DNA from: a virus
Strand: one strand, 5' to 3'
DNA length: 26,480 nucleotides
IMG/VR virus record: IMGVR_UViG_3300020202_000199
Coordinates: 1 to 26,480 of that record
Shown here: one piece after another, positions 1-26,480 of the stretch
Numbering within the stretch: position 1 is the first letter of the stretch
Layout of the letters: each line of letters starts with the position of its first letter
Position numbers and translations under genes: made by a program
Notes under the pieces: model-generated
Databases searched by the model: none
What the model was told of the DNA's origin: nothing
The model's input: only the letters and a program-made list of their open reading frames with translations

Positions 1-349
1 TGGTCGACCCGTCGTAGAGCGCGATGCGGTTTCCCTTGTAGGGGGAGACGTAGACGGTCGTGGCGGAAGTCACGTCCGAATTCGTGACGGGCGTCGCACT
101 GGTGAGTGTCAGGCGGAACTCGCAAATCTGCAGCGGCGCGGCGGCCGCGAGTTGCTCGAAGCGGACCGATTCGCCGTTCGCCGCGCCCGCGCCCAGGCCA
201 GTCAGCACGAAGCCGCCAGCCGCAAGGTTTCCGGTGAGCGGGGAGATGAGCGACAGCGCATTGTTGTGAATCGTCGTGAAGGACGAATTCAGGTCCGAGG
301 CCGTGAGCACCTCGCCCGCGCTGTAGGTCTTGAAGACGGCAAGTGCCAT
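1..349 (-). CDS. Tail fibre/spike protein, N-terminal 116 residues (cut by window edge)
   Basis: The gene starts with ATG at 349, sharing one base with the stop of the upstream gene (TGATG). It stays open to the left edge, so only the N-terminus is seen. It opens MALAVFKTYSAGEVLTASDL, followed by NSSFTTIHNNA. This 'LTASDLNxxF' type of opening is common at the virion-attachment end of phage fibre proteins. It continues with alanine/glycine/threonine-rich sequence and ends near YVSPYKGNRIALYDGST, a motif often seen at the start of a fibre shaft or head domain. A similar opening (LTHAEMDANF) occurs in the fibre gene at 2103-3239, so the two may share a docking mode. That it is a receptor-binding protein is inference; the distal part is outside the window. 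Confidence 0.75.
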   Translation of the reverse strand, partial: MALAVFKTYSAGEVLTASDLNSSFTTIHNNALSLISPLTGNLAAGGFVLTGLGAGAANGESVRFEQLAAAAPLQICEFRLTLTSATPVTNSDVTSATTVYVSPYKGNRIALYDGST

Positions 350-1941
350 CAGGCGTTCTCCTGCGACTGAGCACCGACTTCGACGGCGATGGAGATGGAA
401 TGGACCTCCATGTCCTCGTTGTTCCCGGCGTTGAGGAGCTGGAAGGCGATGGACCGGAATTCCCCGCCCGACTCCATCGGCAGGAAGCGATCGACGAACT
501 GCGCGCCGCCCAAGGCGGACGAGTTCAACGTGAACTGGTTGGCCGAGGCCACGCCGAGCACGTCTCCGCCGCCCTGATCCACCGTGTCGGTCTGCTGCGC
601 GTTGTCGTCGCGCGTCCAGCCGAAGGTGATGTCGAAGTCGCCTTTCGGCGCGATTCCGACGCTCGCACCCGCCAGCGTTTTCATGACGATGGCGCTGCCC
701 AGGTTGTTGTGCGGCGTCGTGACCTTCGCCGTGATTGCGCTCCCATCGTTGGTTCTCGCGGCGATGTTCGTGCGCCGTATATAGCCGTCGCGCCCGCCGA
801 TCATCAGGTTCGGCTGGTTCGCGTTCGAGGCGTCGATCACCCTGGCCACGCAGTTCGCGTTGTACGCCGGCCACTGCGAAAGCCACACCTGCTGCCGCGC
901 GTAGTCGAGGACGATGATGTTGTTGCAGTCCGTGCTCGTGTCCACAGGCACGGTGAACACAACGAGGCTGCGGGCCACGTCCGTCTCTGCCCATGCGAAC
1001 TTGAGCGCCGAGTGCGTGAGGTGCTCGCGCAGATATCGGTGGATCGGGCGCAGCAGGGACGACTCGTTGAAGTCGCCGTAGGCCGCGGTCGCCGCAAGGC
1101 TGTGGACAGAGCCGTCCGACCACATGAATCCGAGGTCGTCGCGCATGCGGAAGATCGTGTTGTGGTTCACCGCGCCCAGCCCGTGGATGAAGGGCACGCG
1201 CGTCCAGGCGTCAGAGCCTGAGTTCGCCGAGCCGTTGATGCGGTGGATGGAACCCTTGTAGGGTCCCTTGAAGACCCAGAGGCTGTTCTTGTGGCTTGCG
1301 ATTCCGGTGATGCGATCGCCGTCATCTGGGTCGATGTCGATGTGCCCGGCCGAGGAGTGCGTCCAGTCTTCCGCATTGAGCGTGCGGCTGTAGTAGAGCC
1401 GCGACGGATTCGAGGCGTCGCCTGCCGCGAAGACGTGGTTCTTGTGGACGCACGAGAACGCGAAGTTCGGCGGCGTCCCACCCAGGTCGGCGCACGTGGT
1501 GCCGTCGTAGAGCTGCGGCACGTCCGTGGTGCTGTCGGTTGCCATGATCAGGTCGTCGTTGAAGACGCTGAACGACGGCACCTTGCCGCTCTCGAGCCCG
1601 GTCTTGATCGCTGCGAACGTGCCGTCGGCGTTGTCCGCGAGGATCTTCGTGCCGGCGAACACGACCCGGCGCTGGGCAGGCGAGGCGGATGTCCCCTGCC
1701 GCCAATAGTCGAAGAGGCCGCGGATGACGGCCCCCGACTCGATCACGGACGAATTGAGCTTCGACGTGCCGCCGATCTTGTGCGGCCCGCCGTCCAGCTC
1801 GAAGAACACGTTCTCCGCGTCGAGCAGATAGGGGATGATGATGTCGCCCGTCTGGGTCGGCGACACGTCGGCTGACGGCCCGAAATCGGTCGCCCAGCCG
1901 CCGCCGAAGAGGTGCCGGAAGTGCTCGCGCTTGGAGGCCAT
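349..1941 (-). CDS. Large tail-hub/stabilisation protein, probably beta-propeller
   Basis: This encodes 530 residues from ATG at 1941, which overlaps the stop of the small upstream gene by one base. There is no signal peptide or membrane segment. The protein is rich in short beta-strand repeats such as LWVFKGPYKGSIHRI, FMWSDGSVHSL and LMIGGRDGYIRRT, with recurrent D-G and W turns. This looks like a blade-type propeller or layered beta fold, as in podoviral tail nozzle or DNA-stabilisation proteins (T7 gp12 or P22 gp10 type). Its place after the connector gene and next to fibre genes agrees with that. The fold and role are inferred from pattern and position; no catalytic motif is seen. It could instead be another large tail structural protein. 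Confidence 0.6.
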   Translation of the reverse strand: MASKREHFRHLFGGGWATDFGPSADVSPTQTGDIIIPYLLDAENVFFELDGGPHKIGGTSKLNSSVIESGAVIRGLFDYWRQGTSASPAQRRVVFAGTKILADNADGTFAAIKTGLESGKVPSFSVFNDDLIMATDSTTDVPQLYDGTTCADLGGTPPNFAFSCVHKNHVFAAGDASNPSRLYYSRTLNAEDWTHSSAGHIDIDPDDGDRITGIASHKNSLWVFKGPYKGSIHRINGSANSGSDAWTRVPFIHGLGAVNHNTIFRMRDDLGFMWSDGSVHSLAATAAYGDFNESSLLRPIHRYLREHLTHSALKFAWAETDVARSLVVFTVPVDTSTDCNNIIVLDYARQQVWLSQWPAYNANCVARVIDASNANQPNLMIGGRDGYIRRTNIAARTNDGSAITAKVTTPHNNLGSAIVMKTLAGASVGIAPKGDFDITFGWTRDDNAQQTDTVDQGGGDVLGVASANQFTLNSSALGGAQFVDRFLPMESGGEFRSIAFQLLNAGNNEDMEVHSISIAVEVGAQSQENA

Positions 1942-2102
1942 CAGAGCACCGCCGTGGAGGCGACGAGCGCCTTCAGTTCGCCCTCGAGCGCCTGGATGCG
2001 CGCCTGCGCCGCACGCAACTCGACGTTGAGCAGGACGATCTGATCCAGCGCCTCGTTGCGCTGAATCGAGAGGAGATCAATGATGGTTTGGCTGCGCTCC
2101 AT
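1941..2102 (-). CDS. Small coiled-coil protein, 53 aa
   Basis: The ATG at 2102 follows directly on the TAG stop of the fibre gene (TAG-ATG), and its own TGA overlaps the next ATG, so it is coupled on both sides. The 53 residues start MERSQTIIDLLSIQRNEALD and are almost entirely heptad-like: leucine, isoleucine and alanine alternate with charged residues (VELRAAQARIQALEGELKAL). A single short coiled coil, perhaps a trimerisation helix, is the obvious structure. Between a fibre gene and the possible propeller gene it may be a small tail component or fibre-assembly helper. No family was recognised. Coupling, hydrophobic pattern and lack of any other gene in this gap support it as real. Confidence 0.7.
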   Translation of the reverse strand: MERSQTIIDLLSIQRNEALDQIVLLNVELRAAQARIQALEGELKALVASTAVL

Positions 2103-3239
2103 CTAGGTCGCCGTCGTGATGGCGGTCCAGGTCGTGCCGCTGTCGGTGTTGACGTACAGGCGCGTCGAGCTCGACGAGCCGTCGGTGCGGATGTAGATCG
2201 ACCCCTGTCCCCGTGAGTGCGTCGGTGCGCCCGTACCGAACGAAATCGTGACGTTTCCCATCTGGATTCCATTGACCGCTGTCGCGGACGACACCGTGTC
2301 CTCTTGCGTGTAGATGTAGATGCCAGAGGGAAGTGTCAGCGTCGAACCGGCAAAGGTCGCCTTGCGGCTTCCACCAGCGGCGATGCTGTATTCGTTCGCT
2401 GCGCTGCGATAGGCACCCGTGTCGGGGTCGGACGAGAACGAGAACGCGGGCGCTGCATTCGTGCCGTTCTCGGCCAGCACCTGGCCGCCAAGTGCTACGC
2501 TGGAGATCGTGGTGCCAGAGCGGGTGATGGTGATGGCGACGCCGGACAACGAATAGGCGTCGTTGACCGCTCGAATCTTGAGAGTGGTTGCCTCGACAAT
2601 CGCGTCCCAAATGCGCTCGTTCGCGGACGATGCGGCCCGCACAATCCCGAAGCGATCCGCTATCGCCCATGCCTTCGACGTCGATACGTCGGGGACCGAT
2701 CCGCCGGTTGACGAAAACGTCCCGGTCGTAGTGAAACCGGAGGTACTGAATCGACCGATCTCGGTGTTGTTGCTGCCGATGACGACCGGGACGTTTTGTT
2801 GCGTCCCGATGATGAGGCCGTTGTTCGTCCCGGTGTTGTTGTCAACGAACAGCTCGACCCATCCGCCCAGCGTGAGTCCGTACCTCGTCAGGGTGCGGGC
2901 CGCAGCGTGGCTTTGCAGATAACCCAAGCTGGCAGCGCTCAGCGCGCGCAACTGCGCCACCGACGAGGTGGTGTTGTCCGTCGTTTCCGCGGCCACACCT
3001 TGAATGCCAGTGCCGGTCACATGGGCCTGCTGCCCAGCGCCCGGGGACGCGCCAGTCCCGATGCCGAGCGTCGTCCCGGTGATCGTGGTGAACGAGCCAG
3101 CAGCCGGCGTCGTCTGCCCCAGCGTCGTGCCATTGATGGCGCCCGAAATGAGACTTCCATTCGCGAGCCCAGTGAAGTTCGCGTCCATCTCGGCATGCGT
3201 GAGCGCCGAGCCCTTTCCGGCGCGGGTCGTGAGTGCCAT
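2103..3239 (-). CDS. Tail fibre protein, 378 aa
   Basis: The ATG at 3239 overlaps the upstream stop by one base. The N-terminus (MALTTRAGKGSALTHAEMDA, then NFTGLANG) is the widely shared attachment motif of phage tail fibres. The body is T/S/G/A-rich with low-complexity beta repeats such as TTITGTTLGIGTGASPGAG. Near the C-terminus come SSDPDTGAYR and GSIYIRTDGSSSSTRLYVNT; the latter is a common closing module of fibres (a variant of 'GSLYLRTDG...LYVNT'). There is no obvious chaperone-type auto-cleavage domain. It should form a trimeric fibre that contacts the host surface. Assignment as a fibre is firm on motifs; the receptor cannot be told. Confidence 0.85.
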   Translation of the reverse strand: MALTTRAGKGSALTHAEMDANFTGLANGSLISGAINGTTLGQTTPAAGSFTTITGTTLGIGTGASPGAGQQAHVTGTGIQGVAAETTDNTTSSVAQLRALSAASLGYLQSHAAARTLTRYGLTLGGWVELFVDNNTGTNNGLIIGTQQNVPVVIGSNNTEIGRFSTSGFTTTGTFSSTGGSVPDVSTSKAWAIADRFGIVRAASSANERIWDAIVEATTLKIRAVNDAYSLSGVAITITRSGTTISSVALGGQVLAENGTNAAPAFSFSSDPDTGAYRSAANEYSIAAGGSRKATFAGSTLTLPSGIYIYTQEDTVSSATAVNGIQMGNVTISFGTGAPTHSRGQGSIYIRTDGSSSSTRLYVNTDSGTTWTAITTAT

Positions 3240-3430
3240 CAGACGGTCTCCACCACGTAATTAGGCTGGCCTTCGATGTAGCCCATGCGCACATAGAGCG
3301 ACCAGTTCACGTCGCCTGTCCCTGGGTCGTCCAGCGTGAAGCGCCCGCCCGCGATGCCGCCCGTCCCGAAGGACACGTCGTCCATGAGCGGATTGCGCGT
3401 GCGCAGCTCGCGGCCGCGGCGGCGGATCAT
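3239..3430 (-). CDS. Small conserved phage structural-region protein, 63 aa
   Basis: The chosen ATG at 3430 gives a four-base ATGA overlap with the stop of the adaptor gene; the in-frame ATG 18 bases upstream lies inside the adaptor gene. The 63 residues start MIRRRGRELRTRNPLMDDVS, a basic N-terminal stretch, followed by a short beta-rich part ending GYIEGQPNYVVETV. No transmembrane segment or cysteines. It sits between connector and fibre genes, so a minor tail or fibre-attachment role is plausible, but the function is unknown. Tight coupling on both sides is the main support. Confidence 0.65.
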   Translation of the reverse strand: MIRRRGRELRTRNPLMDDVSFGTGGIAGGRFTLDDPGTGDVNWSLYVRMGYIEGQPNYVVETV

Positions 3431-4407
3431 CGACGCCCCCCGCCCCACGGTCGGCGGGCATAGCCGGCGTACGCCGAGATCCGAGGCCGGAACTGCGGCC
3501 GCGCGGCGCCGACCTCCTGGTCCATCGCGAGGCGCAGCATCCCGTCGGTGTATTCGGCCTTCACCTCCTGGCTGCGCGTGTCGTCTTTCTTGTCGCGATA
3601 CCAGTGGTAGAGCGCGTGGAAGACGATGAGGTGCCGGTAGCGCAGCGGGACGATCGGCTCGTCCGAGTCGGCCGATAGGTTCGCCGCCGCTACCCCAGCC
3701 GAACTCACGGCGAGATTCGACGTGATGTAGGCGTACGGGATGAGGAGGTAGTCGTTCGGCGGCTGCGCGAAGCGCACGCGCCGGATCGGCGTCGTGTTGC
3801 CGCTCGGCGCGTAGTCGAGAATGGTGGCGACCGTGACCTTCCCGGGGATCGTGTTCGTCGGGAAGCGGCGCCGGAATTCGGTCCTAGAGATGAGGTCGAT
3901 ATTCAGCGCCTCCGAGAAGCGCTGCATGTCCACCGGCCGCAGGAAGTCCGAAGCGAGGTCGTACTCGTCCTCGAAGTAGGTGTAGCTCGCCCCACTCACC
4001 GAGGCTTCCGTGAAGGCTGTCGCGAGCGTTGCCGACGTGTCGCCGCCGACCGCGGAGATGGTGTACGGCGTGCGGGAACCAGCGATCACGATCTTCCCGT
4101 TCGCCCGCATGTTCTTCACGGAGAAGTCGTTGTTCGTGTTCCACGCCGTACCGCTCCCCGTGAGCGACGTGGAGCCGCGGCTCACCGTGACCGTGCCGGT
4201 CGTGTAGTCGTCCTGCGTGCGGATGACACCGCGGCGCTCCGCCCACGGCACCTTGTAGTCGAACCCGAGGTGCATGTCGTGCAGGGCGATGTTGATGTAG
4301 CGCTTCGCTTGGTTCTCCGTCGCGGTCACGCCAGTCGTAGCTCGCACGCGGTTCTGCAGGTCCGTGAACAGGTCGGAAAAGGTAGTGAGCTGACTCGTAG
4401 TGCTCAT
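3427..4407 (-). CDS. Head-tail connector/adaptor protein, 326 aa
   Basis: The start is ATG at 4407 (MSTTSQLTTFSDLFTDLQNR), overlapping the stop of the 45-aa gene by ATGA. Residues 1-60 are helical, with the pattern 'TFSDLxxxLQNRVR...TENQAKRYINIALHDMH' typical of phage adaptor proteins that bind the portal ring. Residues about 68-150 form an inserted beta-sandwich-like section (TGTVTVSRGSTSLTGSGTAW, later YTYFEDEYDLASDF), also usual in this family. The C-terminal part returns to helix (LRYRHLIVFHALYHWYRDKK). The protein should sit below the portal and close the DNA channel, like the adaptors of other tailed phages. Recognition is by sequence pattern only. Confidence 0.75.
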   Translation of the reverse strand: MSTTSQLTTFSDLFTDLQNRVRATTGVTATENQAKRYINIALHDMHLGFDYKVPWAERRGVIRTQDDYTTGTVTVSRGSTSLTGSGTAWNTNNDFSVKNMRANGKIVIAGSRTPYTISAVGGDTSATLATAFTEASVSGASYTYFEDEYDLASDFLRPVDMQRFSEALNIDLISRTEFRRRFPTNTIPGKVTVATILDYAPSGNTTPIRRVRFAQPPNDYLLIPYAYITSNLAVSSAGVAAANLSADSDEPIVPLRYRHLIVFHALYHWYRDKKDDTRSQEVKAEYTDGMLRLAMDQEVGAARPQFRPRISAYAGYARRPWGGGRR

Positions 4408-4541
4408 GTGCCAGCCCCCAGCAGAAGCAGATGGCGCGACGTGGCGACCGGGGCGCCGCCCCCGATCGCGTAGCCACGGGTGACGACGAACTTGATCGCG
4501 CCGCCAGAGGCGTAGCCGCGCGTGACGACGGTGCGGATCAC
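4404..4541 (-). CDS. Tiny two-repeat phage protein, 45 aa, GTG start
   Basis: This starts with GTG at 4541 inside a GTGA overlap with the upstream stop and ends in an ATGA overlap with the adaptor gene. The 45 residues contain an internal repeat: TVVTRGYASGGAIKF and then VVTRGYAIGGGAP, ending in a leucine-rich tail. Short 'VxTRGY' repeat proteins are often found next to connector genes in phages; their role is not known to me. The precise coupling at both ends, in an otherwise empty 130-base gap, and the protein-level repeat make it a likely real gene. Confidence 0.7.
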   Translation of the reverse strand: MIRTVVTRGYASGGAIKFVVTRGYAIGGGAPVATSRHLLLLGAGT

Positions 4542-5575
4542 GTGCGCACCGCCGAGGTCGGGTTGGTTGCGTCATCGAGCGTCACGACGAACGCCGTGGT
4601 GGCGTTGTCGAGCTTCTTGACGGTGAGGCTCGTGCCAGAGATGCCGAATTGCATGAGCATCTGGTGAATCGCGAAGAGGGCCTGCACGGGCGTCGGCGCC
4701 GCGCCGTTGGCGGCGTACGCCTCGGTCATCGCCGTCGTGCCTTTGGCGAAGTCGTAGGTCGCCGTGAGGGCGTAGCCCGTCTTGTCGTTATTGGTGCCGA
4801 CCGTCACTGCGGCCGTCACGCTTCCCACGGCCCCGCTCACAGCGGCCACGGTCTGATCCGTGTCGATGTTGGTGCCGGAAAGGTTCTGCGCAGTCGTGGG
4901 GCTGCCGATGTTTCCCCAGTCGAGCCCCGCCTCGCCGCCGGAGGACACGTCGAGCGCGCGGCCCGCCACCGTCGGCTGCAGCGGCTGGGGGAACATGACC
5001 GAGATGTTGTCGCCGGCCGCAGCGGTGAATGTCGTCCCAGCCGCGAGCGTGACCGTCTTCGTCGCCCCGGTGTAGTCGGAGATCACGGCCCAGCCACACT
5101 GCACGGCCGAGGCGATGTCGTGGATGATGACCGAGCAGCCGTTCAACGCATCGTCTTCTGCGGGCCCGCTCGTGAGCGTGAACGAGGTCTGCGAGGCAAG
5201 GGTCGCGATCGTGGTGTCCAGCATCGCGCCCTGGTAGCCGATGCGGAAACGGCCGATCCAGCCGCCCACCGTCACGCCGTCGATCGTCACCGAGTCGATC
5301 GCGACGAGGTACTCTGACCCGGCATTCCAGAATCCGGCGGTCGTGTTGTCCGCTAGGTCGATGACGGCAAGATGCTTGCCGGTCTTCGTGTCGAAGTCGG
5401 TCGTGGCCGTGTAGCCCGCCGTGCTCGCCCGCTCCGTGGTGCTGCCGTCCTTGTAGACAAGGATGTCCCCCACGGCGTAGTTCGTCATCGTTATCGACGA
5501 CCCGTCGTCCTTGTCAAAGGACGAGAACGGAATGCGGACCGTGGAGCCTGGCCGAACCGTGCCGAGGTCGATCAC
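4538..5575 (-). CDS. Beta-sandwich phage structural protein, 345 aa
   Basis: ATG at 5575 overlaps the upstream stop (ATGA). Residues 1-115 (GTVRPGSTVRIPFSSFD... to GWIGRFRIGYQG) look like an Ig-like or beta-sandwich domain. The middle is T/S/A-rich and resembles a fibrous linker. The last 75 residues carry a helical AAPTPVQALFAIHQMLMQFG followed by ISGTSLTVKKLDNATTAFVV, a module I recognise from many phage structural operons without a settled name. There are no catalytic motifs. Placed just before the connector, it may be a minor virion protein or head fibre. Function is inferred from position only. Confidence 0.6.
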   Translation of the reverse strand: MIDLGTVRPGSTVRIPFSSFDKDDGSSITMTNYAVGDILVYKDGSTTERASTAGYTATTDFDTKTGKHLAVIDLADNTTAGFWNAGSEYLVAIDSVTIDGVTVGGWIGRFRIGYQGAMLDTTIATLASQTSFTLTSGPAEDDALNGCSVIIHDIASAVQCGWAVISDYTGATKTVTLAAGTTFTAAAGDNISVMFPQPLQPTVAGRALDVSSGGEAGLDWGNIGSPTTAQNLSGTNIDTDQTVAAVSGAVGSVTAAVTVGTNNDKTGYALTATYDFAKGTTAMTEAYAANGAAPTPVQALFAIHQMLMQFGISGTSLTVKKLDNATTAFVVTLDDATNPTSAVRT

Positions 5576-6201
5576 CGGAGAGCCCCCGCGAACACAGCTC
5601 CTCGGTTGAAAGCCGAGCCCTTGTCGAAGACGTAGGCGCGGGGGAGATTCCCGCCCTCCCAGTCATCGAAGGTCGGGGCCGTGCCCGCAACCTGCGCAGC
5701 GGCAATCCCCGCCGAGCCAGCCGTGAGCGTGCTGTTCGTGATCGCCGCGCCAAGCGCGGTGCCGTTCCTCTTCGCGAGGATGGAACTCGCGCGGGCCTCG
5801 ATATACATCTCGTCGCCCGCCGACCAGGCCTGCGCGTAGTTGGCGAGCGTGGTCGCCGCGCCGTTCACGGTCACGATGAGCTGCGTCTGACCGGACGTGC
5901 CGCTGCCAGTCGCGAGGAGGGCATAGCGATCAGCCGCGGTGGTCCCGGTGTCCGTGGCGCGCACAGAGCAGCCGCAATACGCTGAGGACGCCGCCCCGCT
6001 CTGGAACTTGATCTTCGCGTACTGCGCCGCGCTGAAGGTGTCCGCATTCCAGTAGCACGAAGCTCCGTTCGTGGCATCCGCCCCGGAGGTCGTGCCCAAC
6101 CCAGAGCCGTTCTTGTTTATGGTCTGCGTGACCTGCTGAGTCCATGAGCCCCCGAGCGCCCCAGCAGCTCCAGCGAAGTTCTCGGTCGCGGGGAGAGCCA
6201 T
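5572..6201 (-). CDS. Concanavalin/LamG-like virion protein, 209 aa
   Basis: ATG at 6201 abuts the TAG of the upstream gene. The protein starts MALPATENFAGAAGALGGSW and has a single-domain jelly-roll pattern: alternating strands, a CYWNADTFSAAQYAKIKFQ segment, and an end motif AGTAPTFDDWEGGN. The FDDWEGG type of ending is usual for lectin-like laminin-G domains. Such domains bind sugars or act as scaffolds in phage decoration and fibre proteins. No signal peptide. A second lectin-like protein is encoded at 7627-8658. Sugar binding is inferred; no ligand residues can be assigned. Confidence 0.6.
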   Translation of the reverse strand: MALPATENFAGAAGALGGSWTQQVTQTINKNGSGLGTTSGADATNGASCYWNADTFSAAQYAKIKFQSGAASSAYCGCSVRATDTGTTAADRYALLATGSGTSGQTQLIVTVNGAATTLANYAQAWSAGDEMYIEARASSILAKRNGTALGAAITNSTLTAGSAGIAAAQVAGTAPTFDDWEGGNLPRAYVFDKGSAFNRGAVFAGALR

Positions 6202-6774
6202 CTACAGGTCTCCCAGAGACACGCCGCGCCCGGCCATGAACTGCTCGCCCAGGATGCGTAGGACTTCGCGCACGGTCGTGATCGCCGTGACGCCCGAGCG
6301 GTCGAGGCCCAGAATGTCCGCGCCCTGCTGAAGGGTCGCGCGCTTGTCTGCGGGGATCTGATTCATCCGCAGGTCCAGATTCCCCGGGACGCGCAGCTTG
6401 TTGCCGAGACCCTCGGTGACATGGATGAGCTGTGCCATGCCCACCACGACGCGCATCACGTTGCGGAACGTGTGCGAGGCAGTGACCCACTGTGCCGGGA
6501 TGTTCAGGGCCTCGAGCCGGTTGCGAACCGTGTTGAGTCGCCCGGCGCCGACCTGCTCATCGAGCGGCGGGATGACCTGCACGTCAGGCTGCGCAGCGAG
6601 GAATGCGTCCTGCACCACACTCGTCTGGGCGTACACCACGCCCGTGTCGTCGAGCGGGCAGAAGTCGTACGGGATGCCGTCCTGGAACGGCACCGCCGTG
6701 TCGCCCAGGTACTTCGGGCGGAACGTGTCGGGAAACTTGCCGGTCCCGATGATGGGGACGACGTAGAAGCTCAC
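6202..6774 (-). CDS. Uncharacterised phage structural-module protein, 190 aa
   Basis: The start codon is GTG at 6774, one base after the upstream TGA. The sequence begins MSFYVVPIIGTGKFPDTFRP and is mixed alpha/beta: an N-terminal beta-like part with VPFQDGIPYDFCPLDDTGVV, and a C-terminal helical half (LNTVRNRLEALNIPAQWVTA..., VREVLRILGEQFM). No zinc, nucleotide or membrane motif was found. Being coupled inside the virion gene string argues for a minor structural or assembly protein. I do not recognise the family with confidence. Confidence 0.55.
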   Translation of the reverse strand: MSFYVVPIIGTGKFPDTFRPKYLGDTAVPFQDGIPYDFCPLDDTGVVYAQTSVVQDAFLAAQPDVQVIPPLDEQVGAGRLNTVRNRLEALNIPAQWVTASHTFRNVMRVVVGMAQLIHVTEGLGNKLRVPGNLDLRMNQIPADKRATLQQGADILGLDRSGVTAITTVREVLRILGEQFMAGRGVSLGDL

Positions 6775-6775
6775 G

Positions 6776-7102
6776 TCATTCCCCCTTGTAGCCGATGGCC
6801 GAGACGGTCATCGTCGTCACGCCAGCAGCTGCCGCGAAGTTGAGCGCCTCGTTCGCGTTGAGGACGAGGGGCGGCTCGATCTGCCCCATGACGGCACCGC
6901 CGGTCGCGGGAGCGGGAACCGTGAGCTTGGTCGTGGTCCCGCTCTTGATGTGGACTTCGGTGTTCGAGGACGACGAGTTGGAGATGACCAGCGTCGTCAC
7001 GTGGATCTTGATCCCGGCGCCCTGCGCCGCGATGACCTGCGTGTTGGACGTGTCGGTCGCCGTCGCCCGCCCGTCAACGATGTTGGTGGAGCCGCGGATC
7101 AC
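6776..7102 (-). CDS. Small beta-rich structural protein, 108 aa
   Basis: It starts with GTG at 7102, preceded by a purine-rich GGGGAG ribosome site at suitable distance, and follows the coiled-coil gene by 12 bases. The sequence (MIRGSTNIVDGRATATDTSN..., IKIHVTTLVISNSSSSNTEV, ending TTMTVSAIGYKGE) reads as one beta-sandwich domain. It resembles the small phage proteins with the 'VTSLIVSNSSSTDTEVxIK' pattern that are found near capsid and decoration genes. It is probably a virion surface or decoration protein; that role is inference. Confidence 0.6.
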   Translation of the reverse strand: MIRGSTNIVDGRATATDTSNTQVIAAQGAGIKIHVTTLVISNSSSSNTEVHIKSGTTTKLTVPAPATGGAVMGQIEPPLVLNANEALNFAAAAGVTTMTVSAIGYKGE

Positions 7103-7114
7103 CCGGTCTCCCCA

Positions 7115-7630
7115 TCACACCACGCCAGCCTGGCGCAGCCTGGCGAGCTTCTCGTCGTAGTCGGCTTTCAGCCGCTGGCCCTCGGCGAAGAGGCGCTGGC
7201 CCTCGTCCAGCTTGGCCTCGGCGGCCTGGCGCTGAGCCTCGACTTCCCTGGCTCGCGCGGAGACCCTGTCCGCCTCGTCGCCGAGTTCCTTGGCCCTCGC
7301 GTCCAAGCCCGACTCGCGTGACTTCGCGATGGCCTCGGCCTCGGCCACGATCGCCTCGGCCTTGAGCGCGGCCGCGCGCTCCGTCGCGGCGGCCTCCTCG
7401 CGCGCCTTGGCGAGGTCGTGGTCCGCCTGCGCGCGGGCGCTCTCGGCCAGCGCCCGAAGGGTCTCGATCTCCTCGGCCTTGCCGACCAGCTCGATCTTGG
7501 CGTTGATCGACGTGCGCAGCTCCTCGAGCTGCTTAGCGCGCTCCTCGACCGCCTTCGTGTCCTGCAGAAAGGCGATGAAGGACAGCAGCGCGTCCATCGC
7601 CGGCACCGGGGGAATCGCGGGGATCTTCAT
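7115..7630 (-). CDS. Long coiled-coil protein, 171 aa
   Basis: ATG at 7630 overlaps the stop of the 343-aa gene (ATGA). After MKIPAIPPVPAMDALLSFIA, residues about 25-165 are continuous heptad-type helix, very rich in A, E, K and R (for example AQADHDLAKAREEAAATERA). No cysteines and no membrane segment. The proline-rich start and long rod suggest a structural or assembly spacer protein. It is not the scaffold, which lies directly before the capsid at 12518-13297. The function is unknown; the repetitive helix makes homology searches unreliable. Confidence 0.65.
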   Translation of the reverse strand: MKIPAIPPVPAMDALLSFIAFLQDTKAVEERAKQLEELRTSINAKIELVGKAEEIETLRALAESARAQADHDLAKAREEAAATERAAALKAEAIVAEAEAIAKSRESGLDARAKELGDEADRVSARAREVEAQRQAAEAKLDEGQRLFAEGQRLKADYDEKLARLRQAGVV

Positions 7631-8658
7631 ACGTTCCTCGGCGTCGGCGTCCGGCGCAGGCCGTAGTTGCGGATCGCCCCGTCGGAGCCGTAGGCCACGC
7701 CCGGCCGGATGTCCACGTGCGCGCGCGGGTTCGTGCCGGTGAGGCTCACGTAGCAGCCGCGCTCGAAGCGGATCGGCGCGAGGAGGTTGCTCTGCACGAC
7801 CTCGCTGTTGGCGGTGTTCTTGAGTTCCAGCTTCACTTTGGATGCGTCCTCGGTCCCCGCGACATCGGTGTCGTAGAGCGCGAGCACGTTGTCCGTAGCG
7901 GCCCCGGCCATGAGGCGGGCGGCGTCGACCCAGCCCGGGCCCACAAAGGCGTGCCCGGACTTGGTGAGGAGCGGCGAGAGCGTGTAGCGCAGCGCCGGGG
8001 CGTAGATGCGCGCGTCGTCCGTCACCACGTCGTCGAAGAGGATGACCCCCTTCGTGGTGCCGGCGTCCTGCCCGATCACGCCGAGGCGCGCCTGCGCGAT
8101 GGCGGCCTGGTCCAGGCCCGTGACGGCGGTCGCGGCGGCGCCGTCGAGGTAGAGCGTGAGCGTGCCGTCGTTGGAGGGCCCGTCATCCAGCACGACCGCA
8201 AGCTCGACCGTGTGCCAGACGCCGGTCGTGAGCGGCAGGAACTGGCTCGCCGAGGTCTCGCCCACGCCCAGACGAAGCCCGTTCGCGGTCGTGTAGTTGA
8301 TCGCGACGACTCCCTCGTCCACGGGGCCCGCGCTCTGCAGCGCGAGGATCAGGAACTCGTCCGAGTTCGCCATGATGATGTCGGGCGACACCCAGAGCAG
8401 GAATCGCACGTACAGCGTGCCGTCGAGTGCGAGGTCGAAGCCGTCGTTCTCCTGCACGTACGCATCCGCAGGAGACCCGTCGTTCGCGAGGTTCACGCGC
8501 AGCGCGTAGGCGCCGCGGAACGGCATCGCGAGGCCCGGCGTGGCAGCGAGCACCGAGTAGTGGTCCACCGAAAGGCGGCTCTCGGTGTCGGTCTCGGCGT
8601 TGAAGTTGCCGATCGTCCCGGCTTCGAAGTCCTCTTGGAAGAGGAAGGGAAAGGCCAC
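7627..8658 (-). CDS. LamG/lectin-like virion protein, 343 aa
   Basis: The start is GTG at 8658 (second residue Ala), three bases after the preceding TAA. Residues 1-215 form a concanavalin-type jelly roll: FQEDFEAGTIGNFNAE at the start, RGAYALRVNLANDG, VWHTVELAVVLDDG, and GVILFDDVVTDDARIY at the end of the fold. This order of strands is characteristic of laminin-G-like domains. Residues 220-343 are a separate beta-rich tail with LDGAAATAVT upstream and NYGLRRTPTPRNV at the end. Between capsid and connector genes, it may decorate the virion and bind glycans. The domain call is by pattern and glycan binding is inference. Confidence 0.65.
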   Translation of the reverse strand: MAFPFLFQEDFEAGTIGNFNAETDTESRLSVDHYSVLAATPGLAMPFRGAYALRVNLANDGSPADAYVQENDGFDLALDGTLYVRFLLWVSPDIIMANSDEFLILALQSAGPVDEGVVAINYTTANGLRLGVGETSASQFLPLTTGVWHTVELAVVLDDGPSNDGTLTLYLDGAAATAVTGLDQAAIAQARLGVIGQDAGTTKGVILFDDVVTDDARIYAPALRYTLSPLLTKSGHAFVGPGWVDAARLMAGAATDNVLALYDTDVAGTEDASKVKLELKNTANSEVVQSNLLAPIRFERGCYVSLTGTNPRAHVDIRPGVAYGSDGAIRNYGLRRTPTPRNV

Positions 8659-8661
8659 GGC

Positions 8662-9279
8662 TTACCCCTGCTGGAGGACCCGCTTCACCTCGGCGCGCTG
8701 CGTGTTCGTGAGCAGCGCGAGCTTGTCCGCAAGCCCCGGGTTCAGGTCCCGGATGAGGCTCATTTCCTCCTCGGAGAAGACGACGGCCGGCGCTACCCCG
8801 GGCGGCGGCATGAAGTATTCGCGCCCCTGGATCTGGGCGCTGTCCATGTTGAGCGTGGAGCCACGCGGACGGTACTTCTCGAAGTTCGCGACACTCCCGT
8901 CCGGGTTGTCGTGGTTCAGCCGCAGGACGAGGTTCTTCCACTGCAGGAGCTTCTGCTTGTTCTTGTGCTCCCAGGCCATGTGCTTGTCCACCGCGCCGGG
9001 GGGGTTCTTGCGCATCTCCTCTTGCGAGGGCATGCCCTGCAGGAGTTCCTCGCGCAGCTCGGCCTCGAGCTTCACCGCGGCGTCCTTGGCCGCGCCCTCG
9101 AAGGGCTTGGGCGTCTGGGCGGAGAGCATCTGGTCCAGCCGCTTGAGCTGCTTCGCGACCTCGCCCTTGTCCTGGATGTGCGGGTTGTGGAGCTTCTTCT
9201 CGAGCGAGGCGCGCTCGCCGCGCGCGTCGGCAAGCTGCGCCGGCCGCAGCAGCGGCTTGGTGTCGATCTGCAGGTCCAT
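8662..9279 (-). CDS. Conserved phage protein of unknown function, 205 aa
   Basis: ATG at 9279 is preceded by GGGAG with four-base spacing; the longer frame upstream belongs to another gene's region. The sequence starts MDLQIDTKPLLRPAQLADAR. It is mostly helical and charged (RASLEKKLHNPHIQDKGEVA, AELREELLQGMPSQEEMRKN), then GSTLNMDSAQIQGREYFMPP, and ends in a helix (AEVKRVLQQG). I recognise this arrangement from head/structural operons of uncultured and proteobacterial phages, but know no assigned role. No catalytic motif was seen. It may be a head-assembly or internal protein. Confidence 0.6.
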   Translation of the reverse strand: MDLQIDTKPLLRPAQLADARGERASLEKKLHNPHIQDKGEVAKQLKRLDQMLSAQTPKPFEGAAKDAAVKLEAELREELLQGMPSQEEMRKNPPGAVDKHMAWEHKNKQKLLQWKNLVLRLNHDNPDGSVANFEKYRPRGSTLNMDSAQIQGREYFMPPPGVAPAVVFSEEEMSLIRDLNPGLADKLALLTNTQRAEVKRVLQQG

Positions 9280-9290
9280 GTCGCTCCCGA

Positions 9291-10214
9291 TCAGGTGATG
9301 GCCGTGATGAGCACCCCGCCGTCGGTGGCGCCCACGCCGAAGTCGTAGTTCTCGGAGATCACAGCCTCGGCGGCGTCGAAGTTGTCCACCGGGACGGTGA
9401 CGGTCACGCCGAAGCGGTTGTCGTGGATCACGACGCCGTTGGCGATCGTGGCGCCCGTGCCGTCGATGCCGGCGGTGATGGTGCCCGCGCCGTCGTTGAA
9501 GAGGTTGCGGCGGATCACCACGCGCGCGGTCGCGGCACCCGTCGTGATCGCGGCCGCCCAGGTGTTCGCGGACAGGTTGAAGGTGTTGTCCTCGACCACC
9601 GAGTCGAGGCACCCGGTCACGTCGATCGCCGGACCCTGCGCGCCGTCGCACTCGAAGTAGTTGTTGCGGATGAGGACGTTCGACGCGCCGCCCGTGGCGT
9701 CCAGGCCGATCGTGCCCGTGTCCACGGCAGGGGTCGCCATGTCGAAGGAGCAGTCGTGGACGTGCAGGTTGTCGGCGTTGGCCGAGAAGTCGATGCCGGC
9801 CTTCGTCGTGGCCGGGATCACGTGCAGATAGGCGATCTCCACGTTTGCGGCCGTGACGTTCATGATCTCGTCGGCGGCGCTCGTCGTAACGCTCGCGCGC
9901 TGGCGCAGGTAGTTCCCGGCCCCGCCGGGCAGTCCCGTGATGGTGATGCCGGCCACGTCGACCGCGACCGAGGCCGACCAGGAGTGCGCGCCGGGCAGGA
10001 GCACGATCACGTCGCCCACGTTCGCCGAGCACAGGCCGACCGCGTAGTCGAGGGTGAGGACCGCGCGGTCCGGCGCAAGGCCGTCTTGCCCGTCGGAGGC
10101 GACGTAGGAGCGGCCCTCCACGGTGTAGGAGGCCGAAGGTGCGACCCAGAAGACGCGGCCGGCGGTCTGCGGGATGGCACCCCAGAGAGTGCCGTACTTG
10201 GTGAGGAAACTCAT
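9291..10214 (-). CDS. Right-handed beta-helix virion protein, 307 aa
   Basis: ATG at 10214 has a good ribosome site (AAGGAG, eight bases upstream). After an N-terminal 35 residues the sequence shows a regular coil repeat with 'xNxF' turns: HDCSFDMAT, RNNYFECDG, EDNTFNLSA, RRNLFNDGA, HDNRFGVTV, SENYDFGVG. This is the signature of right-handed parallel beta-helices (pectate-lyase-like), frequent in phage tailspikes and surface proteins. At 307 residues it is short for a tailspike and has no separate receptor domain. Its place next to the major capsid suggests a surface or decoration role; enzyme activity on polysaccharide is possible but no active site was seen. Confidence 0.7.
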   Translation of the reverse strand: MSFLTKYGTLWGAIPQTAGRVFWVAPSASYTVEGRSYVASDGQDGLAPDRAVLTLDYAVGLCSANVGDVIVLLPGAHSWSASVAVDVAGITITGLPGGAGNYLRQRASVTTSAADEIMNVTAANVEIAYLHVIPATTKAGIDFSANADNLHVHDCSFDMATPAVDTGTIGLDATGGASNVLIRNNYFECDGAQGPAIDVTGCLDSVVEDNTFNLSANTWAAAITTGAATARVVIRRNLFNDGAGTITAGIDGTGATIANGVVIHDNRFGVTVTVPVDNFDAAEAVISENYDFGVGATDGGVLITAIT

Positions 10215-10288
10215 CGCCTACTCCTTCGGCACGATTAGCCCTTGCCCAGTCCGCTCGCGCGCCCCCGAGTCGGGATTAGGCTTGCTCG
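10215..10288. other. 74-bp gap with no gene
   Basis: This short gap separates the 72-aa gene from the beta-helix gene. It contains the ribosome site of the latter and a small dyad (CCCGA-G-TCGGG) with no T-run on the minus strand, so I do not call a terminator. Confidence 0.5.
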
Positions 10289-10507
10289 CTAGAGCCCTTC
10301 CTTGCGCACGTAGAACGGCCCGCAGTGGCCCGTGGTCGGCGTGCCGTTCGCACGCGACTTGGGCTGCGTCTTGCCTGGCACCCCGGGGTAGCCCACGGTC
10401 TTCTCGGGCAGCTTGGCGGCGGGCGCCGAGCCCGCCGTCTTCGCGTGCGTCTTGGTCCCGGTGCCCAGGCCCAGCTTCAGGCCCGACTCGGCGTAGTCCT
10501 TGTTCAC
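10289..10507 (-). CDS. Small basic protein downstream of capsid, 72 aa, GTG start
   Basis: It begins with GTG at 10507 in a GTGA overlap with the capsid stop. The 72 residues are rich in K, G, T and P (KLGLGTGTKTHAKTAGSAPA, KTVGYPGVPGKTQPKSRANG) and end CGPFYVRKEGL. It looks disordered and basic, with predicted nucleic-acid or capsid-shell affinity but no fold. Coupling to the capsid gene suggests a stoichiometric head component. The longer open frame that continues upstream is an out-of-frame reading of the capsid gene and was discarded. Confidence 0.6.
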   Translation of the reverse strand: MNKDYAESGLKLGLGTGTKTHAKTAGSAPAAKLPEKTVGYPGVPGKTQPKSRANGTPTTGHCGPFYVRKEGL

Positions 10508-11421
10508 GAGACTTGGCTCCCGAGGATCCAGCGCCAGTCGATGTAGGCGTTGCCCCACCGGCCGTAGCCGCGCCACTTGGCGATGAGCGTGTCGAAGTCC
10601 TCGACCATCGCGAACTCGATCGGCACGCGGTCGGACCAGAAGACGTTCTCCTTGCGCGCCTGGCCGTTGCACACGAACCAGTTGTTCGTGTCGGTGAAGT
10701 AGACGCACTCGTGGATCGTGTAGACGCCGTGGTGGACGTTCCTGTTGTTGTTGGCGGTGTCCACCTTGCCCATCGAGTTCACGATCTCGAAGGCGACCTC
10801 GTAGAGGTCCGGGGGGATCCACAGCTCGTCCGGCTTGAGGTCGAGCCGCTCGCCTTGGTCGCCGCGGAAGCCCACCATCTGGATGCGCGCGGCAGCGAGC
10901 GCCGTCGCGGTGAGCGAGGCGGTCATGAGGTTGTCGAAGCCCGAGGCGGTCGACGCTCCCGAGGTCGTCGTGTGCGAGTTGGAGCACAGCGCCACGCCCT
11001 CGGAGTGCGCGTAGAAGTACGAGTCCACGCTGAAGGCGTTGTTGAAGATGCGGTGCGCGTGCTTCTGCCGCAGCCGACGCGCCGAGGAGGCGAGCCCCTT
11101 CGGCTTCTGGTCCATGACGTGGTACTGGTCGTCGTCGTAGAGCTTGCGCTCGATCTGGATGCCCTTGGCGAACTCGACCGGCGTCAGCGTCACGTCGTAG
11201 CCCTGGGACATGGAGGCGTAGGTCACGTTGCCCGTGAACTCGTCCCAGTCCGGGAGCTGGCCGACGCCGCTCCACATCATGTTGTTGCGCCCGTTCGTCC
11301 CGACATCCGTGAAGATGACCGGGATCATGTCGTTGGGCTCTTTGAGGTTGTCGAAGAAGATCTTCTGGAAGCGCGGGTCCAGCAGGTCGCCGAATTGGCC
11401 GCTGGTCATCGGGGAAGGCAT
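10504..11421 (-). CDS. Major capsid protein, 305 aa
   Basis: ATG at 11421 follows AAGGAG at optimal spacing. The sequence starts MPSPMTSGQFGDLLDPRFQK and has features of HK97-fold capsid proteins of the 'FFDNLKEPNDMIPVIFTDVG' type, with a long spine-helix section (LASSARRLRQKHAHRIFNNA) and an elongated beta part (LDLKPDELWIPPDLYEVAFE, then VVEDFDTLIAKWRGYGRWGN-like ending). It lies after scaffold and head genes, as expected. It should form the icosahedral shell. There is no evident protease gene, so maturation by cleavage is not indicated. Family-level recognition is by pattern. Confidence 0.8.
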   Translation of the reverse strand: MPSPMTSGQFGDLLDPRFQKIFFDNLKEPNDMIPVIFTDVGTNGRNNMMWSGVGQLPDWDEFTGNVTYASMSQGYDVTLTPVEFAKGIQIERKLYDDDQYHVMDQKPKGLASSARRLRQKHAHRIFNNAFSVDSYFYAHSEGVALCSNSHTTTSGASTASGFDNLMTASLTATALAAARIQMVGFRGDQGERLDLKPDELWIPPDLYEVAFEIVNSMGKVDTANNNRNVHHGVYTIHECVYFTDTNNWFVCNGQARKENVFWSDRVPIEFAMVEDFDTLIAKWRGYGRWGNAYIDWRWILGSQVS

Positions 11422-11433
11422 GGCAGGGCTCCT

Positions 11434-12144
11434 TTAGGCGAGGTTGAGGGCGTGGCTGTTGGAGGCGAACAGCACGAAGCTGTTGGTTCGCCCGTCGAGC
11501 GACTGGTCGTTCAAGACCAGCTCCACCACGCGGTAGGGAGCCCCGGTGCCGACCGCGATCGAGGCGTCGGCCTGGGTGAGGTTGGTCGTGAGCTGCACCG
11601 TCACGGTCTGCATCGGCGTGTACGGGCAGCGCAGGAAGTTGTCGCCGACCGCGGTGTCGTTGGGCAGCGCCACGGTGAGCGTGGCCGCCGTGCTCGAGAC
11701 CGAGGTGATCTTGCGGGCGATCTTCGCGTTGGCGCCGTCGTAGCCCCAGAGGTGGCCCTCGTCGAAGGTCGGGCTCGACCACTCGGCGCCGGTCGTGACC
11801 GACAGGCCGTCGGTGGCCGCGGTCGTGACCGCCTGCAGCGCGAGCGCGGTATTCTCGGTCGCCCCGCCGCTCATCAGCGCGCGCCACACGGCGTCGGGGT
11901 TGATGATCAGCGCGACCGTGGTCTCGGGATCCGCGTTGCCCGCCTGCTGGGCAGTGTTGTACGTGCCCGGAGGCTCGACGCTCACCCCCACGAGGTCCGT
12001 GGCGCCGGTCGTGGTGCCGATCACCACGCCAGCCGTGCCGCCCGCGGGCACCGTGTAGGGCACCCCGGAGTTGTTGTTCGTGACGCCGATCTGGAATCGC
12101 TTGATGATCGGAGCGCCGCCGCTCAACGTGTATGCCAGTTCCAT
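11434..12144 (-). CDS. Head/decoration-type structural protein, 236 aa
   Basis: The chosen ATG is at 12144 with AGGAG a little upstream. The protein starts MELAYTLSGGAPIIKRFQIG and is beta-rich with recurring T/V/A strands (VPAGGTAGVVIGTTTGATDL, TAATLTVALPNDTAVGDNFL). It ends RTNSFVLFASNSHALNLA. No membrane segment or catalytic motif. It lies immediately before the capsid gene in transcription order, which fits a head decoration or minor capsid protein. The family was not recognised securely. Confidence 0.6.
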   Translation of the reverse strand: MELAYTLSGGAPIIKRFQIGVTNNNSGVPYTVPAGGTAGVVIGTTTGATDLVGVSVEPPGTYNTAQQAGNADPETTVALIINPDAVWRALMSGGATENTALALQAVTTAATDGLSVTTGAEWSSPTFDEGHLWGYDGANAKIARKITSVSSTAATLTVALPNDTAVGDNFLRCPYTPMQTVTVQLTTNLTQADASIAVGTGAPYRVVELVLNDQSLDGRTNSFVLFASNSHALNLA

Positions 12145-12170
12145 CGCTCTTCGTCTCCTGCGAGTCGGTT

Positions 12171-12518
12171 TCAACCCGACACGATGCGGCCGTACTCGAG
12201 CGCCCTTCGGTACTTCTCCATCGACTTGCGCGACTCCAACCACGTCGCTTCATCGACGAAGAACCGGCCGGGCCCGTAGGCTTGGCACACATCGCATCGA
12301 CCAAGCACGCGAGGAATCTCCGGATGCAGGCGGTAGCCGTGCTTCTTGTGGAGCTTTCTCGCGTGCGAGTCGCAGAGGACGACGGACTTTTTCAGGTCCG
12401 TCAGGTTGAGGACGTTCTCGGCGCCGGAGGTGGCCTGCTTCTTCCGGTACTCCGATGCCGCGAGACGCGCCTGCTTGACTTCGGCGGGAGTGAAGTCCTG
12501 GCGGACCAGGATCTCCAC
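12171..12518 (-). CDS. Small putative zinc-binding protein, 115 aa, GTG start
   Basis: It starts with GTG at 12518 and shares one base with the TAG of the scaffold gene. The N-terminal 40 residues are helical and charged (DFTPAEVKQARLAASEYRKK). A pair CDSH (Cys49, His52) and CDVC (Cys75, Cys78) can form a zinc ribbon. The C-terminal part is helical (WLESRKSMEKYRRALEYGRI). It is located between scaffold and head proteins. Metal binding is predicted from Cys/His spacing; function is unknown. Confidence 0.65.
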   Translation of the reverse strand: MEILVRQDFTPAEVKQARLAASEYRKKQATSGAENVLNLTDLKKSVVLCDSHARKLHKKHGYRLHPEIPRVLGRCDVCQAYGPGRFFVDEATWLESRKSMEKYRRALEYGRIVSG

Positions 12519-13297
12519 TAGCCTTTCGCCCTCGATCGGGCGAACTTCAGCTCTTCACGAACCGCGTCCCAGTCCCTGTAGCGCCCGTTGTCGATGCCGC
12601 GCTGGTAGTACGCGCGCTGTCGTGCATCGAGCGCCTTCACGGGGTCCTTGGAACCGCCTTCGCCCGACGGTTTGGAACCCCCGGTCTCGGCGTGCGTTTC
12701 GGACGAGCCTGCCTTGGCGGACTTGGAAGCGCGAAGCGCGGCGACATCGCCGAAGGCGGCTCGCAGCGCGGCGGCCTCGGTCTCCTTCGTGGGCGGGTAT
12801 CCCAGCACCTCGACGAGATGCTTGAACTCCGCAGCCACCTTGGCGCGTTCCTTGGTCCCTTCGACCCAGGCATCGCCAACGACCTCGCGATACTCCGCCA
12901 GCACCGCTTCGACGCGCCGCGTCCGATCCTGCACGCCGAGCGCCGCACCGACTTCGGCCGCGGCCTCCCGCTTGACCCGCTCCGTGAGCTGCTTTTCCCA
13001 GAGCGCGTCGGCTTGCGCCTGCGTGAGGTCCCCGCGATCGACCATCGCCAGCAACTCGGCGCGCGTCGGCGGCTTCGGGTCGTTCGCCTTCCCTTGGTCG
13101 CGCTCGCGCTTGAGCGTTTCCTCGAACTCCGCGCGGAGCTTGCGCTCCTGGCTGTTCAAGGCCGCCGCGAGTTGCTGCTTCGTGATCCCGTCGCCAGGAG
13201 GCTTCCCACCATCCCCTTGCGACCCATCCGCAGGTGGCGCTACACCCTGCTCTTGCCCCTCGCCATGCTCGAGGCCAGCGCCGTCCGAAATCGTCAT
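12518..13297 (-). CDS. Capsid scaffolding protein, 259 aa
   Basis: ATG at 13297 (MTISDGAGLEHGEGQEQGVA) was preferred to the longer reading because of the family-like acidic, disordered start and an AAGG site upstream. Residues 1-45 are acidic and glycine-rich, 50-150 helical and charged (KQQLAAALNSQERKLRAEFE), and the C-terminal section is a disordered GSSETHAETGGSKPSGEGGS linker and a basic terminal helix (AYYQRGIDNGRYRDWDAVRE). This build (acidic N-terminus, coiled coil, basic C-terminal capsid-binding helix) is characteristic of phage scaffolds. Its position before the capsid gene agrees. Assignment is by architecture, not by homology. Confidence 0.75.
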   Translation of the reverse strand: MTISDGAGLEHGEGQEQGVAPPADGSQGDGGKPPGDGITKQQLAAALNSQERKLRAEFEETLKRERDQGKANDPKPPTRAELLAMVDRGDLTQAQADALWEKQLTERVKREAAAEVGAALGVQDRTRRVEAVLAEYREVVGDAWVEGTKERAKVAAEFKHLVEVLGYPPTKETEAAALRAAFGDVAALRASKSAKAGSSETHAETGGSKPSGEGGSKDPVKALDARQRAYYQRGIDNGRYRDWDAVREELKFARSRAKG

Positions 13298-13482
13298 TCC
13301 GCGCCTTGAAGGTCCGCGTTGCCTGCCGGCGGCGTCCCGGCGAATACGCCCGTGTCTGTCGGACTCCACCGCGTTTCGCTGTAGGAACCGACCTACCTGC
13401 GCGTGAGGATAGCGCCCGATGCTAGTGTGCGCTCACTTTTCGGTGTAGGTTAGTGGCATACCTACATTTGGAGGGTGCATAC
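13298..13482. promoter_or_regulatory. Divergent spacer with two GTAGG/CCTAC inverted repeats
   Basis: This 185-bp gap between the scaffold gene (minus) and the homing endonuclease (plus) is one of the few non-coding stretches in the head module. It holds TGTAGG-N6-CCTACC (13380-13397) and TGTAGGT-N9-ACCTACA (13444-13466, seven-base perfect arms). A GGAGG site at about 13470-13474 precedes the endonuclease ATG. Promoters for both directions are likely here, but no -35/-10 pair is strong enough to place. A related palindrome lies next to the XRE regulator at 21066-21077. Confidence 0.5.
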
Positions 13483-13917
13483 ATGGACTTCCTGACCGAG
13501 ACCGAGGCCGCCTACATCGCCGGATTCATCGACGGCGAGGGAACGTTCAACGTGCTGCGGACGGCGCAGCGATTCCTCGTCGAAATGTCGGTAGGCCAGA
13601 TCGACCGGCGGCCGCTCGACTTCCTCATGGAAAAAATGGGCGGGACGCTATGCCAGGTGCAGCCACGTCCGGGCACGAACAAGCGCCCGCTCTGGGTCTA
13701 CAAGCTCGCGTCCGGCCGGCGCTTCGACTTCTACGTCCCGCAGTTGCTGCCGTTCTTGGTTCTCAAGCGGCGGAAGGCGGAACTCGGGCTCGAACTACGG
13801 GCGCGCATCCGGGCGAAGCCGAGAATTCGCCTCAAGGCACGGTGCGGCGAGGAATGGGACGCGCGCATGGCAATCGTGCAGCGCGCCGCTGCCGAGCAGG
13901 CGATGTGGGGCGCCTAA
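13483..13917 (+). CDS. LAGLIDADG homing endonuclease, freestanding, 144 aa
   Basis: The start ATG at 13483 has GGAGG eight bases upstream; the ATG 30 bases earlier has no such site. Residues about 8-22 (AAYIAGFIDGEGTFNV) contain the single LAGLIDADG helix with its catalytic acidic residue (DGEG). The rest fits the family: RRPLDFLMEKMGGTLCQVQP, then WVYKLASGRRFDFYVPQLLP and a final LKRRKAELGLEL helix. One motif means that it should act as a homodimer cutting a pseudo-palindromic site. It is the only plus-strand gene in the head region and is not inside a visible intron or intein. Its stop overlaps the stop of the facing gene at 13914. Confidence 0.88.
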   Translation: MDFLTETEAAYIAGFIDGEGTFNVLRTAQRFLVEMSVGQIDRRPLDFLMEKMGGTLCQVQPRPGTNKRPLWVYKLASGRRFDFYVPQLLPFLVLKRRKAELGLELRARIRAKPRIRLKARCGEEWDARMAIVQRAAAEQAMWGA

Positions 13918-14285
13918 GCCCCCTCGGACGCCTTCAGTTCGGCGATCTGCTGGCGGGCGAGATTTCCCTGTTCTTTTATGAACTTAGGCAGCAGAATGAC
14001 CTCTTTCAGCGTCGCGATTCGCGTCTCCAACTCGGCAATCCGCACCTTGCAGCGGCGGATTTCGAGGTCCTCAACCAGGAGCGGGTCGCGCAGCCGCTTG
14101 TCCTCCTGGTCCCGGAGGCTTGTCGTGCGGGAGATGGCCGCCTCCAGGTAGGAGAGGAAGTGGTTCCAGTCGGCGTCGTTCGTGACGGCCTCGGCACGCA
14201 CGGCCTCCCGGGCGAGGGCATGCAGTTCGGGGCTTCGATCGCGCGGTGCCTTACGCTGCTGGCGGTACTCGTCGAGGGTCGGCAT
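13914..14285 (-). CDS. Helical coiled-coil protein, 123 aa
   Basis: ATG at 14285 overlaps the TGA of the upstream small gene by one base (TGATG). It starts MPTLDEYRQQRKAPRDRSPE. Residues about 50-120 are helical with heptads (EDKRLRDPLLVEDLEIRRCK, VRIAELETRIATLKEVILLP). It lies between portal and scaffold and could assist head assembly, but no family is known to me. The TAG stop interleaves with the TAA of the facing homing endonuclease (tail-to-tail, CTAA). Confidence 0.6.
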   Translation of the reverse strand: MPTLDEYRQQRKAPRDRSPELHALAREAVRAEAVTNDADWNHFLSYLEAAISRTTSLRDQEDKRLRDPLLVEDLEIRRCKVRIAELETRIATLKEVILLPKFIKEQGNLARQQIAELKASEGA

Positions 14286-14476
14286 CAGTTCTCCGCGTTG
14301 TGGACGAAGAGCCCCGGTTCCTCTCTGGGGTGACACCAGCAGTCCATGCCGGCGTTGTGGTCTCGGCCGAAGGCGGGGATGACGACCACGGCTTCCACGT
14401 CGTCGTCATCGCGAAGGTCGATCATCAGCCACACCGGCCGACGGTGCCGCTTCTTGATCGCGAGGACTGGGGTCAC
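14285..14476 (-). CDS. Small protein with CWCH motif, 63 aa, GTG start
   Basis: It starts with GTG at 14476 in a GTGA overlap with the portal stop. The 63 residues begin VTPVLAIKKRHRRPVWLMID, followed by an acidic LRDDDDVEAVVVIPAFGRDH and GMDCWCHPREEPGLFVHN. The C-W-C-H cluster is a possible metal site. No known role. Coupling on both sides to portal and the coiled-coil gene is the evidence that it is translated. Confidence 0.6.
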   Translation of the reverse strand: MTPVLAIKKRHRRPVWLMIDLRDDDDVEAVVVIPAFGRDHNAGMDCWCHPREEPGLFVHNAEN

Positions 14477-16866
14477 TGCAGTGTCGGATTCGCGCCGCCG
14501 CCGGCGCCGGGCAGCGTCTCGTCGAGCAGCTCGTTCGGACCGAGGGGGGTAGGGCCGGTGTCGAGCGGCGCGGTGCCTTCCGGTCCAGGGACGCCAGACT
14601 GTCCGCCGCCCTGGAACTGCTGCGCGGCCGCCAGCATGGCCTGCTGCTGCATCTCGGAGGCGATGCGCTGGCGCAGCGCCGCGAGGTAGGCCTTGAAGAT
14701 GCCGAGCTGCGTCTCGGAGAGGAAGCCGAACTCGTCCTGGCCCGCGAAGTCCATGAGCTTCTTCAGGTGATCGACCGACGTGGCTTCCGCCGGCCGGCAC
14801 TCCGGAAGACCCCCGGCGAGGATGAGCGTCACGACCTCCTCGGCGAACATCTTGGGCAGCATCGACTCGGGCGACGGGGGCTTGAGGTACTTGTCCGGGT
14901 CCTGCCCCCTCGCCTTTCCCGAGTCGCGCAGGAGCTGGTAGACGCCCTCGCCGTCGATCACGCCCAGCTGGATCGCCATCGGCGTGACGTAGAGCCCGAG
15001 GAGTTCGTCGAGGGAAGCGCGCATGGCTTCCTTGCTCGTGTTCATCGCGTTCGCGACGAAGTCGAAGTGGAAACGCCCGCGGATCTCGGAGGTGTCCATC
15101 ACCTTGCGGTAGGGGTCCTCGTCGGCGCGCCTCACGCCGAAGGCGCGGAACTGCTTCTCGCGCGGCAGGAACACCTGGTTCAGCTCGTGCATCTGCGCGT
15201 ACACCTCGGCCAAGCACATGAAGAAGCGGCGCAGGATTCTCTCGGGACGCGCGTCGCCCTGGTTCATCACGGCCTGCATGCCGCGCACGGTGCGAAGTGC
15301 GGAGGCTTTCCCCTGCGGCACGCGCCCGAGCTGCAACTCGCCGATGTTCGTGAGCCGCTCCTCCATCTGCCCCAGGAGCGAGATGAGATTGAAGCCGAAG
15401 GCGTCGCCCTCGTTGCCCCACTGCGGGAAGTTCACGTCGTTCTGCGGGTCGGAGAGCGGATATCCCTCCCCGGGCCACAGGCGGATCGTCTCCGGGCGCA
15501 TGTTCGATGACGCCCGGTAGAAGAAGAACGGCACGTTCTTCAGCGTCCCGCGGTCGATCGTCTGGTCGGCGAACTGCTTGATCATGTCGTGCAGCCCCTC
15601 CATGATCTCGAGGAGCGACATGCCGGCGCGACGACCGCGCACGGGCAGGAACGAGCTTTCCGCGAAAGGCCGACGAGGCGGGTTGCAGGGGTAGACCTGC
15701 GTGAGCTCGCGCGCCCGAAGCACGATCGAGCCTTCCTTGATCACCCACCAGATCACGTCCTCGTTCACGCCGTCGCCGTCGATGTCGAAGATGTCGAAGC
15801 AGGTGAGCCGGGTAAGGGTCTTGTGGTCCGGCGACTTCCCTCCGGAGGTGCCGTCGTTCGCGCTCGCCGTGTCGGTGACGCCCTGCATCACGTCGAGCTG
15901 CTGCTTCTGCTGCTCTCCGGTCGTGGTGTCGCGGGGCTTCATCTCAAGCTTGTCGATCTCCTCCTCGGTCACGAGGTCGTAGAAGCCCGACTTCTTGAGG
16001 CGCTTCACCTCGTCGAGCGTGGGATAGTCGACGAGGATCACGTGCGATGCCCCTCCCGGATTCGAGGGGGACGGAATCTGCAGGTTCGCCGCCCTCACTG
16101 GATGCAGCACGTCCTCGAAGTCCTTCACGATGGGGCGGGGGGCGTCGAAGACGACAGCTTTCTTCTCGGCGTCCATCTCGATTTGCTTGCCCACCGTGTA
16201 GAACTCGACCTGGAACCAGGTCTTCTCGTCCTCCATCACCTCCCAGGACCAGCCTTCGTCGTCGGTCTTGCGGAAAATCTTCTGCTTGTAGACGCCCTGG
16301 AGGTACTGCGCGAAGTAGCTCTCGGGCTCGACACCATCAGGAAGCGGCGGCAGCGTGTGGATCTCGTGGACTTCGCGCTCTTCCCTCACCCACGGGGTGA
16401 AGACCGTCACGACGCCGTCGTTCACGAAGGCGTCCGCCATCTCGCTCACGATGACTTCGCCCTTGTTCTCGACGAAGAACTGGTGGTCGAGAAGCTCGGT
16501 GACGGTGTTCTCCTTCGTCTTGTCGTGCGGGACGACGGCCTTCCCGTGGATCGGCGGGCGCGTCGACATGACGGCGTTGTGCAGCGTGTCCTGCACCTTG
16601 AGCGAGTGCGTCATGAGGTCCGGGATGGCCGAATCGGCCGCGTCCTCCCACGGCCAGTCCTTGCCCTCCGTCCACATGCGGAACTTGGCGTAGCGCTGCA
16701 GCCGCGCGTCCATGTCGAAGGAGCGGTTGCGATCGTCCTCGAGGAAGAACTCGACGACCCTCTGCCCGATCTTCTCGCGGTCGATCTTGAACTTCGCGCG
16801 CCGCGGCCGCTCGCGCTTCGCGGGCTTCGCTTCGCCCTCGGCCAATCCCAGGCCCATCTCGCTCAT
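14473..16866 (-). CDS. Portal protein, 797 aa
   Basis: ATG at 16866 has GGAGGG seven bases upstream and overlaps the preceding stop (ATGA); the upstream in-frame ATG at 16935 lies within that gene. After a basic start, residues 70-110 hold WPWEDAADSAIPDLMTHSLK, a portal-type motif (W-PW-(D/N)AS-like, IP-L). The middle contains long alpha/beta wing segments and the helical region EILRRFFMCLAEVYAQMHEL; the last 60 residues are Q/G/P-rich (QQQAMLAAAQQFQGGGQSGV). At 797 residues it matches the large portals of P22-like podoviruses (P22: 725). It forms the dodecameric DNA channel at one capsid vertex and docks the terminase. Call is by motif, size and gene order. Confidence 0.85.
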   Translation of the reverse strand: MSEMGLGLAEGEAKPAKRERPRRAKFKIDREKIGQRVVEFFLEDDRNRSFDMDARLQRYAKFRMWTEGKDWPWEDAADSAIPDLMTHSLKVQDTLHNAVMSTRPPIHGKAVVPHDKTKENTVTELLDHQFFVENKGEVIVSEMADAFVNDGVVTVFTPWVREEREVHEIHTLPPLPDGVEPESYFAQYLQGVYKQKIFRKTDDEGWSWEVMEDEKTWFQVEFYTVGKQIEMDAEKKAVVFDAPRPIVKDFEDVLHPVRAANLQIPSPSNPGGASHVILVDYPTLDEVKRLKKSGFYDLVTEEEIDKLEMKPRDTTTGEQQKQQLDVMQGVTDTASANDGTSGGKSPDHKTLTRLTCFDIFDIDGDGVNEDVIWWVIKEGSIVLRARELTQVYPCNPPRRPFAESSFLPVRGRRAGMSLLEIMEGLHDMIKQFADQTIDRGTLKNVPFFFYRASSNMRPETIRLWPGEGYPLSDPQNDVNFPQWGNEGDAFGFNLISLLGQMEERLTNIGELQLGRVPQGKASALRTVRGMQAVMNQGDARPERILRRFFMCLAEVYAQMHELNQVFLPREKQFRAFGVRRADEDPYRKVMDTSEIRGRFHFDFVANAMNTSKEAMRASLDELLGLYVTPMAIQLGVIDGEGVYQLLRDSGKARGQDPDKYLKPPSPESMLPKMFAEEVVTLILAGGLPECRPAEATSVDHLKKLMDFAGQDEFGFLSETQLGIFKAYLAALRQRIASEMQQQAMLAAAQQFQGGGQSGVPGPEGTAPLDTGPTPLGPNELLDETLPGAGGGANPTLQ

Positions 16867-17192
16867 TTCACGTCCCTCCAGAGCTTGCGGCCCATGAGGC
16901 CGGCGATGCCGTTCGTGGTCTGGGTCCCCGCCCACGAGTGTCCGGGCACTTCATCGACCCACGTCTCCATGACCCGCCTCCACAGGAACGGGAACTCCCC
17001 CGGCGTAAGCGATTCCGCGCAGTCGGTGCAGAACGTGAGGTCCATGCGCGAGCCGTTGAGGAGGTAGAACGTGAGCCGCTCGGCGTTCTCCTTCGCAGGA
17101 CCCAGCCTCGCGGGCTTCCGATCATCGTCGCGCGCGACGACTTCGAACACCTCGGCGTCGCACTTCGAGCAGCAGCCGGCGACCTTTCTCAC
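16863..17192 (-). CDS. Small putative zinc-ribbon protein, 109 aa, GTG start
   Basis: It starts with GTG at 17192 in a GTGA overlap. Cysteines Cys7/8, Cys11 and Cys55, Cys58 (CCSKC... and CTDC) form two CxxC-type knuckles, a zinc-ribbon pattern. Between them is a hydrophobic beta strand part (LTFYLLNGSRMDLTF). The end is W/G-rich (WAGTQTTNGIAGLMGRKLWR). It lies between terminase and portal genes. A minor packaging or regulatory function may be guessed; none is shown by the sequence. Confidence 0.65.
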   Translation of the reverse strand: MRKVAGCCSKCDAEVFEVVARDDDRKPARLGPAKENAERLTFYLLNGSRMDLTFCTDCAESLTPGEFPFLWRRVMETWVDEVPGHSWAGTQTTNGIAGLMGRKLWRDVK

Positions 17193-17419
17193 GGCTCGTC
17201 CGGGAGCTGCTTGAGCTGCCCGCGGTAGCGCGCGCGAAGCTCTTCGAGTTCGGCCTGGAACTGGATTGCGAGGCGCTTGTGCAGCGTCTCGACCTCTTCG
17301 AGGTACGTCTCGGCGATCGGGCGGGCCGCATCGCAATACTGGTGCCCGAAGATGCCAGTCGTGGGAGTGTCCGGAGGGATCTCGACGCCGGTCCCGTCGC
17401 AGGTCGTTACCGTCGCCAC
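17189..17419 (-). CDS. Small helical protein, 76 aa, GTG start
   Basis: The start GTG at 17419 has GGAGGG four to five bases upstream and overlaps the end of the 51-aa gene by 13 bases. It begins VATVTTCDGTGVEIPPDTPT. The first 30 residues are loop-like with two cysteines; the rest is one long charged helix (AIQFQAELEELRARYRGQLK). Function unknown. It is coupled to the downstream zinc protein by GTGA. The longer upstream open frame was rejected for lack of a ribosome site and overlap with two genes. Confidence 0.6.
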   Translation of the reverse strand: MATVTTCDGTGVEIPPDTPTTGIFGHQYCDAARPIAETYLEEVETLHKRLAIQFQAELEELRARYRGQLKQLPDEP

Positions 17420-17562
17420 TTGGCCCTCCCGCCGACGCGAACGGGTCCGAGGAAGACGTTCCACAGGAGCCCGTACTCGGAGTTCCAGACGTTGAAGCCC
17501 ACCATCCACTGCCCCCAGTTGATGGCAACGTCCCAGTTGCCCGCGCAGTAGAGCGTGTTCAT
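17407..17562 (-). CDS. Tryptophan-rich small protein, 51 aa
   Basis: ATG at 17562 overlaps the preceding stop by ATGA. The 51 residues have six tryptophans (positions 10, 16, 19, 26, 34, 49) and begin MNTLYCAGNWDVAINWGQWM. A hydrophobic, aromatic stretch of about 30 residues (VGFNVWNSEYGLLWNVFLGP) could form a beta hairpin or associate with a membrane, but it is not a standard transmembrane helix. No family was recognised. Coupling on both sides supports it. Confidence 0.55.
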   Translation of the reverse strand: MNTLYCAGNWDVAINWGQWMVGFNVWNSEYGLLWNVFLGPVRVGGRAKWRR

Positions 17563-17750
17563 CGCTTCTTCGCGAAGCCGAGCGAATCGCCGACCGCGGC
17601 CTGGTACTGCTTCGCTTTCTCGGTGGCGACTTTCTGCGCGGCCGCAAGCCGGCCCTTGTCGCCCTTGATCTCGGCCGCTCGAGCGAGTGTCTCCGCATCG
17701 CTCTCGGCACGCCACTTCTTCTCCTGCGCCGCCATGCAGCCCTTGCGCAT
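17559..17750 (-). CDS. Small helical basic protein, 63 aa
   Basis: ATG at 17750 (MRKGCMAAQEKKWRAESDAE) follows a strong AGGAGG that overlaps the terminase TAG, with four-base spacing. Nearly the whole protein is charged helix with A/K/E periodicity (AAEIKGDKGRLAAAQKVATE), ending GDSLGFAKKR. No zinc or membrane motif. It is the first of four small genes between terminase and portal. Function unknown. Confidence 0.6.
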   Translation of the reverse strand: MRKGCMAAQEKKWRAESDAETLARAAEIKGDKGRLAAAQKVATEKAKQYQAAVGDSLGFAKKR

Positions 17751-17758
17751 CTCGCCTC

Positions 17759-19417
17759 CTAGTAGGCGCCCCGCCGCTGGCCGGGGCGTTGGTAGACGCC
17801 GCCCGCGCCCACAAGGCCGCGGAAGGTCGGTTGGTAGTTCATGAGGTACTTCCACAACGCGGGAAAGTCGTCGTTCTTCGCCTTCGGCGTCTGCTTCTGG
17901 TCCTTTTCCGCTGCACGCTTGAACTCGTCCCACACGTGCCGCTGCATCTGGAAGATCGTCCGCTTGCAGCGCGGATGGACCTGTATCCGCGGCTGCATGC
18001 GCTTCTCGTCGGGCTTGAGAAACTGGTTCACGTGCTTCCGGCCGGTCTCCGAGTCGTCGGCGAGATCGCACACGATCCCCGCGGAGTCGAAGTCGTCCTG
18101 CCACGTGATCCCTCGCCTCGAGGAGGAAGGAGACCGCCCCATGTTCGGGTCGATCAGGCGAAGGCATACGTTCAGGTTGTGCATCGCCTCGATGCGATCG
18201 AGGGCCACTTTCAGGTCCGCTGGATCGCCATCGCACTCGACTTCATCGACCTGCCAGTAGTCGTCCGATGGATCGACTTGGACCCACATGCCGCAGTGGG
18301 GCTTCCGCGGGTGAGGATCGAGCAGGAACACCGTGGGCCAAGAGTGCGAGGCGTCGAACTCGCGCACATGGTTGAACTCGACCACGTTCGTCGCCTTGCA
18401 ATAGGTGCAGACGAAGCGATCGTAGGGGTTCATCGACGCCGGGTTGTCCTCGGCGATCGTGGTCTTCCCGCAGGGGAAGCACCAATGGGCGGTCTGGTCG
18501 GAGAAGAGCGGGTGGACGCGGTTCGAGAAGCGGATGGGCTTGCCGTAAATGCGAACGTTTCGCATCTCCTCCGACCACGACTTCGACTGCTGCGCGACCG
18601 CGCTCTGGTTCAAATGCGGGTTGTCGGTCGTGTAGAGGTTGATCCAGTGGACTTCCTTCGAGTCGTGTGTCCCGGGCTCGTAGACCTCGTCGTAGATCCA
18701 GTCGACGGGGATCGACGGGTCGTCGGGCCACGTCATGGAGAGGAGAAGCCGGCCGGCCACACGCATGGTCCGCGCCTCGTTCTCGCGCCAGATCGCAAGC
18801 GGCGGCGGTTCGTCGTGCAGGACCAGGTGATAGTCACCGGATGCGAAGTCGCTCGGGTCCTGGTCGAAGGACGTGAACTGGAAGACAGACTCCCCGCGGA
18901 CGACATTCAGGTCGTCAGGGTCGCGGCAGAGCACCGTGAGGGTCCGCAGCTTCTCGCTCCAGCTCTTCTCCCACTGCCGGTCCTTCAGGCAGTAGGGCGG
19001 AATCCAGCCCCAGTGACCCCTCTCTCCCCCGGGCTGGTCGACGCCGGTCCACTTCCACCACTGCAGCTTGGGAAGCATCACCGGGTAGAGGACCGTGGTG
19101 AGCGACTCGCACACGACCCGCACGTGGATGGGCCCGCGGAAGCGCTTGTGCGCGAGGTGCTTCAAGGCGTCGGGGAAGACACCCGTCGCACACGCGCAGA
19201 TGAGGGCCAGCATCTGCTCGGTCTTGCCGGAGCCGTTGCCGCCTCCGATCGCGAGAACCCGCGCATCCGACTCCCACACCTCGCGCGCTTTCTCGTTCAC
19301 CGGCCGGTAGTAGAGGAGCGCGTTCTCCTGCCGGTCTTTCTGGGCAAGCGTCACGAGCTGGGCGAATTTCGCCCGGAAGTCCTCGTCGGACAGCTCGTGG
19401 ATTTCAGCGAGGTCCAT
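17759..19417 (-). CDS. terL: Terminase large subunit with zinc-ribbon insertion, 552 aa
   Basis: The start ATG at 19417 lies 14 bases inside the end of the small-subunit gene. The ATPase has Walker A GGGNGSGKT at 58-66 and Walker B LVLHDE at 198-203 with the catalytic glutamate. Between ATPase and nuclease lies CFPC (313-316) and CTYC (337-340), a zinc knuckle. The nuclease domain has acidic residues at D367 (LLDPHPRKPH), D423 (LIDPNMG) and D516/517 (KNDDFPALWKYL). It packages DNA into the prohead through the portal and cuts it into units. Order and length agree with TerL. The CxxC pair is unusual in textbook TerL but all catalytic parts are present. Confidence 0.92.
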   Translation of the reverse strand: MDLAEIHELSDEDFRAKFAQLVTLAQKDRQENALLYYRPVNEKAREVWESDARVLAIGGGNGSGKTEQMLALICACATGVFPDALKHLAHKRFRGPIHVRVVCESLTTVLYPVMLPKLQWWKWTGVDQPGGERGHWGWIPPYCLKDRQWEKSWSEKLRTLTVLCRDPDDLNVVRGESVFQFTSFDQDPSDFASGDYHLVLHDEPPPLAIWRENEARTMRVAGRLLLSMTWPDDPSIPVDWIYDEVYEPGTHDSKEVHWINLYTTDNPHLNQSAVAQQSKSWSEEMRNVRIYGKPIRFSNRVHPLFSDQTAHWCFPCGKTTIAEDNPASMNPYDRFVCTYCKATNVVEFNHVREFDASHSWPTVFLLDPHPRKPHCGMWVQVDPSDDYWQVDEVECDGDPADLKVALDRIEAMHNLNVCLRLIDPNMGRSPSSSRRGITWQDDFDSAGIVCDLADDSETGRKHVNQFLKPDEKRMQPRIQVHPRCKRTIFQMQRHVWDEFKRAAEKDQKQTPKAKNDDFPALWKYLMNYQPTFRGLVGAGGVYQRPGQRRGAY

Positions 19418-20081
19418 CGACGACCTGCGCCTCGCCCTCGAGAGTGATGCCCCTGCGCTTGGCCTCCGCCAGCATGGCCGGCATCAGCACGTGCAGCTGC
19501 TGGCGGGAGTTGAAGTCGATGATGTGCGTCGGCTTCTGCGACAGGAGCTGGTGCTTCTCGATGAAGATGTTGGCCGCGATCGAGAGATCCTTCAGCGACG
19601 CCTGGGCGACCGAGTACGGGTCGATGTGGTCGAAGACGAGGGAGAGCTTCTTCTCGAGCGCGTCCTTCATCTCGTCGATGGAGAGGTTGCGCGCCTCGTT
19701 CACGACCCCTGCGTAGGTCGTCTTCAGCCGCTTGATGAGGGAGGCGATGAGCGTGGGCTTCATCCCCGCCTCCTTGCACGCCTCCCGCAGCTTCGCGAAC
19801 CTGGAGTCGTCGTCCACGATCACCGCAGCCTCGGCGATGAAGGCCGCCACAGACTCGGGGTCGCGCTGGTCGAGCTTGTGCCCCGCCCCCGGCAGTTCGA
19901 AAGCCTCGAACTCCCCCCGCTTCACCCCCTGCCGGTAGTAGGTCTCCACCGTGTCCGCGGCAAGCCCCATCGCCGCAGCCACCTCGTCCCACGAGTACCC
20001 CTGCTTCCGCAGGTCGTAGATCTTCCGGCGCTTGTCGATCGCGACCTGCTGCTTCTTTGTGACCGGCCGCGGACCCCTCAT
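19404..20081 (-). CDS. terS: Terminase small subunit, 225 aa
   Basis: ATG at 20081 overlaps the upstream stop (ATGA). A helix-turn-helix sits at about 28-50 (YSWDEVAAAMGLAADTVETY), typical of the DNA-binding domain of small terminase subunits that recognise pac or cos. Residues 70-200 are helical (LREACKEAGMKPTLIASLIK, DIDPYSVAQASLKDL-like) for oligomer formation. The C-terminal part (LLSQKPTHIIDFNSRQQLHV) could contact the large subunit. Adjacent to TerL in the right order. No packaging site can be located from this sequence. Confidence 0.85.
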   Translation of the reverse strand: MRGPRPVTKKQQVAIDKRRKIYDLRKQGYSWDEVAAAMGLAADTVETYYRQGVKRGEFEAFELPGAGHKLDQRDPESVAAFIAEAAVIVDDDSRFAKLREACKEAGMKPTLIASLIKRLKTTYAGVVNEARNLSIDEMKDALEKKLSLVFDHIDPYSVAQASLKDLSIAANIFIEKHQLLSQKPTHIIDFNSRQQLHVLMPAMLAEAKRRGITLEGEAQVVDGPR

Positions 20082-20347
20082 TCCTGGTCGTCCTCCGATC
20101 CGGCGTAGCCGATCGCCGTGAGGGCGTAGCCGTTTGGCTTGGCGTGCATTTCGAAGTGCAGCCGCGCCGCATCGAGTTCCGTCCTCATGATGGCGTTCAG
20201 TTGCGCGGCCACCTTGGATGCGGCCTGCGCCTGCTGAACGTCCACCGAACCATCACACAACCCCCGCAGGATCTGCGACAGCACGCTTTTCATCCCCCTC
20301 GCGGTGAGAGGGATGGTTCCCCCCTTGGCCGAAGCGTTTGCGCTCAT
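20078..20347 (-). CDS. Small helical phage protein, 89 aa
   Basis: The ATG at 20347 follows an AGGAAGG site; an internal ATG at 20293 is a second option. It begins MSANASAKGGTIPLTARGMK. The main part is a two-helix hairpin: DVQQAQAASKVAAQLNAIMR followed by TELDAARLHFEMHAK. Small proteins with this 'G-S-(I/V)-D-xx-QAxAAxxVAxxIN' pattern are common before terminase in proteobacterial phages. Its role is unknown. The first 95 bases overlap the end of the 184-aa gene in another frame. Confidence 0.65.
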   Translation of the reverse strand: MSANASAKGGTIPLTARGMKSVLSQILRGLCDGSVDVQQAQAASKVAAQLNAIMRTELDAARLHFEMHAKPNGYALTAIGYAGSEDDQE

Positions 20348-20807
20348 CCGTGACCGCCTTCCTGATCTTGTTGACGAGGCGCCGCACCTCGTTCAACTCC
20401 TCCTCGCGGCGCCATAAACGCATCTCCACCTCGCGCCAGTGCTGGACGACGAGGCAGAACTGCCGCCGCTCGCTCCTCGCCTCGCGCTCCAACTCCTCCC
20501 AGCACACCGACTGGACACGGACCATCCGCGAGCGCCACATGAAGTCCAGCGGACCCCAGTAGTCGAGAATCGCCCGCTCCACAGTCCATGTGCCGGGAGG
20601 ACCCCAGCACAGCCGCCTCGCCATCGCCCGCACAATCCGCCGCGCCTCCTTCAGCCGCAGCGGGCGGCGCCTGGAAATGCACCTGAGCACGACCCGTATC
20701 TCGTCCACCGGCCGCCACTCGAGCCGCGGGTCCAGCTCCCGCAGCCGGCAGCGCTGCCGCCAGCGGTACGCATTCACCGCCATCCCTGAGTGGTACCCGC
20801 TGATCAC
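20253..20807 (-). CDS. Arg/Trp-rich uncharacterised protein, 184 aa, GTG start
   Basis: The GTG at 20807 overlaps the stop of the XRE gene by GTGA; ATG at 20783 is the alternative. The sequence begins VISGYHSGMAVNAYRWRQRC and is strongly basic with many R, W and E; helices are predicted (RLKEARRIVRAMARRLCWGP, VRRLVNKIRKAVTDERKRFG). No HTH or catalytic motif is clear. Its position after a regulator and before terminase resembles late-regulator slots, but this is a guess. The last 31 residues lie in another frame over the next gene, so the natural end may be unstable in evolution. Confidence 0.5.
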   Translation of the reverse strand: MISGYHSGMAVNAYRWRQRCRLRELDPRLEWRPVDEIRVVLRCISRRRPLRLKEARRIVRAMARRLCWGPPGTWTVERAILDYWGPLDFMWRSRMVRVQSVCWEELEREARSERRQFCLVVQHWREVEMRLWRREEELNEVRRLVNKIRKAVTDERKRFGQGGNHPSHREGDEKRAVADPAGVV

Positions 20808-21040
20808 TGACCGCGCTCCCTCAACTCCACCACGAGGTCGCACTCCAGAGCCCAGGCCAGCTGCTCCAAGGTCCCGAGGTTGAAGTTCGTCCGGTCCGGC
20901 TTCTCGAAAGCCGACACCGCCGACTGGTTCACCCCCAAGGTCTCGGCCAACTCCCCCTGCGACATCCCGCGCAGCTGCCTCAACTCCCGCACCCGCGCCG
21001 CCAGCCTCGCCCCCAACGTGCTCTGCACCACCTCCGCCAT
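20804..21040 (-). CDS. XRE/Cro-family HTH regulator, 78 aa
   Basis: ATG at 21040. Residues 12-67 form a classic HTH_3 domain: LAARVRELRQLRGMSQGELA, then ETLGVNQSAVSAFEKPDRTN with recognition helix about 38-49, and LGTLEQLAWALECDLVVELR. Closest in style to short antitoxin-type or phage regulators (HigA/HipB-like), though no toxin gene is adjacent. A 12-bp perfect palindrome (GTAGGCGCCTAC) lies at 21066-21077, 26 bases before the start, where it can overlap the promoter; autorepression is likely. The gene heads the whole late minus-strand operon. Confidence 0.8.
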   Translation of the reverse strand: MAEVVQSTLGARLAARVRELRQLRGMSQGELAETLGVNQSAVSAFEKPDRTNFNLGTLEQLAWALECDLVVELRERGQ

Positions 21041-21060
21041 CGGACAACGCCCCGTCGCGA

Positions 21061-21083
21061 TGTAAGTAGGCGCCTACATTACA
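21061..21083. promoter_or_regulatory. Palindromic operator next to XRE gene
   Basis: The core GTAGGCGCCTAC (21066-21077) is a perfect 12-bp palindrome. It is flanked by TGTAA on the left and TTACA on the right, the outer pair being shifted by one base. It lies 26 bases before the XRE start codon, the usual place of an autoregulatory operator. Related but wider-spaced GTAGG/CCTAC pairs occur at 13380-13397 and 13444-13466. Binding by the adjacent regulator is inference. Confidence 0.6.
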
Positions 21084-21518
21084 CGCCATCACGAAAAAGT
21101 GATAGGCCTTTCAGGCCCAGAGTGGGAGAGTGGGACCCCTCGGCCTCGGCCGCCCGTGGGGGGTGCGCCTGATGCAGCAGCGATTCTCGGAGCTGCAGCG
21201 CGGGCCGGCCAGGCGTGCGGGGCGAGTTGACAGACTATGTGTTATGCGACAACTGAGTGAGTGATCCTTGCGCCGTCAAACACTTACGCACCCCCACAAG
21301 CCGTTATGGCACAGCATTATGTTGCTTTCGAGCCCATTCCCAACCCTCGCGAGCCCCTTTCGTGCAGCTCGCCGCGCGTGCCACACTAGCTCACCAGGCG
21401 ACCCTCTCACCAACGCGCGACGGCGGCGCGCCCGCAGGACGGATGCGAACGCCTCTCATCCTCGCCTTCCCGCCTCGTTTCGCCTCGCGTTCCGACTTAC
21501 CGTTCGTCGGCTGACTAC

Positions 21519-21547
21519 TTGACAGGATTGCACTCATTGAGTGATGC
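21519..21547 (+). promoter_or_regulatory. Possible promoter of plus-strand cassette
   Basis: A consensus -35 box TTGACA (21519-21524) is followed after 17 bases by TGATGC (21542-21547), a poor -10. It lies about 60-90 bases before the first cassette gene at 21608 and is the best candidate in the region. The weak -10 leaves doubt. Confidence 0.35.
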
Positions 21548-21607
21548 TCGGCGCGTCGTCTATCGACGGCACCGCGCCTCGGGTTCTCAGGGGTCGAGGA
21601 GGAAAAG

Positions 21608-21778
21608 ATGGCACGCAAGGCTCGCGTTTGCGCGAAGACGCTTCACCGCTGCCACGACGGTCCGTGGACTGGGCATGTGCTGGCGCTCACCGGAAGCGCT
21701 GGAAATTCCACGGGATGGTTGCAGATCGGGACGCTGCGCGGACGCTACGTCAGCGGCTGCTGGGAGGCGATGCAATGA
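21608..21778 (+). CDS. Small cassette protein, 56 aa
   Basis: ATG at 21608 is preceded by GGAGGAAAAG, an excellent ribosome site. The 56 residues begin MARKARVCAKTLHRCHDGPW, are basic with Cys8, Cys15 and Cys51, and have a G/S/T-rich middle with tryptophans (LTGSAGNSTGWLQIGTLRGR). The stop overlaps the next ATG (ATGA). No family was recognised. It is the lead gene of the reversed cassette. Confidence 0.7.
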   Translation: MARKARVCAKTLHRCHDGPWTGHVLALTGSAGNSTGWLQIGTLRGRYVSGCWEAMQ

Positions 21779-22371
21779 GGCGCCGCCCCTCCCCCGAGAA
21801 CCGCTACATCCCGCAGGGTTATACGATCGTCGTGCGGTCCAAGGCGGCGCCCGCGGTCGTGTACCTGAGCGCCGAAGGCCGCCCCGCTGCCATGGGGTTC
21901 TACGGCAAGGCCGAGCGCCCCGCGTTCCACCATACCTACCGCTCAGAGGAGCGGCGCGCCCAGCACGTGGCGCAGTTCCTTGCCAGCTGCGAGGCACTCG
22001 ACAAGCGCCGCGAGGAGCGCCGAGCCCAGCGCAAGGCCTTCGCCCATACGCTCCAGGTCGGCGATGTCCTGAGCACCTGCTGGGGCTATGATCAGACGAA
22101 CGTCGAGTTCTTTCAAGTGGTGCGCCTCATCGGCGCCTCCATGGTCGCGGTACGCGAGCTGGCTCGGGAGACCGAGGAAACCGGCTTCATGTCCGGCAAG
22201 TGCGTCCCGGTCCTAGGGAAGTTCATCGGGCCCGAGCTGAGGAAGCGCGTGCTCGAGGGGAATAGGCTCGACATCCACGGGGGCTTCGGCTACGCGACCA
22301 AGGTCGAAATGCGCGAGGTCGCCCCGGGCGTCAAGGTCGCCGACGCCTCCCACTGGTCGTCGTACGCATGA
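21775..22371 (+). CDS. Conserved mobile-element protein with GYDQTN motif, 198 aa
   Basis: ATG at 21775 (MRRRPSPENRYIPQGYTIVV) overlaps the previous stop, and this decides the start against the longer open frame from 21541. Residues 20-65 are a small beta-rich part (VVRSKAAPAVVYLSAEGRPA), 60-92 a basic helix (EERRAQHVAQFLASCEALDK), 93-125 the most typical part, VGDVLSTCWGYDQTNVEFFQ, and the C-terminal section has strands ending GVKVADASHWSSYA. The 'GD-L-SxWGYDQTN-xFxQVV' motif recurs in proteins of phages and other mobile elements in Gram-negatives; as far as I know its function is undescribed. No catalytic residues can be pointed at. Confidence 0.75.
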   Translation: MRRRPSPENRYIPQGYTIVVRSKAAPAVVYLSAEGRPAAMGFYGKAERPAFHHTYRSEERRAQHVAQFLASCEALDKRREERRAQRKAFAHTLQVGDVLSTCWGYDQTNVEFFQVVRLIGASMVAVRELARETEETGFMSGKCVPVLGKFIGPELRKRVLEGNRLDIHGGFGYATKVEMREVAPGVKVADASHWSSYA

Positions 22372-22613
22372 GCGCGAATCCACTTCGGCAGCTCACCTAT
22401 GCGACCATCATGGCCGCCGGCCGGGACGCGGCCTACCGCAGCATGCGCCGCGCCGGCCGGACACGATGGAACTTGGACGACTGGAACGCGGCCGCCGCCG
22501 AGGTCGCGCGCCTCGTCCCATACCTGGAGCCTCCGATTGCCCCACCCCAACCGCGGCAAGCCCCCACACCTTCGCTTGAACCCGCTCCCCGAAGACGTAC
22601 GCGCCGCGCGTGA
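22368..22613 (+). CDS. Small cassette protein, 81 aa
   Basis: ATG at 22368 overlaps the stop of the 198-aa gene (ATGA). It begins MSANPLRQLTYATIMAAGRD and is helical for 50 residues (AYRSMRRAGRTRWNLDDWNA, AAAEVARLVPYL), then proline/arginine-rich. Length and composition suggest a small basic protein; the 'W-x2-(D/E)W-x-A' helix part is seen in other phage small proteins next to the GYDQTN family, from recall. The function is unknown. Confidence 0.65.
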   Translation: MSANPLRQLTYATIMAAGRDAAYRSMRRAGRTRWNLDDWNAAAAEVARLVPYLEPPIAPPQPRQAPTPSLEPAPRRRTRRA

Positions 22614-22893
22614 GCGCTTGGGTCTGAGCGTGGGCGAGGCGGCCGCCCTCGTCCACTGCTCGGCCCAATCCTGGCGCCAGTGGGAGGCGCCCAGGGACTC
22701 GCCAGACCATCGCCGGATGCATGCCGCATTCTGGGAGCTGTTCCAGCTCAAGGCGCGCGCCAAGGCCGCCGTCAGGCGCCCAGCGCGCACGCGCTCAGGT
22801 GCGCTCCCAGATCAAGGCCTTCAACCAGTGGATGGCGAGCCCGTTTCGAACCTCGCGCCCACCGACCCGAAGGACAGTCCAGCCCAGGAGTAG
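22537..22893 (+). CDS. HTH-type cassette regulator, 118 aa, probable TTG start
   Basis: The start is taken as TTG at 22537 (MPHPNRGKPPHLRLNPLPED), with a TGGAG seven bases upstream and a typical N-terminus for this type; a TTG at 22576 is the other option. Residues 19-52 form an XRE-like HTH (VRAARERLGLSVGEAAALVH, then CSAQSWRQWE), and RRMHAAFWELFQLKAR is a recurring end of such proteins. The last about 40 residues (from AKAAVRRPARTRSG) are low-complexity and run 99 bases antisense over the 3' end of the Vsr-like gene, so they may be a stop-loss extension. It may regulate the cassette. Confidence 0.6.
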   Translation: MPHPNRGKPPHLRLNPLPEDVRAARERLGLSVGEAAALVHCSAQSWRQWEAPRDSPDHRRMHAAFWELFQLKARAKAAVRRPARTRSGALPDQGLQPVDGEPVSNLAPTDPKDSPAQE

Positions 22894-23154
22894 CGCCCGT
22901 GCGTGCTTCTCGATGTCCGCATGGAAGCGCTCCGAGATCCGGTGCACCTCGCCATCGACTTCGACCGCGAGCATGAGCCGCGGCCAAGCGAAGTCCATGC
23001 GCCATTTCCGGTCCGGGGCGAAGACGTATTCGCGCTCCGGGGGCGGGAGTTTCTCGGCGCGGATGTGCAGGGCGAGCGTCTCCTCGAGCTGGGAGACGGG
23101 CTTGCCAGAGAAGCGCTTGGGGAGCGTGAGGAGATCCACGGCGAGGCTGCTCAT
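22795..23154 (-). CDS. Vsr/DUF559-like endonuclease, 119 aa
   Basis: ATG at 23154 overlaps the upstream stop (ATGA). After a helical start, residues 37-100 contain a PD-(D/E)xK-type nuclease core: PPEREYVFAPDRKWRMDFAW (E40, D54) and AVEVDGEVHRISERFHADIE (E65, D67, H71, E82) with a following GWTVLRVGGREV strand. This pattern is that of phage Vsr-fold nucleases often annotated as Holliday-junction or DNA repair enzymes. It closes the replication operon, which fits branch resolution or DNA processing. The exact substrate cannot be told. The end overlaps the facing cassette gene by 99 bases. Confidence 0.75.
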   Translation of the reverse strand: MSSLAVDLLTLPKRFSGKPVSQLEETLALHIRAEKLPPPEREYVFAPDRKWRMDFAWPRLMLAVEVDGEVHRISERFHADIEKHARALLLGWTVLRVGGREVRNGLAIHWLKALIWERT

Positions 23155-23789
23155 TTGCGCACCTGCAGGGCTTTCGTCGATTCAAGAAAATCCGAGGCCT
23201 TGCGCGCGGGCGCGAGCGACTCCCGGCCCTTTGCCATGACCTGGGCTGCGCGCTCGGGGTCGCCAACCGTGATCGGAGCCTCGATGGGGAAACCTTGGCG
23301 GGCATTCTCCGATTCAGAAATGCCCACCAGGCGCGCGCGGTACTCGGGCACGATGCTTCTGCCCCTCAAGCCCCTGTAGCGCGCCTCGAACTCCTTCCCG
23401 CGGAAGGGCAGTTCCTCGTCGGTCACGCGGCACAGCTGCGGCCAGCCCCCCATGTCGTCGACCACGGCGTGGATCAGCGGATCGTCGAAGACCACGCTCT
23501 GCCACGCGCCCACGATCCGGATGGCCCGCACGACCTTGGCCCACGCGGCGAGCGCCGAGTCCACGGTCGAGCCCTCGATCATCCGCACCACGTCCGCCGG
23601 CTTCGGGCAGAACTGCCCCGCGTCCGGGTTCATGGCATGCCGCCCAAGCGCATCGCGCACCGCGGCCAGGTCGTAGGCCTTCAGCGCCCCCCACCAGATG
23701 CCCATGACCATCGGCGACAGCTCCACGCGATAGAGCGCATAGACGGCCGTCAACGCCTCCGCGAACGCGGAGCGATCGGCTTCCCTCAT
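23151..23789 (-). CDS. Replication P/helicase-loader-like protein, 212 aa
   Basis: ATG at 23789 overlaps the preceding stop (ATGA). The N-terminus (MREADRSAFAEALTAVYALY) and LSPMVMGIWWGALKAYDLAA are characteristic of phage proteins in the P-like replication family (DUF6475 type) encoded after an initiator gene. A region GQFCPKPADVVRMIEGSTVD is also usual. The C-terminal half has GWPQLCRVTDEELPFRGKEF and a basic tail. It probably helps load the host helicase at the origin. Family recognition is by pattern; loader action is inferred from position after the initiator. Confidence 0.7.
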   Translation of the reverse strand: MREADRSAFAEALTAVYALYRVELSPMVMGIWWGALKAYDLAAVRDALGRHAMNPDAGQFCPKPADVVRMIEGSTVDSALAAWAKVVRAIRIVGAWQSVVFDDPLIHAVVDDMGGWPQLCRVTDEELPFRGKEFEARYRGLRGRSIVPEYRARLVGISESENARQGFPIEAPITVGDPERAAQVMAKGRESLAPARKASDFLESTKALQVRK

Positions 23790-24628
23790 TCGTCCCCCCC
23801 GGCCACGAACGCGGCCGCTGCGTCACGATTCCGCGCCTCGAGCGCGGCCTGCTTCCCTGGTTGCCGGCATGCGGCCATGAGCCACGACTTGGGATCGGCT
23901 GGGCGCTCGCGCGCGCACCGATGGATGGCCCCGATGAGCACTGCGTCCGAGGACTCACGCGCAAGGCGCCCGAGAAAGGCGCCGGCCCGGTCTCGGCTCA
24001 CGCCCACGTCGGCGAGGAGTTGCCTCCCCATACGCCACGCCTCTCGCTTCGGGTCGTCGGCTGGGGGAATCGGGGCTGCGGCGGTATCTCCGTTAGGAGA
24101 TACCGGTATATCTCTACTCTTCTCTACTCTAGTCGTGACGATTTCGCTCTTTTCGTCACGACGCTTTCGTGACGGCTGAGTGACGCCGTTTTCGGTGTTC
24201 TTCTTGCGCTGGCGGTAGTTGTGCGCGCGCTCGGCCTCCGTCATCGGGACGTTGAACTCCTTGAAATTAGGGAGGATTACGCCCTTCGCCGTCGGGTGCG
24301 GCCGCACCCAGCCGACCGCTTCCATGGCGAGCCCAACGCCAGGCGCGCCCGCCATCTGGTCGAGGTCTTCGACCCATGAGTGCTCGAGCCACAGGTCGTC
24401 GTCGAGGAATTTGCCGTGCTCGCGTGCGGCAGACCACGCACGAAGTAGTAACGCCGTCGTGACGGCCCGTGACGCTGGCGTGGACAGGAGGCGCGCGTCC
24501 ATGTCCTTGCCGCCGCCAGGGACAAGCCACTCCCGGAACTCCCGGTTCTGCTGCAGGACGCGCGTGACGGCGATGACCTTGGGGTGCTCGAGCAGCGCGC
24601 CGCGCATCTTGATCCAGTCGCCCGCCAC
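23786..24628 (-). CDS. Replication initiator protein (O-like), 280 aa, GTG start
   Basis: The start is GTG at 24628 (MAGDWIKMRGALLEHPKVIA) with AGGAG almost against it; M8 is an alternative. Residues 1-125 look like a winged-helix replication protein: DWIKMR, STPASRAVTTALLLRAWSAA, WVEDLDQMAGAPGVGLAMEA, VLPNFKEFN-like end. Residues 135-195 are a basic, disordered linker (NYRQRKKNTENGVTQPSRKR). Residues 196-260 form a C-terminal helical domain (REAWRMGRQLLADVGVSRDR) likely to bind the helicase loader or helicase. The linker-coding DNA carries repeats and a perfect hairpin (24083-24175), so the gene may contain the origin, as in lambda O. Confidence 0.75.
   Translation of the reverse strand: MAGDWIKMRGALLEHPKVIAVTRVLQQNREFREWLVPGGGKDMDARLLSTPASRAVTTALLLRAWSAAREHGKFLDDDLWLEHSWVEDLDQMAGAPGVGLAMEAVGWVRPHPTAKGVILPNFKEFNVPMTEAERAHNYRQRKKNTENGVTQPSRKRRDEKSEIVTTRVEKSRDIPVSPNGDTAAAPIPPADDPKREAWRMGRQLLADVGVSRDRAGAFLGRLARESSDAVLIGAIHRCARERPADPKSWLMAACRQPGKQAALEARNRDAAAAFVAGGDE
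24083..24104. repeat. Perfect 9-bp-arm inverted repeat inside the initiator gene
   Basis: Arm GGTATCTCC at 24083-24091, loop GTTA, arm GGAGATACC at 24096-24104; all nine pairs match. It lies in the linker part of the initiator coding sequence (about residues 175-182) beside an AT-richer stretch and CGTGACG repeats. Such a perfect dyad is unlikely to arise from codon choice alone, and it can be part of a replication origin. Confidence 0.7.
24115..24175. other. Candidate replication origin: repeats and AT-richer tract
   Basis: TCGTGACGA (24133-24141) is matched by an exact inverted copy TCGTCACGA (24153-24161), and TCGTGACGG (24167-24175) is a third near copy. A short tandem repeat TCTCTACTCT runs through 24111-24130. 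Two more CGTGACG copies occur 280 bases upstream in the same gene (24458-24464 and 24468-24474). The tract is clearly richer in A/T than its neighbours. Iterons plus an easily melted tract within an initiator gene are the features of lambdoid origins; function here is inference. Confidence 0.5.
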
Positions 24629-24632
24629 GCTC

Positions 24633-24869
24633 CTACCGCCCCTTCCAGTGCGCCTGATCCATGGCGCGAACTTCCTCGATCTCGCGCTTGAGCGTGGGCC
24701 AGCGCTCGGTACCGGGCCGCTGGTCGACGAGCTGCTTCACCGGCTGGAAACCCGTGCAGCGCCGCGGCAGGTCCAGAATCGTGCTCGTGTTGAAGCGCCT
24801 GCAGCGGTAGGAGCCAGCGTCGCAGTGCGTGCATTCGGTACACACGATCCGGTCGTCCGGGAAGCTCAT
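24633..24869 (-). CDS. Small cysteine-cluster protein, 78 aa
   Basis: ATG at 24869 overlaps the preceding stop (ATGA). It begins MSFPDDRIVCTECTHCDAGS with Cys10, 13, 16, 23 and 38; the spacing allows one zinc site. The rest is WPTLKREIEEVRAMDQAHW, helical. Small 'CxxCxxC...YRCRRF' proteins occur in early operons of proteobacterial phages, with no assigned role. Length and coupling support it. Confidence 0.7.
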   Translation of the reverse strand: MSFPDDRIVCTECTHCDAGSYRCRRFNTSTILDLPRRCTGFQPVKQLVDQRPGTERWPTLKREIEEVRAMDQAHWKGR

Positions 24870-25156
24870 GCGGCCCCCGCCTCGACCGGCTCGGGTCCCG
24901 AGGGAGGAGGAGCGGGCTCCGGGCCGGCCGAGAGGGGAACCTTGGCGAGTTCGCACTGCATGCGCGTGGGCATGCGCCCCAAGTGCCAGTGGCCCCCGTA
25001 GGCGCAGCTGTAGGGCACGAGGCGCTCGGTGTCCTGACCGCGCGCGCGCATGCGGAAGATGACCGACCAGGCCTCCGCCTCGTTGTCGTACTTGCGCTTT
25101 CGCATGCAGGACAGGGGGTGATGCATGATCGGCGTGCCGTCGGGTGCGTGGTTCAC
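24866..25156 (-). CDS. Small Cys/His protein, 96 aa, GTG start
   Basis: GTG at 25156 is in a GTGA overlap with the stop of the 34-aa gene. The sequence begins MNHAPDGTPIMHHPLSCMRK and has KRKYDNEAEAWSVIFRMRAR followed by YSCAYGGHWHLGRMP. Cys17, Cys51, His56 and His58 could bind zinc. This 'C-KR-Y-E-A...YxCxYGGxWHLG' build is a known form of phage early proteins resembling zinc fingers. The C-terminal 25 residues are P/E/A-rich. Nucleic-acid binding is possible. Confidence 0.7.
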   Translation of the reverse strand: MNHAPDGTPIMHHPLSCMRKRKYDNEAEAWSVIFRMRARGQDTERLVPYSCAYGGHWHLGRMPTRMQCELAKVPLSAGPEPAPPPSGPEPVEAGAA

Positions 25157-25257
25157 CTGACGCGCTGCGGGACGGGCTTCGCGAGCGGCACGACCGGCGC
25201 TCGTCTGCGGATCTCGGCGAGTCGGCGCTCCACATAGGTTCTGTCGGGCGTCGTCAT
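25153..25257 (-). CDS. Very small basic protein, 34 aa
   Basis: ATG at 25257 overlaps the stop of the 121-aa gene (ATGA) and its stop overlaps the next GTG (GTGA). It begins MTTPDRTYVERRLAEIRRRA and ends VVPLAKPVPQRVR. No family. The exact coupling on both sides is the reason to keep it; a coupling leader rather than a functional protein is also possible. Confidence 0.5.
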   Translation of the reverse strand: MTTPDRTYVERRLAEIRRRAPVVPLAKPVPQRVR

Positions 25258-25619
25258 GTGCGCCCCCGCAGCTCGAAGAACCCCTCGCGGTGCGGATGCA
25301 GGACGAGGTAGAGGCGCGCGAGATCAGGCCAACGCCAGTCGTTCAGCTTCCACTCGCCGTCGTTGCGCGCTTCCAGAGCAGTCTGGTGGCGCAGGTACTC
25401 GCCGATGGTGCGGGCGCTGTAGTGCGTGCGCCCTGCGGCCGCAGCCCGCTCGGCCTCGGTCTCGAAGCGCTCCCAGACGTGCAGGTTCTCACGCAGCCAG
25501 TCGTAGAAGTCGGGGCGGAAGCGAGCACGCTCCTCGAGGGCACGCCGCAGCACGTACTCGCGACGCCCTACCGCACGCAGGGCGGCCGGAGAGGCGATCG
25601 GGAGCGCGAGCTGGTTCAT
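25254..25619 (-). CDS. Conserved phage early protein, 121 aa
   Basis: ATG at 25619 overlaps the stop of the CII-like gene (ATGA). The central part, RPDFYDWLRENLHVWERFET, then GRTHYSARTIGEYLRHQTAL and WKLNDWRWPDLARLYLVLHP, is a pattern I recognise from many phages of proteobacteria: a small, mostly helical protein of unknown function that may have a winged-helix-like fold. No catalytic residues. It sits with early regulators and replication genes. Confidence 0.7.
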   Translation of the reverse strand: MNQLALPIASPAALRAVGRREYVLRRALEERARFRPDFYDWLRENLHVWERFETEAERAAAAGRTHYSARTIGEYLRHQTALEARNDGEWKLNDWRWPDLARLYLVLHPHREGFFELRGRT

Positions 25620-26005
25620 GGCTGCATCCCCATCACGCGCTCCATCCGGTCCGCCAGCCGCTTCTGCAGGCGCACCGCCTCGATGTATTGGCGCTGCAGC
25701 TCCGCGGCCTCGTCCTTCGGCTCCATCGGGACCGGCCGCAGATAGCCCGCCTCGTCAGCGATGAAGTGCATGGCCGAGTGGCACCCGACCTTGCGTCCCT
25801 CGCGCAACAGCCACACGACCTGTTCGGGATTCAGACGCTCGCGCCGCGCGGGGTTGAGGCAGTCCTTGAGCCACGTGCCGGCCTCGTTCGCCGGCATCTC
25901 AGGGCGCAGCCGGTGTCCCACTTCCTTGTTGCCCCCAAGAGCGCGCACGACATCACGAATGGCGTCGTTGATGTCCTCCGTGAAGAGCGCGCCCTGGTCA
26001 GCCAT
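25616..26005 (-). CDS. CII-like phage regulatory protein, 129 aa
   Basis: ATG at 26005 (MADQGALFTEDINDAIRDVV) has an AGGGGG site six bases upstream; the longer open frame crosses the terminator and was rejected. Residues 5-60 (RALGGNKEVGHRLRPEMPAN, EAGTWLKDCLNPARRERLNP) match the CII/CP76-type regulatory protein pattern, including an HTH-like helix pair and LNPEQVVWLLREGRK. The C-terminal 30 residues are helical, possibly for tetramer formation. By position after cro and a terminator it corresponds to lambda cII, which switches to lysogeny. Target promoters cannot be named. Confidence 0.7.
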   Translation of the reverse strand: MADQGALFTEDINDAIRDVVRALGGNKEVGHRLRPEMPANEAGTWLKDCLNPARRERLNPEQVVWLLREGRKVGCHSAMHFIADEAGYLRPVPMEPKDEAAELQRQYIEAVRLQKRLADRMERVMGMQP

Positions 26006-26076
26006 TCCACCCCCTTCCGTTATTTGCGGACAGGCGCGGACAGACGGCCGCCGGACAAAAAAAGAGACTGCGCGCG

Positions 26077-26108
26077 AAGAAAAGGGCGGGGAGAGTGACC
26101 GCCCCGCC
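26077..26108 (-). terminator. Rho-independent terminator between cro and CII-like gene
   Basis: On the minus strand, stem GGCGGGG (26102-26108) pairs with CCCCGCC (26085-26091) over a 10-base loop, followed by C then TTTTCTT. It lies where lambda has tR1, between cro and cII. It should cut early transcription unless an antiterminator acts; none was identified in the window. Confidence 0.7.
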
Positions 26109-26152
26109 TGAAGCCGCGGGCCCGCAACCGCTGATCGCCCGCGACGCACTGT

Positions 26153-26365
26153 TCATCGTGCCGCCTGCCGAGTAAGCGCTTGGCGGATCGCTCCACGCGC
26201 GGCCCTGCCCAGAGGGAGGCGCTGCTCGGAGAGGTAGTGCAGCTTGTATTGGTAGAGGTCCGGGACCTCGTCGGGCCACATGTAGATGGCCTGCCGACTA
26301 ATGCCCAGCAACCCGGACAGCTTGGTGACGCCGCCGAAATGCTGGATGGCTGAGGACTTCTTCAT
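26153..26365 (-). CDS. cro: Cro-like repressor, 70 aa
   Basis: ATG at 26365 (MKKSSAIQHFGGVTKLSGLL). The N-terminal pattern 'KxxxIxHFGGxxKLxxxLGISRQAIYMW' is that of P22-type Cro, with the recognition helix at about 24-31 (SRQAIYMW). Residues 35-70 are VPDLYQYKLHYLSEQRLPLG and a basic tail. No ribosome site lies upstream, and the -10 box ends only eight bases before the ATG, so the message may be leaderless. It should bind the operators at 26375-26432 and repress the repressor and early promoters. Confidence 0.85.
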   Translation of the reverse strand: MKKSSAIQHFGGVTKLSGLLGISRQAIYMWPDEVPDLYQYKLHYLSEQRLPLGRAARGAIRQALTRQAAR

Positions 26366-26372
26366 GGCTCAA

Positions 26373-26402
26373 ATGGTAACTGCGGTTCACATCCTCCGTC
26401 AA
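26373..26402 (-). promoter_or_regulatory. Probable early promoter of cro (minus strand)
   Basis: On the minus strand TTGACG (26397-26402) is followed after 18 bases by TACCAT (26373-26378). Transcription would start at or within two bases of the cro ATG (26365). The -35 and -10 overlap two of the three operator copies, so a bound repressor would block it. The 18-base spacing is slightly long. Confidence 0.55.
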
Positions 26403-26432
26403 CTCCCGTTGCCACCGTCAACTTGGTTTGAC
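26375..26432. promoter_or_regulatory. Three similar operator sites of the cI/cro region
   Basis: Site 1 GGTAACTGCGGTTCAC (26375-26390), site 2 GTCAACTCCCGTTGCC (26398-26413), site 3 GTCAACTTGGTTTGAC (26417-26432). All share AAC at positions 4-6 and GTT or TTT at 11-13; site 3 is near-palindromic (GTCAA...TTGAC). Start spacing is 23 and 19 bases. This matches a right-operator region OR1-3. Downstream of it on the plus strand only a 10-codon frame (26448-26480) remains; the repressor gene itself is outside the window. Confidence 0.65.
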
Positions 26433-26480
26433 GTTACCTTCGCGCTCATGTCTCAGCGCAACTTAAAGCTGCCCAAATAA

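Follow-up and report, generated by a model that had tools for sequence, protein, structure and literature searches.

A reversed phage cassette resembling an acr-aca operon, with a GYDQTN-family protein as candidate anti-defence effector

The stretch of viral DNA analysed here (the window: 26,480 nucleotides, positions 1 to 26,480 of IMG/VR record IMGVR_UViG_3300020202_000199) carries a cassette of four short genes that is probably an operon of the acr-aca type, with the GYDQTN-family protein of ORF 2 as its candidate anti-defence effector. By sequence and predicted fold, the last gene product, ORF 4, is a relative of the repressor Aca10, and it very probably regulates its own cassette.

The four reading frames (Table 1) agree in position with those of an initial annotation of the window, which had described coupled plus-strand genes of 56, 198, 81 and 118 aa at 21608-22893, opposed by the genes on both sides and set between replication and late genes. 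That setting stands: on the left, all on the minus strand, are the XRE gene, an 89-aa gene, TerS and TerL, and on the right, also on the minus strand, are the DUF559/phrog_503 gene, DUF6475 and the replication initiator, with the 3′ ends of ORF 4 and the DUF559/phrog_503 gene overlapping by 99 bp. The strong ribosome site reported for the start of the cassette is present as well. Coupling holds for ORFs 1 to 3, both junctions being 4-bp overlaps (ATGA); ORF 4 differs, since it begins within ORF 3: with 77 bp common to the two, coupling here takes the form of an overlap and not of a simple stop-start. As to whether the frames might be untranslated, the case named in the same annotation as one that would count against it, codon-position GC and codon-usage scores support translation of ORF 2, the non-overlapping part of ORF 3, and ORF 4, and place the change of coding frame from ORF 3 to ORF 4 at about 22536; for ORF 1 the same scores give weak support. 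Sequence searches gave no convincing relatives for ORF 1 or ORF 3, so translation of these two is argued from frame statistics and overlaps only. Elsewhere in the window, another plus-strand ORF (13483-13917) stands amid minus-strand late genes, and its N-terminus (TEAAYIAGFIDGEGTF) resembles, by reading alone, a LAGLIDADG homing endonuclease.

Table 1. Features of the cassette and its flanks (positions in the window)
Feature	Position	Strand	Remarks
TTGACA	21519..21524	+	perfect -35-like hexamer of cassette promoter; sequence
CACTCA-T-TGAGTG	21531..21543		operator candidate; inverted repeat; core CTCATTGAG as in Aca10 operator
GATGCT	21543..21548	+	weak -10-like hexamer, tentative; 18-nt spacer; sequence only; cf. 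TATGCT in L246
RBS AGGAGG	21597..21602	+	5 nt 5′ of ORF 1 ATG; sequence
ORF 1	21608..21778	+	56 aa; candidate small effector, without relatives; weak coding statistics
ORF 2	21775..22371	+	198-aa GYDQTN-family protein (phrog_37844); main effector candidate
ORF 3	22368..22613	+	81 aa; candidate small effector, without convincing relatives
ORF 4	22537..22893	+	118-aa Aca10-like HTH repressor (candidate); TTG start; GGAG ~7 nt upstream
Left flank, XRE gene	20804..21040	-	upstream of TerS-TerL genes; outside cassette
Right flank, DUF559/phrog_503 nuclease-like gene	22795..23154	-	convergent with ORF 4; outside cassette

The statement that the cassette closes with an HTH protein can be made more specific. 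ORF 4 passes the Pfam cut-off for HTH_31 (E=1.8e-6), and its best solved relative is Aca10 itself (PDB 7xi5; phmmer E=1.6e-11 over residues 15-74), the repressor of the acrIC7-acrIC6-aca10 operon of Pseudomonas citronellolis (PMC9410881). The AlphaFold2 model of ORF 4, with pLDDT >90 in the HTH core, has 7xi5 as its first-ranked Foldseek match (TMt 0.91, rmsd 1.2), followed by AcrIF24 (an Acr-Aca protein), HigA2 and Aca1. In alignment with 7xi5, ORF 4 retains R44, the critical DNA-contact residue of Aca10, and the dimer residue E52; at G49, also a dimer residue (PMC9410881), it has Ala, and Q22 and Q37 are replaced by Val and Arg.

The promoter-like site of the cassette gives this regulator a candidate target. 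Six nucleotides past the TTGACA begins the inverted repeat, which shares the 9-bp core CTCATTGAG with the proven Aca10 site (IR2), AATACGCTCA-T-TGAGCGTATT, located between the -35 and -10 (PMC9410881). The core occurs once in the window against 0.13 expected, CNCTCATTGAGNG once against 0.02 expected, and the composite TTGACAN{0,10}CTCANTGAG once, with no occurrence in 100 shuffles. The repeat at 21531-21543 is not significant on length alone, and its weight is raised only by the match to the Aca10 operator; the palindrome had been recorded before the published operator was compared with it. Of 3669 called genes in the loci examined, 11 have upstream a TTGAC[AG] with an embedded inverted repeat behind it (null 0.0005), and 5 of these 11 belong to Aca10-like operons. 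Regulation of the cassette by ORF 4 is well supported from the sequence, and the repeat in the cassette promoter is the candidate cognate site to which ORF 4 would bind.

The pairing of operator and regulator recurs in other loci. The exact Aca10 core operator, ACGCTCATTGAGCGT, was found at 77 loci of viral contigs, a number that by a rough estimate is about what chance would give, so that only the loci paired with an Aca10-like HTH are informative; there are 10 of these, with the HTH encoded 177-1354 bp downstream on the matching strand, and in several the repeat begins a few bases after TTGACA or TTGACG. One of the 10, L150, is the published acrIC7-acrIC6-aca10 operon, where TTGCAA-N16-TATTCT carries the identical repeat and is followed by a 94-aa gene, a 118-aa gene and Aca10, the whole operon again being reversed against its neighbour genes. 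On a Klebsiella plasmid (L130:3440-4192), a 148-aa gene and an Aca10-like HTH gene follow a 21-bp operator that matches Aca10 IR2 exactly; we regard this operon as a good candidate for an anti-CRISPR locus. In the P2-like Pseudomonas phage Sirocco (L129:3826-4402), a 62-aa gene and an Aca10-like HTH form a reversed pair amid late genes. The 104- and 118-aa proteins at L138:7209-7523 and L150:8264-8620, both in operator-marked Aca10-like operons, look related by eye.

The core of the cassette also recurs, in a phage whose terminases are unrelated. Contig L246 (IMGVR_UViG_3300012845_000019) has a reversed cassette of a 61-aa gene, GYDQTN and an Aca10-like HTH (36% identity to the window for GYDQTN; 49%, E=6e-22, for the HTH), in the same slot and orientation between the terminase and a 645-aa gene that by eye is of replication type, and its TerL and TerS are unrelated to those of the window (E 0.16 and 0.95). 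Its promoter, TTGACG-N17-TATGCT, encloses CATACGAAC-ACG-GTTCGTATG. A search for the same four-gene set in unrelated phages and plasmids, proposed in the initial annotation, therefore found the core (small gene, GYDQTN and HTH) and not the exact set, and the case that was to refute it, a fixed module of one phage genus, is not borne out, since the core occurs with unrelated terminases. The slot itself is variable: the closest terminase relative, L091 (TerL 61%), has different reversed ORFs in it, and L094 and L095, which share DUF6475 and the phrog_503 gene, have different genes after phrog_503. DUF6475 and the phrog_503/DUF559 gene (22795-23789 in the window, minus strand) stay adjacent in L094 and L095, a conserved border of the accessory slot. 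The evidence supports the view of the cassette as an accessory unit, opposed to its neighbours and replaced in relatives; that it is independently expressed, as had been proposed, accords with its promoter-like site, embedded inverted repeat and putative repressor.

ORF 2 is the most likely effector. It is homologous over its full length to phrog_37844, the GYDQTN family (E=1.1e-25), and keeps the WGYDQTN core that is invariant across the family. Structure prediction, recommended in the initial annotation, gave a confident model (pLDDT 90.5) comprising a sheet at the N-terminus, a long helix and, at the C-terminus, an all-beta domain; none of the PDB folds matched it (best query TM about 0.2), and four viral fold matches at E≤0.001 are to uncharacterised or nameless proteins. 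Pfam, NCBIfam and PDB sequence searches gave no relative of GYDQTN, and two Pfam matches of ORF 2, Protamine_P2 and IMEF_Flp, fall far under cut-off and were taken as compositional. The assertion that the family occurs in other mobile elements proved correct on a large scale: members occur in 2,791 plasmid records (pOXA-48-type, IncX1 and IncI2 plasmids included), of which 2,565 are typed as conjugative, and in at least 584 viral-contig stretches, 10 phage records and 57 genome-contig loci spread over many phyla. On plasmids the protein often consists of just the C-terminal domain, about 100-112 aa long, unlike the full-length ORF 2. A 592-aa GYDQTN protein of Thiobacillus (L038:516-2294) has a long extra N-terminal region, which suggests a domain fusion. 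No literature naming GYDQTN or its plasmid accessions was found.

The neighbourhoods of the family point towards counter-defence. On a pOXA-48 plasmid, GYDQTN keeps company with an antirestriction gene and ssb, all oriented towards mobA; on an IncX1 plasmid it lies near ddp1/mobP1, directly 3′ of an HTH gene of the same general type; and in Legionella it immediately precedes a gene of the Antirestrict family. Judged by gene order and by what is generally known of these plasmids, the pOXA-48-type and IncX1 copies probably lie in leading regions. Leading regions of plasmids are anti-defence islands, enriched in anti-defence genes (PMC11541004). In phages the family favours reversed islands: among the 36 viral clusters with both strand flips visible, 23 have GYDQTN in an island of at most 6 genes and 3 kb. 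Six of 110 GYDQTN clusters carry an Aca10-like HTH at E<1e-5, in every case on the same strand and at most 1.3 kb downstream; the HMM used here was seeded with the window, Aca10 and plasmid or phage loci outside the counted set, and is a cleaner test than a general HTH scan. That general scan gave 17 matches in the first kb downstream and none in the kb upstream; the enrichment is in part circular, since some of the HMM seeds had been taken from the very loci that were counted. HTH genes of the tested types were found downstream in none of 44 genome-contig clusters, and the coupling of GYDQTN to an HTH therefore looks specific to phages. A pooled scan of downstream neighbours contained one match to AcrIC5 (E=2.8e-17), assigned to the pool rather than to a single gene and for that reason not counted as evidence.

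Taken as an acr-aca operon, the cassette would work as follows. Once the DNA has entered the cell, the small genes and GYDQTN would be transcribed from the strong promoter (TTGACA), and the GYDQTN protein, perhaps aided by the products of the small ORFs, would block a host defence, whether CRISPR-Cas, restriction or another. A dimer of ORF 4 would then occupy CACTCATTGAGTG, which lies between the -35 and -10, and silence the operon, and because of this proposed shutdown the effector would appear as an early burst. That it counters a host defence, one of the roles raised in the initial annotation, we judge probable, on grounds of association. Against the acr-aca reading stand the lack of a known Acr in the cassette, the weak -10, the loss of Q22 and Q37 of Aca10, and the fact that Aca10-like HTHs also occur in a toxin-antitoxin module of the Fic/VbhA type.

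A reversed slot filled with variable genes would also suit a moron expressed from the prophage to benefit host fitness or to exclude superinfection, as opposed to early counter-defence. In the pooled neighbour scan, one gene downstream of GYDQTN in another locus matches the superinfection-exclusion gene GP17, which speaks for that alternative. We nevertheless consider it unlikely, since an operator embedded in the promoter, with an Aca-type repressor, better fits a self-limiting burst than steady lysogenic expression, and the position of GYDQTN close to probable transfer origins on plasmids accords with early establishment.

The occurrence of Aca10-like HTHs in a Fic/VbhA-type module is what places a toxin-antitoxin or addiction system among the main rivals, with GYDQTN or a small ORF as toxin and the HTH as autoregulating antitoxin, in the order of HigBA. 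Aca10 resembles HigA2, and on Acidovorax/Paracidovorax plasmids (L123 and L125, about 3986-5285) an Aca10-like HTH is joined in a fusion with a VbhA-type antitoxin, and a Fic gene comes next; in L125 a related palindrome, ATACGCGCATTGCGCGTAT, lies upstream of the module. A toxin-antitoxin system nonetheless seems improbable, since GYDQTN has no fixed partner: it is solo in L012-type phages, its downstream genes vary between plasmids and genomes, and its downstream HTH partners are of several types and missing from the genome clusters counted above. Moreover, PDB sequence and fold searches found no toxin fold for it. The position between replication and late genes would also suit a core module for regulation or replication that belongs to one phage group and plays no part in conflict. 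This is very improbable, since other genes fill the slot in the closest terminase relative, and GYDQTN is spread across unrelated phages, plasmids and many phyla of bacteria.

Although GYDQTN is present on thousands of sequenced conjugative plasmids and in viral stretches by the hundred, Pfam has no entry for it and none of its relatives is solved. The link to an Aca10-type repressor and operator makes an anonymous gene a concrete, testable candidate for anti-defence. We propose, tentatively and with somewhat more doubt than belief, that the family is a broad, undescribed group of anti-defence effectors, which phages deploy from reversed cassettes under Aca control, and major groups of conjugative resistance plasmids from their probable leading regions, against a defence target common to many phyla. 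The approach also gives a handle for searches, promoter-embedded CTCAWTGAG/ATACG palindromes together with an Aca10-like HTH, which here yielded further candidate operons.

Among the closest known systems is the Fic/VbhA module of the Acidovorax plasmids, which has the Aca10-like HTH domain and, in L125, a palindrome upstream, but differs in that its HTH is fused to an antitoxin-type domain ahead of the Fic gene, and in having no GYDQTN. AcaFinder defines an acr-aca short-gene operon by one strand, gaps <250 bp, proteins <200 aa, one HTH gene and at least one homologue of a known Acr (PMC9765179). The cassette has the layout, with all four genes overlapping and one HTH_31 protein; no known-Acr homologue was found in it by searches of ORFs 1-3 in Pfam, of PHROGs, NCBIfam and PADLOC, and of PDB with the GYDQTN profile. 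Aca-like genes are found widely, whether or not acr genes accompany them (PMC9410906). Contig L246 is alike in its small gene, GYDQTN, Aca10-like HTH, reversed orientation and slot between terminase and replication-type genes, and its promoter-embedded repeat spans 19 bp, as the Aca10 site does; it differs in having no third small gene, another first gene and the operator half-site ATACGAAC. From the acrIC7-acrIC6-aca10 operon, the cassette differs in that no homology was seen between the upstream proteins, in the 118 aa of ORF 4 with its N- and C-terminal extensions (65 aa in Aca10), and in operator arms of 6 bp rather than 10 bp, with CGCTCA changed to CACTCA; the repeat centre lies 13 nt past the -35, versus 11-12 in related phage Aca10-like operons. 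What the two have in common is the operator core, an inverted repeat between the -35 and -10, short genes, a repressor of the Aca10 family encoded last, and an orientation reversed against the neighbours.
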